A stretch of DNA of 64,000 bases from Maridesulfovibrio ferrireducens (GTDB lineage: Bacteria > Desulfobacterota > Desulfovibrionia > Desulfovibrionales > Desulfovibrionaceae), in NCBI RefSeq assembly GCF_016342405.1, contig NZ_JAEINN010000005.1, positions 62,001-126,000 on the forward strand. The letters are read 5' to 3'. A program made the translations under genes and the position numbers. The notes below the pieces were generated by a model. The model made no database searches, was not told where the DNA came from, and saw only the letters and a list, made by a program, of their open reading frames with translations. This document shows, one piece after another, positions 1 to 64,000 of this stretch. Numbering within the stretch: position 1 is the stretch's first letter; each line of letters opens with the position of its first letter.

Positions 1-1
1 T

Positions 2-1570
2 AATGTCACCCGGGTTGCTATTAATTCTGAAAATATGCTCAGGGGGGCGAGGACAACCTCCAATACCCGCCGGGCAGTCGCATACTTTCTGGAGGAGCGG
101 AAATCAGCGTTACAGTTGATTGTACAACTGGACGATTTCCGCTCCTTTCAGCGAAAGGAGCGGCTGGCTGAAATGCTTAAGGCATTAAAGAACAGCTTCG
201 GCGGGTTTATTGATCTGGGTATTATTGATGAAAACGGTAAGCAGCTTGCTTATGTAGGGCCGTATAATCTGGAGGGCAAAGACTACAAAGGACAAGCGTG
301 GTTTAAGCAGGCTACCGATCAGGGAACATACATCAGTGATGTTTTTCTGGGATTTCGTGACAGCCCTCATCTAGTCATTGCCGTAAAACATTATACGGAT
401 AATGATCATTACAAAATTTACCGGGCAACTCTGGATACAACCCAGTTCAACGGTATTCTTTCTTCTCTTGATTTATCGGAAGGGGCAGATGCTTTTCTGG
501 TAAATAATGCAGGGATTATGCAGACTCCTTCCAAGTGGAACGGAGATGTTTTTTCAAAAATTTCGTTCTCTTTGCCGGAAAAATCATTCCGCACTAAGGT
601 TGAAGAAATCCAAATTAAAAAAGATTTGTCTGCGATTGTCGGCTATGCGTATATTGAAGGAACTCCTTTCATTCTTATGGTTGTTAAGCCGGAAGCTGAA
701 CTCATGGGAGCATGGCAAGGTTCCCGCGATACTCTCACATGGATATCTACTATCAGTGTGGCAGTGATTCTTTTGGTTATGTGGGCTGTTGCCTCTTATA
801 TGGTTGAGCGTATGTACATGGCTGACATGACACGTTCAAAGTTGTTGCAGCAGATGGAACATCACAATCGCATGGCTTCAATTGGACGGCTTGCTGCCGG
901 TGTTGCCCATGAAATTAATAATCCTCTTGCCATTATTAATGAGAAAGCAGGGTTATTAAAAGATTTGTTTACCTTCAATAAAGCATACGAGGTTGACGCG
1001 CGAGTCCTTGGTCTTGTTGATTCTGTGATAGCTTCAGTTGAACGATGCGGAAGGATTACTAAACGGTTGCTCGGATTTTCAAGGCAGGATGACGTTGAAC
1101 TCCGGCCCGTTTACCCTAAAAAAATAGTTGAGACCGTGCTTAGTTTTCTCAATAAGGAAGCCGAATATCGCAGTATTAATGTTTCGGTTGATGTCGAGAT
1201 TGGCATTTATGAAATTGTCACTGATAGAGGAAAACTTGAGCAGGTTCTGTTGAATCTGATAAGCAATGCTTTTCAGGCAATGAAAGATGGTGGGGCTTTG
1301 CAGGTAAAAGTTGCTCGTGCCGACAATAATAGAATTAACTTTTCGGTTAAAGATGATGGTTGCGGCATACCTGCAACAGATCTTAAACGGATATTTGAAC
1401 CTTTCTATTCTACTAAAAAACAAACAGGCGGGACCGGACTGGGGCTTTCTATAACATATGGACTTGTTCAGGATCTCGGTGGGCTGATGGTTGTTGAAAG
1501 TGAGCTTGGCATGGGAACTGAATTTCGTTTTTCACTTCCTGTGAATCCTATAGCTAAGGGAGAAAGCTAG
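2..1570 (+). CDS. Sensor histidine kinase (5' partial)
   Basis: The frame is open to the window edge, so the true start lies upstream; the first in-window Met is at 35. Counting from that Met, residues 1-230 are an extracytoplasmic Cache-like sensing region. One membrane helix follows at about 232-255. There is no obvious HAMP before the H-box (AHEINNP, His292). The catalytic domain has an N-box (NLISNA), G1 (DDGCGIP), an F-box (FEPFYSTK) and G2 (GTGLGLS), so it should autophosphorylate. A response regulator starts 2 bp after the stop, so the two form a cognate pair. The signal is unknown. Confidence 0.93.
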   Translation, partial: NVTRVAINSENMLRGARTTSNTRRAVAYFLEERKSALQLIVQLDDFRSFQRKERLAEMLKALKNSFGGFIDLGIIDENGKQLAYVGPYNLEGKDYKGQAWFKQATDQGTYISDVFLGFRDSPHLVIAVKHYTDNDHYKIYRATLDTTQFNGILSSLDLSEGADAFLVNNAGIMQTPSKWNGDVFSKISFSLPEKSFRTKVEEIQIKKDLSAIVGYAYIEGTPFILMVVKPEAELMGAWQGSRDTLTWISTISVAVILLVMWAVASYMVERMYMADMTRSKLLQQMEHHNRMASIGRLAAGVAHEINNPLAIINEKAGLLKDLFTFNKAYEVDARVLGLVDSVIASVERCGRITKRLLGFSRQDDVELRPVYPKKIVETVLSFLNKEAEYRSINVSVDVEIGIYEIVTDRGKLEQVLLNLISNAFQAMKDGGALQVKVARADNNRINFSVKDDGCGIPATDLKRIFEPFYSTKKQTGGTGLGLSITYGLVQDLGGLMVVESELGMGTEFRFSLPVNPIAKGES

Positions 1571-1572
1571 AA

Positions 1573-1926
1573 ATGAGAATTTTACTTGTGGATGATGAAC
1601 TTGAGCTTGTTTCCGCTCTTGCAGAACGCCTTTCGTTTAGAGGTTTTGATGCGGACTGGGTTACTTCCGGCGAAGAAGCTATAGAAAAAGTAACTGAAAT
1701 TAAATATGACCTTGCAATACTTGATGTGAAAATGCCTCGTATCAGCGGACTTGAACTGCGCAAGGAGCTTGAGCAAATTTGTCCTGATCTTAAGTATATA
1801 TTCCTTTCCGGGCATGGTTCAGAAGCTGATTATAAAGAAGGGACTTCCGGAGCTGATTCTTATTTGATCAAACCGGTGAAGATTGAAGATCTTGTTGAAA
1901 AAATTAACATAGCTTTGGGTATTTAA
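1573..1926 (+). CDS. Single-domain response regulator (CheY-like receiver)
   Basis: This 117-residue protein is a receiver domain with no output domain. The acidic pair is D7/D8, the phosphoacceptor is D51 in LDVKMP, the switch Ser is S79 and the conserved Lys is K100. It starts 2 bp after the sensor kinase stop, so it is probably translationally coupled and the kinase's direct target. With no effector, it probably relays phosphate or acts by protein contact. The next gene is a phosphotransfer-like protein, which suggests a relay. Confidence 0.92.
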   Translation: MRILLVDDELELVSALAERLSFRGFDADWVTSGEEAIEKVTEIKYDLAILDVKMPRISGLELRKELEQICPDLKYIFLSGHGSEADYKEGTSGADSYLIKPVKIEDLVEKINIALGI

Positions 1927-1947
1927 GATTTTTAGAGGGAGGGTATC

Positions 1948-2580
1948 ATGGGATCATCTGGAAATATTCAAGGTCGGGATGGGCTTTGCTTTTTTGGAAA
2001 AGTAAGTGCTACTATTTCCCATGATGTAAAAAATGTTCTGGCTATTATCAATGAAGAAGCAGGACTTTTGCATGATTTATCGCTTATGGCGGCACAAGGA
2101 ATGGAACTTGAGCCGGAACGTCTTGTCAAATTGGCTGAAAAGATACAGAATCAAATTAAACGCGGTGATTCTATAATAAAAAATATGAACAGGTTCGCTC
2201 ACAGCGTAGACGTTCCTGAGTGTGAAATAGATTTATCTGAAACAGTCTCTCTGGTAATAGCTCTTTTTACGCGAATGGCAGCAGCAAAGTGTGTTACTGT
2301 TACCCTTAAGGAAGGGGAAAAGGTCACAGCGAAATGTGATCCTTTTTCAACTGAAATGCTCATAGCCAGATGTCTTGAAGTGAGCATGGACAGTGCCGGT
2401 AAGGATAGTGAAATAACAGTTGAAGTTTTAATGAAAAATAGCGAAAAGGTAATATCTGTACACGGCCTTGAACAGGATGTGGCAGAAAAAGAATTTCAGG
2501 CAATAGAAGTCCTCTCAAAGAACGCGAACGCATCTGTTAAGATGAAGACGCAGGATAAAATACTAGAAATTATTTTTTAA
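1948..2580 (+). CDS. Kinase-like phosphotransfer protein with degenerate ATPase domain
   Basis: The N-terminal half resembles a DHp helix pair. ISHDVKN with His25 is followed by LAIINEEAGLLHDL, nearly the same as LAIINEKAGLLKDL in the upstream kinase. The C-terminal 100 residues follow the layout of a GHKL domain but lack a readable N-box, DxGxG and G2 glycine loop, so ATP binding is doubtful. Its 210 residues suit a DHp plus vestigial ATPase fold, as in ChpT-type phosphotransferases; that comparison is an inference. A GGAGGG Shine-Dalgarno precedes the ATG. It lies between two response regulators, which fits a relay role. It could instead be an anti-kinase or scaffold. Confidence 0.7.
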   Translation: MGSSGNIQGRDGLCFFGKVSATISHDVKNVLAIINEEAGLLHDLSLMAAQGMELEPERLVKLAEKIQNQIKRGDSIIKNMNRFAHSVDVPECEIDLSETVSLVIALFTRMAAAKCVTVTLKEGEKVTAKCDPFSTEMLIARCLEVSMDSAGKDSEITVEVLMKNSEKVISVHGLEQDVAEKEFQAIEVLSKNANASVKMKTQDKILEIIF

Positions 2581-2625
2581 GTGTTGAAAGTACAAACTTA
2601 ACTCTTAATGCAGTTGGAGAAAGCC

Positions 2626-3054
2626 ATGGCTGAAAAAGTACTATTAGTTGATGATGAAAAAGAATTTGTTGAAGGTCTTGCTGAACGCATGGAGCTTCGC
2701 GGCATGAATGTAAGTACATGCACAAATCCTCAAGATGCTCTCGAAATGGTAAATAATGATTCATATGATGCTATCATTCTGGATCTGCAAATGCCCGGGG
2801 TTGATGGGATTGAAGTTCTTAAACATATCAAAAAAACTAAACCGGAAATGCAGGTGATTCTTCTCAGCGGCCATGCCACTGTAGAAAAAGGAATCGAAGC
2901 TATGAAGCTGGGTGCAATGGATTTTGTCGAAAAACCGGCAGATATCAATGTACTTACTGATAAGATCAAAAAAGCTCAGGCTCGCAAAATGATTCTGGTT
3001 GAAAAAAAGACTGAAAAAAAAGTGAAGGATATTCTGGAACATAAAGGCTGGTAG
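2626..3054 (+). CDS. Response regulator with short C-terminal tail
   Basis: The receiver domain has D9/D10, phosphoacceptor D53 (LDLQMP), the switch Ser in LLSGHA and Lys in EKPAD. A Lys-rich tail of about 25 residues follows. The longest frame opens at 2608, but GGAG at 2616-2619 sits 6 nt before the ATG at 2626, so that start is preferred (142 residues). No DNA-binding domain is present. It is the last gene before a strong terminator and is probably the second receiver of the relay. Confidence 0.9.
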   Translation: MAEKVLLVDDEKEFVEGLAERMELRGMNVSTCTNPQDALEMVNNDSYDAIILDLQMPGVDGIEVLKHIKKTKPEMQVILLSGHATVEKGIEAMKLGAMDFVEKPADINVLTDKIKKAQARKMILVEKKTEKKVKDILEHKGW

Positions 3055-3080
3055 TCTTCACTTCCGGTTATTCAAATTAA

Positions 3081-3127
3081 AAAGTGCGGGAGAAACTTTC
3101 TTTAAAAAGTTTCTCCCGCACTTTTTT
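3081..3127. terminator. Strong bidirectional intrinsic terminator
   Basis: There is a perfect 19-bp inverted repeat at 3081-3099 and 3106-3124 with a 6-nt loop. T-runs flank it on both strands. It lies between the convergent response regulator and hypF and should end both transcripts. Confidence 0.92.
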
Positions 3128-3154
3128 TATTTTATATATTTTAAAGGTACTTTT

Positions 3155-5554
3155 TTATTGTTTAGCAAGTTCAAGCATCCGCTGCCCGTAAACTGCCTGC
3201 CCTAAGGATATACACGCATCATTTGGCGGTAAAAATCTGTGAACAAGGGGATTTAATCCTCTTTTTTGGAGTTCCAGAGGGAGTTCAACTGCGAGAGTAA
3301 GGTTTTGCATTACTCCGCCACTTAATCCTACAGATTTTATTCCTGTTTGTTTTGATATTTTTTCAGCACAATCCGCCAGCCCTGAAATTAATCCTTTGTG
3401 AAATTTACGGCTGATTATTCCTGTCGAAACGTTTGCGATATGATCATTAAATGCCTGTCGGAAAAGTTCACCCGTGCAAATTTCGTTTAAGTTGTCTTCA
3501 TGTTCACTAGAAGAAGTACCGGAGATTTGTTTGACAGGGCAAAAATACTGACCTTGTTCATTATGGTCCTGAATTTTTTCCAGAAGAATTGCGGCTTGTC
3601 CTTCGTAGGTAATTGTATCGCAAAGGCCGAGCATTGCAGACACTGCGTCGAAGAGTCTTCCGCAACTACTTGTGACTGGACTGTTAATGTCTTTTTCCAG
3701 CATTTGATCGAGCATTTTTGCGCCCGCTTTGAATTTTTCAGGCAGGGGAAGACTATCCACATCAAGCCCAAAATCTAGTGTTGCTCCCCGTGCTATTCTC
3801 CAGGGTTCACGCACAGCGGCTTCACCGCCCGGAAGCCTGATATGTGTGAATCTGGCCAGTCTTCGATTAATCAGCTTTTCATTGTCAACGATCAGACATT
3901 CACCGCCCCATATGGTCCGGTCATCTCCAAGTCCTGTTCCGTCCAGAGCAAAGCCTATAGCCGGTCCGGTATGTTTATTTTCAGCTAATACAGAATAAAT
4001 GTGAGCATAATGATGCTGCAAAGATGTGGTCTGAATTCCTTCTGCCTGTCCAATTTCGGAAGCAAGCTCTGTGGTCATGTAATCGGGGTGCAGGTCATGT
4101 ACAATCAATTCAGGTTTAATCTGTAATATGTTTTGAAGGTGCAAATGGATTTCTTTCCAGAATTGCATGGTTTCAAGATTTTGCATGTCTCCGATATGTT
4201 GACTTGAAAATGCCTGATCGCCCTTCGTGATACACAGTGTGTTTTTAAGTTCCGGTCCTGTTCCCATAACGCAGGATGTGCCATGTGCTAAAAAAACGGG
4301 TGAGGGCGTGTAGCCTCTGGCTCTGCGCATGAAGACTGTTCTGAAATCTGTTCCGGCAGACGGGGCGTCAATTTTTTCAGCCTGTTCATTGCTGAATTCC
4401 GGGACGGATCTAGTTACTGAGTCATCTACACGGATAAGGATATCCCGGTTGTGAAACAGAAAAAAGTCAGCGATTTGCGGCAATCTTTTTAAAGCTTCAC
4501 GGTTGCCGATGCAGATTGGCGCGGAGCTCATGTTTCCCGAAGTCATTACTAAAGCTGCGGGTGATGCTTTCAGCTTTGAAAAATATTTAATCAAAACTTG
4601 ATGCAGCGGAGTGTATGGAACCATCAGTCCAATGAAGTCGGTGTCCGGCGCAATTTCCGGTGCAAGCGAGTAGCTTGAACTTTTGGGAGCAAGAACTATC
4701 GGGCGTTGCAATCCTTCTAACAATTCATGGTCATTCTCTGAAAGATCAGCAAGTTTACCTGCCTCTGTGATATTTTTGACCATCACCGCCAGTGGTTTGT
4801 CCGGACGATGTTTACGTCTTCTAAGAGTTGCGATTGCAATGGGATTTGATGCATCGCAGACGAGATGGAATCCGCCAAGCCCTTTTACCGCGGCAATTTT
4901 ACCTTCAGCTAAAAGATTTGCCAGTCTGGATATAGCATCCTGTGGACCGGAAATTTCGTTACCTTTGTTATCCGTGAGCCATACTTTGGGGCCGCAATCT
5001 TTACACGCATTCGGCTGAGCGTGGAATCTGCGGTCAAGCGGGTTTTTGTACTCTTCTTCGCAGCAATCGCATAGCGGAAAACAGGCCATTGATGTTACAG
5101 GGCGATCATAAGGAATTGAGCGGGTGATTGTATAGCGCGGTCCGCAATTTGTGCAGTTAGTGAATGGATATTCATATCTGCGGTCAGAAGGATCGTTCAT
5201 TTCATTGAAACAATCTGGACATGTCGCCACATCCGGACTGATCAGAACGCAATGTCCTTCTCCGGCAGTACTTGAAAGGATACAAAATTCTTTTTCACCC
5301 TCAAGCAGCTCAATATCTTTTTTTTTAAGTGATACTATTTTTGCCAGTCTCGGTAGATCGTCTTTCAGCGCTTTGTCGAAATTTGCGTGGCTAAGAGTAT
5401 TTCCTTGAATTTCTATGAGCACGCCTTCCGGGCTGTTGCGTACGTTGCCGGACAGTTCACACTTAAGAGCTGTTTTATAGATAAAAGGCCTGAAGCCTAC
5501 ACCTTGAACTTGTCCTGTTATCGTTAGTATTCTGCGAGAAAGACTGTCAGTCAT
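3155..5554 (-). CDS. hypF: Carbamoyltransferase HypF, [NiFe]-hydrogenase maturation
   Basis: HypF makes the thiocarbamate on HypE that becomes the CN ligands of the hydrogenase active site. The 799-residue length is typical. The acylphosphatase domain is N-terminal (GQVQGVGFRPF, residues 14-23). Two zinc fingers follow in strict spacing: C112/C115-C134/C137 and C162/C165-C184/C187. A YrdC-like domain comes next (PLAVMVKN near 260), then a Kae1-like carbamoyltransferase domain with HHYAH and a late GLSGGVMQN motif. It is the last gene of a minus-strand run after the DUF362 gene (49 bp gap). hypD and hypE lie 23 kb away. Confidence 0.97.
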   Translation of the reverse strand: MTDSLSRRILTITGQVQGVGFRPFIYKTALKCELSGNVRNSPEGVLIEIQGNTLSHANFDKALKDDLPRLAKIVSLKKKDIELLEGEKEFCILSSTAGEGHCVLISPDVATCPDCFNEMNDPSDRRYEYPFTNCTNCGPRYTITRSIPYDRPVTSMACFPLCDCCEEEYKNPLDRRFHAQPNACKDCGPKVWLTDNKGNEISGPQDAISRLANLLAEGKIAAVKGLGGFHLVCDASNPIAIATLRRRKHRPDKPLAVMVKNITEAGKLADLSENDHELLEGLQRPIVLAPKSSSYSLAPEIAPDTDFIGLMVPYTPLHQVLIKYFSKLKASPAALVMTSGNMSSAPICIGNREALKRLPQIADFFLFHNRDILIRVDDSVTRSVPEFSNEQAEKIDAPSAGTDFRTVFMRRARGYTPSPVFLAHGTSCVMGTGPELKNTLCITKGDQAFSSQHIGDMQNLETMQFWKEIHLHLQNILQIKPELIVHDLHPDYMTTELASEIGQAEGIQTTSLQHHYAHIYSVLAENKHTGPAIGFALDGTGLGDDRTIWGGECLIVDNEKLINRRLARFTHIRLPGGEAAVREPWRIARGATLDFGLDVDSLPLPEKFKAGAKMLDQMLEKDINSPVTSSCGRLFDAVSAMLGLCDTITYEGQAAILLEKIQDHNEQGQYFCPVKQISGTSSSEHEDNLNEICTGELFRQAFNDHIANVSTGIISRKFHKGLISGLADCAEKISKQTGIKSVGLSGGVMQNLTLAVELPLELQKRGLNPLVHRFLPPNDACISLGQAVYGQRMLELAKQ

Positions 5555-5603
5555 ATGCGAAATTCTCTTTGAGTATTGAGTGTTATAGATTGGAGATAAA
5601 GTG

Positions 5604-6530
5604 TTAGCTTATTTTGTTGAAAAGGCTTTTAACTCTACCTTTAACAAGGCGGACAACTTCGAATTCCATGGGGCTCAATATTTCAGGAAGCTGAAAATCG
5701 GTCGTGTCGAAATCGTCGGGAGGCTCAATTACATATTTAATATGATCGGGGTCGTAGCCTCGAATTTTTTGATTAGATATTTCTTTCCAGAGCAGTACTT
5801 TTTTCGGGCTTAACCCCAGCAACATGTAAATTGCTGTATCAAGAGCATAGGCATTAGGGGAACCTGCAAGCAAGCTCATGGCAAACGGTTTACCGCTTAT
5901 CGGTCCAGTAACATGCATGGGATAAATGGCGTCCATCAGGTTAAAAGCAACCGGCATTTTTGCGGCAACTTCGAGGACCAGTTTTTCCATAAGTCCCTTT
6001 GTTTCGCCGAATCTGGTGTGAGCTAGGGCTTTTCTGAAACCGACAACAGTGCCGAAAAGATTTTTGACAGCTCCGGTAACTAAAAACTGACAGTGAGCTT
6101 TAAGTTTAGGGACATTGATAATCATGTCCGTTTCCAGCGCGTCGCGGGAAATTCCGATTGATTTACCGAATGAAAGTTTAAGCGGAACAGGTCGGCCAAG
6201 CGTAATGGGTGTAATTCCCAGTTCAGCAAGACCTGACGTCATACCTATGGCTTTAGAGACTTGTGCGGCAGTACCGCAACTGGGAGAGTCTCCTACTGTT
6301 ACGATGGCTCCACAATTAAGCAGGTAGCGGCATAAGGAAATGGTCACATTTGGATGAGTGCAAGCAAGAGGATTTCGTGCCGAAACTAAATTCGGCTTAA
6401 CCAGAACTTTTGTGCCCGGATTTATTTTGAATCCGGTTTCCTCAAGAATCAAATCAATTGCAGCGTCCATGAACGTGGATTCATATTCAAGGAGGCGGAA
6501 GTAGGCGACTGGTTCTTTGTTCTGATTCAT
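5604..6530 (-). CDS. DUF362 domain protein
   Basis: The sequence matches the DUF362 family: KVLVKPNLV near residue 42, a GDSPSCGTA loop near 100, NVPKLKAH near 139 and GAVKNLFG near 153. The function of the family is not settled; some members are fused to ferredoxin domains, but this 308-residue copy has no 4Cys cluster motif. It sits 31 bp after the histone-tailed membrane protein and 49 bp before hypF, so it is probably co-transcribed with both. The start codon has only a weak purine-rich site upstream. Confidence 0.82.
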   Translation of the reverse strand: MNQNKEPVAYFRLLEYESTFMDAAIDLILEETGFKINPGTKVLVKPNLVSARNPLACTHPNVTISLCRYLLNCGAIVTVGDSPSCGTAAQVSKAIGMTSGLAELGITPITLGRPVPLKLSFGKSIGISRDALETDMIINVPKLKAHCQFLVTGAVKNLFGTVVGFRKALAHTRFGETKGLMEKLVLEVAAKMPVAFNLMDAIYPMHVTGPISGKPFAMSLLAGSPNAYALDTAIYMLLGLSPKKVLLWKEISNQKIRGYDPDHIKYVIEPPDDFDTTDFQLPEILSPMEFEVVRLVKGRVKSLFNKIS

Positions 6531-6561
6531 TACTTTTATTTATTTTCTCTTGTGAAGCCAC

Positions 6562-7758
6562 CTACTCTTTAACCTTAACAGTTTTTGGTGCGGGAGCTTT
6601 TGTTGGTGCTTCAGGTTTGGCTTTCGGCTTTGCAGGGGCTGTTTTTACAGCTGATTTATTCTTCTCTGCCGGATTAGTTACTTTTTTGTTCGGCTTTTGT
6701 GAAGCCTCAGGTGAAGTTCTTTTCTGAGCAACAGCTTTATTCACAGTTTTTTTAGGCGGTTTATCGTTTGTTGCCGGAGCGGCTTTCTTTGAACTCGCAG
6801 CAGCAGTTTTTCTGGCCGGTGCTACTTTCTTCTGCCTTTCAACTTGCTTATCGGCTGTAGAGCGTGTTTTTTTTACAGCATTATTTGAATCAGCTACTTT
6901 TTTAGCAGATTTCGTTGGCGCAGATTTGGGTTTTCCTTGTTTGGGAGCTTTTTTCGTTTGCGATTCAGCCGCTTTTTTGGGCTCAGCAGGTTTTTTTGCG
7001 ACTTTTTTCTTTAAATCTGCTTTTTGTTTTGCTGCTGCTCGCTTTTCTCTTTTTTCGATGCCGCTGATTTTTTTTAGGAATGAATGATCTGTTATCGTTC
7101 TGAAAAAAAGAAGGTTTGCTAAGTCCCAAAGAGTGGCAATTAGTAAAAGGCTAAAAGTTCCAAGCGCCAGATAGGTGATTCCGGAAGTTTCACTTATTGG
7201 CGGCGCACTTCTAAGGTTATATGCTGGAACCAATACTTCTGAACGAATTTTTTTTGTAAGATTTTCCTGCGTAGTCATTTTCTGTGATGCAAGCGAAATT
7301 GCTAATTTTTTTAAAATGCGGTCAACAACAAACATGGATTGTGTTGCCGGCATTGAATATTTTTTTTCGAGTTCAATGCTTTTGTTAAAATAAAGCAATC
7401 TGATGTCGCTTATAAAAAATTGCAATGTGTATCCTAGATCTCCTTGAACATTGAGAGAACGCCCTTTCGGGGTAACCATCAGTTTGTTTCGGAGCAATAT
7501 GCGTGTTGCTGCGCGGGTTATTTTAATATCACTGAAGGTAAGATCTGCTATGATATTTTTTCCAAGATTTTTTTTGTTGGCAGCAGTCAGTTCCTCAAAA
7601 GGGGGACTTATTCCCTTTCGTAGAGAGTTAAAAGTGGCCTCCATTGCATCAAATCCATTATGCCCATCAACCACCGGAAGGTACATAGCCCCGAGAGTCA
7701 ATGCGCTCAACAGGAATAAAATAGCCGATAAGATGAGCGTTTTGCCGGAGTATATCAT
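6562..7758 (-). CDS. Membrane protein with histone H1-like Lys/Ala/Pro tail
   Basis: I do not recognise the family. There is a membrane helix at about residues 7-26, a non-cytoplasmic region of about 165 residues, and a second helix at about 194-216. The last 160 residues are low-complexity and rich in Lys, Ala and Pro, with repeated KK, PAK and KAA units like a histone H1 tail, predicted cytoplasmic. The start overlaps the TauE stop (ATGA) and has AAGGAG 7 nt upstream, so translation is coupled to TauE. That suggests a partner or regulator of the permease. The tail could bind nucleic acid, phospholipid or acidic protein. Confidence 0.72.
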   Translation of the reverse strand: MIYSGKTLILSAILFLLSALTLGAMYLPVVDGHNGFDAMEATFNSLRKGISPPFEELTAANKKNLGKNIIADLTFSDIKITRAATRILLRNKLMVTPKGRSLNVQGDLGYTLQFFISDIRLLYFNKSIELEKKYSMPATQSMFVVDRILKKLAISLASQKMTTQENLTKKIRSEVLVPAYNLRSAPPISETSGITYLALGTFSLLLIATLWDLANLLFFRTITDHSFLKKISGIEKREKRAAAKQKADLKKKVAKKPAEPKKAAESQTKKAPKQGKPKSAPTKSAKKVADSNNAVKKTRSTADKQVERQKKVAPARKTAAASSKKAAPATNDKPPKKTVNKAVAQKRTSPEASQKPNKKVTNPAEKNKSAVKTAPAKPKAKPEAPTKAPAPKTVKVKE

Positions 7759-9212
7759 TTGGCTGCTCCTTCTTTTTTAGGCGGTTTTATGGTGCTGATG
7801 ATGTCTGCTGCCAATGAGTAAAAAAGCCAGCCGCAGAAAATTACCATTCCGATAACCATGATATATAGAGCGCTTTGATCAAGAGTTGTTGTGAGATTAT
7901 GAGAGATTGATGCCCCGGATTTTCTGAGTTCTCCCGGTAGAGACAGGAGTCTGTTGATAATCACAGAAATTACCAGAAGGGAAACAAGCCCCTTTATCCT
8001 GTATGGTTCAATATATCTTATTGCTTTTCCACCTAGATGTATTCCGGTCATAGTTCCGAATATCAGCCCCATTATGCAATAAATATTTATAAATCCTTTA
8101 AGGCCGAAAGTTCCAAACGTCAGCACACCGGAAGAGGCTGCTAACCCTAGAAGGTCTGTTCCCGCCACCATTGCGGCAACACATCCGAAGCCTCGGGTTA
8201 GGATTGTGAAGCTTAATATTATTCCGCCTGAGCCGGTTAGAGCCATGAAAAAACCACCGAGGGTGGCAAGGATAAGCGCAGGAATTACTGGGATTTTCGA
8301 ATAAGGCTGTCCATCAGCCAGATCTGCAAGTTGTTTTGCTGCATCTTTAGGATCAGCCTCAGCACCTGTCGGAGCAAGTTCCAGCTCATCTACGTCATCC
8401 TTAACTGTTCCAGGGAAGTTTATGTAGGGAGGGAATTTCATGGTTCTGATTGTACGAGCTATTTCCCAAGGCTCTTCATCTGGAAATGAGATCAAAGTAG
8501 ACTGTTTTATTTCGTTTTTTTCTGAATCCGGTTCTTTCGGTGATAGTTTCGCCGCAAAAACTCCGTCTTCTGTTGCCACCTGCTTAGTATCGGTTTCAGC
8601 CGAATTTATTTGCACAGCAGCTTCTTTTTCTTTTTCAGCGTTTTGCTTGCGTAGAAGAGCAAGTGCATATTTATGGGAAGCTTCGCGAAAATCAGGAACG
8701 ATGATGAATGAATATACAATGAGCCAGAGGATTATCATCGATGAAATAAAGACATCATTTCCGGCGGGGTCAGCAAGAAAGACACTTGAAGACAGTGCGA
8801 ATCCGGCAAGTCCGCCGATAGTTGTTCCTGCGGTGAGAATCAGAGCAAAAGTGTAGTTGATTCGTTTGTGGAATCCCATCCGCACAGCTTCGATTGTACT
8901 GAAAAGGAATAATCTGAATATTTCTGAGCCGACTGCATATATACCGGAAATTCCGGCAGTCATAAGGGCTGGAACAACTATAAATCCTCCTCCGGTACCA
9001 ATTGAGGAACTCAGCATTCCGGCTACGAGACCGATTGCAGCTGAGATCAAAAATCTAGGTCCGGACCCGTCCGGCAGTATGTAAGGATTATTTGTGTTTC
9101 CAATAATATCAGGAGTTTTAAGGACTTCTTCGCAAAGCCCGGAAATAGGGATCAGCAAAGCAAGAAGGATAAAACATAAGATAAGTAGGCGTTTGTCGGA
9201 AATGTATTTCAT
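7755..9212 (-). CDS. TauE/SafE family anion permease with long internal loop
   Basis: TauE/SafE proteins export sulfite or organosulfonates. An N-terminal hydrophobic segment or signal at about 8-26 is followed by two homologous membrane halves. Each has the Gly-rich family signature: GMLSSSIGTGGG near residue 65 and FMALTGSGGIILS near 322. The halves are separated by about 130 mostly charged residues (roughly 174-306), much longer than in standard 250-residue members. The total of 485 residues reflects that insert. It is the first gene of the minus-strand run toward hypF. In a sulfate reducer, sulfite or thiosulfate are plausible substrates, but the sequence does not show which. Confidence 0.88.
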   Translation of the reverse strand: MKYISDKRLLILCFILLALLIPISGLCEEVLKTPDIIGNTNNPYILPDGSGPRFLISAAIGLVAGMLSSSIGTGGGFIVVPALMTAGISGIYAVGSEIFRLFLFSTIEAVRMGFHKRINYTFALILTAGTTIGGLAGFALSSSVFLADPAGNDVFISSMIILWLIVYSFIIVPDFREASHKYALALLRKQNAEKEKEAAVQINSAETDTKQVATEDGVFAAKLSPKEPDSEKNEIKQSTLISFPDEEPWEIARTIRTMKFPPYINFPGTVKDDVDELELAPTGAEADPKDAAKQLADLADGQPYSKIPVIPALILATLGGFFMALTGSGGIILSFTILTRGFGCVAAMVAGTDLLGLAASSGVLTFGTFGLKGFINIYCIMGLIFGTMTGIHLGGKAIRYIEPYRIKGLVSLLVISVIINRLLSLPGELRKSGASISHNLTTTLDQSALYIMVIGMVIFCGWLFYSLAADIISTIKPPKKEGAAK

Positions 9213-9399
9213 AAGATTCCTGCCTGATCTATTTAATAATTTTGTTAACTATAAGAATAAAATAACTTTTTATCAACTGAATATAAATTTGATCTGTATA
9301 TTGCTAAAAACTTGCACCGAATGTGCTTAAATAGTAGTTGAATTGCTCCGAAGTATTATAAAAAACAGATTTTTTTATATTTTATAAAGTGGAGTTTTT

Positions 9400-10881
9400 A
9401 TGAGCAGTAAGATCGTTTCCATGCGCAATGTTTCCATTGAACTTGAACAGGGGTCAGTACTCCAATCAATTGACTGGAATATCAAACGAGGTGAGCATTG
9501 GGCCGTGCTTGGACCTAATGGTGCGGGAAAAACAACCCTGTTCAGAGTTCTTGCCGGGGCTGTTTGGCCTGATGATGACAAATCCCGCGAGTACTATTTC
9601 GACGGTAAAAAGACTTACAGTCCTATTGATGCTCAAGAACGTATATATATTGTTTCTCCCGAACAGCAGGATGTTTTTCTTAAAATGGGCTGGGATGTCA
9701 GCGGAGAAGAAGCTGTTTTAGCGGGAAAAGATAACACTCCTTTTCTTTATAGACTTGCAGACGAGTGGGAATATGAAGAAGTCAGATCTTTGATGAAAAC
9801 TCTCGGCATGGAGAGCCTTGCCAAAAGAAGTATTGTTGCAATGTCTCGCGGTGAAGGAAGAAAAATTCTTATTGCCCGTGCGCTCATTGCCCGTGCAGAA
9901 GTGATTATTCTTGATGAATTTTTAGAAGGTATAGATCAGAAGTCGCGTGCTCAGTTGATTGAAGCCATTGATGCCGCCGCTGCCGCAGGAATAACAATTG
10001 TCTGCTCCGCTCACAGAGACGAAGAACTGCCTACTTGTATAAACAGAACTCTTCACTTAGCTGATGGAAAGATTGATCACTGTGAAGACGGACAGGGCAA
10101 AGGGGTTTCCTGTTTTATCGACGGAGCTCAGGAACGTATACCACCAGCCGTTAATCGTATTGAAGCCGGGAAAACACTTTTCAGATTGTGTGATGCAAGT
10201 GTGGTCTTTCTCGGTAATACAGTTCTGAAGAACGTCGACTGGGAAATGAACGGTGGACAAAACTGGGCTGTTCTCGGTGATAACGGAGCCGGAAAGTCAA
10301 CTCTTTTACGTCTTCTTTACGGAGATGCCGCTGCCTATGCAGCTGAGAAACAGATGGAACGACTGCCTGAAAAGGGAGATTCCTTACGTTCTGTTCGCGG
10401 GCGGATGGGAATGGTTTCTGCTTCGCTTCAAGCTTCTTTCGGGGAAGCAGTGGGACGACCTATCCGTATACTGGATCTTGTTATTTCCGGTTTTTTTGCT
10501 TCAGTGGGACTTTTTGATGAAATAACTGATGAACTTCGTGAAAAAGCTTACGAATGGTTGAAGTTCTTCGGCCTCGAAGATCTGGCAGAACGAACTACAG
10601 TGCAGCTTTCATACGGACAATTGCGGAAAGCGTTTATCGCGCGAGCTCTGGTTTCAGAACCGGATGTATTGTTACTCGATGAACCTTTGGCCGGAGTTGA
10701 TGCCGTTTCCCGTAAAGAAATATACAACTTGCTAGAATCCTTAGCTGCGGCAGGAGTGGCGATGGTTTATGTCACCCATCATAAAGAAGAGTTGATTCCG
10801 TCTATTTCACATGTTCTCGAAATTACTGACGGGAAGATTTCTTTCAACGGGGAGAAAGAGGAATATTTGCAAAACAGGTAA
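9400..10881 (+). CDS. ModF-like protein with two ABC ATPase domains
   Basis: Two complete ABC cassettes are fused in 493 residues. Walker A motifs are GPNGAGKT (about 38-45) and GDNGAGKS (about 292-299). Walker B motifs are VIILDEF and VLLLDEP. The signature loops are MSRGE and LSYGQ, so the first cassette departs from LSGGQ. There is no membrane domain. The pattern matches ModF/PhrA-like proteins, whose role in molybdate metabolism is not well defined. No modABC is adjacent. GGAG precedes the ATG and a terminator follows. Confidence 0.82.
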   Translation: MSSKIVSMRNVSIELEQGSVLQSIDWNIKRGEHWAVLGPNGAGKTTLFRVLAGAVWPDDDKSREYYFDGKKTYSPIDAQERIYIVSPEQQDVFLKMGWDVSGEEAVLAGKDNTPFLYRLADEWEYEEVRSLMKTLGMESLAKRSIVAMSRGEGRKILIARALIARAEVIILDEFLEGIDQKSRAQLIEAIDAAAAAGITIVCSAHRDEELPTCINRTLHLADGKIDHCEDGQGKGVSCFIDGAQERIPPAVNRIEAGKTLFRLCDASVVFLGNTVLKNVDWEMNGGQNWAVLGDNGAGKSTLLRLLYGDAAAYAAEKQMERLPEKGDSLRSVRGRMGMVSASLQASFGEAVGRPIRILDLVISGFFASVGLFDEITDELREKAYEWLKFFGLEDLAERTTVQLSYGQLRKAFIARALVSEPDVLLLDEPLAGVDAVSRKEIYNLLESLAAAGVAMVYVTHHKEELIPSISHVLEITDGKISFNGEKEEYLQNR

Positions 10882-10938
10882 TTTCGTAAAAATAGAATTT
10901 GTTTGTATTTTCAATAAATTAATTATTTGTACAAGTAA

Positions 10939-10978
10939 AAAGGGAGGAAGCCATAAGTGGTTTCCTCCCTTTCTTCTT
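10939..10978 (+). terminator. Intrinsic terminator after the ModF-like gene
   Basis: A 14-bp stem (10939-10952 with 10959-10972, one G-U pair) has a 6-nt loop and is followed by a T-rich run. The A-run on the left arm could also serve the convergent lipoprotein gene. Confidence 0.85.
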
Positions 10979-10994
10979 AGGTATTTTTTAAATG

Positions 10995-11261
10995 CTATTT
11001 TTTTATCCATCCCCTTCCGGACATACAGCCCTCGTAAGCTCTGTTTTCCCGAGTGTACTCTTTCTGTTCCTGTTCATAGGTTTTAAGGAATCTAAGTTGG
11101 TTTCCGGGGGCAGATCCTGTTGCTTTTTTAGCTCTGTCTGTACATTCTTTGCGGTCTTTCGCAAATCTTTCACCCTGATTAACAGAAGGGTCTAAACCGG
11201 GGTTTTGATATGAAGTACAGCCTGCGAAAAGTAGTAAAAATATTAATATAAGTGGGCGCAT
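10995..11261 (-). CDS. Small lipoprotein
   Basis: The 88-residue protein has a type II signal peptide: MRPLILIFLLLFAGC, lipobox LFAGC with the lipidated Cys at 15. The mature part is hydrophilic, with two further Cys (in KECTDRA and EGCMSGRGW) that could form a disulfide. The ending with GRGW resembles small outer-membrane or periplasmic lipoproteins of unknown role. It lies 12 bp after cysQ and is probably co-transcribed with it. Confidence 0.8.
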   Translation of the reverse strand: MRPLILIFLLLFAGCTSYQNPGLDPSVNQGERFAKDRKECTDRAKKATGSAPGNQLRFLKTYEQEQKEYTRENRAYEGCMSGRGWIKK

Positions 11262-11273
11262 GTCAGTTCCTTA

Positions 11274-12041
11274 TCAGGCTGTTACAAAAAAGCCTTTGTT
11301 TTTTAAATTTTCTTTGTTGTAGGGGAAAGGTTTTCCGTCAAGTCCGAGCATTGAGCCTCCGGCTGATTCTACAATGGCCTGTCCTGCGGCGGTATCCCAT
11401 TCCATAGTGGGGTTGAATCTAGGGTAAATATGTGCCTTTCCTTCAGCAACAAGGCAAAATTTAATTGCGCTTCCTGCTGGAGTCATTTTTGCAACTTTTT
11501 TTGTGCTGAGATATGTTTCCAGATCAGGAGAAGGGTGCGACCTGCTGCCTACAACAATCAAGCCTTCATTTTCATTAGCAGGTTTGGTTATAATTCGTTC
11601 TGGATCTTTATCGGTTCTGCTCACATAAGCACCGGTTTCTATACTGCCGGTATACAATGTGTCGCTGGTAGGTGCGTAAATAACGCCGAGAACGGGGCGG
11701 TTGTTACGCATTAACGCTATGCAGACGCAAAATTCACCGTTATCTTTGATGAATTCTTTTGTTCCGTCCAGCGGGTCAACCAGAAAGAATTCTTTCCATG
11801 TTTGCCTTATAGAGAAAGGAATGTCGGTTCCTTCTTCAGATAGAACGGGTATATCAGGATAAAGATTTGAAAGGGCAGCCATAATAACTTCGTTAGAGGC
11901 TAAGTCCGCTTGAGTGACGGGCGAGTCATCTTTTTTACTGGTGACTTCGAATCCCTTTTTTTTTACTTTCATTATAGCATCTCCCGCATCACGGGCGATT
12001 TGCGAGAGATTTATTATCATGTTTTTCATATAAACAAACAT
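11274..12041 (-). CDS. cysQ: 3'(2'),5'-bisphosphate nucleotidase CysQ
   Basis: This inositol-monophosphatase-family enzyme removes the 3' phosphate from PAP/PAPS. Metal-binding motifs are visible: E69/E70 in LSEEGTD, DPLDGTKEF starting at D89, and WDTAAG near residue 218. The 255-residue length fits CysQ. Two further in-frame ATGs lie within the first eight codons, so the start may be a few residues shorter. The gene is divergent from the MoaD/ThiS-like gene. Confidence 0.9.
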   Translation of the reverse strand: MFVYMKNMIINLSQIARDAGDAIMKVKKKGFEVTSKKDDSPVTQADLASNEVIMAALSNLYPDIPVLSEEGTDIPFSIRQTWKEFFLVDPLDGTKEFIKDNGEFCVCIALMRNNRPVLGVIYAPTSDTLYTGSIETGAYVSRTDKDPERIITKPANENEGLIVVGSRSHPSPDLETYLSTKKVAKMTPAGSAIKFCLVAEGKAHIYPRFNPTMEWDTAAGQAIVESAGGSMLGLDGKPFPYNKENLKNKGFFVTA

Positions 12042-12130
12042 TATCAGCCTTTTTTAAGCATGTCATCCGCTCTTGCTGTGAATCCGCTGTAGGTTTTGAC
12101 ATAAATTTCATAGCGGACTAACTATAAACG

Positions 12131-12355
12131 ATGAAAATTAATGTAACCTGCTTTGGTCACCTTGCCGTATTTCATGTCATCGGACAGTCTCTTGAAATTG
12201 AAAAGGGTACTGTTGCTGATGAATTACCCAATATTTTAGGCTTTTCTAAGAAAGATGCGGCCATGTTTTTTGTAGGTGAACGGCGGGTTGATCCTGACTA
12301 TGTGATTACTAACGGAGATATTATTAAGATATTTCCTCCGATAACAGGCGGGTGA
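12131..12355 (+). CDS. MoaD/ThiS-family sulfur carrier protein
   Basis: The 74-residue beta-grasp protein ends in the diglycine tail required for adenylation and thiocarboxylation (PPITGG). The body matches MoaD/ThiS, with the usual V-A-GG core near the C terminus (NGDIIKIFPPITGG). An E1-like enzyme starts 3 bp after its stop, so the two form a carrier/activator pair. Whether the sulfur goes to molybdopterin, tungstopterin or thiazole cannot be read from sequence; no other moa or thi gene is nearby. Confidence 0.88.
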   Translation: MKINVTCFGHLAVFHVIGQSLEIEKGTVADELPNILGFSKKDAAMFFVGERRVDPDYVITNGDIIKIFPPITGG

Positions 12356-12358
12356 GAC

Positions 12359-13204
12359 ATGAGTTTAGAAAAAGATATTTCTGAAAAATTTAAAGGTAAA
12401 TATACTGAAAAAATCTTTTCACCGGAGCATAGTGTAAAGATAGCTCCTCTTGCTGTTTCTAAATCCATATCAATAGAGCTAGGGCTTGATCAGAATTATG
12501 TTGAGTGTGTTGCCTTTAAACAGGGAGCTGTTCCGGAAAGGTACACCCGTAATCTGACAACCTTCAGTCAAAAGGAACAGGAAAAGCTTTTTGCTTCAAA
12601 GGTCGCGGTTGTCGGTCTCGGAGGACTTGGCGGTCATTTACTTGAATCTTTAGCCCGGGCCGGAGTGGGGCATATTGTTGCATGTGACGGTGATGTTTTT
12701 GAAGCATCAAATTTGAACAGGCAACTTTTAGCTACTGAGAATACTTTGGGACATTCAAAAGCTGATGCCGCTTATGAATTGATAAGAAAAGTTAATCCGG
12801 CAGTGTTTTTAGATGTTAAGTCTGAATACCTAGAAGCTGAGCAGTTTGACGGTTTCATAAAAGGTGCGGACGTAGTTGTTGATTGTCTGGGGGGATTGAA
12901 ACATCGGGGTCAACTTAAAGATGCTGCTGCAAAGCTTGGAATTCCCCTTGTTACCGCAAGTGTTGCCGGTTGGGCAGGAATTGTTTCAACAGTTTATCCG
13001 GGTGATCCCTCTCCTTCAGATTTTTTCGGCAACAATAACGGCCTTGAGGAATTGCTTGGAACTCCTGTGTCTGCAATCTCAACTGCGGTAGGCGTTCAGA
13101 GTGCTGAAGTTCTTAAAATTCTCAGTGGTAAAGGGGCTGGTCTAACCGGTAAAGCTTTTATGTTTGACCTTGCCGGGTTATATTTTGATGTTGTAACCCT
13201 TTAG
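12359..13204 (+). CDS. E1-like ThiF/MoeB/HesA adenylyltransferase, no zinc motif
   Basis: E1-like enzymes adenylate the C-terminal glycine of ubiquitin-like sulfur carriers. The nucleotide-binding GLGGLGG loop is near residue 88; D (CDGD), NRQ and SKAD residues expected of the fold follow. About 75 unusual residues precede the core. The paired CxxC zinc motifs of MoeB/ThiF are absent: the region reads GDPSPSDFFG where CxxC is normally found. Its partner is the diglycine carrier directly upstream. Zinc-less HesA-like proteins exist, so the protein may still be active. Confidence 0.87.
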   Translation: MSLEKDISEKFKGKYTEKIFSPEHSVKIAPLAVSKSISIELGLDQNYVECVAFKQGAVPERYTRNLTTFSQKEQEKLFASKVAVVGLGGLGGHLLESLARAGVGHIVACDGDVFEASNLNRQLLATENTLGHSKADAAYELIRKVNPAVFLDVKSEYLEAEQFDGFIKGADVVVDCLGGLKHRGQLKDAAAKLGIPLVTASVAGWAGIVSTVYPGDPSPSDFFGNNNGLEELLGTPVSAISTAVGVQSAEVLKILSGKGAGLTGKAFMFDLAGLYFDVVTL

Positions 13205-13736
13205 TTTTGGTAATGTTTCAAATTTACTTTCCTTTTTATCTTTTCTTCTAGATACCTCCTGATCATATTTACATTCTGAATATACTCTTCGTAAACCAAT
13301 GTTTATTGTCATTCTTTTAGTCTTTTATACTATTTCTTTATTTGGGTAGTAATGGCATTAAATCTGAAATCATAAAATTTAAAAATTAAGTATTTTAAAG
13401 TCTTTAATATTAATTATTTGATTTATCGTGTTATTATTTATGTATATTACTTAGGTTTGTATTTTTTTAATTTTTAATTGTCTTTACTCATGCTTGTTGG
13501 AGAACTGAATTATATTAATTTTAAATGTAACTGTAAGTAAAATATGAGTTTTACATTAGTGTTTGTATGTAACTTTTTTCTTGTAAATTTTTTAATAATA
13601 TAAAAATGGTTCAGCATCCGCAAATAGCTGAATCTATTGAAAATTATGCAGAAAAGGGTAGACATAATAGCGTTGTAAATATAGATCATTCTCCAAGTTA
13701 GGCACAATGCTGCATAAATATATCTGGAGATAGAAT
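13205..13736. other. AT-rich intergenic stretch without a recognisable gene
   Basis: These 532 bp are strongly AT-rich. Open frames here are short, compositionally biased and lack Shine-Dalgarno sites. I see no clear terminator after the E1-like gene. A near sigma-54 motif at 13701-13713 has the wrong spacing (9 nt instead of 10 between GG and GC). Confidence 0.6.
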
Positions 13737-13970
13737 ATGAATAAAGACTTTGAAGATGTTGTTACGGAGTTAAATTATATAGCGGCAGCTCTTGATTTTC
13801 TCGGAGAAGCCATAGAGTGCTATGAATCGGAAGGCAAAAAGCTAAATAAAGGAGGGGTCTCCTATATAGCCAAGGTCATCGGTCAGCGCTCTTCCAGAGT
13901 GGCTGATTTATGTTGGAACATTAAATCAAGTTATAAGAATTTGCCTGTAGCTGACAGTGCTGAATCCTGA
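13737..13970 (+). CDS. Small hypothetical protein
   Basis: The 77-residue acidic protein has GGAG 7 nt before its ATG. It looks helical, with an amphipathic first half (NYIAAALDFLGEAIECYES) and two Cys residues. No signal peptide or membrane helix is seen. I do not recognise a family. It stands alone after the AT-rich stretch and about 100 bp before the response regulator/phosphatase gene, in the same direction. Confidence 0.65.
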   Translation: MNKDFEDVVTELNYIAAALDFLGEAIECYESEGKKLNKGGVSYIAKVIGQRSSRVADLCWNIKSSYKNLPVADSAES

Positions 13971-14079
13971 TATATTAGTTTATTATACTGTAGAATTATT
14001 AAAATCTATGGTAAATCCATAGGCAGTTAAAGACTCTTTTTACCTTTTTAGATGTCATAATTGTTTCGGAGGTATGCGG

Positions 14080-15273
14080 GTGAGCGTTAAAGTTCAAAAT
14101 GATAAGCGAGAGGATGAATCTCCGATTATATTGGTTGTGGATGATTCCATTACTATGAGAAATTTTCTTACGAGAGTTCTTGAAGATGATTATCAGGTAG
14201 TGACCGCTGCTGACGGGCTTGAATGTGTTGATAAATATGTTGATATTCGTCCAAGTGTAATTCTGCTTGATTTACTTATGCCCAAAATGGATGGATTTGA
14301 TGTAATTGAAAAGATACGTAATTCTCTCGGTGACCCTGAAGTAATTATAATTGTACTGACAGGGCAGGATGAACAGGACATCAAGGCGAAAGCTCTTAAT
14401 GCCGGTGCAAATGATTATTTGACCAAGCCTTTCCATGTTGTCGAGTTAAAGGCTCGGGTCGGCGTAGCCATTAGGCAGGTCATGCTTACACGTCAATTGC
14501 AGTCTGCTAATTCCGATCTGCAAAAAGCCTATGATCTTATTGATGATGAAGTTAGCTTGGTAGCGAGACTTCAGGATAAGCTTTTACCGACTAATGTACC
14601 TTTTATTAAAGGGTTAGAGATTAAGAGTTTGTATAGGCCGTCAGGACGAGCCAGTGGTGATTATTTTGATGCGTTTGATCTTGAGGACGGTGTAATCAGA
14701 GTTATTATGGCTGATGTTTCAGGGCACGGACCTCAGGCTGCCTTTATTATGGCAATTGTCAGGACTTTGTTTAAAGCTGACGGCTCCGAGACTCGCGATC
14801 TGGCTCACAGTCTGTTTCAGATTAATACTCATCTGGTGGACTTGATCGGCAGAGACAGTTATTTTGTTACCCTTTTTGCTGCGGATATTGATTTCAATGC
14901 CGGAGTTATGAAATTTCTAAGTGCCGGGCATTGCCCTGCACTTATTATGCAGGATGGCATCATGGGGGAACCTTTAAAGGCCCATGTTCCTCCTTTAGGT
15001 TTTTTCCCGGTGGACTGCACTCTTGATGAGCGCCGATTTACCTCTTCACTGGATTTATTTCTTTTCACGGATGGGTGTTATGAATGGCGAATGGGGGATA
15101 AATTTTTCAGTCTTGAGCCGTTTATGGATATTGCCGGCAAGTTGATGCACACAGACAGCCTTAATCTTGATGCAATTGAAGACCTCTTGGAAAAAGAAAC
15201 AGGAGTTCGTCCGGTCTTTGACGATGATGTTACGGCTCTTTCTATACGTTGGAAAAAGGGTGCTAGTGATTAA
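14080..15273 (+). CDS. Response regulator with PP2C/SpoIIE-type phosphatase output
   Basis: The receiver domain (about 15-130) has D21/D22, phosphoacceptor D64 (LLDLLMP) and Lys in LTKPF. A linker helix leads to an RsbU/SpoIIE-like phosphatase domain (about 175-395) with GDYFDAF and ADVSGHG metal-binding signatures and a final DDVTAL. Such proteins dephosphorylate anti-sigma antagonists in partner-switching. GGAGG at 14068-14072 is 7 nt before GTG 14080 but only 1 nt before ATG 14074, so GTG is chosen (397 residues). No kinase or STAS gene is adjacent. Confidence 0.9.
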   Translation: MSVKVQNDKREDESPIILVVDDSITMRNFLTRVLEDDYQVVTAADGLECVDKYVDIRPSVILLDLLMPKMDGFDVIEKIRNSLGDPEVIIIVLTGQDEQDIKAKALNAGANDYLTKPFHVVELKARVGVAIRQVMLTRQLQSANSDLQKAYDLIDDEVSLVARLQDKLLPTNVPFIKGLEIKSLYRPSGRASGDYFDAFDLEDGVIRVIMADVSGHGPQAAFIMAIVRTLFKADGSETRDLAHSLFQINTHLVDLIGRDSYFVTLFAADIDFNAGVMKFLSAGHCPALIMQDGIMGEPLKAHVPPLGFFPVDCTLDERRFTSSLDLFLFTDGCYEWRMGDKFFSLEPFMDIAGKLMHTDSLNLDAIEDLLEKETGVRPVFDDDVTALSIRWKKGASD

Positions 15274-15277
15274 GTGA

Positions 15278-16118
15278 CTAATTCTTTTTTGATCTAAGAC
15301 CCCTGAGTATGTCTGTTTTATGAAATAATAAGATCAGGATAAAGGCTATTCCCAAAAGGATAACAGTTGCAGGGGTTGTCCATCCGGGTGAAGTTTTTTC
15401 CAGCGTGAGCCATTTATGAATAATTCTTTCCTTTTTTATTTTAGGAATTGAATTTATTCCGGCTACGATAGGTTTAAGCTTATCCATATGTTTTTTGCTT
15501 ACAGCCGGGCGTATTGATTTTGTGAAAAGGTCATAATAGCAGAAATTATTTTCTGCTCCCAGCTTGTTAAGATTATACATGGCGACTGGAAAATCTGCGA
15601 TAAATGCTTGAATCCGGTCTTTGGTTGCTGCATGAGTCATAAATGACGAGTGATACGTATGGGAAATTATCCTCCATAAATTTCTTTGAAAAACCTTCTT
15701 TTATTACCCCGCAGTTCAAGTTATCAAGATTGTCGATTTTGAAGTCGGTAAGTTTTTTTGAGACGAATAATCCTCCGCTAAAATTAAAGAATTTATCGCT
15801 GAAGTGCAGCTTTTCTGCCCGTTCTTTTGTGTAGAAGAGCCCTCCATGTACATCAGTATCTCCATTTGTCACTGAAGTGAGAGCTTGATTCCAGTTGCTA
15901 AGTTTAAAAACAACATCAATTCCAGTTTCTTCAGACCATAGTTTCCATATATCTATGATTATTCCTTGAGGGTTTCCTTTTTCATCGAGAAAAGAAAGTG
16001 GAGGCATTGAGGCAGAATGGGAGATTGTAAGCTGGGCTGCTGAGGCGAGCAGAGCGTTTTGCGGTATAAAAAATAGTGTAGCAATTATGAGAAATGTTAT
16101 TTTAGAATGAATATTCAC
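15278..16118 (-). pseudogene. Periplasmic substrate-binding (SBP_bac_3-like) membrane protein, frame broken
   Basis: Two overlapping frames encode halves of one protein. The first (start GTG 16118, signal peptide ending near ASAAQ) carries the N-terminal lobe (MPPLSFLDEKGNPQG, DTDVHGGLFYTKERAE). Near 15640-15615 homology passes to another frame, 15278-15640, continuing KDRIQAFIADFPVAMY, then a helix near its C terminus and a short basic tail. One extra base, or two missing bases, around 15630 would join them. The domain order matches binding-protein sensors of signalling enzymes, but no GGDEF or kinase follows. It could be a pseudogene or an assembly error; I saw no slippery heptamer. Confidence 0.75.
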
Positions 16119-16403
16119 AGCTCTCAACCTCTGTTTAAGGTAGAATAGTCGTTAATCGCAAAGAATAAAAAAAAGACATCCCAATGTAGTCTTAATTTAA
16201 AAGTTATGATCAGTTAAATTTCCGTATAAAGCTATTATTATTCTTATATATAAGGTTCGGGGGATAAACAAGCTTTTCAGGTGAAAATATATAATATATT
16301 ATAAGTGAATAGTAGGACTGTAGTGTCTTTTTTGAGATTAAGGCGGAAAGGGTAAAATTAAGCGAGGCAGAGTGAAAATCGTAAGTGAAGAGTTTAGTTC
16401 TAT

Positions 16404-17729
16404 TTATTTAGCCTGACCGGCAGCATTCAAAGTAAGAAGAGCATTAAAGCTTTCTTCAAGAGTTTGTTTCTCGCTAACCAACTGCTGTAAAAACAGGTTT
16501 ATAGCCGGAACCATTTTAATGGCTGTATCAATTTCTGGATTTGCTCCGGTTTGATAGGCTCCGATATTAACCATGTCTTCAACTTTGTTGAAGGTCGCAA
16601 GTTGTCTGAGAACTTGCCTACCGGCAGTAATCACGTCGTTTTGAGTAATATCGCCTCTTACTCGACTTACACTCTTTAATACATCGATGCATGGATAGTG
16701 GCCCTGATCGGCCAGTTCACGAGTGAGAACTATGTGTCCGTCAAGAATTGAGCGGGTTGCATCTGCGATAGGTTCCGTGAAATCGTCTCCGTCGACAAGA
16801 ACAGTATAAATACCTGTTATGGAGCCAAGCTGGCTTTTACCTGCTCTTTCAAGAAGTTTTGGGAGCTGTGCAAAAACTGAAGGAGTGTATCCTCCGCGGG
16901 TAGGCGGTTCGCCTGCGGCAAGTCCCACTTCACGTCCAGCCATTGCGAAACGTGTTACAGAATCCATCATCAGGATGACATCATTTTGTTTATCCCGGAA
17001 ATATTCAGCTATAGCGGTGGCAGTGTAGGCCGCTCTCATGCGTAACAGGGGACTTTTGTCAGATGTAGCGATAACAAGGACTGAGCGGGCCATGCCTTCA
17101 GGGCCTAGGTCCCGTTCCATGAATTCCACAACTTCTCGACCACGTTCGCCGACAAGAGCTATGACATTGATGTCTGCCACAGTGTATCTTGCGATCATGC
17201 CGAGCAGTGTCGATTTTCCGACACCTGAACCTGCCATGATGCCGACTCGTTGACCTTTTCCGAGTGTCAGCAAGCTGTTTATAGCTTTGACACCGACATC
17301 AAGAGGTTCATTGATGCGCGGTCGTTCAAGGGGATTAGGTGGATCACGGTGAAGAGGATTAAAGCTTTCGGGGATAATAGGTCCTTTCCCGTCAATCGGC
17401 TGTCCGAATGCGTCAACGGCTCTTCCCAGCAGATTCATCCCGACAGGAATGTGAGGCGGAGCACTTGCGCTTTTGATGAGACATCCCGGGCCGATTCCAT
17501 GAAGTTCTCCGTAGGGCATGAACAAACAAGCTCCGTCACGAAACCCTACAACTTCAGCAGGAATTGGTTCTACAGAATCTTCTCCAGGCATAAGGTGGCA
17601 CACTGAACCAAGAGGAGCCTTGATTCCTTTACCTTCTGCAATTAGACCGACAATCTTGGTTATTTTGCCGTAAGTGCGGCAAGGGTCAATGGATGAGAGC
17701 AGCTCGGTGCAACCTTTCATGTCAGCCAT
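16404..17729 (-). CDS. fliI: Flagellar export ATPase FliI
   Basis: FliI powers type III export of flagellar subunits. Walker A is GSGVGKST, Walker B is VILMMDS, and the export-ATPase signature ARGGYTPSVF appears as TRGGYTPSVF. The longest frame opens at 17780, but GGAG lies 6 nt before ATG 17729, giving a usual-length 441 residues and an 8-nt overlap with fliH. It is the last gene of the flgB operon. No fliJ reading frame is found downstream. Confidence 0.97.
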   Translation of the reverse strand: MADMKGCTELLSSIDPCRTYGKITKIVGLIAEGKGIKAPLGSVCHLMPGEDSVEPIPAEVVGFRDGACLFMPYGELHGIGPGCLIKSASAPPHIPVGMNLLGRAVDAFGQPIDGKGPIIPESFNPLHRDPPNPLERPRINEPLDVGVKAINSLLTLGKGQRVGIMAGSGVGKSTLLGMIARYTVADINVIALVGERGREVVEFMERDLGPEGMARSVLVIATSDKSPLLRMRAAYTATAIAEYFRDKQNDVILMMDSVTRFAMAGREVGLAAGEPPTRGGYTPSVFAQLPKLLERAGKSQLGSITGIYTVLVDGDDFTEPIADATRSILDGHIVLTRELADQGHYPCIDVLKSVSRVRGDITQNDVITAGRQVLRQLATFNKVEDMVNIGAYQTGANPEIDTAIKMVPAINLFLQQLVSEKQTLEESFNALLTLNAAGQAK

Positions 17730-18471
17730 TGTTCTCTCCGGCTGTTGCGGCAAGTTGTTCCAGTATTTCCTGTACGCCATCCCAGCGGGAAGTGATCGTG
17801 TTATCGATCATGGCATCTTCGGCTTCAAGGATAACTCCGCCGTTGTCAATTGCAGGGTCTGCTTTGGTCCGCCACTTAGCAAGGCCTGGGTAATCAGCCT
17901 GAGCCTGCTCCAGAAGCTGAGCTATAAGTTGCTGATCCGCAGGTGAAACTTTTACCGTGAGCATGGTTTGCGAATCAATATGAGATAGAGCTTCATCCAG
18001 AAGCGAGGCGAGAATTTCCTGCCTGCGTTCTTCCATTTCCACTCCTAGTGTTTTTTCTATAACCATCATAACCAGAGAGATTACATCAGCGGATTGAGTT
18101 GCAATTACAGCCTGTGACTGCTCTTGAATTGCGGCCAAAGTCTGCCCTAGTTTCTGGCTGAAACCGATCATGTGTTTTTCAGCTTCCGTTGCAGCCTGAG
18201 TTTTTCCTTCGGCATATCCTTCAATCTTGGCATCGGCTTTAAGTTGTTCAGCTTCAGCCATGGCTTTAGTTATGAGACCTTTAGCCATGTCCTGAGCTTT
18301 TGCTTTAACCCTTTCAAAATATTCCAGATCGGTGTCTTTATCCCACGTAGGCTTCTTTTTACCTTCCATATCCTGAATAGTCATTTCCTGGGCATTGTTA
18401 TTCGAATCAAGGCCCATGATGACTCTACCGGTGTAGAATTTATTTTCAGCTTCGGTGTTAGACAAAGACAT
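17722..18471 (-). CDS. fliH: Flagellar assembly protein FliH
   Basis: FliH is the negative regulator and stator-like partner of FliI. The 249-residue protein has a helical middle rich in Ala, Glu and Lys (about 55-100) with heptad-like repeats. The C-terminal FliH/VATPase-E domain follows (VMMVIEKTLGVEMEE, then LTVKVSPADQQLI). The start overlaps fliG by 14 nt and the end overlaps fliI, which fits coupled translation. Confidence 0.93.
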   Translation of the reverse strand: MSLSNTEAENKFYTGRVIMGLDSNNNAQEMTIQDMEGKKKPTWDKDTDLEYFERVKAKAQDMAKGLITKAMAEAEQLKADAKIEGYAEGKTQAATEAEKHMIGFSQKLGQTLAAIQEQSQAVIATQSADVISLVMMVIEKTLGVEMEERRQEILASLLDEALSHIDSQTMLTVKVSPADQQLIAQLLEQAQADYPGLAKWRTKADPAIDNGGVILEAEDAMIDNTITSRWDGVQEILEQLAATAGENNG

Positions 18472-19459
18472 CTCCGGATCCTCTGCTTATCATTATGCGT
18501 CCTTCGTCTTCTAAACGACGGATGCTTTTGACGATATTCTGTTGTGCTGATTCTACATCTGAGAGCTTTACCGGCCCCATGATTTCGAGATCTTCACGGA
18601 TCATGTTGGAAGCACGTTCAGACATATTCTTGAAGATAAGTTCCTGAAGATCATCAGAAGCACCTTTGAGTGCTGTGGTGAGTTCTTCGTTGGAAACTTC
18701 CTTGAGAAGTTCGCGGATTGCTCTGTCGTCGAGTCCCTTGATGTCTTCGAAAACGAACATAAGGTTTCGAATTTCTTCTGCCATCTGTGTGGATTCTTCT
18801 TCGATTTCCGAAAGAACTTCTTCTTCTGTTGCACGGTCTACGGCGTTGAGAATTTCTGCTACAGCAGGGATTCCTCCCACCTTTTTACCTTCTTTACCAC
18901 CCATGGCTATGAGCTGACTTTGAAGAACTCTATCAACTTCCATGAGCATTTCTTCTGCAACGGCTTCAAGTTTAGCAAGTCTCATGAGGACTTCGGCTCT
19001 GACACCTCCCGGCAGACTGGAAACTAAATCCGCTGCTTTTTCGGGGTGTAGATGTCCAATAATTAAAGCTAGTGTCTGAGGATGTTCATTCCTGAGAATC
19101 TGAGCAAGAATTTTCGGACTTACATTTTGTAATTCCTGGAATGGAGCTGGACCGCTTTCGAGGTCGAGCTTATCCAGAATGTATTTAGCGGTTTCTTCAT
19201 CAAGAGATTTGCTGAGAAGTCTTCTGACCTGATCAGCTCCACCCATAAGAAGTTCTGCGCCGTAAGCCAGAGTTTCATTGAACTCTTTTAGTACTTCAAG
19301 GACTTGTTCCTTGGGGACTGAGTCCATATCAAGCATAGCTCTTGAAACTTCGGCTATTTCCATGCGGTTCATGCGCTTGAATGACTCAGCCGTAAACTTA
19401 TCCCCGAGGGCAAGAAGTACTATGGCTGTTTTTTGATTCCCAGTGAATGGGGTCGACAA
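18458..19459 (-). CDS. fliG: Flagellar motor switch protein FliG
   Basis: FliG is the rotor protein that contacts the MotA stator. The EHPQT motif (NEHPQTLALIIG) marks the middle domain. The C-terminal motor domain carries the charged helix with FVFEDIKGLDDRAIRELL. At 333 residues it is full length. Translation starts at TTG 19459, 1 nt after the fliF stop, with GGAGG upstream inside fliF. Confidence 0.97.
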   Translation of the reverse strand: MSTPFTGNQKTAIVLLALGDKFTAESFKRMNRMEIAEVSRAMLDMDSVPKEQVLEVLKEFNETLAYGAELLMGGADQVRRLLSKSLDEETAKYILDKLDLESGPAPFQELQNVSPKILAQILRNEHPQTLALIIGHLHPEKAADLVSSLPGGVRAEVLMRLAKLEAVAEEMLMEVDRVLQSQLIAMGGKEGKKVGGIPAVAEILNAVDRATEEEVLSEIEEESTQMAEEIRNLMFVFEDIKGLDDRAIRELLKEVSNEELTTALKGASDDLQELIFKNMSERASNMIREDLEIMGPVKLSDVESAQQNIVKSIRRLEDEGRIMISRGSGDVFV

Positions 19460-19460
19460 T

Positions 19461-21065
19461 TTATGCTGCCTCCTGCTTCAACCAGGTCTTCAGAACCTGC
19501 ACCGCCTGATCCATATTCTTTTCTGAAAGTTGCAGAGCCTGAGCCTTGGCGTTCTCCAGCTTACGTGCCGTATCTAGAGCCTCTTCGTCAAGGTCACTTT
19601 CATCAAGAGACAGTCTTTCTACACCTTCAGGAAGTCCTGCCATCTCATCAATGTCTTCTTCAGCGATGCGCGGTTTGATGAGAGCCATTACTACCGGGCG
19701 TACTACAAGGATCAGGAAGAGGAAGATGAGAAGCCCGTTAAGGAAAGGCTTTCCGAGTCTTTGAGCGTATTCAAGCATGGTGCGCATGAGTCCTTCGTCG
19801 CCGAAAGCATCCTGCATACCGAAGGTCATATTCGACACTTCAAGAGCATCTCCGCGGGTGGAATCGTAACCAACCGCCGAGCGAACTAATTCTCTGATGC
19901 GTTCCATTTCTTCTTCGGAACGCGGGATATATGTCATTTCACCTGTCTCAGCATTTTTCTCGTATGTGCCGTCGACTACGACTGCAACACTCAATCTTTT
20001 GAGTTCACCGACCGGGACAATTATCTGCTGTTCTTCTTTATTTATTTCATAGTTGGTTGTTTTGGTCTCACGGTTTGATTCCTGAGTTGTGGCTGTTCCA
20101 GTGAAACCGTCACCTCTGAAATTTGCTTCCGGGACTCCGCCGTCAACGTTGGCAGTACCCTTAGTGGTTTCTCCGCTTGACTGTTCACTGCGGGCAACCT
20201 GACTGTCAGGGTCAAATGCTTCTGTCTTGATAGTACGCTGTCTGAAATCGAGTTCTGCGTTAACTTTGGCGATAACTTTTTCTGTACCGACTATCGGCAT
20301 AAGCAACCGCTGAATGCGTTGCTCTATTTTACTTTCCATTTCAGCTTTATACTGAAGCTGGCTGGAACTGACATTTAAGCCCAGTCCGCCGTCTTCTTCA
20401 GGCTGATACAGAACTTGCCCACGCATATCCGTAATAGTGACATGTTGGCCCTTGAGCCCTTCAACAGACATGACAACCAGATTAAGGACACCCTTGATCT
20501 GCTTTTCAGAAAGCTTTTCGCCATCCTTGAGCTTCAAGACAACTGAAGCTGATGGTTCAGCCTGTTCTTCAATAAATAGAGATTTAGCGGGAAGTACAAG
20601 ATGAACTCTGGCTCTTTCTACCTGAGGAAATTCGCTGATTGTTCTTGCAAGTTCACCTTGAAGAGCGCGCTGATAGTTGATGCGCTGGATGAAGTCAGTT
20701 TGACCGATCTGCACTTCATCGAAAATTTCATAACCGATTCCCTGTCCGTGCATGGCTCCTTCACCTGCAATCTTGAGGCGCAGGTCATACACTCTGTCTG
20801 CAGGAACCAGAATTGTGGCACCGTTGTCCTCAATTTTGTAAGGTTCTTTAGTAGACTGCAAAATGCCTACAACGCGGGAAGCATCTTCAGTATAGAGTTT
20901 GGTGTAAAGGACTTTATAGTCTGTCTGGTTGAGCCAGAAGACCATAAGAAGGAAAGCAATTACAACAGAGGCAGCCAAACCTCCGATGAGAATCCGTTGG
21001 GATACTGTACGGTCGGACCAAAAATTTGTAAATTTAGCTAAGTACTCATTGAGGAAGTTGGGCAT
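19461..21065 (-). CDS. fliF: Flagellar MS-ring protein FliF
   Basis: FliF forms the MS ring in the inner membrane. There is an N-terminal helix at about 25-47 and a second helix near 440-460. Between them lie ring-building modules (TDYKVLYTKLYTEDA, IEQRIQRLLMPIVG) and a Gly/Ser/Thr-rich loop around 290-330. A possible TTG start at 21071 is only 1 nt from AGGAG, whereas ATG 21065 is 7 nt away and is preferred (534 residues). Confidence 0.96.
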   Translation of the reverse strand: MPNFLNEYLAKFTNFWSDRTVSQRILIGGLAASVVIAFLLMVFWLNQTDYKVLYTKLYTEDASRVVGILQSTKEPYKIEDNGATILVPADRVYDLRLKIAGEGAMHGQGIGYEIFDEVQIGQTDFIQRINYQRALQGELARTISEFPQVERARVHLVLPAKSLFIEEQAEPSASVVLKLKDGEKLSEKQIKGVLNLVVMSVEGLKGQHVTITDMRGQVLYQPEEDGGLGLNVSSSQLQYKAEMESKIEQRIQRLLMPIVGTEKVIAKVNAELDFRQRTIKTEAFDPDSQVARSEQSSGETTKGTANVDGGVPEANFRGDGFTGTATTQESNRETKTTNYEINKEEQQIIVPVGELKRLSVAVVVDGTYEKNAETGEMTYIPRSEEEMERIRELVRSAVGYDSTRGDALEVSNMTFGMQDAFGDEGLMRTMLEYAQRLGKPFLNGLLIFLFLILVVRPVVMALIKPRIAEEDIDEMAGLPEGVERLSLDESDLDEEALDTARKLENAKAQALQLSEKNMDQAVQVLKTWLKQEAA

Positions 21066-21190
21066 AATCAAACTCCTGACGATTTTTCTGAGAGAAAAGC
21101 AATAAGTGGTCCGACTTTATTAATCGTATATATTATAGTAAGTTATAAATTGCTTTTAGGCATATGCAGGAGGCCCTGCCAAAATAATGT

Positions 21191-21517
21191 CTAGAAAGGC
21201 ATTTTGAGGACTTCCTGATAAGCCGTCATCACTTTGCTGCGGACAGTGCTGGTCATACTCATAGCCAATCCGGCTTTCTGGAGTGATATCATCAGTTCGT
21301 GAACATTCTGATTTTTTCCTGAAGCAAAATCTTCGATCATAGATTTCTTTTGAGTCTGCAGGTCATTAACAGAAGTCAAAGAGGTTTTAAGCGTTTCGGT
21401 GAAGGAGTTTTCTTCAGGTTTGCCAAGCTTCATGACCGAGTCGAACTTTTTATCAAATTTGTTCTGGGTCTGAAGTGCGTTGGAGTAAGCTTGCATTGCT
21501 ACGTTTTTAATGGACAT
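21191..21517 (-). CDS. fliE: Flagellar hook-basal body protein FliE
   Basis: FliE joins the MS ring to the rod. The 108-residue size, helical composition and C-terminal motif (HELMISLQKAGLAMSMTSTVRSK) match the family. AAGGAG lies 7-8 nt before the ATG. A gap of about 120 bp separates it from fliF; I see no terminator in the gap. Confidence 0.93.
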   Translation of the reverse strand: MSIKNVAMQAYSNALQTQNKFDKKFDSVMKLGKPEENSFTETLKTSLTSVNDLQTQKKSMIEDFASGKNQNVHELMISLQKAGLAMSMTSTVRSKVMTAYQEVLKMPF

Positions 21518-21583
21518 TTTCTCTCTCCTTGATTTCCGAAATTCTATCTGCTGCGTTCTGTCTTTGACGGCTGTTAAGGTTTA

Positions 21584-22024
21584 TCAGCCCTGACCAATTC
21601 TAAGAGCGCGGTTGAACATTTTTTTGGCAGCGTCTACGGACTGTGCGTTAGCTTCGTACGATCTGCTGACTGTGATCATGTTAACCATTTCTTCCACCAC
21701 GTTGATGTCAGGGTATCTGACTATGCCCTTGGCATCGGCATCCGGGTGGTTAGGTTCAAATACTTCTTTAAATGGGCGGGTGTCGGAGACGATACCTCTG
21801 ACTGTTACGCCGCGTAGCTGCTGATTCATTTCACTGTTCATTGCTGTGTCAAAAGGAGAGAGCAGGGGAGTGGATTCCATGGCAACACTTTTACGGCGGT
21901 AAGGTCCGCCATCTGCGGTGCGCGTTGTTCTGGAGTTCGCCATATTCATTGATACGACGTTAAGATACTCTCTCTGCGCCTTGAGCCCGGAGGCTCCCAA
22001 TTCAAGTGCTGTCATGAAGTTCAT
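21584..22024 (-). CDS. flgC: Flagellar proximal rod protein FlgC
   Basis: The N-terminal rod motif (LNVVSMNMANSRTT) and the C-terminal motif (VNMITVSRSYEANAQ) are those of FlgC. The 146-residue length fits. The start overlaps the flgB stop by 1 nt (TAATG), so translation is coupled. Confidence 0.96.
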   Translation of the reverse strand: MNFMTALELGASGLKAQREYLNVVSMNMANSRTTRTADGGPYRRKSVAMESTPLLSPFDTAMNSEMNQQLRGVTVRGIVSDTRPFKEVFEPNHPDADAKGIVRYPDINVVEEMVNMITVSRSYEANAQSVDAAKKMFNRALRIGQG

Positions 22025-22434
22025 TATCTAGCTCCGTCCTGAATGATTTTTTGCATTCCCTGAAAACTTTTACTGACTATCTGAGTCAAGGCATTGTAGG
22101 CTAAAGTATTTTTGGCCATGGTTACCATTTCTTTATCAATGTCTACGGGATTTTCACCGTGGATAACTCTGGGTTCAAAATTTGAAAGAGTTCTGCCGCT
22201 GAATTTGTTCGCATCAAAAGTGGCAGGAATATGCATTTTACTGGTTTTGGTCATTTTGCCTCTGGCGTCTTTACCGATAGCTTTTTGGAGGCTGTCTTCA
22301 AATTCCAGTGTCTTCGCTTTGTAACCAGGGGTGTTAACGTTTGCGAGGTTGGATGCGACAAGATTTTGACGCTGGAGTCTTAAGTCCAAAACCTTACCTG
22401 TCAAAGCTACGTTACCTTCGAAAAGTCCTTTCAT
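22024..22434 (-). CDS. flgB: Flagellar proximal rod protein FlgB
   Basis: The rod-protein motif NLANVNTPGYKAK is near residue 31 and the FlgB C terminus with a conserved NALTQIVSKSF run is present. It is the first gene of a seven-gene operon. AGGAGG lies 8 nt before the ATG, and a sigma-54-type promoter lies about 80 bp upstream. Confidence 0.96.
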   Translation of the reverse strand: MKGLFEGNVALTGKVLDLRLQRQNLVASNLANVNTPGYKAKTLEFEDSLQKAIGKDARGKMTKTSKMHIPATFDANKFSGRTLSNFEPRVIHGENPVDIDKEMVTMAKNTLAYNALTQIVSKSFQGMQKIIQDGAR

Positions 22435-22510
22435 TTCTCAATCCTCCTGCAAAAATTTCCTGTTCTTCCATGATGCGGAAGCCACTTGGGGTAGTAAGTG
22501 ATTATTGAAT

Positions 22511-22527
22511 AGCAAGACTTGTTCCAA
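22511..22527 (-). promoter_or_regulatory. Sigma-54 (RpoN) promoter of the flgB operon
   Basis: On the minus strand the -24/-12 element reads TTGGAACAAGTCTTGCT, with the required 10 nt between GG and GC. The predicted transcript starts near 22500, leaving a leader of about 65 nt before flgB. RpoN control of basal-body genes is well known in polar flagellates. Confidence 0.75.
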
Positions 22528-22651
22528 GTTTGTAAGAGTCTGTTGTTTAAGCTTATTTTGTGAAAAGAAGCGTTGCTGTAATAGATGTGCGTCGTAAAAC
22601 GGGCGGTCTTTAAAAACCTATATATAATGAAGGAGGTGGTAGTTTTTGTCT

Positions 22652-22667
22652 TGGCATAGCAGTTGCA
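22652..22667 (+). promoter_or_regulatory. Sigma-54 (RpoN) promoter of the TPR gene
   Basis: The element TGGCATAGCAGTTGCA has exact GG-N10-GC spacing and a strong TTGCA -12 box. The predicted start is near 22678, about 68 nt before the TPR start codon. It diverges from the flgB promoter with about 125 bp between the two -24 elements. Confidence 0.78.
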
Positions 22668-22745
22668 TTATTTTTAGCAGGCCAATAATGGTCGAAAAAA
22701 ATGCCACCTATTTATTAAAGGCGGTAAATATTTTCGGAGGGGATT

Positions 22746-23300
22746 ATGAGTCATTTAGATTATGAAATTAACAAGGAACTCGGTGAGTGTTATCTGTTTA
22801 TGGGTGAACTGGATAAAGCTGAAGATTACTACAAGAAGGCTGCCGGATCTAACGGTGTGCATCCCGATCCTTATATCGGGCTTGCTACCATCGCGATTCA
22901 ACGCGGTGAGTATGATTCTGCCATGGCTCTTTACAAGAAGGCACATTCTGTAGAAGTTACTGATAAGAGCTTCGCAGGAATGGGACTCATTCTGATGGAA
23001 ACCGCCAAAAAGAATGAAGCCTTTGAAAGTTTTTCCGATGCCTTGAAGATTAATCCGAGCAACATGGTTGCACTTTTCGGTATAATCAGAATCGGACACG
23101 AAGCTGAAATTGTTGATCAGGCAGTTCCATTTTTGGAAAATTTCCTAGCCATTGAACCTGAAAAGCACGAAGTCCGTTATTCTTTAGCCGGTTGTTTCAT
23201 TTGCATGGACAAGAAAGCTGAAGCTGTAGAACAACTCGAAATGATCCTTGAAATGGATCCCGCAAATGCTGCGGCAAAGGAACTGCTCGAGCAGATTTAA
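22746..23300 (+). CDS. Tetratricopeptide-repeat protein
   Basis: This 184-residue soluble protein consists almost entirely of TPR units: repeats begin near residues 4, 40, 73, 107 and 143 with the usual W/L-G-Y/F and A/P positions. The last repeat ends in EMDPANAAAKELLEQI. There is no signal peptide or enzyme domain, so it is a protein-binding scaffold. GGAGG precedes the ATG. A sigma-54 promoter facing away from the flagellar operon suggests co-regulation with motility; a role as chaperone or adaptor is inference. Confidence 0.85.
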   Translation: MSHLDYEINKELGECYLFMGELDKAEDYYKKAAGSNGVHPDPYIGLATIAIQRGEYDSAMALYKKAHSVEVTDKSFAGMGLILMETAKKNEAFESFSDALKINPSNMVALFGIIRIGHEAEIVDQAVPFLENFLAIEPEKHEVRYSLAGCFICMDKKAEAVEQLEMILEMDPANAAAKELLEQI

Positions 23301-23345
23301 GCTCCGCGGAACCTTTATATAAAGTCGACTCCCCTCCAGGTTGGT

Positions 23346-23379
23346 CCCGTCCTTTAATTAATGTTAATTAAAGGACGGG
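23346..23379. repeat. Perfect 16-bp inverted repeat before purH
   Basis: The arms at 23346-23361 and 23364-23379 match exactly with a 2-nt centre. There is no T-run on the plus side, so a normal terminator is unlikely. It could be an operator or an RNA hairpin in the leader between the TPR gene and purH. Confidence 0.7.
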
Positions 23380-23469
23380 GGCCGATACTGGCAAAATGTA
23401 AGAGCGGGAGCTTGCCTTTGGCGGATAATTCCGGCACAACTCCACAAAAACAATAGTGGGAGAAGTGTT

Positions 23470-24069
23470 ATGGATATGTTGCCTATAAAGCGCGGTGTTC
23501 TCAGTGTTACTGATAAATCCGGACTCGCTGCATTTGCGTCTGATTTGGCTGGTTTCGGTGTAGAACTTATAAGCACCGGTGGAACCAGAAAAGCTCTTAA
23601 AGATGCAGGTCTTACTGTTAAGTCAGTAAGCGACGTTACCGGTTTCCCTGAAATAATGGGCGGACGTGTCAAAACTTTGCACCCTAATGTGCATGGTGGA
23701 GTGCTCGCGGATAAGGATAACCCTGAACACATGTCGACTCTTGATGAACATGGAATCAAGACGATCGATATGGTTTGTGTAAACTTGTATAATTTTGCCA
23801 AGGCTGTCAGCGAAGGGCAGGATCTCAGGAGCGCTGTTGAGCAAATCGACATCGGTGGTCCTACTATGCTTCGTGCTGCCGCAAAGAATTTTCATTCCGT
23901 TCTGGTTGTCCCCAGTCCTGTACATTATCCCCGTATTCTGAAAGAAATGAAGAATAATGACGGCAAGATCTCTCTAGCACTTAGAAAAGAACTTGCCGCA
24001 GAAACTTTTGCGCTTGTTTCAGAGTACGATTCCATGATAGCCAAGTATTTGGCAGAACACGACGCGTAA
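23470..24069 (+). CDS. purH: IMP cyclohydrolase (stand-alone PurH N-terminal half)
   Basis: The enzyme closes FAICAR to IMP, the last step of purine synthesis. The MGS-like fold is complete: GVLSVTDKSGL at the start, STGGTRKAL, GGRVKTLHP and the GGPTMLRAAAKN motif. At 199 residues the AICAR formyltransferase half of ordinary 520-residue PurH is absent, and the frame ends cleanly rather than being truncated. A separate formyltransferase must exist elsewhere. GGGAG upstream supports ATG 23470. Confidence 0.93.
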   Translation: MDMLPIKRGVLSVTDKSGLAAFASDLAGFGVELISTGGTRKALKDAGLTVKSVSDVTGFPEIMGGRVKTLHPNVHGGVLADKDNPEHMSTLDEHGIKTIDMVCVNLYNFAKAVSEGQDLRSAVEQIDIGGPTMLRAAAKNFHSVLVVPSPVHYPRILKEMKNNDGKISLALRKELAAETFALVSEYDSMIAKYLAEHDA

Positions 24070-24148
24070 ATATTTAAGCGGGACGACAGATTTCTGACGT
24101 TCCGCTTTCACTGTTCAAATATCCTGCGGGATAAAGGAAGATGCAGCC

Positions 24149-25795
24149 ATCGCTCTGAAAGTAAAAGGAAATACGCAAGGGCTTAAGCCCAGAGAAATCA
24201 AACGGATCAACCGTCTTGCGGAGCGCAGTTATAGCGATCCGTGCGGATATTCTAATGAACAGGCCCGTGAGCTTTCAATTCTCAGTAATGAGATAGGAAG
24301 GCAGATCGGTTTGCTTGTAAATCGACAGGGCCGTCCTGAGATGATTCTTGTCGGCGATCCCACATCGATTTATATTCCTGAATTGCCCAGAGCCCGACAG
24401 TCTGAAGGACGGTTGCGAGGACTCAGGCTGCTGCATACTCATATTTCAGGGGAAAATCTTTCAGAAGAAGATCTTATGGATATGGTTTTCCTGCGGCTGG
24501 ACAATGTGACAGTCATCGTTTCCGATTCTCATGGTGATCCTGAGTTTGTTCAATATGGCTACCTTCTCCCTCCGGGGTCAGGAGAAAAAGCATATGAGCA
24601 GTTACCTCCGGTTCGCTGGGACACTTCGGACATGGATCTGCCGGCACAAGTCAAAGCTCTTGAAGAAGAATTTAGCCGCGCGGATAAAACCAGAGATATG
24701 GCGGATAAGCGTGAACGGGCGATTGTGGTCAGCGTATCTCAGGATTCTAAGACGATTCAGGATCGTTCTCTCGATGAGTTGGTGGATCTTGCTGATACTG
24801 CAGGTCTCAAAGTCGAAGGGCGGATGATTCAGCGGATTCGTCAGATTAATCCCAAATTTATTATGGGTAAGGGAAAGCTTGCAGAGCTTGAAATTCTGGC
24901 ATTGCAGGCGGATGCAGAAGTTGTTCTGTTTGATCAGGAAATTTCTGCTGCTCAGATGCGAAACCTTGCTACTATCACCGAACGTAAAGTTCTGGACCGC
25001 ACACAGCTGATTCTTGATATTTTTGCTCAGCATGCCACAACAAAAGCCGGCAGGCTGCAAGTTGAAATGGCGCAGCTCAAGTATATGATGCCCCGTCTTG
25101 TCGGAAAGAATGATGCCATGTCACGTTTGATGGGTGGTATCGGCGGTCGAGGTCCGGGTGAAACTAAGCTGGAAATTGACCGCAGACGAGTTAAAGATAA
25201 ACTAACTAAGCTTGGCAATGAGCTGAAAAAAGTTAGCAAACAGAGGGGCTTTACACGGGATCGTCGCGCTCGGGCCGGTGTTCCGGTTGTTTCTCTTGTC
25301 GGTTATACAAATGCCGGAAAATCCACCTTGCTCAATACTTTGACAAACAGTGTGGTACTTGCTGAAGATAAGCTTTTTGCAACTCTTGATCCGACCAGCA
25401 GGCGCATTCGCTTTCCTAATGATCAGGAACTAATTCTTACTGACACTGTCGGTTTCATTCGTCAGTTACCTAAGGAATTGAAAGAAGCTTTCAGGGCTAC
25501 TCTTGAAGAACTTGAGGCCGCAGATATTATGGTACATGTTGCTGATGTATCTCATCCTGAAGTGGAAGAGCAGATCGAAGCGGTTGAAAAGATTATTGAA
25601 GAAATGGAAATGAATGAGGTTCCCATAATTCTTGTTTTAAATAAATGGGATAGGATAAATGAAGATCAACGTGAAATGATGCAGAATTATTTTCCTCAAG
25701 GAATTCCAGCAAGCGCGCGGGACCGTAAGTCTTTAAGGCCCTTGGTTGAACTTATTCTTGAGAAGCTTGGAAAACTGTCAAAAAAAGTTAGATAG
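24149..25795 (+). CDS. hflX: Ribosome-associated GTPase HflX, start uncertain
   Basis: HflX splits stalled ribosomes. The G domain shows GYTNAGKST, DTVGFIRQLP and NKWD, preceded by the HflX domain with GGIGGRGPGETKLE. The longest ATG/GTG/TTG frame begins at TTG 24311, but conserved family sequence (KGNTQGLKPREIK) continues about 50 codons upstream in the same frame, which is open back to 24098 and has no ATG, GTG or TTG. AAGGA at 24134-24138 precedes ATC 24149; ATG 24141 is in another frame and stops after five codons. A rare start codon or a one-base indel is implied. Confidence 0.9.
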   Translation: MALKVKGNTQGLKPREIKRINRLAERSYSDPCGYSNEQARELSILSNEIGRQIGLLVNRQGRPEMILVGDPTSIYIPELPRARQSEGRLRGLRLLHTHISGENLSEEDLMDMVFLRLDNVTVIVSDSHGDPEFVQYGYLLPPGSGEKAYEQLPPVRWDTSDMDLPAQVKALEEEFSRADKTRDMADKRERAIVVSVSQDSKTIQDRSLDELVDLADTAGLKVEGRMIQRIRQINPKFIMGKGKLAELEILALQADAEVVLFDQEISAAQMRNLATITERKVLDRTQLILDIFAQHATTKAGRLQVEMAQLKYMMPRLVGKNDAMSRLMGGIGGRGPGETKLEIDRRRVKDKLTKLGNELKKVSKQRGFTRDRRARAGVPVVSLVGYTNAGKSTLLNTLTNSVVLAEDKLFATLDPTSRRIRFPNDQELILTDTVGFIRQLPKELKEAFRATLEELEAADIMVHVADVSHPEVEEQIEAVEKIIEEMEMNEVPIILVLNKWDRINEDQREMMQNYFPQGIPASARDRKSLRPLVELILEKLGKLSKKVR

Positions 25796-25837
25796 ATTCT
25801 TTACTGACAGTTTGCTGATATTTTATTTATAGTTGGT

Positions 25838-25880
25838 AAAGGCCCATCACGGAATTTCCGTGGTGGGCCTTTTTATTTTT
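25838..25880 (+). terminator. Intrinsic terminator after hflX
   Basis: A 15-bp GC-rich stem with one G-U pair (AAGGCCCATCACGGA arm) and a 3-nt loop is followed by a T-run. Confidence 0.9.
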
Positions 25881-26034
25881 ATATGATATAATTATAGAAC
25901 TCGTTGAGATGTTTTTGACCGGGAGTGCTAAAACATTGTTGCAAGTGTTATATGAATTTTGCTAAAGCTATCTGGTTCCTGATGGAATATAAAAAAATAT
26001 CGAGGGCCGTAAAGGCTGTGTGATGGAGGAAGCT

Positions 26035-26253
26035 GTGGCTAAAGAAGAAGCCATTGAGGTTGAAGGTCTAGTGCAGGAAGCTCTGCCTAACGCCATGTTC
26101 CGTGTTGAACTTGAGAACGGGCATATTATTCTTGGGCATATCTCGGGCAAATTACGTAAATATTATATTCGCATTCTTCCGGGAGACAGGGTCAAAGTTG
26201 AACTTTCCCCTTATGATTTAACTCGCGGACGTATAACTTTCCGAATACGATAA
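26035..26253 (+). CDS. infA: Translation initiation factor IF-1
   Basis: The 72-residue S1-like OB fold has the expected [10 protein letters not shown] start and the [14 protein letters not shown] and [15 protein letters not shown] segments. The frame is open to 26020, but GGAGG at 26025-26029 places the start at GTG 26035, giving the normal IF-1 length. It is not in the ribosomal block to the right, where infA often lies near secY and map. Confidence 0.93.
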
Positions 26254-26306
26254 GTTTTTGATTATCATTTTGATCATTTTTCTAAATCCTGAGTATAGGG
26301 AGTAAT

Positions 26307-26516
26307 ATGAGCTCGAAAGGCGTTGTCAGCTGGTTTAACGAGCAAAAAGGGTTCGGTTTCATTACAGATGAAACCGGTCAGGATATATACGTACATTACT
26401 CCGAAGTTATTCGTGATGGGTTCAAAACTCTTGAGGTAGGAGAAAAAGTTGTTTTTGAGCTGGTTGATGAGAGTCTCGCCCCGAAAGCTGTATCTGTAAG
26501 GGTTATAAATTATTAG
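26307..26516 (+). CDS. Cold shock domain protein
   Basis: The 69-residue protein has the RNP1 motif (KGFGFI) and an RNP2-like motif (IYVHYSE, with Tyr in place of the usual Phe). It binds single-stranded RNA or DNA. It follows infA by 53 bp and is closed by a terminator, so the pair may be one transcript. Confidence 0.93.
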   Translation: MSSKGVVSWFNEQKGFGFITDETGQDIYVHYSEVIRDGFKTLEVGEKVVFELVDESLAPKAVSVRVINY

Positions 26517-26527
26517 ATTAAAATGCG

Positions 26528-26570
26528 CAAGGCCCGTTTGTTGTTACAACAGACGGGCCTTGCCTTTTTT
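26528..26570. terminator. Intrinsic terminator after the cold shock gene
   Basis: A 16-bp stem (26528-26543 with 26547-26562, one G-U pair) has a 3-nt loop and is followed by TTTTTT. It also lies at the end of the convergent small gene. Confidence 0.9.
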
Positions 26571-26586
26571 ATAAATTATGAGCTGG

Positions 26587-26916
26587 TTATCTTTGGCCTG
26601 CTTCATTTTTTGTAGGCTCCAGAACCGCGTCGATATTTATTTGGCGCGATGATAGTTTTCCTTCTATGATCTCATGTCTTGTCATCTGCCAATCCACATG
26701 ATCGATAAAATCAACTTTTGCCCATGCTGTTTTGGGAAGTCTTTTGACCAGTTCCTCTAAAAAATCATCAATATCGATATAATGGCCTTCATAGTCTACA
26801 CTTAACAGCTCATCTTTATATACGATTTTATTAAATGGAATCTCATCTTTCATTTCATCAAAATCTTTTTGTGAAAGCCCGTGGACATCTCCGTAGACTC
26901 TAACATCATCCATCAT
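26587..26916 (-). CDS. Small acidic hypothetical protein
   Basis: This 109-residue soluble protein is rich in Asp and Glu (IDIDDFLEEL) and starts MMDDVRVYGDVHG. GGGAG lies about 6 nt before the ATG. No signal, membrane helix or known motif is visible. It lies between the cold shock terminator and cheV, in the direction of cheV. Confidence 0.65.
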   Translation of the reverse strand: MMDDVRVYGDVHGLSQKDFDEMKDEIPFNKIVYKDELLSVDYEGHYIDIDDFLEELVKRLPKTAWAKVDFIDHVDWQMTRHEIIEGKLSSRQINIDAVLEPTKNEAGQR

Positions 26917-27004
26917 ATAAGCTCCCGAATTTTTATTGCTAAGATTGAAATTGTGATTGTAAAAATTTTCATTTGGTCAGATCGGAATATTACGTGAGTT
27001 ATAA

Positions 27005-27952
27005 TTAAGGTCTGACTCCCTCAATGAGCTTAATAGCCTTGGCCGGGAGCAGGTGGAGATCTGGTTTTGATACTTGCTCGTTGGCTCCTACTGATTCGCC
27101 TTTGTGCTTAAGTTCCTTGGTAATGATCGAGGAATATAAAATAACGGGAGTATCTTTAAAATCTTCATCTTTTCTAATCCATTTAGTAAGGCTGAAGCCG
27201 TCCATTCGGGGCATTTCAATGTCTGAGATTATAATTTCGACGTAATCTTTTACAGGGCGTTTTTCCTGCTGAGCCATTTCTTTAATTTTTATAAGAGTGT
27301 TCAGGGCTTCTTCACCGTTCTGTACGATCGTATGTCTGAAATTCGCTGAAGTAAGAATTTTTTCCAACATTGCCCGAATAGTCGGTGAATCATCACAAAC
27401 CAGTGCCGTATAAGCTTCAGAAGCAACAGCAGATGGTTCCGACAGATTGCCTCCGAGAGTTGGATCAAGGTCTGCTAAAATGCTTTCCAGATCTAAGAGT
27501 TGGATGAATCTGTCTTCGCGTTCTACTATTCCGATAATGCAACTATCCTTAAAACTGCTCATAAATTTGTCAGGAGAAAGCACTTGCTGCCAGCCGACCC
27601 GGTGAATTTCGGTAACTCCGCTTACCTGAAAACCGGAAACAGTCTGGCTGAATTCTGTTACGATAACAATATCATATTTTTGGTTATTTCTTTCAAGTCC
27701 CAGCCAGACGGCAAGATCAAGCACTGGTAATATATGATTTCTCAGTGGGATGGTCCCCATGAAACAGGGGTGCTCAGCTGATTCCGGATGTTCAAGATTA
27801 GGGCTTTCAATGACCTGCATTACCTTGGCAACGTTAACGCCGAAATGACATCTTTCTGCCGGACCTGCATCAGATGCTGGTATATCAATATAGAACTCTA
27901 ATATCTCAAGTTCATTCGTTCCGGTTTCCAGTAAAATATCAGTTTTTGCCAT
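27005..27952 (-). CDS. cheV: Chemotaxis coupling protein CheV (copy 1)
   Basis: A CheW-like domain (about 12-165) is followed by a receiver domain (about 185-312). The phosphoacceptor is D244 in ISDIEMP and the conserved Lys is in VSKPD. CheV couples chemoreceptors to CheA and is tuned by phosphorylation. GGAG precedes the ATG. The opening (TDILLETGTNELEILEF) is nearly the same as the second copy at 34277, so they are paralogues. Confidence 0.94.
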   Translation of the reverse strand: MAKTDILLETGTNELEILEFYIDIPASDAGPAERCHFGVNVAKVMQVIESPNLEHPESAEHPCFMGTIPLRNHILPVLDLAVWLGLERNNQKYDIVIVTEFSQTVSGFQVSGVTEIHRVGWQQVLSPDKFMSSFKDSCIIGIVEREDRFIQLLDLESILADLDPTLGGNLSEPSAVASEAYTALVCDDSPTIRAMLEKILTSANFRHTIVQNGEEALNTLIKIKEMAQQEKRPVKDYVEIIISDIEMPRMDGFSLTKWIRKDEDFKDTPVILYSSIITKELKHKGESVGANEQVSKPDLHLLPAKAIKLIEGVRP

Positions 27953-28154
27953 TACAAAGGCTCCAGCTTTTTAAGTGTGATCTGAAATATGCTAAATAAT
28001 AAATATATTAAGCATCTCATTACGCTAAATTACATGAATAGAGTAGACAGGTCTATAAAATTTGAAATAAAGGTGGTAATGATGTTAAGAATAAATTCTT
28101 TACAAATTCAAATTATTGAGTTTATTTTAACTCATAAGGAAGGGCGTAAAAAAT

Positions 28155-28520
28155 ATGTATAAAATTTTGATAGCTGAAGATGATAGAATATCACAAAAAC
28201 TTGCAGCCAGATTTGTTGAAGATATGGGGCACATTCCATTCGTCAGCCCGCATGGCAAACATGCTTATGAAGCTTTAAAAGCTGAAAATAATTTTGATAT
28301 GTTGATCACAGATATTATGATGCCTGAGATGGATGGCCGGCAGCTCGTTCAAACGCTCCGGGGAGATTCTCAGTTTATGGAATTGCCGATAGTGATTATG
28401 TCAGCGGTTGTCGGGGTTTCAGATATCTCAAATCTGCTTGCTCTCGGCGCTACATACTTTTTAACAAAGCCGATTGATAAAGCTGAATTTGAAGAAGTTG
28501 TTAATCGCTGCCTCCGATAG
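28155..28520 (+). CDS. CheY-like single-domain response regulator
   Basis: The 121-residue receiver has D9/D10 (AEDD), phosphoacceptor D53 (ITDIMMPEMDG), a switch Ser in IVIMSAVVG and Lys in FLTKPID. There is no output domain. It is divergent from cheV copy 1, which hints at a chemotaxis or motility link, although it differs from canonical CheY. Confidence 0.88.
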   Translation: MYKILIAEDDRISQKLAARFVEDMGHIPFVSPHGKHAYEALKAENNFDMLITDIMMPEMDGRQLVQTLRGDSQFMELPIVIMSAVVGVSDISNLLALGATYFLTKPIDKAEFEEVVNRCLR

Positions 28521-28570
28521 CTGTCTATTTTTGTATGTTTTTGAAATTTTTAGGTTTTAAGTACTTTTTT

Positions 28571-28607
28571 AAACGGATTCCGATACTCAATCGGGGTCCG
28601 TTTTTTT
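28571..28607 (+). terminator. Intrinsic terminator after the CheY-like gene
   Basis: A 14-bp stem with two G-U pairs (28571-28584 with 28590-28603) has a 5-nt loop and runs into TTTTTTT. Confidence 0.85.
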
Positions 28608-28657
28608 ATTCATGAAATTATCATAGCTTTACGGGGTTGTTACGAATCGTGATTGGG

Positions 28658-28663
28658 TATAAT
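28658..28663 (+). promoter_or_regulatory. Possible -10 box of hypDE promoter
   Basis: A perfect TATAAT stands in the 230-bp space between the terminator and hypD. The only -35 candidates upstream are weak (TTGTTA at 15 nt). The leader to hypD would be about 170 nt. Nothing else is recognised in 28608-28837. Confidence 0.35.
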
Positions 28664-28837
28664 GAACCCGTAAGCTTTTTTAAAAACTAAGGTTATATTT
28701 TAATTATGTTTAATAATAGCTTTGGTGGCAAAGGGGCAGATCTATTTTAAATATACGGGGTTATTTTGACCAAATGGCCTTTTTTGTCTTGAAGTTGTGA
28801 TCTTAGAGCCTGAAAACGTTAATATGGGGGGTGTGCC

Positions 28838-29932
28838 TTGTCCCTGAAAGTTTTAGAGCAATTTAAAAATCCTGAACTCTGTAAAAAATTGCTTGATTGC
28901 TTGAACAAAGAAATCGAGAAAGAAATACGGTTCATGGAAGTCTGCGGAACTCACACTGTTGCGATTTTTCGTAGTGGGTTACATTCTGTTTTACCTGAAA
29001 AGGTGATTCATTTGAGTGGCCCGGGGTGTCCTGTGTGCGTAACTCATGAGTCCGAAGTTAATGCCTTTTTAGACCTTGCCGGCAAAGACGGTGTTATTAT
29101 TGCCACCTTCGGAGATTTGATAAAGGTGCCGGGTAAAAAAGGGCATTGTCTTAAAAATGCTCAGGCGGACGGTGCAAGGGTGGAAATTATCTACTCTCCT
29201 TTTGACGCCCTCGAAATTGCACGCAAAAATCCTAATGATACGGTTGTTTTTCTGGGAGTAGGTTTTGAAACAACAGCTCCGGCCATAGCCGCAACGGTTA
29301 TGATGGCAAAAGAGCAGAAGATTGATAATTTCAAGGTTCTGTCTTTTCATAAGCTTGTTCCGCCTGCTCTTGATGTTTTGATATCCGATCCTGAAACAAT
29401 GATTGATGGTTTTCTTTTGCCCGGTCATGTTTCAACCGTTATCGGTATCCATCCCTACGATTTTATCGGCGCTAAATATGGTACACCTGCGGTAGTTACC
29501 GGGTTTGAACCGGTCGACATTCTACAAGCTCTGTTGCAGATGGTCCGGTCTATGAAAGAAGAGCATCCTAAGGTTATCAATCAGTACCAGCGTGGTGTGT
29601 CTGAATACGGTAATCCTAAGGCTGTCGAAGTCATGTATCAGGTTTTCGAATCTTCAGATGCGCTGTGGCGCGGGATAGGTTTGATCCCGAATAGCGGACT
29701 CGAGTTTTCAGATAAATATGAAAGTTTTGATGCTAAAAAAGTTTTTGACCTTAAAATCGGGGAGTGTCCTTCTTTGCCGGGTTGTAAATGCGGAGATGTT
29801 TTGAAAGGGAAAATGACTCCTGAGAAATGTCCTCTGTTTGGGAAAGCCTGTACCCCGGCATCTCCTGTAGGTCCTTGTATGGTTTCAACCGAAGGCAGTT
29901 GCGCCGCATACTTCAAATATAAAGTAGATTAA
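28838..29932 (+). CDS. hypD: Hydrogenase maturation protein HypD
   Basis: HypD is the iron-sulfur scaffold that assembles Fe(CN)2CO with HypC. Conserved Cys motifs are present: MEVCGTHT, GPGCPVC, and the C-terminal cluster region CKCGDVL with CPLFGKAC and GPCMVS. Length is 364 residues. Translation appears to start at TTG 28838, with a run of Gs about 6 nt upstream; there is no better in-frame ATG or GTG. hypE follows after 1 nt. No hypC is adjacent. Confidence 0.96.
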   Translation: MSLKVLEQFKNPELCKKLLDCLNKEIEKEIRFMEVCGTHTVAIFRSGLHSVLPEKVIHLSGPGCPVCVTHESEVNAFLDLAGKDGVIIATFGDLIKVPGKKGHCLKNAQADGARVEIIYSPFDALEIARKNPNDTVVFLGVGFETTAPAIAATVMMAKEQKIDNFKVLSFHKLVPPALDVLISDPETMIDGFLLPGHVSTVIGIHPYDFIGAKYGTPAVVTGFEPVDILQALLQMVRSMKEEHPKVINQYQRGVSEYGNPKAVEVMYQVFESSDALWRGIGLIPNSGLEFSDKYESFDAKKVFDLKIGECPSLPGCKCGDVLKGKMTPEKCPLFGKACTPASPVGPCMVSTEGSCAAYFKYKVD

Positions 29933-29933
29933 T

Positions 29934-30941
29934 ATGTCCTCAGATAAAGTTTTACTTGATTACGGTTCTGGCGGAAGAGCTTCCCAGAGACTTATTTCGG
30001 AACTCTTTATTAAGCATTTTGCTAATCCTGAGCTTGAAAGACTCAATGATGCTGCCGCATTTAATATAGACGGCAAAATTTCCATGAGTACTGACAGCTT
30101 TACGGTTGACCCTATTTTCTTCCCCGGTGGAGATATCGGTTCTCTGGCTGTCCACGGCACAGTCAATGATGTTGCCATGCTCGGTGCTATTCCTAAGTAT
30201 CTGACTTGTGCTTATATCATCGAAGAAGGCTTTCCTATGGCTGACCTTGAAAAGGTTGTTATTTCCATGAGTGAAGCTGTCAAAGATGCCGGAGTGGCAA
30301 TCGTTACCGGAGATACTAAGGTTGTTCCGAAAGGCGCTATTGATAAAATTTTTATCAATACAACAGGAGTAGGTCAGATTGTGGCTGATCCTATGCCTAG
30401 CGGAGACAGAGCTACTGTCGGTGATGCTGTTTTAATCAGCGGAACAATGGGTGATCACGGCTTGACTGTTCTTGGAACGCGCGGAGGAATTTCTCTTGAA
30501 TCAAACGTTATGAGTGACAGTGCGGCTTTGAATCATCTTTTGGTTAAGCTGGTGCAAGAAATTCCTGACGTTCATGTTTTTCGCGATCCTACTCGCGGCG
30601 GGCTTGCCACAACTTTGAACGAGATTACGACTGCTTCAAATGTATGTTGTGAACTTGAAGAGTCCTCCATTCCGGTTAAACCGGAAGTTGTCGGAGGCTG
30701 TTCTATCCTTGGACTTGATCCTCTTTATCTCGCGAATGAGGGTAAATTCTTATGTATTCTGCCTCAGAAATACGCAGAACAGGCTCTTGAGATTATGCGT
30801 GCGGATAAACATGGAAAGGATGCTTGTCAGATTGGAAATATTACCGATGCAAATCCTGGAAAAGTTATCCTCGTAACTCCGCTTGGAGGAAGACGTCTTT
30901 TGAATATGCTCGAAGGTGAGCAGCTACCTAGAATTTGTTAA
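29934..30941 (+). CDS. hypE: Hydrogenase maturation protein HypE
   Basis: HypE dehydrates the thiocarbamate made by HypF to a thiocyanate on its C-terminal cysteine. The protein ends in PRIC, with Cys335 as last residue. The PurM-like ATP site is seen in DSFTVDPIFFPGGDIG and VTGDTKVV. It starts 1 nt after the hypD stop, so the pair is coupled. Confidence 0.97.
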   Translation: MSSDKVLLDYGSGGRASQRLISELFIKHFANPELERLNDAAAFNIDGKISMSTDSFTVDPIFFPGGDIGSLAVHGTVNDVAMLGAIPKYLTCAYIIEEGFPMADLEKVVISMSEAVKDAGVAIVTGDTKVVPKGAIDKIFINTTGVGQIVADPMPSGDRATVGDAVLISGTMGDHGLTVLGTRGGISLESNVMSDSAALNHLLVKLVQEIPDVHVFRDPTRGGLATTLNEITTASNVCCELEESSIPVKPEVVGGCSILGLDPLYLANEGKFLCILPQKYAEQALEIMRADKHGKDACQIGNITDANPGKVILVTPLGGRRLLNMLEGEQLPRIC

Positions 30942-30969
30942 TGTTCTAAGTTGATATACACGTGATGCG

Positions 30970-31006
30970 AGAGCTCCGTTTCTGAAAAGAAGCGGAGCTC
31001 TTTTTT
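30970..31006 (+). terminator. Intrinsic terminator after hypE
   Basis: A 14-bp stem with one G-U pair (30970-30983 with 30988-31001) has a 4-nt loop and a TTTTTT tail. Confidence 0.9.
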
Positions 31007-31072
31007 GTGGTGGAGAAAATGGTGAAACATAAAGGAAAACATGTTAGGAATTAAATAAGAAAGGAGTATGCC

Positions 31073-32467
31073 GTGGAAAATTTTTCTAACGAATGCCAAA
31101 CTGCTGTAGGTCAAATATTAGAAGGTAAAGGTGTTGAGGTCTTTTATCAGCCGGTGCTTTCCCTTGAGTCAAAAGGAGTTATCGGTTTTGAAGCCTTTTC
31201 CCGTGGTGTCGATGAGCTTGGAAAGACAATAGTTGAACCTGCTTGCCTGTTTAGCTCCTCGTTACCTCCGGATACGCAATTTAAGGTTGAAATGCTTTGT
31301 CTTAATAAGAGTTTGGACTCGTTTCGGGATATTCACCGTAAATATAAAAATATGATTTTGTTTTTGAACGTAAACAGCAATGTTTATAATTTGCCTGAGA
31401 ATGGAAAGCTTTCTCCGTTTAAGGCTGTAGAGTCCTTTAAGTTTAACCCCCGTACAATCGCGTTTGAATTTGAGGTTTCTCAACTTGAAAAAAAGATACC
31501 ACTTCGTTTGATAAAATCTTTGCAGGAAAATGGGTACAGAATTTCGTTGGATAATACCCGGGTAAGTTTGGCTGGATTAGAAGTTGTTTTTAAGATTCGC
31601 CCTGATTTTGTTAAGCTTGACCGTTTCTTTTTTAAAGGACTTGATAAATCGAACTACAAAAAAGATATGGTTAAGGCTGCAGCATTCACTTTTAAACTTG
31701 CCGGGGCAATGCCTATTGCCAAAGGGGTTGAAACAGAAGGAGAAGCCCTTGCACTTGCTGAAGCAGGTTTTTATATTCAACAGGGTTTTTTTTATACCAA
31801 TGAGGAGGAAGGTGAAAGCAGCACATCCACTTTTGGTGAGAAAATGGCGAATCTCGGTGCTGACTTTAGAGGTGTAAAAATATTAAAATTTGATGAGTCA
31901 CGTGAAGTGTTTGCTCATTATCATCTTGTTTTAAAGAGTACTGTGTTGAAATTGCAACAGGAAGAGTTTGCGGGGGTGAATGATGTTCTTAAAGAGTTGA
32001 TAAAAAAAGAGCATGGTATTGTTTCGGTTTTTGTTTTGGATGCATCTGGTAAGCAGGTTTCGCAGCGTTTTGTGGGTAAATCTGGAGATGTTATCGGAAA
32101 GAGTGTCGAAGTATCACTTACAGGTAGAGATCATAGCCATGAAGATTATTTTATTTACTTAAATTCAGGGCTTGAGAAAGTTGCGGGAAGGCTGCGGCGT
32201 TCTGCTTTTTGCAGGGAAGACTCAAGATATATTGCAAGTTTTTTTTACAGACAGGAAACTCGAAGAGGATTAATTCTGGTTCTTGAATATTTAGATAAGT
32301 CTCAGAAACCGGAGCAGAAACCGGAATCGCAGAAGGAACAAGAACAGAAAAAGGAACCTAAGCAGGAATCAGTGCCTGAACAAGAACAGGGATTGGAGCC
32401 GCCGCAGGAGTTAGTTTCTGAAAAGGAACAGGATCAAAAACCGGAGCAGAAACAGAAACCGGAATAG
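31073..32467 (+). CDS. Degenerate EAL-domain protein with Pro/Glu/Gln/Lys tail
   Basis: EAL domains hydrolyse or bind cyclic di-GMP. Here the EAL signature is EAF (GFEAFSRG) and the metal-binding DDFG motif is replaced by DNTR, so catalysis is doubtful; E in FEFEVS, K in VKLDR and E in KGVETEGE remain. A second region (about 260-400) may be a sensor domain. The last 55 residues are repeats rich in Pro, Glu, Gln and Lys (QKPEQKPE). AAGGAG lies 6 nt before GTG 31073, so that start is favoured. The stop lies 2 bp from the convergent channel gene. Confidence 0.82.
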   Translation: MENFSNECQTAVGQILEGKGVEVFYQPVLSLESKGVIGFEAFSRGVDELGKTIVEPACLFSSSLPPDTQFKVEMLCLNKSLDSFRDIHRKYKNMILFLNVNSNVYNLPENGKLSPFKAVESFKFNPRTIAFEFEVSQLEKKIPLRLIKSLQENGYRISLDNTRVSLAGLEVVFKIRPDFVKLDRFFFKGLDKSNYKKDMVKAAAFTFKLAGAMPIAKGVETEGEALALAEAGFYIQQGFFYTNEEEGESSTSTFGEKMANLGADFRGVKILKFDESREVFAHYHLVLKSTVLKLQQEEFAGVNDVLKELIKKEHGIVSVFVLDASGKQVSQRFVGKSGDVIGKSVEVSLTGRDHSHEDYFIYLNSGLEKVAGRLRRSAFCREDSRYIASFFYRQETRRGLILVLEYLDKSQKPEQKPESQKEQEQKKEPKQESVPEQEQGLEPPQELVSEKEQDQKPEQKQKPE

Positions 32468-32469
32468 AG

Positions 32470-34254
32470 TTAGTCTCTGGCGGAAAGAGACAGAATTCTG
32501 TTTCTTTGCCTCCTTTCACGAAATATTTTGAAGGCCTCGATCGATTTAATAATTCCGATGACTTTGTTCTGACTGTCTGTAACCGGGAGAAAAGAGACTC
32601 CTGTCCGTTCGAAAAGCATTAATGCTTCTTTCAGATTAGAATCCAGCGGAACTGAAACAATGGTTCTGTTCATGAGAGAATCGACAATTGCAGGAAGTTC
32701 TTTCAGGTAGTCTGGATCCTTGAAGTAGGCGCGCATGTCTCGCAGCGTTAAAATCCCTTCTAAGGTCTCCTCCTTGTTTATTACCGGAAAGTGCGGAAAA
32801 GGGGAACTCAGGACCATTTCCATTGCTTTGTGCAGGGAATCTGACGAATTGAGTGTGTCGAAATCTGTTTCCATCACTTCTGCTACAGCGACATTCACCA
32901 GCACAGACTCATCGTGCCCTCTGATTATATTTACACCTTGGCGCAGTAATTTGGATTCGTAAATTGAGTACCCGTTGAGAAGTCTGACTACGAGTGTACT
33001 GGTGATGCAGCCGACCATCATGGGCAATATAATTTTGTATGAGTAAGTAAGCTCGAAAACCGTCAGAACAGCAGTGATAGGGGCAAGTGTCGTTCCAGCA
33101 ACCACTGTTCCCATTCCTACCAGAGCATATTGACTGTGAGTCAATGCCAAATCCGGCAGCAGCATGTTAATACCCGTACTGACGGAAACGCCCAGAGTTG
33201 CCCCAAGCACCAGTGACGGAGCAAAAATACCTCCGCTCATGCCTGAACCAAGGCAAAGCGACGTTGCAACCATTTTGGCGACTAGAAGGAGCAAGGCTAG
33301 GTCAAGAGGCAGTATTCCAGTAAGACCCAGATTGATGGTTTCGTACCCAACACCCATTACTCCGGGAATTTTAAGAGCAATTAAACCAAGGATGAGTCCT
33401 CCAAGTCCCGGCTTCATCCAGTTTTTAATCGGAATTTTGTCGAAGATGTTTTCAGAAGTTCTGATCATTGCAACAAATGTCAGTGAAACAAATCCCGCAA
33501 GAATACCCAGAATGAAAAATATGATAAGTTCTTCGAAGTTATTGAAAGTGAAATGAGGAGCGTCGAAGGTTGGAAAATCTCCCCAGAAAAATTTTGAAAG
33601 AGCGGAAGCCGTTACCGAGGCTACTATTATATGGCTGATATAAGATATTTCGGTGTCGAGCAGCAGTATTTCGATAGCAAAGAGAGTTCCGGTCAGCGGA
33701 GCATTGAATGTCGCGGATATTCCGGCAGCCGCTCCGGCTGCTACGCAAACAGGGAGCATGCTTTTATCTAATTTGAATAGTCTAGATACTGAGGAGCCTA
33801 GTGATGCTCCTATCTGTACGATAGGTCCTTCCCGGCCTACTGATGCTCCGCAACCTATCAGAAGACTGGTTACGATTGCTTTTAAAAAAGTGATTCTGTG
33901 CCGGATTACGCCGCCGCGGACAGCGATAGCTTTGATTACCTCCGGTACTCCCGGACCTCGGGCTTCTGGAGCCCAGCGGGTGATGATCACTCCAGCAATA
34001 AGTCCGCCTGCACAGGGGAGTAGCATTATAAGCCACCATGGCGAATTTGTTACGCTTTCGAGGAAATTGTGCCCTTTATTCCAGAATGTTGACTGGAACA
34101 ACTCTATCAGCCATCTAAAAAAAAAGGCTCCCATCGCAGCAGCAAGGCCGATGACAACGGAAAAGGTCATTAACAGCAAGTATTGAGTTCGCGGGCTGTT
34201 AAATCTTGATTCAGGCCTTTTTCCGTTGTTGCCTAGTCCGTCGCGGGAAACCAT
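32470..34254 (-). CDS. ClC-family chloride channel/antiporter with CBS domains
   Basis: ClC signature sequences appear in order: GCGASVGREGPIVQ, the GxFxP loop (SGGIFAPSLVLG), and the helix with GTVVAGTTLAPITA. The ten-plus helix membrane core (about 25-445) is followed by two CBS modules (about 465-580) with PVINKEETLEGIL and LPVTDSQNKVIGII. The EGP glutamate suggests proton coupling. Length is 594 residues. Confidence 0.94.
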   Translation of the reverse strand: MVSRDGLGNNGKRPESRFNSPRTQYLLLMTFSVVIGLAAAMGAFFFRWLIELFQSTFWNKGHNFLESVTNSPWWLIMLLPCAGGLIAGVIITRWAPEARGPGVPEVIKAIAVRGGVIRHRITFLKAIVTSLLIGCGASVGREGPIVQIGASLGSSVSRLFKLDKSMLPVCVAAGAAAGISATFNAPLTGTLFAIEILLLDTEISYISHIIVASVTASALSKFFWGDFPTFDAPHFTFNNFEELIIFFILGILAGFVSLTFVAMIRTSENIFDKIPIKNWMKPGLGGLILGLIALKIPGVMGVGYETINLGLTGILPLDLALLLLVAKMVATSLCLGSGMSGGIFAPSLVLGATLGVSVSTGINMLLPDLALTHSQYALVGMGTVVAGTTLAPITAVLTVFELTYSYKIILPMMVGCITSTLVVRLLNGYSIYESKLLRQGVNIIRGHDESVLVNVAVAEVMETDFDTLNSSDSLHKAMEMVLSSPFPHFPVINKEETLEGILTLRDMRAYFKDPDYLKELPAIVDSLMNRTIVSVPLDSNLKEALMLFERTGVSFLPVTDSQNKVIGIIKSIEAFKIFRERRQRNRILSLSARD

Positions 34255-34276
34255 AGTAAGTGGATTTCCATTCTGG

Positions 34277-35227
34277 TTATTTTCTTATAAGGGCAATGGC
34301 TCTTTTCGCAAGTTCTGTTACTTCCGGTTTTGATATCTGGTCATCAGCTCCGACTGATACCCCTTTATGGCGCAGCTTATCGGTAATAATAGAGGAGAAA
34401 AGGATAACAGGAAGTTCTTTGAGAATTGGATCGGCCTTAATGCGTACAGTCAGATTGTGTCCGTCCATGACCGGCATTTCGATGTCGGAGACGACCACAT
34501 TGATAAAATCTGTGATGGGTCTGTCTTCCTCGATGGATTGATTTTTCAGTATCAGCAGCTTGTCCCAGCATTCACGTCCTGTCTTGGCTGTTTCAACCAA
34601 AAATTTAGCTCTGGTCATAAGCTCGAACAGCATTTCGCGTATAAGTGTGGAGTCATCAGCGATCAGAGCTTTGTATCCACCTGTAACGTCCCAGTCTATG
34701 GAATCGTCAAGGTGAAGACCCAGCGCAGGGTTGAGCTCTGCGACAATCTTTTCCAGATCAAGGATAAGAGAAATACGGTCATCAAACTTTACAACACCGG
34801 TAATTGAATCTTGAGAGAGGGTAGATACGTAAGTTGAGGGAGCCTCAACCTTTTCCCAGCTGATTCGGTGAATTCTAGTTACGCCTGAGACTAGGAAAGC
34901 GGAAGATACGTTGTTGAACTCTGTAACGATTACTTTAGGAGGTTCAGTTTCAACACGTTTTTTATTGAGCCAATAGCTTAAGTCGACAAGTGGAATAACC
35001 TTGTTACGAAGATTGAATGTACCCATTATTGCAGGGTGGGCAACTTTAGGCAGATGAGTAACCTTTTCAGGCATTCTTATAATTTCGAGAACTTTTGCTA
35101 CGTTTACACCGTAAAACCCACGGTAGTTTTCTTCCCCGTCTTCCTGGGGAGGTTCTTCAAGCCAGAATTCAACGATTTCAAGTTCGTTGGTACCTGCTTC
35201 AAGTAAGATGTCGGTCTGGGATGACAT
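34277..35227 (-). CDS. cheV: Chemotaxis coupling protein CheV (copy 2)
   Basis: Same layout as copy 1: a CheW-like domain then a receiver with phosphoacceptor D248 (VSDIEMP) and Lys in ISKPEV. The frame extends to 35254, but GGAG lies 6 nt before ATG 35227, and that start aligns with copy 1 (MSSQTDILLEAGTNELEI against MAKTDILLETGTNELEI). The product is 316 residues. Confidence 0.94.
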   Translation of the reverse strand: MSSQTDILLEAGTNELEIVEFWLEEPPQEDGEENYRGFYGVNVAKVLEIIRMPEKVTHLPKVAHPAIMGTFNLRNKVIPLVDLSYWLNKKRVETEPPKVIVTEFNNVSSAFLVSGVTRIHRISWEKVEAPSTYVSTLSQDSITGVVKFDDRISLILDLEKIVAELNPALGLHLDDSIDWDVTGGYKALIADDSTLIREMLFELMTRAKFLVETAKTGRECWDKLLILKNQSIEEDRPITDFINVVVSDIEMPVMDGHNLTVRIKADPILKELPVILFSSIITDKLRHKGVSVGADDQISKPEVTELAKRAIALIRK

Positions 35228-35342
35228 AGTGGTCTCCGGTAATGTTCTGGTCATATGTATGATTACAAAATATATATTACCCTTAGATGAGACTAACCGT
35301 CAACACAGAGGGTAAAAAAATAACAAATAAATATTAAAATAG

Positions 35343-36308
35343 TTACTCGTTAATCAAAAGCGATATTTTTCGGACTGCATCCAGAAGTTCATCCCAGTTT
35401 TGACACTTGGAAATACTGCCGCGAACAGCTCTTATCCCGTTGAGTCCTTTAGCATATCTGGGAAGTATGGATCGAATTTTTCTAAAGGAACCGTTGCTTT
35501 CATCAAATTCGCGGCTTGATAGAATATGTTCTTCCATTGTTTTGCCTAAATCAAATTCCGGAAGGGAATCGCAATTCGGTTCGTCAATGAGTTTTAAGTA
35601 ACGCGAAAAGATCGCAGGATCATATAAAGCGCCACGGGCAAACATAATACCGTCAATTCCAGTCTGTCTTATACACTCGATACCATCTTCAGCCGTAAAA
35701 AGATCACCGCTTCCTATTACAGGGATTGATACATGCTTTTTAAGAATGGCTAATTTTGACCAGTCTGCGGTGCCGGAAAACATCTGCTTGGCATATCTCG
35801 GGTGGAGTGTGATCCAGCCGATGCCTACATCTTCGAGCCTACGAGCCACTTCAAGGTAATTATCTTCCCCGGACATGAATCCAAGTCTGATCTTAACTCC
35901 GACACGGCCCTCTCCTGCAACTTTAACCATGTTCGCAGCGGTTTCTATTAACCTGTCAGGTTCAAGCAGCAGGGCGGAGCCTCCGCCGGCCTTAAGCACT
36001 TTCTTGACAGGGCATCCCGAGTTTAAATCAAAGAAAGAGTGGCCCTGATCAATCAGTTCAGGCATAGTATCAAGGTAATCTTGCGGATCTCCTCCAAAGA
36101 GTTGAACTACAAGCGGATTATCTTCAGGGCAGGTAGTAAGTAAGGACTTGGTTCCGTTACCATTGTATTTAAGCCCTTTTACGCTGATCATTTCAGTGCA
36201 GGCGACTGCACAGCCTCTATTTCTGCATAACATACGAAATGGAAGGTCGGAATATCCTGCCAGAGGAGCTAGCCAAGGTTTTTTGGGATGTATAGAAAGT
36301 AAATTCAT
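35343..36308 (-). CDS. dus: tRNA-dihydrouridine synthase
   Basis: The flavoenzyme reduces uridines in tRNA D-loops. The TIM barrel shows APLAGYSDLPFR at the start, the catalytic-Cys motif NSGCPVKKV, KIRLG and GDLFTAEDG, and ARGALYDP late. The 321-residue length is typical of bacterial Dus, and the exact subfamily cannot be told. It sits next to the tRNA cluster but on the opposite strand. Confidence 0.94.
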   Translation of the reverse strand: MNLLSIHPKKPWLAPLAGYSDLPFRMLCRNRGCAVACTEMISVKGLKYNGNGTKSLLTTCPEDNPLVVQLFGGDPQDYLDTMPELIDQGHSFFDLNSGCPVKKVLKAGGGSALLLEPDRLIETAANMVKVAGEGRVGVKIRLGFMSGEDNYLEVARRLEDVGIGWITLHPRYAKQMFSGTADWSKLAILKKHVSIPVIGSGDLFTAEDGIECIRQTGIDGIMFARGALYDPAIFSRYLKLIDEPNCDSLPEFDLGKTMEEHILSSREFDESNGSFRKIRSILPRYAKGLNGIRAVRGSISKCQNWDELLDAVRKISLLINE

Positions 36309-36471
36309 ATGGTTATACCTGAAATAAAAAAGTGTTTGAGTAGATAAAGTACAAATTTATTGAGGAGGCATGAAATACACCAAAAAGACATAAAGTCAAT
36401 GTTTACCTGCCTTGCCGGGGGAGTGGAGGTTTTGAGTAGTGAAAAAAAAATAAAAAAAATAAAAAAAGGGG

Positions 36472-36500
36472 TTGACTTATAAGTCGATTTCCCTTTAAAC
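36472..36500 (+). promoter_or_regulatory. Candidate promoter with upstream A-tract, tRNA-tuf locus
   Basis: TTGACT is followed after 16 nt by TTTAAA. An AT-only stretch like an UP element lies just upstream (36441-36467). The transcript would have a leader of about 145 nt before the first tRNA. Confidence 0.4.
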
Positions 36501-36602
36501 CCCGCTTCGTTGCTTCGGCGAAACACAAGTTCATTCAAATTTTTCACTTTGCACTTCGAAGACAAAACTTTCACTTCGGTGAAAAAAAAGTTCAGAAAAA
36601 GC

Positions 36603-36631
36603 TTGCAATTCCGGAAAAGAACTTGTAGTTA
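36603..36631 (+). promoter_or_regulatory. Candidate proximal promoter of the tRNA cluster
   Basis: TTGCAA and TAGTTA are separated by 17 nt, and a GC-rich discriminator (CGCTCG) follows, as expected of stringently controlled promoters. The start would fall about 8 nt before tRNA-Thr. The -10 match is weak. Confidence 0.35.
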
Positions 36632-36648
36632 AATCGCTCGTTAAATGT

Positions 36649-36724
36649 GCTGGCGTAGCTCAATTGGTAGAGCAGCTGATTTGTAATCAGCAGGTTGCGG
36701 GTTCAAGTCCCATCGCCAGCTCCA
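36649..36724 (+). tRNA. tRNA-Thr(TGT)
   Basis: A 76-nt cloverleaf with 7-bp acceptor stem (GCTGGCG/CGCCAGC), anticodon TGT, TTCAAGT T-loop and encoded CCA. First of four clustered tRNAs before tuf. Confidence 0.97.
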
Positions 36725-36748
36725 TTAGTAACGGTTGAAAAATATAGT

Positions 36749-36833
36749 GGTGGGGTTCCCGAGTGGCCAAAGGGAACAGACTGTAAATCTGTCGGCTTCG
36801 CCTTCGGAGGTTCGAATCCTCCCCCCACCACCA
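36749..36833 (+). tRNA. tRNA-Tyr(GTA)
   Basis: An 85-nt class II tRNA with long variable arm, acceptor stem GGTGGGG/CCCCACC, anticodon GTA and encoded CCA. Confidence 0.97.
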
Positions 36834-36892
36834 CTATTAGATAATCGCGCTGTAGGAGACAGGGAGACCTGTTGTGTAACTACGGACAAAGA

Positions 36893-36968
36893 GCGGGAAT
36901 AGCTCAACGGCTAGAGCATCAGCCTTCCAAGCTGAGGGTTGCGAGTTCGAATCTCGTTTCCCGCTCCA
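36893..36968 (+). tRNA. tRNA-Gly(TCC)
   Basis: A 76-nt cloverleaf with acceptor stem GCGGGAA/TTCCCGC, anticodon TCC and encoded CCA. Confidence 0.97.
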
Positions 36969-37012
36969 TTTCTGAATTTACCTCCCATAGTCCACCTGCG
37001 CGTTTAATAGAA

Positions 37013-37088
37013 GCCCACGTAGCTCAGTCGGTAGAGCACTTGCTTGGTAAGTAAGAGGTCTCCGGTTCAAGTCCGGACGTGGGCTCCA
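37013..37088 (+). tRNA. tRNA-Thr(GGT)
   Basis: A 76-nt cloverleaf with acceptor stem GCCCACG/CGTGGGC, anticodon GGT and encoded CCA. The Thr-Tyr-Gly-Thr-tuf order is the classic bacterial tRNA-tufB arrangement. Confidence 0.97.
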
Positions 37089-37159
37089 TACATTTATTTA
37101 ATGACCTTTGAACGCTTTAAATCAGCACGAAGCTGAAAGAAAATTTAGGGGGATTTATC

Positions 37160-38353
37160 ATGGGAAAAGCTAAATTCGAACGGAAGAAGCCTCATGTTAA
37201 TATCGGTACCATCGGTCACATTGACCATGGTAAGACAACTTTGACCGCTGCTATCACTAAGATGGCTGGTCTCTCAGGAAACGGCACATACGTTGCCTTC
37301 GACCAAATTGACAAGGCTCCTGAAGAAAAAGAACGCGGTATCACTATTGCTACTGCTCACGTAGAATACGAAACTGCTAATCGTCACTACGCACACGTTG
37401 ACTGTCCTGGTCATGCTGATTACATCAAGAATATGATTACTGGTGCAGCACAGATGGACGGAGCAATTCTTGTTGTGGCTGCAACTGATGGTCCTATGCC
37501 TCAGACTCGTGAGCACATCCTGCTTGCTCGTCAGGTTGGTGTTCCTTTCGTTGTTGTTTTCATGAACAAGTGCGACATGGTTGACGACGAAGAGTTGCTT
37601 GAACTCGTAGAAATGGAAATTCGCGAACTTCTTTCCGCCTACGACTTCCCTGGTGATGATCTTCCAATCATCATGGGTTCAGCTCTTAAAGCTCTCGAAA
37701 CTGAAGATATCAAAAGCGACGATGCAAAGCCTATCTTTGAACTTCTCGAAGCTTGCGATACTTACATCGAAGAGCCTGTACGTGATATCGATAAACCTTT
37801 CCTTATGCCAATCGAAGACGTTTTCTCCATCTCAGGTCGCGGTACTGTTGTAACAGGTCGTGTTGAGCGTGGAGTCGTTAAAGTTGGTGAAGAAGTTGAA
37901 ATCGTAGGTATCAAAGACACCGTCAAGACTACTTGTACTGGTGTTGAAATGTTCCGCAAGCTCCTCGATCAGGGGCAGGCTGGCGACAACGTTGGTGTAC
38001 TCCTTCGTGGTACCAAGCGCGAAGATGTTGAACGTGGACAGGTTCTTGCCGCTCCAGGTTCCATTCATCCTCACACAAAATTCAAGGCAGAAGTCTACAT
38101 CTTGAATAAAGATGAAGGCGGACGTCACACTCCATTCTTCTCCGGATACCGTCCTCAGTTCTACTTCCGTACTACCGATATCACTGGTATCGTAACACTG
38201 GAAGAAGGCGTAGAAATGGTAATGCCTGGTGACAACGCAACATTTATTGTTGAGATGATCAACCCAATCGGCATGGATCCGGGACTTCGCTTCGCTATTC
38301 GCGAAGGTGGCCGCACCGTAGGTGCTGGGGTTGTAACTGAGATTATGGAGTAA
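37160..38353 (+). CDS. tuf: Elongation factor Tu
   Basis: EF-Tu delivers aminoacyl-tRNA to the ribosome. G-domain motifs are GHIDHGKTT near residue 18, DCPGHADY near 80 and NKCD near 135. The length of 397 residues is normal. It is in the tRNA-tufB position; there is no second tuf after fusA in this window. A purine-rich AGGGGGA site precedes the ATG. Confidence 0.99.
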
Positions 38354-38356
38354 GAC

Positions 38357-38506
38357 ATGCGTGTCAAAGTTCTGATGCAGTGCACCGAGTGTAAACGTCG
38401 TAACTATTCGACGATGAAGAATAAAAAGAACACTACTGGTCGTATTGAATTGAAAAAGTATTGCCCTTTCGATAAGAAGCATACTCTTCATAAAGAAACC
38501 AAGTAG
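38357..38506 (+). CDS. rpmG: 50S ribosomal protein L33
   Basis: The 49-residue protein begins [17 protein letters not shown] and ends KETK, 3 bp after tuf. The first zinc pair is present (C9, C12). In the second pair only C36 remains, because the partner position is Asp39 (CPFD in place of CPxC). It may bind zinc with a mixed site or not at all. Confidence 0.95.
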
Positions 38507-38520
38507 ATTCTATAAAACGC

Positions 38521-38597
38521 AGGCCAGTAGTTCCAACGGCTAGAACGCCGGTCTCCAAAACCGGATGCTGGGGGTTCGAATCCCTCCTGGCCTGCCA
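38521..38597 (+). tRNA. tRNA-Trp(CCA)
   Basis: A 77-nt cloverleaf with acceptor stem AGGCCAG/CTGGCCT, anticodon CCA, discriminator G and encoded CCA. It lies between rpmG and secE, a common bacterial arrangement. Confidence 0.97.
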
Positions 38598-38616
38598 CTT
38601 CATTTTGGGAATCAAT

Positions 38617-38871
38617 ATGGCCAAGAAAAAAAATAAAAGTGCGGGATCTCAGCTGACCAATACTGAACCTCGTGGAATTGGTGCTAAATTCAAAGAATTT
38701 GCCGAATTTCTAGAGCAGTCAAAGGTCGAGATGAAGAAGGTCGTATGGCCTACTCAGAAAGAGACTATTCAGACCTGTACCGCTGTCTTGGTCCTTGTCG
38801 TAGTCATGTCTATATTTCTGGGTGTTGTTGACCTAGGCCTCTCAAAATTTGTTGAGGCTATTTTATCTTAA
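38617..38871 (+). CDS. secE: Preprotein translocase subunit SecE
   Basis: The short SecE form has a basic N terminus, the amphipathic helix with conserved VKKVVWPTQKE (here MKKVVWPTQKE), and one membrane helix at about 50-72. The frame could open at TTG 38605, but ATG 38617 begins the expected MAKKKNK start (84 residues) with GGGA upstream. Confidence 0.94.
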   Translation: MAKKKNKSAGSQLTNTEPRGIGAKFKEFAEFLEQSKVEMKKVVWPTQKETIQTCTAVLVLVVVMSIFLGVVDLGLSKFVEAILS

Positions 38872-38896
38872 ATCAACTCAAACAACAGAAAGCCTC

Positions 38897-39457
38897 ATGA
38901 ACGAAGACGCTGAAAAACCTCAGGGAAGGAAAGCCCGTTGGTATATAGTTCATGTCTATTCAGGATATGAACAGCGGGTTGAGCAGACTGTCCGTGAAAT
39001 GATGAGAATTGGTCAGGACAATGGTCTGATCGAAGAAGTCGTTGTTCCCACGGAAAAAGTGGTCGAGTTGGTCAAAGGGGAAAAGAGAACGTCTACTCGG
39101 AAATTTTATCCGGGTTACGTCATGATCAAAATGATCATGGAAGATGAGTCCTGGCATCTCATCCAATCTATCCCACGCGTAACTGGATTCATCGGTGGTA
39201 AAAACCGCCCGACTCCAATGCGTGACAGCGAAGCAGCTAAAATCCTGAGTCTGATGGAAGACCGTCAGGAACAGCCGAGACCCAAGTTCAACTTTGATCG
39301 GGGCGACGATGTCCGGGTCATTGACGGACCTTTCAGTGGTTTCAACGGACTCGTAGAGGATGTCAACTACGATAAAGGTAAGCTTCGCGTGTCAGTTTCC
39401 ATATTCGGTCGCCAGACTCCGGTGGAACTGGACTTTGTTCAGGTTACCAAAGGGTAA
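38897..39457 (+). CDS. nusG: Transcription termination/antitermination factor NusG
   Basis: The NGN domain starts at RWYIVHVYSGYE and contains FYPGYVMIKM; the KOW domain follows at DDVRVIDGPFSGFNG. The open frame reaches back into secE (38849), but ATG 38897 gives the usual 186 residues. The Shine-Dalgarno site is weak. NusG links RNA polymerase to the ribosome or Rho. Confidence 0.96.
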   Translation: MNEDAEKPQGRKARWYIVHVYSGYEQRVEQTVREMMRIGQDNGLIEEVVVPTEKVVELVKGEKRTSTRKFYPGYVMIKMIMEDESWHLIQSIPRVTGFIGGKNRPTPMRDSEAAKILSLMEDRQEQPRPKFNFDRGDDVRVIDGPFSGFNGLVEDVNYDKGKLRVSVSIFGRQTPVELDFVQVTKG

Positions 39458-39488
39458 TTCTGACCGCACTGCATTATATTCATTCCGA

Positions 39489-39513
39489 CAGTGAGCACCC
39501 TCACTGAATTTTT
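39489..39513 (+). other. Hairpin between nusG and rplK
   Basis: A 7-bp stem CAGTGAG/CTCACTG with a CACC loop is followed by a short T-run. It may be a weak terminator, processing site or attenuator before the L11 gene. Confidence 0.5.
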
Positions 39514-39530
39514 ATATAGGACATAAAGCG

Positions 39531-39956
39531 ATGGCCAAGAAAGAAATAGGCAAAATTAAGCTTCAGATTCCAGCTGGATCAGCTAATCCGTCCCCACCGG
39601 TCGGACCTGCGTTAGGTCAGCATGGTGTCAATATAATGGAATTCTGCAAAGCGTTTAACGCTAAAACGCAGGACCAAAAGGGCATGATCACTCCGGTCAT
39701 TATTACTGTCTATCATGACAGGTCCTTTTCCTTCATTACTAAGACTCCTCCGGCTTCCACATTATTGCTTAAAGCTGCAAAGTTAGCAAAAGGTTCCGGA
39801 GAGCCAAACAAGAACAAAGTCGGTAAGGTTTCCAAAGCCCAGGTTGAAGAAATCGCTAAGCTTAAAGCTCCCGACTTGACCTCTGCAAATACTGAAGCTG
39901 CTATGAAAAGCATCATGGGCACAGCCCGCAGTATGGGCATTGAAGTCACAGACTAG
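39531..39956 (+). CDS. rplK: 50S ribosomal protein L11
   Basis: The 141-residue protein has the N-terminal factor-binding region ([14 protein letters not shown]) and the C-terminal rRNA-binding domain ([10 protein letters not shown]). It forms the GTPase-associated centre. L1 follows after 16 bp. Confidence 0.99.
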
Positions 39957-39972
39957 GTGAGGGGAAAAGATC

Positions 39973-40677
39973 ATGCCTAAGCACGGAAAAAAATACAGAA
40001 ATGCAACTGAAGGGACAGATTCATACGGTTTAACCGTAGAAAATGCTGTTAAACTTGCAGTTGAAAAGGCGTATGCAAAGTTCGACGAGACCGTTGATGT
40101 AGCCATCAACCTTGGAGTCGACCCCAAGTATTCCGATCAGATGATTCGTGGAGCAGTAACCCTGCCTAACGGACTCGGAAAAGAAGTAAGAGTAGCTTGC
40201 TTCTGTAGTGGGGAAAAAGAAGCGGAAGCCAAAGCTGCCGGTGCCGACTTTGTCGGTGGCGAAGATTTGGTTGAAAAAGTTAAAGAAGGATGGCTTGATT
40301 TCGATAAAGCCATTGCTACACCTGATATGATGGCGAAAGTCGGTCTTATCGGTAGAGTACTTGGACCTCGCGGTCTGATGCCTAATGCTAAAACTGGAAC
40401 CGTTACTTTTGACGTAGCTAAAGCCGTTAGCGAAGTTAAAGCTGGACGCGTAGAATTCAAGGTCGACAAGGCTGGTGTTCTTCATGCTCCTATCGGGAAA
40501 GTTTCTTTCGGTGCTGAAAAGCTCCTTGAGAATCTTAAATCCCTTCTTGATACTGTCAACAAACTTAAACCTTCAACGGTTAAAGGGACTTACATGAAAG
40601 CAGTTGCCGTGGCTACCACCATGGGTCCTGGTTTCAGAGTAGATCCATTGGCAGCAAGAAAGTACGTAGAGTCCTAA
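39973..40677 (+). CDS. rplA: 50S ribosomal protein L1
   Basis: The 234-residue protein contains the L1 stalk-binding signature [18 protein letters not shown]1 usually represses its own rplK-rplA message. GGGGAAAAG precedes the ATG. Confidence 0.99.
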
Positions 40678-40684
40678 ATCATCA

Positions 40685-40820
40685 GATGCCGCTTTTGGCG
40701 GCTTTTGATGTTTAAATACACGGGAAGTTTAGTCGAAGAAAGCAGGAGGGATGGTCCCTTAATTTCCTGCCGAGACATTACTTTGACTTGCTTTCCGGGT
40801 CAAATCATTAGGAGTGTTAA
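40685..40820 (+). promoter_or_regulatory. L10 leader (autoregulatory RNA) before rplJ
   Basis: The 144-nt space has a small GC hairpin with TTTT (40688-40706), then a long hairpin at 40742-40770 with outer GCAGGA/TCCTGC and inner GGGA/TCCC pairs interrupted by a 3' bulge, followed by CGAGACATTA. Position and bulged stem match the ribosomal L10 leader family, where the L10-L12 complex represses translation. This open frame also reaches back to 40705, but that extension is leader, not protein. Confidence 0.75.
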
Positions 40821-40821
40821 G

Positions 40822-41343
40822 GTGAAAAGGCAACAAAAAGCCCAGATTATCGAGCAGCTCAAAGAAGTAGCTGAAAGGGCGAGCATTGCCATCGTTACTG
40901 ACTTCAAAGGTCTCGGCGTTGAAGAATTTACTGATCTTCGCGCTAAACTAAGAGAAGTCGGTGTCGATTGCCAAGTCGTTAAGAACACTCTGGCCCGGTT
41001 GGCGTTTGAGGGTACCGATCACGGTATTCTGGCCGATAAATTCAAGGAAAACTGTGCAATTGTAACTGGATATGAAGATCCTGTTGCGGCAGCAAAAGCA
41101 GTTGCAGATTTCGCTAAGGGAAGCAAAAAATTCTCTATGCGTTTTGCCAGCCTTGAGGGTAAGTATCTTGACGAATCTGGCGTACAGGCGCTCTCCAAGC
41201 TTCCGAGCAAGGAAGAGCTCTTAGGCAAGGCTCTTGGCACAATGAATGCTGTGCCCACTAACTTTGTGAGAGTTCTCGCAAATGTACCACGCGGACTTCT
41301 GAATGTTCTTACAGCTGTTAAGGACCAGAAGGAAGCTGCATAA
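40822..41343 (+). CDS. rplJ: 50S ribosomal protein L10
   Basis: L10 anchors L7/L12 dimers on the ribosome. The 173-residue protein begins at GTG 40822, with GGAG 7 nt upstream, and reads [13 protein letters not shown]; this is the normal L10 start. The motif [10 protein letters not shown] is conserved and the C-terminal helix binds L12. Confidence 0.97.
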
Positions 41344-41387
41344 CTGCCAAGTCAAGGCAATTCAAAGAATCCCAGGAGGAAATTTCC

Positions 41388-41774
41388 ATGTCAGATATTA
41401 CTAAAGACCAGGTTGTAGAATTCATTTCCAGCATGACAGTTCTTGAACTTTCCGAGTTCATCAAAGAACTTGAAGAAAAATTCGGTGTTTCTGCAGCAGC
41501 TCCAGTAGCAGCATTTGCAGCAGCACCTGCTGGCGCTGACGCTGGCGCAGCTGAAGAAGAGCAGACTGAATTCGACGTTATCCTTAAGGGTGCCGGCGGA
41601 AACAAGATTGCTGTTATCAAAGCTGTCCGCGCTCTCACAGGCCTTGGTCTGAAAGAAGCTAAAGCTAAAGTAGACGAAGCTCCTGCAGCTATCAAAGAAG
41701 GCGTAGAAAAATCAGAAGCAGAAGAAGCTCTTAAGCAGCTTACTGAAGCTGGTGCTGACGCTGAAATGAAATAG
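41388..41774 (+). CDS. rplL: 50S ribosomal protein L7/L12
   Basis: The 128-residue protein has an N-terminal dimer domain, an Ala-rich hinge at about 36-52, and the C-terminal factor-binding domain ([23 protein letters not shown] with no gaps). AGGAGG precedes the ATG. Confidence 0.99.
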
Positions 41775-41798
41775 CTCAAGCAAATTCATTGTCAATGC

Positions 41799-41840
41799 AA
41801 GAGGAGCGCACGCCCCCGCACAGGGGTTGCGCTCTTCTCG
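41799..41840 (+). other. Large hairpin in the rplL-rpoB intergenic space
   Basis: An 11-bp outer stem (41800-41810 with 41828-41838) encloses a CCCC/GGGG inner stem. No T-run follows. This position often holds an attenuator or RNase III site that sets the ratio of ribosomal protein to RNA polymerase transcripts. Confidence 0.7.
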
Positions 41841-41852
41841 CTGTTAAAAAGA

Positions 41853-41880
41853 TTGACAAAATTGCCTGATGAACTATTTA
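41853..41880 (+). promoter_or_regulatory. Possible secondary promoter before rpoB
   Basis: A consensus TTGACA is followed after 16 nt by TATTTA. The -10 box matches poorly at its last positions. It would give rpoB-rpoC a separate promoter. Confidence 0.4.
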
Positions 41881-41926
41881 GATTAGATTCAGACTCGCGC
41901 AGATGGTTCTTCATTGCGTAATCTAA

Positions 41927-42064
41927 ATGGTTAAAAAATTTCTCGTTGTAGGCAAAATTGTTCTGCCGCACTATGTTCGTCTTGCACTTTTTGGCGTACC
42001 AATGATTTATTATTGGTTGATGTTCGTCAAATCGCTTCTTCCCAACCCTAACCTTCTCACTTGA
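41927..42064 (+). CDS. Possible 45-codon small ORF upstream of rpoB
   Basis: ATG 41927 opens a 45-residue frame with a basic start (MVKKF), a hydrophobic middle ([16 protein letters not shown]) and a polar end, like a single-helix membrane peptide. It stops 10 nt before rpoB, and its TGA merges with the GAGGA site used by rpoB. No clear Shine-Dalgarno precedes it. It may be a leader peptide, a small membrane protein or chance. Confidence 0.3.
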
Positions 42065-42074
42065 TGAGGATACG

Positions 42075-45000
42075 ATGGGTCAGCTCAGAAAAATATTTGG
42101 AAAGATCAAAGTCACACTGCCGGTACCTCACCTGCTTGAATTGCAGGTTGATTCCTTTGTAAAGTTCCTTCAGGAAGGCGTTGCGCCGGCCAGTAGGGCA
42201 GACATTGGTTTAGAAGGGGTATTTCGTTCGGTTTTTCCTATTGAAGACTTCAACAAAACTGCAAGTCTTGAATATGTTAGCTACGATATCGGTGAGCCTA
42301 AATATGATATGGACGAGTGTATCTCGAAGGGACTTACTTATGAAGCCCCTATCCGTATTAAGGTTCGTCTCGTAGTCTTTGATGTTGATGAAGAATCCGA
42401 AAGCAGGACTATTCGCGACATTAAAGAGCAGGACATTTATTTCGGAACCGTACCGCTCATGAGTGAGCAGGGTACGTTTATCATAAACGGTACTGAACGC
42501 GTAATTGTTAACCAGTTGCAACGTTCTCCCGGTATCATTTTTGAACATGATTCGGGTAAAACACATACCAGCCGAAAAGTTCTTTATAGTTGCAGGGTCA
42601 TTCCCATGCGCGGTTCATGGCTGGATTTTGATTTTGACCATAAAGATATTCTTTATGTTCGTATTGACAGGCGTCGTAAAATGCCTGCGACTGTTCTTCT
42701 CAAAGCTATGGGGCTGTCTAAGCAGGATATTCTCGACTTTTTCTATGAAGTTGAAGAATACAAGCTTGATAGACACATTGCACGACGTAAAGTTGTGGAG
42801 AATCAGTACCGTAAAGAAACTGCATGGGTTGATCTCTCACTCGAAGATGGCAAAGTCATCGTAGAGCGTGATAAACCTATTACTAAGTTCGGCTGGCGTA
42901 AGCTTGTCCGCGGCGGCGTTGAATATATCGAAGTTGATCCTAAATGCATTATAGGACAATTTGCTGCTGTAGATATTACTGATCCTGATACAGGTGAAGT
43001 TCTTGCTGAGTCTGCTGACGAAATTACTGAAGAAGTTTTTGAAAGAATACAGGAAGTCGGCCTTAAAGAAGTGAAAGTACTTCTTACTCTGGGCGCGGAT
43101 ACCTCCTCTTCTTTGCGTGATACGCTCATGTTGGATAAGAGTGCTGACGTCGAAAGTGCGCAGATCGAGATCTACCGCAGACTTCGTCCAAGTTCTCCTC
43201 CGACTGCAGAAATTGCTGCAAACTTCTTTGAGAATTTATTCCGCAGTTCAGACTACTATGACCTTTCATCCGTTGGTCGTTACAAATTAAATGCACGTCT
43301 TGCAGTTGATACTCCTCTTGAATTGAGGACTCTCACTAACGGCGACATTTTAAAGGCTGTTCTGCTTCTTTGTAAACTTAAAGACAGTCATGGTCCTGCT
43401 GATGATATCGATAACCTTGGTAACAGACGTGTACGTCCTGTTGGCGAGCTTGTCGAAAATCAATACAGAATTGGTCTAGTTCGTATGGAAAGAGCTATCA
43501 AGGAGCGCATGAGCCTCCAGGAAGTAGCAACTCTTATGCCGCATGACTTGATCAATCCTAAGCCTGTAGCAGCTGTTCTTAAAGAGTTCTTCGGAACCTC
43601 TCAGTTGTCACAGTTTATGGATCAGACGAATCCGCTTTCCGAGGTAACTCATAAGCGTAGATTGTCTGCTCTTGGACCCGGCGGTCTTACCCGTGAACGT
43701 GCAGGATTTGAAGTCCGTGACGTTCACGTAAGTCATTACGGCAGAATCTGCCCTATTGAAACTCCTGAAGGACCAAACATCGGTCTTATCGTTTCCTTGA
43801 CAACTTATTCCAAGGTTAACGAATTCGGTTTCATTGAAAGTCCTTACCGGACAATCAAAGATTCCACTATGACTGATGAAATATTATATTATGACGCGAC
43901 TAGAGAAGTTGGTCACGTTGTTGCTCAGGCAAACGCGCCTATTTCTGCTGAGGGATCATTCGTTAATCCGCTTGTAACCTCACGCCGTAACGGTGATGTT
44001 TCCATGATGCCTCGTGAAGACGTAACTCTCATGGACATCAGCCCGAGTCAGACAGTTTCTGTTTCAGCTGCACTTATTCCGTTCCTTGAACATGATGATG
44101 CTAACCGAGCACTCATGGGATCGAATATGCAGCGTCAGGCTGTTCCACTTCTTAAAACAGCTCAGCCTTTAGTCGGAACCGGAATGGAAGCAAACGTTGC
44201 GCAGGATTCCGGTAGTTGTCTACTTGCTGAATTTGACGGATATATTGATTACGTTGATGCAGAACGTCTCGTACTTAGATACGATGACGGGATTTATCCT
44301 GATACCGGCGGTATAAAACATTATGAGCTTCAGAAATGGCACAAGTCCAATCAGAACTCATGTTATGGTGCCCGTCCGAGACTTCAGGTTGGAACCCGCG
44401 TTTCTAAGGGTGAAGTTCTAGCTGACGGACCTGGAATCAAGGACGGAGAACTTGCTCTTGGTAAAAACCTTCTCGTGGCATTTATGCCTTGGTGTGGTTT
44501 TAACTTTGAGGATGCCATTCTTATTTCAGAACGTGTTGTAAAAGAAGACGTTTACACCTCAGTTCATATTGAGGAATTCGAACTCGTAGCACGTGATACC
44601 AAGCTTGGACCCGAAGAAGTTACTCGCGATATTCCTAACGTCAGTGAAGATATGCTCAGCAATCTTGACGAATGTGGTATTATCCGCCTTGGAGCCCGTA
44701 TTACTCCCGATGATATTCTCGTCGGAAAGATCACTCCTAAAGGTGAAACACAGCTGACACCTGAAGAAAAACTCCTCAGAGCTATCTTCGGTGATAAAGC
44801 TCGCGATGTAAAAAATACATCTCTCAAGGTTCCACCGGGAATCGAGGGAACTGTTATTGACGTTAAGGTGTTTAACCGCAGATCCGGTGAGAAAGATGAC
44901 CGTACTAAGGCCATCGAAGATTTTGAGCTTTCTAAGCATGATATGAAAGAAAGCAAACACATCGATTCTCTCACTATTAAGACTCGCGAAAAAATTAACG

Positions 45001-46178
45001 CCGTCGTTAGTAACAAGCAGATCAACCAGACTCTTATGGGACGCAGAAAGGGTGAAGTTCTTGCAGAAGCAGGACACACTATTACTGATGCTATCCTTAG
45101 TGAAATACCACTTAAGAAACTGGGCGGTCTTTTCTCAGACAAAGACACCAATGAAGCTGTTAAATATCTTCTTGGTGAATATGATAAGCAGATACGCGTT
45201 ATTAAGGGCATTTATGACGTTAAGCGCGAAAAAGTCACCGAAGGTGATGATTTGCCTCCTGGCGTTATCAAAATGGTCAAGGTCTACATTGCGGTTAAGC
45301 GTAAGCTTTCCGTAGGTGATAAAATGGCTGGACGCCATGGTAACAAGGGTGTTGTTTCCTGTATCCTTCCTGAACAGGATATGCCGTTCTTTGCAGATGG
45401 TACTCCGATGGACATCGTTTTGAACCCTCTTGGGGTTCCTTCTCGAATGAATATCGGTCAGATTATGGAAACACATCTTGGTTGGGCAGCTCTTGAACTT
45501 GGACATAAGTTCGCAAGAATGTTTGATGCCGGTACCGCCCTTGATGAAATACGTAAAGAGGTCAAGAGCACCTTCGATTCAGAAGATGTTTTTGAGCTTG
45601 TTGACAGCCTTGATGATGATGAATTCAAAGATGCTCTTAATAAAGCACGTGAAGGTATTGTCACTAAGACCCCTGTTTTCGACGGTGCTACAGAGAAAGA
45701 AATCTGGGATCTGGTTGTAAAAACCGGGATTCCTGACGACGGTAAAGTCACCCTTTGGGATGGACGTACCGGAGAACCTTTCCACAACCGCGTAACAGTC
45801 GGGGTTATGTACATTCTTAAGCTTCATCATTTAGTTGATGAAAAGATTCACGCCCGTTCAACCGGACCTTACTCGCTGGTAACTCAGCAGCCTCTGGGCG
45901 GTAAAGCTCAGTTTGGTGGACAGAGACTCGGGGAAATGGAAGTTTGGGCACTTGAAGCATACGGTGCAGCCTACCTGCTTCAGGAATTCCTGACTGTCAA
46001 ATCCGATGATGTTACCGGTCGTGTAAAAATGTATGAAAAAATCGTCAAGGGTGATAACTTCCTTGAAGCTGGACTCCCTGAATCGTTTAACGTTCTGATT
46101 AAAGAGCTTATGTCTCTTGGTCTTGATGTTACTTTGCTTCAGGATGACGAAGAAGAAACTTCCGCTATAACGAAATAA
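42075..46178 (+). CDS. rpoB: RNA polymerase subunit beta
   Basis: The 1367-residue protein has the rifampicin region ([23 protein letters not shown] with the usual residues), the [10 protein letters not shown] motif near the end and the [13 protein letters not shown] active-site region. GAGGA precedes the ATG. It is followed by rpoC after 60 bp. Confidence 0.99.
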
Positions 46179-46182
46179 TGAG

Positions 46183-46204
46183 CGCGGGGCCGCAAGGCCC
46201 CGCG
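46183..46204 (+). other. GCAA-tetraloop hairpin between rpoB and rpoC
   Basis: A perfect 9-bp GC stem (CGCGGGGCC arm) has a GCAA loop of the stable GNRA type. No T-run follows, so it is more likely an mRNA stability or processing element than a terminator. Confidence 0.6.
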
Positions 46205-46238
46205 ACTAGATAAACCTTTTCACGAAAGGGGTATATTA

Positions 46239-49200
46239 ATGAGTCTGGACGAATTGTTCACTATGCGTAGAACATCCGGCGCAGGCGACGCAGGGCGTGG
46301 CCTCAAAGGAATTCAGATTTCCATTGCTTCTCCTGAAAAGATCAGAGAATGGTCTTTCGGTGAAGTTAAGAAGCCCGAGACAATTAACTATAGAACTTTT
46401 AAGCCTGAAAGAGATGGACTCTTTTGTGCTAAAATTTTCGGACCTGTTAAGGACTACGAGTGTAACTGCGGTAAGTATAAGCGCATGAAGCATCGCGGCA
46501 TTGTCTGCGAAAAATGCGGTGTTGAAGTTATTGCTTCCAAGGTTAGACGTGAACGTATGGGGCATATTGAACTTGCTGCTCCTGTTGCTCACATCTGGTT
46601 CCTTAAAACACTTCCTTCTAAGATCGGCACGCTTTTAGATATTACTATGGCTGATCTTGAGAAAGTTCTATATTTTGATTCATATATAGTCCTTGAGCCG
46701 GGTGAGACACCTCTTAAGGCACATCAGATTATTTCTGAAGACCAGTACTTTCAGGTTATAGATCATTACGGTGAAGATGCCATCAAAGTCGGAATGGGAG
46801 CTGAGACAATCAAGGGTCTGCTTGCAGAAATTGATATGCTTACTCTCCGGACTGAGTTGCGCGAAGAATCTTTGACAACACGTTCGCAGACCAAGAAAAA
46901 GAAGCTTACTAAACGCCTTAAAATCGTTGAAGCCTTCCTTGAGTCTGGCAATAATTGTCAGTGGATGATCATGGATGTAATTCCGGTCATTCCTCCAGAA
47001 CTTCGTCCTCTTGTTCCTCTTGACGGTGGACGTTTTGCAACTTCTGATCTTAATGATCTTTATCGTCGTGTTATTAACAGAAATAATCGTCTTAAAAGAC
47101 TGATTGAGCTCGGGGCTCCTGATATTATCATCCGTAATGAAAAAAGGATGCTTCAGGAATCTGTTGATGCTCTCTTTGATAACGGTCGCCGTGGCCGCGC
47201 AATTACCGGAACTAATGGTCGTCCTTTGAAATCCTTGTCTGATATGATTAAGGGTAAGCAGGGACGTTTCCGTCAGAACCTTCTCGGTAAACGTGTCGAC
47301 TATTCCGGTCGTTCTGTTATTGTTGTTGGGCCTAAGCTCAAACTGCATCAGTGTGGTCTTCCTAAGAAGATGGCTTTGGAACTTTTCAAGCCGTTTATTT
47401 ATGCAGAGCTTGAACGCAGAGAAATTGCAACTACCATCAAAAGTGCAAAGAAAATGGTAGAGCGTGAAGATTTAGTTGTATGGGATATTCTTGACGACGT
47501 TGTTCGTGAATACCCTATTATGCTTAACCGTGCTCCTACTTTGCATAGACTTGGTATTCAGTCTTTTGAACCGACTTTGATCGAAGGTAAAGCTATTCAG
47601 CTTCACCCGCTTGTATGTTCTGCATATAACGCTGACTTTGACGGTGACCAGATGGCTGTTCACGTACCTCTTTCTGTTGAAGCACAGATTGAGTGCCGTG
47701 TTTTGATGATGTCTTCAAATAATATCCTTTCGCCTGCGAATGGACAGCCGATCATCAACCCGAGTCAGGATATCGTTCTTGGACTCTACTATTTAACTGT
47801 TGATCGTTCTTTTGCCAAAGGTGAAGGCATGATCTTCGCCGGTCCTTGGGAAGTTATTACTGCCCTTGATGCAGATGTTGTAAGTCTGCATGCTCGCGTT
47901 AAAGTAAGAATTGACGGCAAACTTGTAGATACTACTTGTGGTCGTATTCTTGTTGGTGAACTGGTTCCTGAAGGCATGAGCTATGATCAGGTTAACATGG
48001 TTATGACCAAGAAGAATATTGCACGCCTCGTTTCCGATGCTTACCGCACAGCGGGTAGTAAGGCGACAGTTATTCTTTGTGACAGACTTAAAGACCTTGG
48101 TTATGAGCACGCAACAAGAGCCGCTATTACTATCGGCGTTAAAGACCTCACAATTCCTAAAAAGAAAGCCGGTCTTCTTGAAGATGCTTATATCGAAGTT
48201 GAAAATATTGAAGCTCAGTACCGTGAAGGTATCATTACCCGTACTGAAAAGTACAACAAGGTAGTCGACGTTTGGACGAAAGTTACTAATGATGTTTCAA
48301 GTGAAATGACTCTTGAAATGTCTGCTGATATTCTGACTGATCCAGTGACAGGAAAACAGGAGTCTAACTCCAGTTTCAACCCTGTCTTTATGATGGCTCA
48401 CTCAGGTGCAAGAGGTAACCAGGACCAGATGAGACAGCTTGCAGGTATGCGTGGTCTGATGGCCAAGCCTTCTGGAGAAATTATTGAAACACCGATTACT
48501 TCTTCATTCCGTGAAGGTCTTTCGGTTCTTCAGTACTTTATTTCCACTCATGGTGCTCGTAAAGGTCTCGCGGATACTGCACTTAAAACTGCAAACTCCG
48601 GTTATCTTACTCGTCGTCTGGTTGATGTTGTTCAGGACGTTACTGTTGCTGAAAATGATTGTAGAACAGTTGACGGTCTTGAACTTACTCATTACATCAA
48701 GGGCGGAGAAATAAAAGAACGCCTCTCCGAAAAAGTACTTGGTCGTGTGACAATCCATCCCATAACCAAGGAAGGAACTGATGAAATTTTAGTTCCTGCT
48801 AATACTTTAATTGATGAACGCTTTGCGAAACTTATTGATGATAACGGCATCAACTCGATGATCGTTCGTTCACCTCTGACTTGCAGAAGCAAGCAGGGTG
48901 TATGCGCTATGTGTTACGGTCGTGACCTTGCAAGAGGACATATCGTTAACGTTGGTGAAACTGTCGGTATTATCGCAGCACAGTCAATCGGTGAGCCGGG
49001 AACTCAGCTCACAATGCGTACCTTCCATATCGGTGGTACGGCTAGTCGTGAGATTCAGCAGTCATCTTTTGAAGCTCAGCATAACGGTTCAGTAGTACTT
49101 AACCGTATGCGCTCAGTTCGCAATGTCGAAGGACATCAAATGGTTCTTGGTAAGAGTTGCCAGGTTGCTATTGTGGATGAGCAGGGTAGAGAACGTGAAA

Positions 49201-50396
49201 AATACGTTCTGCCTCTGGGTGCTAAACTTTACGTGGAGGACGGGCAGGAAGTTACCCATAATACGGTCTTGGCCGAATGGGATCCGCTTGCAGAACCGTT
49301 CATCACTGATGTTGCAGGTACGGTTAAATTTACCGACTTAGTTGAAGGTAAAACATTCCAGGAAAGGATTGATGAAGCCACTAACAGGGCAACATATACG
49401 ATTACTGAATACCGTACCACGAACTTCAAACCGTCAATGTCTATTTGCGGCGAAGATGGAGAGCCTTTGACTCGTCCAGGGTCAACCTTAAAAGCTACTT
49501 ATCCTCTTCCTGTAGGTGCTCTTTTGATGGTAAAAGATGGTGACACCGTCACCGGTGGTGAAATTATTGCACGTAAACTTCGCGAAACTTCGAAGACCAA
49601 AGATATTGTTGGTGGTCTTCCTAGAGTTGCGGAACTGTTTGAAGTGCGCAAACCAAAGGAACTTGGAATCATTACGGAGATTGATGGTGTGGTCTCCTAC
49701 GGACCCGAATCCAAAGGCAAGCGCAAAATCATTGTTACACCTGAAGTTGGAGTTACCAAGGAATACTTGGTACCAAAAGGACGTCATATTACTGCTCAGG
49801 AAGGAGACTTCGTTGAAGCTGGTGATTTGATGACTGAAGGACTTCCGGAACTTCATGATATCTTGAAAGTTAAGGGCGAAAAATATCTCGCACGCTTTCT
49901 GGTGGAAGAAATTCAGGACGTTTACCGCTTCCAGGGTGTTGGAATTAACGATAAGCATATCGAAGTTATTGTCCGTCAGATGCTCAAGAAAGTTTCCATC
50001 GTTGATCCCGGTGAAACTCACTTCCTTGTTGCAGAACAGGTGGATAAGCAGCGGTTTATGGAGAAAAATGAGGAAGCTGTCAAAAACGGGCTTAAGCCTG
50101 CTACAGCTCAGACTCATGTTCTCGGAATTACTCAAGCTTCACTTTCAACTGCGTCATTTATTTCTGCTGCATCATTCCAGGAGACGACAAAGGTTCTTAC
50201 CGAGTCATCCCTGCGCGGCAAGAAAGATTATCTGCGCGGCTTGAAAGAGAACGTAATCGTCGGTCGCTTGATTCCTGCCGGAACCGGCTTCCGTAGATAT
50301 GCGCAGACTGCAGTGATCGTTCCTGATCAGCCGGAACGTGCCGATAAGTTTCTTGAGGAATTAGAAGACGAGCCGTTGCTCATTAATGAAAGATAA
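46239..50396 (+). CDS. rpoC: RNA polymerase subunit beta'
   Basis: The 1385-residue protein has the N-terminal zinc site ([18 protein letters not shown]), the catalytic [12 protein letters not shown] loop, and the second zinc cluster around [21 protein letters not shown] precedes the ATG. It closes the rpo part of the superoperon. Confidence 0.99.
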
Positions 50397-50487
50397 TGCT
50401 AGCGCCAGTACGCAGTTAAACATGATTTTAGAACAGGTCGTTGCAGCCTGATTCTAATCTGAATTTATATTTAGATTGGATTTGTTC

Positions 50488-50515
50488 TTGACAAATCTCG
50501 AAAATTTAGTCTAAC
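50488..50515 (+). promoter_or_regulatory. Promoter of the str operon (rpsL-rpsG-fusA)
   Basis: TTGACA (50488-50493) is a perfect -35, with TCTAAC 16 nt downstream (4 of 6). It lies in the 159-bp gap between rpoC and rpsL, about 40 nt before the rpsL start, so the block can be transcribed separately from rpoBC. Confidence 0.6.
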
Positions 50516-50555
50516 TGCGTCGGTCTTTGCATAACGAAATAAATTTGGAGGGTTC

Positions 50556-51421
<866 letters not shown>

Positions 51422-51433
51422 TCGGAGTTTATC

Positions 51434-53503
51434 GTGTCTAAGAAGGTTACAAGTGATAAACAGCGTAATATTGGTATTATGGCCCACATTGATGCGGGTA
51501 AAACTACCACTACTGAACGCATATTATACTATACCGGTGTTTCACACAAAATAGGCGAAGTTCATGACGGCGAAGCCACCATGGACTGGATGGTTCAGGA
51601 ACAAGAGCGCGGCATCACTATCACTAGTGCTGCTACCACATGTTTCTGGAAAGATTACCGTATTAATATTATTGATACACCAGGTCACGTTGACTTCACA
51701 ATGGAAGTTGAACGTGCTCTGCGTGTGCTCGATGGAGCTGTAGCAGTATTTGATGCTGTTGCAGGCGTTGAGCCTCAGTCTGAAACCGTATGGCGTCAGG
51801 CTGATAGATATAATGTTCCACGTATCGCTTTCATTAATAAAATGGACCGTACTGGAGCAGATTTCTTCCGTTGTGTTGATATGCTGCGTGATCGTCTCGG
51901 TGCTAAAGCAGTACCGCTTCAGATCCCAATCGGCAATGAAGATGCATATCTCGGTTCTGTTTGTCTCGTAACAGGTAAAGCTTACACATATCATGATGAT
52001 ACAATGGGTAAGGATTATAGCGTTGAAGAGATTCCAGCCGATATGGTTGAACAGTACGAGTCAATGCGTCTTGAAATGATTGAAGCTATCGCAGAAGAAA
52101 ATGAAGAACTTCTTGATAAATATCTCGGTGGTGACGAACTTACCCCTGAAGAAATTATCAAAGGTATTCGTGCAGCTACAATCAGCTTGAAAATATGCCC
52201 AGTTCTGTGCGGTACCGCATTTAAGAACAAAGGTGTACAGCCACTGCTTGATGCTGTTATTGATTATCTTCCTTCTCCGCTTGATATTCCTGCAATGGTA
52301 GGGATTGATCCGGACAATGGCGAAAGCATTGTATGTCCTTGTGACATTGACAAGCCGCTTGCAGCTCTTTCATTCAAACTGATGACAGACCCCTTTGTCG
52401 GTCATCTTACATTCCTTCGTCTTTACTCCGGTAAAATTGTCAGTGGTGATACTTTCATCAACGCTGCCAGCGGTAAAAAGGAACGTATTGGTCGTCTTCT
52501 TAAGATGCATGCTAACAAGCGTGAAGAAATCAAAGAAGCGTATGCAGGGGATATCGTCGCAGCTGTTGGTCTTAAGACTATGGCTACCGGTGACACTCTT
52601 GCAGAAATGAAAAAAGCTGTAGTTCTTGAATCTCTTGATATTCCAGAACCAGTTATTGAAGTTGCAATTGAGCCTAAAACCAAAGCTGATAGAGACCTCC
52701 TTAGTGCTGGTCTTGCTAAGCTTGCAAAAGAAGATCCTTCTTTCCGCGTCAAAGGGGACGAAGAAACAGGGCAGACTCTTATTGCCGGTATGGGTGAACT
52801 TCATCTTGAAATCATCGTTGACCGTCTGCTTCGTGAATTCAATGTTAATGCTAACGTTGGAGCACCAAGGGTTTCTTATCGTGAAACCATTACTAAGCAG
52901 GTTGAGTCAAACCTTAAATATGCTAAACAGTCTGGTGGTCGTGGTCAGTACGGACATGTTGTCATTACCATTGAGCCTAATCCAGAGAAAGAATACGAGT
53001 TTGTTGATGAAATTAAGGGCGGAATTATTCCTAAAGAATACATTCCAGCAGTTGACCGTGGTATTCATGACGCCATGAAAAACGGAGTAATCGCAGGATT
53101 CCCCTTAGTTGATATCAAAGCAACACTGACCTACGGTTCTTATCATGACGTTGACTCCTCTGAGCAGGCTTTCTACATTGCCGGTTCAATGGCTCTCAAA
53201 GACGCAGTTAAGAAGGCTGGTCCACAACTTCTCGAGCCTATTATGGCTGTTGAAGTCGTTACTCCTGATGATTACCTCGGTGATGTCATGGGTGACCTTA
53301 ACGGTCGTCGTGGTAAGGTCAGCAACATGGAAGGCCGTGCTAACGCACAGGTCATTAAATGTGATGTTCCTCTTAGTGAGATGTTCGGTTACGCAACCGA
53401 TCTTCGCTCCAAGACTCAGGGACGTGCAACATTCTCCATGCAGTTCGATCATTACGAGCCGGTTCCAGCAAGTATTGCAGAAGAGTTGATCAATAAAAAC
53501 TAA
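51434..53503 (+). CDS. fusA: Elongation factor G
   Basis: The 689-residue translocase has [19 protein letters not shown], the switch-[11 protein letters not shown] region, DTPGHVDF and NKMDR. It starts at GTG 51434 with GGAG 6 nt upstream. A terminator follows, and tuf is not present after it. Confidence 0.99.
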
Positions 53504-53558
53504 GATAAAAATAAGTTTATCCTAGATTTTACTTGACAGCGACAGCTGAAAAGCAGTA

Positions 53559-53600
53559 AGCCTCCCGAACCCACAGTGTTTGGGAGGCTCTTTATTTTTT
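53559..53600 (+). terminator. Intrinsic terminator between fusA and rpsJ
   Basis: A 12-bp stem with one G-U pair (53559-53570 with 53578-53589) has a 7-nt loop and a T-rich tail ending TTTTTT. TTGACA just upstream (53533-53538) lacks a good -10 box. Confidence 0.85.
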
Positions 53601-53603
53601 ACG

Positions 53604-53740
53604 GGAGTCGCCCGTGAAACCACGGAGATAAGGTATAAGGTCCGGCATGCTGGCTGGACGACCATACCAGGCAATGAGAGGAACCTCACAGCCTTTCAGC
53701 CGTTGCAAGCTAGCCGTCTCTGAATCTATTCAGGAGTATT
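53604..53740 (+). promoter_or_regulatory. Strongly folded leader of the S10 operon
   Basis: The leader contains an ACGGG/CCCGT hairpin, then a long stem with GGTAT..ATACC and GGTC..GACC pairs around a CCGG/CTGG hairpin (53632-53668). A third domain is closed by GCAAT/GTTGC and contains TGAG/CTCA and GGCT/AGCC-type stems (about 53670-53707). AGGAG of rpsJ lies at its 3' end. It does not look like any riboswitch I can name; an r-protein binding leader is the natural guess. Confidence 0.55.
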
Positions 53741-53743
53741 ATT

Positions 53744-54061
53744 ATGGTTTCTATGACTAATGATCGAATTCGTATCAAGCTCAAGGCTTACGATTACCGT
53801 ATCCTTGATAAGGCTGTAACTGAGATTGTGGATACTGCCCGCAATACCGGCGCAGCTATCGCAGGTCCCATCCCATTGCCTACACAGATTCACCGCACAA
53901 CAGTGCAGAAATCTGTGCACGTAGACAAAAAGTCTCGTGAGCAGTTTGAGATGCGGATTCACAAGCGTCTGCTTGATATCCTTGAACCCACCCAGCAGAC
54001 AGTTGATGCGCTTGGCAAGCTTAGCCTGCCCGCAGGCGTCGACGTCGAAATTAAGCTATAG
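53744..54061 (+). CDS. rpsJ: 30S ribosomal protein S10
   Basis: The 105-residue protein matches S10 ([22 protein letters not shown]). AGGAG lies 7 nt before the ATG. First gene of the S10-spc block. S10 also serves as NusE in antitermination complexes. Confidence 0.98.
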
Positions 54062-54071
54062 GGGGGGCAAC

Positions 54072-54704
54072 ATGGCAAAAACTATCGGATTACTCGGTAA
54101 AAAATTGGGCATGACCCGCGTGTTCTCTGACGATGGTAGCATTGTACCAGTCACAGTACTCGAAATTGGACCATGCCCTGTCATTCAGGTTAAGACTAAA
54201 GAGAAGGAAGGCTATAACGCCATCCAGATCGGATACGACTCACTGCCCGAGCGCAAGGTGAACAAACCCTCTAAGGGACATCAGGATAAAGCCGGCAAAG
54301 GCTATTTCCGCCATCTGCGCGAATTCCCGCTTGAGTCTGTAGCTGATTATGAACTTGGCCAGGAAATCTCTGTTGACATCTTTACTCCAGGTGAAAAGGT
54401 TAAAGTAACCGGCACATCTAAAGGTAAAGGTTTCCAGGGCGTAATGAAACGTTGGAACTTTAAAGGTATGAAAGCATCTCACGGTGTTGAAAAAGTTCAT
54501 CGTTCACCTGGTTCAATCGGCCACGCTACTTTCCCTGGTAAAGTCTTTAAGGGTAAAAAAATGCCCGGTCAGATGGGTAACGAGCGCGTCACTGTTTCCA
54601 ACATTGAGATCGTTGACGTTCGCACCGAGGAAAACGTTCTCGTGGTTAAGGGACAAGTTCCTGGAGCCAAGAACGGATTGGTGATGATCCGCAAGACCAG
54701 CTAG
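54072..54704 (+). CDS. rplC: 50S ribosomal protein L3
   Basis: The 210-residue protein starts [14 protein letters not shown] at ATG 54072, preceded by a G-run; a longer frame back to 53937 overlaps rpsJ and is rejected. The conserved late segment [15 protein letters not shown] is present. Confidence 0.98.
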
Positions 54705-54715
54705 AGGGAAAAAAC

Positions 54716-55336
54716 ATGGCTACCATTACTATATACGATCAAACGAAAAAGGAAGTAGGGAGCATGGATCTTGCTCCGGAAGTATTTGAAGTTCCGGTCA
54801 AGCCCGAAATCCTGAACCTTGTTGTCCGCGCTCAGCTCGCTGCAAAGCGTAGCGGAACTCATGCCACGAAAACTCGTGCTATGAAACGCGGCGGCGGCGC
54901 CAAACCTTGGCGTCAGAAAGGAACAGGACGTGCACGTGCCGGTTCCACCCGTTCTCCGCTTTGGCGGGGTGGTGGTGTGACTTTCGGTCCACAGCCCAGA
55001 GACTACTCCTTCAAGGTTAATAAAAAGGTCCGTCGTCTTGCTCTCAAGATGGCTCTTACTTCAAGATTCAGCGAAGAACAGCTGATGATTATTAAGGATA
55101 TAGACCTTCCCGAGATTAAAACTAAGCTTTTCGCTCAAGTTGCAGAAACTCTCGGACTTTACAAGGCCTTGATTATTGTCAAGGATGCTGATAATAAACT
55201 CCTCCTTTCTGCGAGGAATATCCCAGGCATCAAGATGATCTCCGCTGACCAGATAAATGTTTATGACATTTTGCGTCATCGTCAGGTTGTTATGCTTGAG
55301 AATGCAGCACAGGATCTGCAGGAGAGGTTAAAATAG
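54716..55336 (+). CDS. rplD: 50S ribosomal protein L4
   Basis: The 206-residue protein has the long tunnel loop with GGGAKPWRQKGTGRAR. In E. coli L4 represses this operon through the S10 leader; whether that holds here is open, given the different leader. Confidence 0.98.
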   Translation: MATITIYDQTKKEVGSMDLAPEVFEVPVKPEILNLVVRAQLAAKRSGTHATKTRAMKRGGGAKPWRQKGTGRARAGSTRSPLWRGGGVTFGPQPRDYSFKVNKKVRRLALKMALTSRFSEEQLMIIKDIDLPEIKTKLFAQVAETLGLYKALIIVKDADNKLLLSARNIPGIKMISADQINVYDILRHRQVVMLENAAQDLQERLK

Positions 55337-55338
55337 TC

Positions 55339-55629
55339 ATGGACTATACTCAGATTCTTATCAAACCGGTCATTTCGGAAAAGGCTACCGACATTAAAGA
55401 GACTTCTAATCAAGTCACTTTTTATGTGCTACCTTCTGCCAATAAGGTTGAAATCAAAAAAGCTGTTGAAAGCGCTTTTGATGTTAAAGTCGATTCCGTT
55501 CGTGTTATTAGGAAAAGACCCGGTCTTCGCAGAAAGTTCGGTCGCGTTGTCGGTAAGCAGTCCGGCTATAAAAAAGCTTATGTTAAGCTTTTTGCGGGCG
55601 AAAAAATCGAATTCTTCGAGGGAGTTTAA
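55339..55629 (+). CDS. rplW: 50S ribosomal protein L23
   Basis: The 96-residue protein starts 2 bp after rplD and has the ILIKPVISEKAT motif. L23 lies at the exit tunnel, where trigger factor and SRP dock. Confidence 0.98.
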   Translation: MDYTQILIKPVISEKATDIKETSNQVTFYVLPSANKVEIKKAVESAFDVKVDSVRVIRKRPGLRRKFGRVVGKQSGYKKAYVKLFAGEKIEFFEGV

Positions 55630-55632
55630 GAG

Positions 55633-56463
55633 ATGGCTACTCGTAAACTGAAACCAACCTCACCTGGTCGCCGGTTCCAGACGATCTCAACATTTGATGA
55701 GATCACTAAGTCTACACCGGAAAAGGCTCTTACTAAAGGGTTGACCAAAAAGGCTGGTAGAAACAATAACGGTAGAGTTACCTCACGTCATCGTGGCGGT
55801 GGTACTAAGCGTCTTTACCGTATCATCGACTTCAAGCGTAATAAAGTTGAAGTCCCAGCAACTGTTGCTTCAATAGAATACGATCCCAACAGAAGTGCTC
55901 GCATCGCTCTGCTTAATTACGCAGACGGTGACAAACGCTATATTCTCGCTCCGGTTGGTCTCAACCAGGGTGATAAAATTATTGCAGGAGAAAAAGCCGA
56001 TATCAAACCCGGCAATGCTCTCCTTCTTAAGAATATCCCTGTTGGTACTATCGTTCATAATATAGAATTGCATCCCGGTAAGGGCGGACAGTTTTGTCGC
56101 GCTGCCGGTACTTACGCTCAGCTTGTGGCTAAAGAAGGCAAATATGCTCTTATGCGTATGCCTTCCGGTGAAGTCCGCAAGGTTCTCGCAACATGTTGTG
56201 CTACCATTGGTCAAGTTGGAAATATCCAGCACGAAAAGATCACTATAGGTAAAGCAGGACGTAATCGCTGGCTTGGTCGTAGACCTAAAGTCAGAGGTGT
56301 TGCTATGAACCCTGTTGACCATCCACTCGGTGGTGGTGAAGGTCGTAGCTCCGGTGGTAGACACCCTTGCTCTCCGTGGGGTATGCCTGCTAAGGGATAC
56401 AAAACACGTAGTAAGAAGAAACCTTCTTCCAAGCTCATCGTTAAACGCCGCGGGCAGAAGTAG
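55633..56463 (+). CDS. rplB: 50S ribosomal protein L2
   Basis: The 276-residue protein has [12 protein letters not shown] and [19 protein letters not shown], including the catalytic-region His. It starts 3 bp after rplW. Confidence 0.99.
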
Positions 56464-56472
56464 GAGACTGTA

Positions 56473-56754
56473 ATGCCAAGATCACTGAAAAAAGGCCCGT
56501 TTATAGACGATCATCTGCTTAAAAAGGTCGTAAAGGCTCAGGACTCTGGAGACCGCAAGGTAATTCAGACCTGGTCCAGACGTTCAACCATCATTCCAGA
56601 AATGGTGGGACTGACCTTCGCAGTTCACAATGGCCGTAAGTTTATTCCTGTCTTCGTCACAGAAAACATGGTAGGACACAAGTTGGGTGAGTTTTCACCT
56701 ACTCGTACTTATTATGGACATGCGGCAGACAAGAAAAGCAAAGCCAAACGCTAG
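56473..56754 (+). CDS. rpsS: 30S ribosomal protein S19
   Basis: The 93-residue protein begins [15 protein letters not shown] and has TWSRRSTI and [13 protein letters not shown]. It binds the 30S head. Confidence 0.99.
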
Positions 56755-56766
56755 AAGGGTTAAGCA

Positions 56767-57099
56767 ATGGAAGCTAGAGCTATTGCAAAATATATGCGCA
56801 TTTCTGCACAGAAAGTGCGCTTGGTAGCGGAAAACATCAAAGGGAAGCCTGTTGAGGAAGCTCTCAACATACTGAAATTCACACCTAAAAAGGGTGCCGA
56901 AATGCTCAGTAAAGTGCTATATTCTGCTGTTGCTAATGCAGAGCAGATTCCCGGAGTGGATGTTGACACTCTCCGAGTATCCGTCGTCAAAATTGACGAA
57001 GGTCCTACTTGGAAGAGGATTCAGCCCAGGGCTATGGGACGTGCGTTCAGAATTCTGAAGCGTACGAGCCATATAACCGTCGTAGTAAAAGAATCGTAG
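56767..57099 (+). CDS. rplV: 50S ribosomal protein L22
   Basis: The 110-residue protein begins with an [18 protein letters not shown] segment and has the tunnel hairpin near [15 protein letters not shown]. Confidence 0.98.
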
Positions 57100-57108
57100 G
57101 GTAGTGTC

Positions 57109-57750
57109 ATGGGTCAGAAAGTACATCCATACGGGTTCAGGCTTGGTTACACCAAGAACTGGCTTTCCAGGTGGTTCAGCAAAAAGGACTACCCCGCTTT
57201 CGTCTGTGAAGACGACAGCATTCGTAAATATGTTAAAGAGAAGATCTTTCATGCAGGCGTAGCGAAGATCGAGATCGAACGTGCCGGTGGCAAAATTCGT
57301 CTCATCATTCACACTGCTCGTCCCGGTATTGTTATCGGTCGTAAAGGTGTTGAAATCGAAAAACTCCGCAATGATCTTCGTCAAAAATATAATAAAGAAT
57401 TTGCCCTTGAAGTAAGTGAAATTCGCCGTCCTGAAACAGACGCGCAGCTCGTTGCAGAGAATATTGCTCAGCAACTCGAACGCCGTGTAGCTTTCCGTCG
57501 TGCGATGAAACGTACTGTAGGTCTTGCTCGCAAATTTGGAGCAGAGGGAATCAAGGTTGCATGTGCTGGTCGTTTGGCCGGTGCTGAAATCGCTCGTACT
57601 GAATGGTACCGCGATGGCCGCGTTCCTCTTCAGACCCTTAGAGCTGACATTGATTATGGTGTTGCGAGAGCAAGTACCACTTACGGTGTCATCGGCGTTA
57701 AGGTCTGGATCTTTAAAGGAGAAATTCTTGATCACGAGGTGAAACAGTAA
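57109..57750 (+). CDS. rpsC: 30S ribosomal protein S3
   Basis: The 213-residue protein has a KH domain with GRKG ([12 protein letters not shown]) and the mRNA-entry RxxRR-type residues near AFRRAMKR. Its TAA stop overlaps the rplP ATG by 1 nt. Confidence 0.99.
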
Positions 57751-58163
57751 TGCTTTCACCTAAAAAAATGAAATTCCGTAAACGCCAGAAAGGTCGTAAC
57801 AAGGGTAAAGCTCAGCGTGGTTCCACAATCGCATTTGGTGATATCGCCATTAAGACTTTGGAGCACGGAAAACTGAGTAACAACCAGATTGAAGCCGCAC
57901 GTATCGCTATTATGCGACACATTAAACGTGGTGGACAAGTCTGGATCAGGATTTTTCCTGATGTGCCAGTTACTGCCAAGCCTGCTGAAGTCAGACAGGG
58001 TAAAGGTAAAGGTTCCGTAGTTGGTTGGTGCGCACCAGTCAAACCAGGACGCATTCTTTACGAAGTAAAAGGTGTAGACCTTGCGCTCGCTAAAGAAGCC
58101 CTAGTTCGTGCATCTCACAAGCTTTCTGTCAAGACTACTATTGTAGTTAAGGAGGGTTTGTAA
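57750..58163 (+). CDS. rplP: 50S ribosomal protein L16
   Basis: The 137-residue protein begins [16 protein letters not shown] and has [13 protein letters not shown], with the Arg near the peptidyl-transferase centre. It is coupled to rpsC by the shared TAATG. Confidence 0.99.
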
Positions 58164-58164
58164 A

Positions 58165-58359
58165 ATGAAGACTAAAGAACTACGTGAACTCGATACTGCT
58201 GCTCTAACTGAGAAACTTGCTGCTGCTAGATTGGAGCTTTTTAATCTCCGCTTCAAGCACGCAACTGCTCAGTTGGAAAATACCCAGAGACTAGTCGAAG
58301 TCAAAAAAGACATCGCCAAGATTCAGACACTTCAGCGTGAAAAGGAACTGGGAGCATAA
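58165..58359 (+). CDS. rpmC: 50S ribosomal protein L29
   Basis: The 64-residue helical hairpin protein has ELFNLRFKHATAQLENT. It begins 1 bp after rplP. Confidence 0.97.
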   Translation: MKTKELRELDTAALTEKLAAARLELFNLRFKHATAQLENTQRLVEVKKDIAKIQTLQREKELGA

Positions 58360-58362
58360 GCC

Positions 58363-58629
58363 ATGGCAGAGCTTAATTTAAAAGGAAACAGGCGTGTGCT
58401 TAGCGGTAAAGTCGTCAGCGATAAGGGTGACAAGACTATTGTCGTCCGTGTTGAGACTCTCGTTAAACACCCCTTGTATAAAAAATTCATTCGTCGTCAC
58501 ACCAAATTCATGGCACATGATCCTGCTAATGAATGCGTTATTGGCGATAAAGTACAGATTGTAGAATTCCGTCCCCTTAGCCGGCGCAAAAGGTGGCATT
58601 TGGATAAAATTCTGGAAAAAGCAGTTTAG
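58363..58629 (+). CDS. rpsQ: 30S ribosomal protein S17
   Basis: The 88-residue OB-fold protein has [15 protein letters not shown] and [15 protein letters not shown]. Confidence 0.98.
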
Positions 58630-58640
58630 GGGTATACGCC

Positions 58641-59009
58641 ATGATTCAGACAGAATCCAGACTAGACGTAGCAGATAACTCCGGCGCCAAAAAGGTTCTT
58701 TGTATAAAAGTCCTTGGGGGCTCAAAGAGACGTTACGCAAGTGTCGGAGACATTATTGTGGTTTCCATTAAGGAAGCTATGCCCCATTCCAAAGTGAAGA
58801 AGGGCTCTGTAATGAAAGCAGTCGTAGTACGCACCAAGAAAGAAATTGGTCGTCCTGACGGGTCTTACATCAAGTTTGACAATAACTCTGCCGTTCTTCT
58901 GAACAGCTCAATGGAACCAGTAGGGACTCGTATTTTCGGTCCCGTAGCAAGAGAATTGAGGTCAAGCGGCTTCATGAAAATAGTTTCTCTTGCTCCTGAG
59001 GTTCTTTAA
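58641..59009 (+). CDS. rplN: 50S ribosomal protein L14
   Basis: The 122-residue protein begins [17 protein letters not shown], the standard L14 start, and ends in the SLAPEVL motif. Confidence 0.99.
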
Positions 59010-59039
59010 AATCCTTATCACGAGAGAAGGTTATACGGC

Positions 59040-59357
59040 ATGAACAAGATACATGTTGATGACAAGGTAATGGTCATCGCCGGCAAGGATAAGGGGAAGA
59101 TCGGCAAGGTCATAAAGATCAACCGCAAAAAGGACACTGTCCTTGTTGAGCAGGTTAATACGGTTTCTAGGCATACTAAGCCTAATCCGTATGCTAATCA
59201 GCCCGGCGGTATTGTTGAGAAAGAAGCCCCTCTTCACATCTCCAACATTCAGGTTGTGTGCCCATTGTGCACAAAAGCAACCAGAGTTGGAGTTCGTGAA
59301 ACCAATGACGGAATTAATGTCCGTTTTTGTAAAAAATGTAACGAAATCATCGACTAG
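59040..59357 (+). CDS. rplX: 50S ribosomal protein L24
   Basis: The 105-residue protein has a KOW motif ([18 protein letters not shown]) and a C-terminal zinc-ribbon-like pair, CPLC and CKKC, seen in some bacterial L24 forms. Confidence 0.98.
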
Positions 59358-59366
59358 GGTCTTGCG

Positions 59367-59906
59367 ATGACACGTCTCGAAAAAATATATACGGACAAGG
59401 TCGCCTCGGTTCTTAACAAAGAATTCGGGTACAAGAGTTCAATGGAGATTCCTTGCATAAAGGCTATATCTCTTAACATTGGACTCGGCGAAGCAAGCCA
59501 GAACGCAAAGCTCATTGACGGTGCTGTATCTGAACTTACTGCTCTTGCAGGTCAGAAAGCAGTTGTCACCAGAGCCAAGAAATCCATTGCAGCATTTAAG
59601 CTGCGTGAGGGTATGCCAGTAGGCGCCCGTGTGACCCTTCGCAGGGATTACATGTGGGATTTTCTTGATAAACTCGTTAGTTTTGCGCTCCCGCGCGTAC
59701 GTGACTTCCGCGGAATTCCTGACAAAGGATTCGACGGACGCGGTAACTTCACTCTGGGAATCAAGGAATTAACCATATTTCCTGAGATTCGGCTTGATCA
59801 GATCGAGCTTACCAAAGGGATGAATGTGACTATCGTCACCTCCGCTAAAACTGACAAAGAAGGCAAGATGCTCCTCGAGCTTCTTGGTATGCCCTTCAAG
59901 AAATAG
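59367..59906 (+). CDS. rplE: 50S ribosomal protein L5
   Basis: The 179-residue 5S rRNA-binding protein has [29 protein letters not shown] and [17 protein letters not shown]. Confidence 0.99.
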
Positions 59907-59915
59907 GAGGTCGGT

Positions 59916-60101
59916 GTGGCCAGAACAGCGTTAAAAGTTAAGGCTAGACGTAAGCCTAAGTTCAAGGTGCGCGGTTATAATAGATGTCCCATATGCGGAC
60001 GTCCACGTGCATTCCTGCGGAAATATGGCGTATGCCGTATTTGTTTCAGGGAAAAGGCCCTCGCGGGTGAACTTCCCGGCGTGCGTAAAGCCAGCTGGTA
60101 A
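59916..60101 (+). CDS. rpsN: 30S ribosomal protein S14, zinc-binding type Z
   Basis: The 61-residue short form has two CxxC pairs (CPIC and CRIC) for zinc. It starts at GTG 59916 with GGAGG upstream. It is the C+ type rather than the long 101-residue form. Confidence 0.97.
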
Positions 60102-60116
60102 TATAAGGAGTTTGAA

Positions 60117-60500
60117 ATGCCTGTTGTCGATCCAATCGCCGATATGCTGACCCGCATTCGTAATGCGCACGGTGCTTACCATAAGTCCGTGTTCATTCCC
60201 GGGTCAAAAATTAAAACCGCAATCGCCGGAATCCTTAAGGATGAAGGTTATATCGTTGACTTCACTACTGAAGACAAAGATATTACCGTGACACTTAAGT
60301 ATGTTGATGGAAAATCGCTTATTAGCGGTATGAAAAAAATCAGCACACCCGGAAGGCGCGTATTTGTAGGCGTTGAAGATATTCCCAGTGTCCTTAATGG
60401 ACTCGGGATTTGCATACTTTCCACTTCAAAGGGCGTAGTTGACGGAGTCAAGGCGAAAGACTTGAATGTCGGTGGCGAGCTCTTGTGCGAAATCTGGTAG
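60117..60500 (+). CDS. rpsH: 30S ribosomal protein S8
   Basis: The 127-residue protein begins MPVVDPIADMLTRIRNAH and ends in the conserved GGELLCEIW. S8 is the spc-operon repressor in E. coli. Confidence 0.99.
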   Translation: MPVVDPIADMLTRIRNAHGAYHKSVFIPGSKIKTAIAGILKDEGYIVDFTTEDKDITVTLKYVDGKSLISGMKKISTPGRRVFVGVEDIPSVLNGLGICILSTSKGVVDGVKAKDLNVGGELLCEIW

Positions 60501-60512
60501 AGAGGGTTTAAG

Positions 60513-61049
60513 ATGTCCAGAATTGGAAAAAAACCTATTGATATACCTTCTGGTGTAGAAGTGACTATCGGAGCTGATGCAGTTTCGGTTAAAGGTCCTA
60601 AGGGATCTATTTCTACTCCTATACACCCCATGGTCAGCTATAAAATAGCTGACGGTGTGGTTGAGGTAATGAGGTCTGGCGAAACTCGCCAGGAATGTGC
60701 ACAACACGGCCTGCATCGCACACTTCTTTTCAATTGTATTGAAGGAGTCTCTAAAGGCTACTCCAAAACATTGGAAGTTGTAGGTGTCGGTTATAAGGTA
60801 TCCGTTCAGGGCAAGAACATCATACTTAACGTAGGATATTCTCACCCTGTACAGTTCCCGCTTCCTGCTGGCATAGAAGCCAAAGCAGAAGGTAGCAAGC
60901 TTACCGTTAACGGGATTGATAAACAACTCGTTGGCGAAGTTGCCGCACAAGTTCGTCGTGTACGTCCACCTGAACCTTACAAAGGCAAGGGTATTAAATA
61001 CATTGATGAACAGATCAGACGTAAAGCCGGTAAGTCCGGTAAAAAATAG
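60513..61049 (+). CDS. rplF: 50S ribosomal protein L6
   Basis: The 178-residue protein begins MSRIGKKPIDIPSGVEV and ends RPPEPYKGKGIKYIDE plus a basic tail; two duplicated domains are visible. Confidence 0.99.
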   Translation: MSRIGKKPIDIPSGVEVTIGADAVSVKGPKGSISTPIHPMVSYKIADGVVEVMRSGETRQECAQHGLHRTLLFNCIEGVSKGYSKTLEVVGVGYKVSVQGKNIILNVGYSHPVQFPLPAGIEAKAEGSKLTVNGIDKQLVGEVAAQVRRVRPPEPYKGKGIKYIDEQIRRKAGKSGKK

Positions 61050-61058
61050 GGTACAGCC

Positions 61059-61418
61059 ATGAAAATGACTAAAGAACAGGCAAGACGTCGTAAAAAAGTA
61101 CGTATCCGTAAAAAGATTAGTGGTACTGCTTCGCGTCCTCGTCTTGTTGTTTTCCGTTCAAACAAGTACATCTACGCTCAGCTCGTAGATGATCTGATTG
61201 GCAAAACCGTGACCGCTTCCTCTTCTTGCGCTCTTGTTAAGGGTGACGATGCTGTGAAGCTCACCTGCAAGACCGCTGAAGCTGTTGGTAAGGATATTGC
61301 TGCCAAGGCTAAGGAATTGAATATCGACAAGGTCGTTTTCGACCGCGGCGGATATATCTATCACGGCAGGGTCAAGGCCCTTGCAGACGGCGCTCGTGAG
61401 GGTGGCCTGAAATTCTAA
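61059..61418 (+). CDS. rplR: 50S ribosomal protein L18
   Basis: The 119-residue 5S-binding protein has the [16 protein letters not shown] segment and [21 protein letters not shown]. Confidence 0.99.
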
Positions 61419-61434
61419 ACTTATGGGAATCTCC

Positions 61435-61926
61435 ATGGAACAGAATGATCTGGGTCTGATTGAAAAAATCGTTTATCTCAACCGAGTCGCTAAAGTGGTA
61501 AAGGGCGGTAGAAGGTTCTCCTTCAGTGCCCTGGTTGTGGTAGGTGACGGTAAAGGTCAAGTCGGTTTTGGACTTGGTAAGGCTAACGAAGTTCCTGAAG
61601 CTATTAGAAAAGCTTCAGAAAGAGCACGGAAAGACATGATTTCCGTACCTCTTCTCGACGGAACTCTTCCTTATGAAGTTCTGGGCCGTTATGGTGCCGG
61701 ACGTGTTATGCTTAAACCCGCTTCAAAGGGTACCGGAATTATTGCCGGTGGTCCTGTCCGTGCGGTGCTTGAAGTTGTAGGCGTTCATGATATCCTTACT
61801 AAGGCTATCGGCACCAATAATCCGCATAATGTACTTCGCGCGACTATCGCCGGGCTTGCTTCTCTGCGTAGCGCAGATGAAGTTTCTCTGCTTCGCGGGA
61901 AGAAAGTTGTGACTCCCAGAAAGTAG
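61435..61926 (+). CDS. rpsE: 30S ribosomal protein S5
   Basis: The 163-residue form starts [18 protein letters not shown] at ATG 61435. An upstream ATG (61423) has no Shine-Dalgarno, while GGGA precedes 61435. The conserved [18 protein letters not shown] and [12 protein letters not shown] segments are present. Confidence 0.96.
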
Positions 61927-61936
61927 GAGTACTGAA

Positions 61937-62110
61937 ATGCTTAAAGTTAAACTTATTCGCAGCAAGATCGGTTGCAATCCTAAACAGCGCAAGACTCTTG
62001 TGGCTCTGGGATTGCGTAAGATCAGGCAAGAGAAAAGCTTTGAAGATAACCTCGTTATTCGAGGCATGATCAATAAAGTTTCGCACCTTGTGGAGGTAAC
62101 AGAATCATGA
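61937..62110 (+). CDS. rpmD: 50S ribosomal protein L30
   Basis: The 57-residue product starts MLKVKLIRSKIGCNPKQ, with GGAG upstream. The TGA overlaps the rplO ATG (ATGA), so translation is coupled. Confidence 0.95.
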   Translation: MLKVKLIRSKIGCNPKQRKTLVALGLRKIRQEKSFEDNLVIRGMINKVSHLVEVTES

Positions 62111-62553
62111 GGCTGCATGAATTATATCCGTTCCCTGAGGAACGCAAAAATCGCAAACGCGTAGGTCGCGGTGGTGGATCTGGAATGGGGGGAACCTCAG
62201 GAAAAGGTCATAAAGGTCAGAACGCACGTTCTGGCGGTGGTGTCCCTGCCTGGTTCGAAGGTGGACAGATGCCTCTAGCTCGCCGCTTGCCTAAACGCGG
62301 TTTCAAGAATCCTTTCCGTGAGGAATATGTTGCTTTGAATATTGGAGCAATTCTTGGAGCCTTTGAAGGTAAAACTGAAATCACTCTTCAGGATATTTAT
62401 GATCGTGGTCTTTGCAAAAAGACAGCTCTCGTAAAAGTTCTTGGAATGGGTGAAGTCAGTGCAGCGATAACTATCGAAGCACACCGTTTCAGCGCGTCTG
62501 CAACTGAAAAAATCACCAAGGCCGGCGGAACGGCCACAGCTCTGGAAGGATAA
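62107..62553 (+). CDS. rplO: 50S ribosomal protein L15
   Basis: The 148-residue protein has the Gly-rich rRNA-binding stretch (GRGGGSGMGGTSGKGHKGQ) and the LARRLPKRGFKNPF segment. Confidence 0.98.
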   Translation: MRLHELYPFPEERKNRKRVGRGGGSGMGGTSGKGHKGQNARSGGGVPAWFEGGQMPLARRLPKRGFKNPFREEYVALNIGAILGAFEGKTEITLQDIYDRGLCKKTALVKVLGMGEVSAAITIEAHRFSASATEKITKAGGTATALEG

Positions 62554-62555
62554 TT

Positions 62556-63866
62556 GTGGCAACTGCTGGAGTTGACAATCTTTCCCGACTGCCGGAACTG
62601 AAGAAAAAAATCCTTTGGACTTTTCTTCTTCTGGCTGTCTACCGGGCCGGGATTCATATCCCGGTTCCCGGTGTAGACAGCGCTGCATTGGCCGACTTTT
62701 TTGAGAGTGTTTCAAACACTCTCTTCGGCCTTTTTGACATGTTCTCCGGTGGCGGGTTGCGTAATCTGTCTATATTCGCGTTAGGCATCATGCCCTATAT
62801 CTCCGCGTCTATTATCATCCAACTTCTTAATGTAGTAAGTCCGGACCTTAAAAGACTTAGTCAGGAAGGGGCTCAGGGACGCAAGAAGATTACCCAGTAT
62901 ACCAGGTACGCCACTGTACTCATTACGATAGTGCAGGGGTTTGGAATAGCCATGGGACTGGAAAGTATGGTCAGTCCTACTGGTGCGCCTGTTGTCCTTT
63001 ATGCTGGATGGACCTTCCGCTTAATAACCATTCTCACTTTAACAGCTGGAACCGTTTTCTTGATGTGGCTCGGTGAACAAATGACCGACCGCGGTATTGG
63101 AAACGGTATATCAATGATCATTTTTGCTGGTATCGTAGCAGGTCTTCCATCTGCTATTTTTAATACCGTTAGATTGATGCAGGCTGGAGAGATTACTCTC
63201 TTTCTGCTTATTTTTATTTTAGCATTCATGATCGCGATTTTAGCTTTTATCGTGTTTATGGAACGAGGTCAGCGTAGAATACCGATTCATTATGCTAAGC
63301 GTATGATGGGACGGAAAATGATGGGAGGGCAGACTACACATTTGCCTCTTAGAATTAACACTGCCGGTGTTATTCCTCCTATCTTTGCTTCAAGTATTCT
63401 GCTCTTTCCTACCACTTTGGCTAGTTTCTCTAATAACGAGTGGCTGTCAAAGATGTCCGCGCATTTTACGCCGGACTCCATAATTTATAACCTTATATTC
63501 ATCTCCCTGATTATCTTTTTCTGCTACTTCTATACAGCGATCATTTTTGATCCTAAAGGAATTGCAGAAAATATTCAGAAACAGGGTGGCTTTATTCCTG
63601 GTATCCGCCCGGGCACAAAAACTCGCGAGTACATCGACCGAGTTCTTGCAAGGATTACTCTTTGGGGTTCTTTGTATGTTGCCGCGATCTGCGTACTTCC
63701 CATGTTGTTAATATCTCAGTTCAATGTTCCTTTCTATTTCGGAGGAACTGCACTGTTGATTGTAGTAGGTGTGTCCATGGATTTCATGGGCAAGATAGAA
63801 TCTTACTTGATTTCACGTCAATATGACGGACTCATGGGCAAAGGAAGCAAGGTTAAGGGCAGGTAG
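62556..63866 (+). CDS. secY: Preprotein translocase channel SecY
   Basis: The 436-residue protein has ten membrane helices, the plug region (GLFDMFSGGGLRNLSIFALG) and cytoplasmic loops with RGQRRIPIHYAKR and PGIRPGTKTREYI. It starts at GTG 62556, 2 bp after rplO, with GGAAGGA upstream. It is the partner of the secE found earlier in the same block. Confidence 0.98.
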   Translation: MATAGVDNLSRLPELKKKILWTFLLLAVYRAGIHIPVPGVDSAALADFFESVSNTLFGLFDMFSGGGLRNLSIFALGIMPYISASIIIQLLNVVSPDLKRLSQEGAQGRKKITQYTRYATVLITIVQGFGIAMGLESMVSPTGAPVVLYAGWTFRLITILTLTAGTVFLMWLGEQMTDRGIGNGISMIIFAGIVAGLPSAIFNTVRLMQAGEITLFLLIFILAFMIAILAFIVFMERGQRRIPIHYAKRMMGRKMMGGQTTHLPLRINTAGVIPPIFASSILLFPTTLASFSNNEWLSKMSAHFTPDSIIYNLIFISLIIFFCYFYTAIIFDPKGIAENIQKQGGFIPGIRPGTKTREYIDRVLARITLWGSLYVAAICVLPMLLISQFNVPFYFGGTALLIVVGVSMDFMGKIESYLISRQYDGLMGKGSKVKGR

Positions 63867-63871
63867 TAGTT

Positions 63872-64000
63872 TTGAAGAAGTATAGAGGGATATACCTCAA
63901 AAATGAAAAAGAGATTGGCCTCATGCGTGAGGCCAATCGTCTTGTTTCTACAATTCTCGATATGTTAAGCGAAGCAGTTAGGCCAGGTATCAGTACTATG
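63872..64000 (+). CDS. map: Methionine aminopeptidase (3' partial)
   Basis: The first 43 codons are in the window, from TTG 63872, 5 bp after secY. The sequence KKYRGIYLKNEKEIGLMREANRLV is the usual N terminus of type I methionine aminopeptidases found after secY. The metal-binding residues lie beyond the edge. Confidence 0.85.
   Translation, partial: MKKYRGIYLKNEKEIGLMREANRLVSTILDMLSEAVRPGISTM

Follow-up and report, generated by a model that had tools for sequence, protein, structure and literature searches.

The closest described counterpart of this locus lies in Desulfovibrio vulgaris Hildenborough, where DVU0316-DVU0310 and DVU0318 are listed in the sigma-54 regulon of the FlbD-like activator DVU1063 (PMC4641369). 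In the regulon part of that report, the upstream regions of DVU0316 and DVU0318 are, together with two others, the seeds for the Desulfovibrio sigma-54 motif, chosen for their fit to 5'-RNA-seq data, and activator sites 40-70 bp downstream of the promoters are reported mostly for DVU1063 (PMC4641369). The site of this activator is given as GGCAxxxxTGCC and likened to that of Caulobacter FlbD (PMC3333781). On the side of the protein, the TPR (tetratricopeptide repeat) domain of Caulobacter FlmG is described as binding flagellins, in a field where the specificity of O-linked protein glycosylation is called poorly understood (PMC7591256).

The locus studied here lies in a window of 64,000 nucleotides from Maridesulfovibrio ferrireducens (the whole stretch of DNA that was analysed) and comprises the rod gene flgB, a divergent TPR gene and the control region between them. 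Judged by gene order, DVU0318 is very probably the TPR gene, since 601 to 653 bp separate that gene from flgB in Nitratidesulfovibrio and its kin (L053, L055, L058); on the same basis DVU0316 is taken as flgB, and DVU0316-DVU0310, seven genes in all, would correspond to the flgB-fliI run of the window, which also has seven. We consider it highly probable, as a joint reading, that two independent divergent sigma-54 promoters serve flgB and the TPR gene, that the same FlbD-type activator most likely acts on both, and that the TPR protein is a likely adaptor for an export substrate.

The control region between flgB and the TPR gene

The first-pass annotation had described two -24/-12 elements on opposite strands with exact GG-N10-GC spacing, about 125 bp apart, each serving a gene with a good ribosome site. 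Direct reading of the sequence bears this out (Table 1): the elements are separated by 123 bp, they lie 77 nt from flgB and 79 nt from the TPR gene, and a purine-rich ribosome site precedes each start codon. Its description of the promoters as facing was wrong, since the minus-strand element reads to flgB (start 22434) and the plus-strand element to the TPR gene (start 22746); the two point away from each other, divergent and back to back, and a facing arrangement is ruled out. Transcript starts are predicted from the elements at about 22502 for the flgB operon and about 22677 for the TPR gene. When 17 sequences of the genus are aligned, both elements, both ribosome sites, blocks in the leaders and a box between the promoters stand out against variable surroundings; the box sits midway between the two promoters and is kept genus-wide. 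A sigma-70 promoter for the TPR gene was sought and rejected, the sole promoter-like match in 22400-23480 being on the minus strand and such matches being fewer than in shuffled sequence. Nothing in 21000-26000 reached the gathering score of an Rfam model.

Table 1. Features of the control region and its flanking genes, in window coordinates
Feature	Position	Strand	Basis or remarks
flgB, rod protein	22024-22434	minus	Pfam Flg_bb_rod; first gene of a seven-gene run
Leader block over the flgB ribosome site	22442-22460	minus	Highly conserved in 17 genus sequences
Sigma-54 -24/-12 element of the flgB operon, TTGGAACAAGTCTTGCT	22527-22511	minus	Exact GG-N10-GC; conserved in 64/64 flgB loci
Conserved box between the promoters, GTCGTAAAACGGGC	22591-22604		Genus alignment; weakly resembles FlrA/FleQ-type GTCA-N6-TGAC
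Sigma-54 -24/-12 element of the TPR gene, TTGGCATAGCAGTTGCA	22651-22667	plus	Exact GG-N10-GC; conserved in 95/97 TPR loci
Hairpin at the predicted 5' end of the TPR mRNA	22680-22693	plus	Folding and covariation
Candidate FlbD-type palindrome in the TPR leader, GGTCGAAAAAAATGCCACC	22690-22708 (core 22693-22705)	plus	Block conserved in the genus; weak alone
TPR gene, 184-aa protein	22746-23300	plus	Pfam TPR; five TPR pairs and a cap helix
Strong hairpin between the TPR gene and purH	23336-23391	plus	-34.5 kcal/mol, z -8.0

On the minus strand, flgB opens a run that spans 22434 down to 16404, whose further genes we take, from their open reading frames and from recall, to be flgC-fliE-fliF-fliG-fliH-fliI. 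Beyond this run, at 15278-16127, lie two overlapping minus-strand open reading frames, one with a family 3 solute-binding domain, which may be one frameshifted gene. The order flgB - TPR - purH - hflX is widely kept among the fetched loci; purH of the window (23470-24069) is a short form, with an MGS domain and the first 59 positions only of the AICARFT/IMPCHase model. The hairpin between the TPR gene and purH is not followed by a U-run and was not called by terminator scoring, and it possibly ends the TPR transcript; in the TPR-purH gaps of 58 loci, the best 60-nt folds range from -20.9 to -48.6, values that carry no shuffle control. With so strong a hairpin between them, even one without a U-run, it is less likely that the TPR gene and purH form a single operon.

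Conservation across the Desulfovibrionales and co-occurrence with the flagellum

Taken alone, a consensus scan is weak evidence for the promoter pair, as five sites in the window score 11 or more and eight shuffled windows hold 0 to 5 such sites. Besides the two elements these are 33098, inside a ClC-type gene, and 61285, inside a ribosomal-protein gene cluster, both probably spurious, and 41234. Such equal-scoring sites are what would speak for both elements being chance matches, a reading that is contradicted by conservation of the elements throughout the order at similar distance from the start codons, and to which we attach next to no probability. Counting an element where it scores at least 10 of 13 and lies 40-210 nt before the start codon, we found it on the TPR side in 95 of 97 loci (shuffles mean 2.8, maximum 6) and on the flgB side in all 64 (shuffles mean 1.7, maximum 5), the flgB and pair counts being drawn from L002-L067 only, with later-found linked loci left out. 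Because some genomes occur twice among the loci (L032/L007, L033/L013 and others), non-redundant counts were also made, giving 80 of 82 on the TPR side (60 shuffled sets, mean 2.5, maximum 6) and 55 of 55 on the flgB side (shuffles mean 1.3, maximum 4). Of the 64 linked loci that were counted, 63 have both elements, so that the pair, which the first-pass annotation had proposed to seek in relatives, is present across the Desulfovibrionales, and it is this order-wide conservation that lifts it above chance. The two TPR loci without an element at score 10 are L062 and L137, the latter with a site of score 9, and the site counted on the TPR side of L020 is poor. Each gene is thus preceded, at a similar place in relatives, by a conserved GG-N10-GC element.

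The TPR gene is not always beside flgB. Fourteen examined genomes (genera g40, g47, g50 and g7) have no flgB within 1.5 kb of it, and 11 of them carry flgB elsewhere. In the one-contig genomes G100, G104, G105, G141 and G245 the distance along the sequence is 0.41 to 2.2 Mb (1.18 Mb in G100, 1.34 Mb in G104), and in five further genomes flgB is on another contig. In G084, fliF lies 188 kb from the TPR gene, and flgB, too, retains a sigma-54 element of its own. No flgB was detected in G111, G144 or G248. The neighbours of the unlinked TPR genes vary, and include polA, cmk, a pseudouridine-synthase-like gene and uvrC (named by reading open reading frames). The sigma-54 element is kept at 13 of the 14 unlinked TPR loci (shuffles mean 0.5, maximum 4), and at 10 of the 11 whose flgB is elsewhere, L137 being the exception. 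The pair is therefore not an obligate unit; each promoter stays with the gene that it serves.

Presence of the TPR gene follows that of the flagellum. Among 247 genomes of the order, each at least 90% complete, 205 have both the TPR gene and fliF, 3 the TPR gene only, 6 fliF only and 33 neither, as tabulated by comparing the listed TPR and fliF rows by eye; the two genes agree in 238 of 247 genomes, and 205 of the 211 fliF-bearing genomes have the TPR gene (Fisher's p 2e-31, a value uncorrected for kinship that should not be read at face value). The genomes with fliF only are G038, G040, G044, G056, G246 and G251, the last two of which have TPR-bearing congeners. Those with the TPR gene only are G111, G144 and G248. 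FliG is present in G248, in which a flagellum is therefore probable, a fragment of it in G111 and none in G144; these last two genomes carry the TPR gene without fliF, flgB or a full FliG. FliG and purH were checked in 20 of the 33 genomes with neither gene, where FliG was above cut-off in none and purH was retained in 17. Genera g7, g40 and g47 contain genomes with both genes and genomes with neither; if the genera are natural groups, the TPR gene and fliF must have been lost together on three or more separate occasions. Every TPR copy examined in these genera lies away from flgB. Conservation of the element across the order, its retention at unlinked loci and the co-occurrence with fliF together support the TPR gene as a member of the flagellar regulon.

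These observations, with the D. vulgaris data, uphold what the first-pass annotation had proposed on sigma-54 control of the TPR gene and its place in the flagellar regulon. Its further suggestion that the protein was not previously assigned is only partly right, for DVU0318 already stands beside DVU0316 in the published D. vulgaris regulon (PMC4641369). Regulation of the pair is thus mostly known for that species, and what is strengthened here is the flagellar assignment of the TPR gene. The relevant parts of two papers on Desulfovibrio motility (PMC4114195, PMC12316311) name no such TPR gene, and among the titles listed of published Desulfovibrio work on tetratricopeptide with flgB, or on flagellin glycosylation or Maf, none was on point. 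Several lines of evidence move an unnamed TPR gene into the flagellar programme.

Leaders and the candidate activator

Motifs were sought de novo in non-redundant leaders from outside the genus (60 TPR and 35 flgB). The TPR leaders yielded the palindromic motif GGcaaaNtttgCC (likelihood 65.7, where 20 shuffled sets reached no more than 46.6) and the flgB leaders GGcagaNtctgCC (a result without shuffle control), and the matrix built on the TPR leaders scores the 35 flgB leaders above all 100 shuffles. The motif is similar to the published DVU1063 site (PMC3333781). In the first run, which included the genus, the FlbD-like motif came first for the TPR leaders and behind AT-rich motifs for the flgB leaders. 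A good palindrome match is missing in many leaders of distant families. The window's own copies are degenerate and individually weak: with the matrix trained on other genera, the core in the TPR leader ranks 22nd in the 64-kb window, while the candidate FlbD-type site of the flgB leader (core 22448-22460) is 4th best. Conservation of the flgB block that holds this site may reflect no more than its ribosome site, or perhaps a CsrA-type site.

Two proteins of this genome were considered as activators. L077 has FlbD as its best NCBIfam match, at 427.9 bits against a cut-off of 750, and carries a GAFTGA motif; no phospho-Asp is obvious by eye in its receiver domain. L072 is an FlrA/DVU2894-type protein with a GAFTHA motif. 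The palindrome GTCATTTCATTGAC (GTCA-N6-TGAC) lies at L072:1353-1366, before the FlrA/DVU2894-like gene, where such a palindrome is predicted for DVU2894 orthologues (PMC4641369). FlrA-type control of the promoter pair was set aside, as the box between the promoters matches GTCA-N6-TGAC weakly. A single enhancer shared by both promoters would be hypothetical: that box is seen in the genus alignment only, and candidate activator sites occur in both leaders.

The predicted TPR transcripts also share structure at their 5' end. Over 62 leaders, the first 26 nt fold to a mean energy of -5.55, against -4.11 (sd 0.22) for shuffled sequences, a difference reached in 0 of 100 shuffles, whereas flgB leaders (n = 49) fold no better than their shuffles (25 of 100) and the TPR leader of the window, taken alone, is not significant (z -1.0). 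The hairpin is kept between genera with covariation, the score of the stem in 18 chosen leaders being above all 500 shuffles and all slides; two of five covariation measures do not stand out in these hand-chosen and imperfectly aligned leaders. The structure could instead be a DNA palindrome.

Role of the TPR protein and comparison with known systems

The protein has TPR repeats and, in an AlphaFold2 model of 11 helices (mean pLDDT 94.9), a TPR fold; no export signal is evident by eye. Residues 4-20 (LDYEINKELGECYLFMG) are identical across all 29 aligned orthologues, a selection that leaves out L147-L149 (36-41% identity), and the more divergent L138, also outside the 29, departs from this block. 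We take such invariance to exceed what TPR packing would need, which suggests a fixed partner. Searches with the model gave 1730 Foldseek matches at E<=10, and VIA-align compared 967 chains, all with Z of at least 2, headed by the TPR domain of OGT (Z 20.9, rmsd 2.0, 177 aligned); as judged from the model, these matches are generic and uninformative on function. Across 58 genomes, this one included, orthologues were called in 48 at E<1e-40, the next best match standing at 2.4e-12.

Genomic context gives a hint of the function. Among 296 genomes of the phylum, six outside the order match the TPR protein at E<=1e-15, and five of these loci were fetched. In four, all of family f37 (L166-L169), the TPR gene adjoins a glycosyltransferase of one family, followed by a GT9 enzyme (by Pfam in L169, by reading in the other f37 loci); in the fifth (L170) it adjoins another, multi-domain glycosyltransferase gene. 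Three of the f37 glycosyltransferases were scanned and contain Glyco_trans_1_2 and DUF3880, with a Maf N-terminal match in two of the three, one of them under cut-off. The same family of enzyme is encoded directly behind motA-motB in this genome (L182:5984-9213, with DUF3880 and Glyco_trans_1_2 domains) and in 4 of 10 fetched relatives. Over the 58 genomes (sets compiled by hand from search rows), the TPR gene and this enzyme agree in 55 (46 both, 9 neither), and among those with fliF the table reads 46/1/1/6. The TPR gene and fliF agree in 50 of the 58, the difference from 55 lying in the TPR-less fliF-bearing genomes, six of seven of which are without the enzyme too.

These data raise the possibility, which we advance tentatively, that the protein works as an adaptor in flagellin glycosylation or export, a stand-alone equivalent of the flagellin-binding half of FlmG, and that it serves the motAB-linked DUF3880 glycosyltransferase. 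The distant TPR relatives on which this partly draws are 26-31% identical in a fold whose sequence similarity is promiscuous, the OGT matches are generic, TPR gene and glycosyltransferase were not seen as neighbours within the order, and Fisher values for the association ignore kinship, the TPR-less flagellated genomes coming from few families. Action of the enzyme on flagellin is hypothetical, and we have lowered our estimate slightly because the L182 enzyme has no match to the Maf model, its Maf-like character resting on a relation of about 34% to L167. Doubtful, to a greater degree, is the fuller proposal of a new adaptor that would recognize flagellin for the DUF3880 enzyme before export, be timed by sigma-54 with the basal body, and have its stability or translation set by the mRNA hairpin. 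Small cytoplasmic TPR proteins tied to the type III export machine make up the SycD/LcrH family, and a chaperone or assembly factor for rod or hook subunits, akin to these class II chaperones, would agree with the cytoplasmic TPR build, the co-occurrence with fliF, the divergence from flgB in most lineages and a promoter class shared with the rod operon. Similarity to SycD/LcrH is weak, however, at 48.7 bits far under the curated family cut-off of 104.8, other TPR families score alike or higher, and fliF-bearing genomes of families f3 and f6 are without the TPR gene; we hold a chaperone of this kind to be a tentative possibility, slightly behind the flagellin adaptor. The first-pass annotation had offered a chaperone or timing factor, and the context evidence leans instead to a flagellin-glycosylation or export adaptor.

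The housekeeping neighbours purH and hflX, and the retention of the TPR gene in G111 and G144 without fliF or flgB, would fit a general cellular role for a gene that merely borrows the neighbouring flagellar control region. That reading is hard to square with the 13 of 14 elements kept away from flgB, or with the loss of the TPR gene along with fliF in at least three mixed genera (g7, g40, g47), purH being retained by 17 of the 20 genomes checked, and we judge it very improbable. Under the preferred reading of two independent promoters with a common activator, one promoter would drive the flgB-fliI rod and basal-body operon and the other a probably single-gene transcript for the small cytoplasmic TPR protein. 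Within the flagellar programme both would fall into the sigma-54 class, and the same FlbD-type enhancer-binding protein (candidate L077, as orthologue of DVU1063) would most likely open them from leader sites that resemble GGCA-N5-TGCC and lie downstream of the respective promoter. The TPR protein would then be made with the basal body and would most likely bind, as an adaptor, a substrate of flagellar export; flagellin, the rod proteins and the motAB-linked glycosyltransferase are its candidate partners.

With the SycD/LcrH proteins it shares small size, a cytoplasmic TPR build and a link to type III export, but it falls far below the cut-off of that family and has five TPR pairs. As in FlmG of Caulobacter, its TPR repeats could bind cytoplasmic flagellin; FlmG is one protein with its TPR domain fused to a GT-B domain (PMC7591256), whereas here the 184 residues are TPR only, without a GT-B domain, and any enzyme is separate. 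The leader palindrome resembles the core GGCA-N5-TGCC of Caulobacter FlbD and its ftr sites (PMC3333781), and FlbD is the best NCBIfam match of L077, which scores below the model cut-off and is a candidate only. The DVU1063 regulon offers a seven-gene operon and the nearby DVU0318, both with sigma-54 promoters, and a similar palindrome (PMC4641369, PMC3333781); the regulon part of the D. vulgaris report lists DVU0318 without mention of TPR (PMC4641369), whereas the present analysis traces the pair through the order and includes TPR copies that have parted from flgB.
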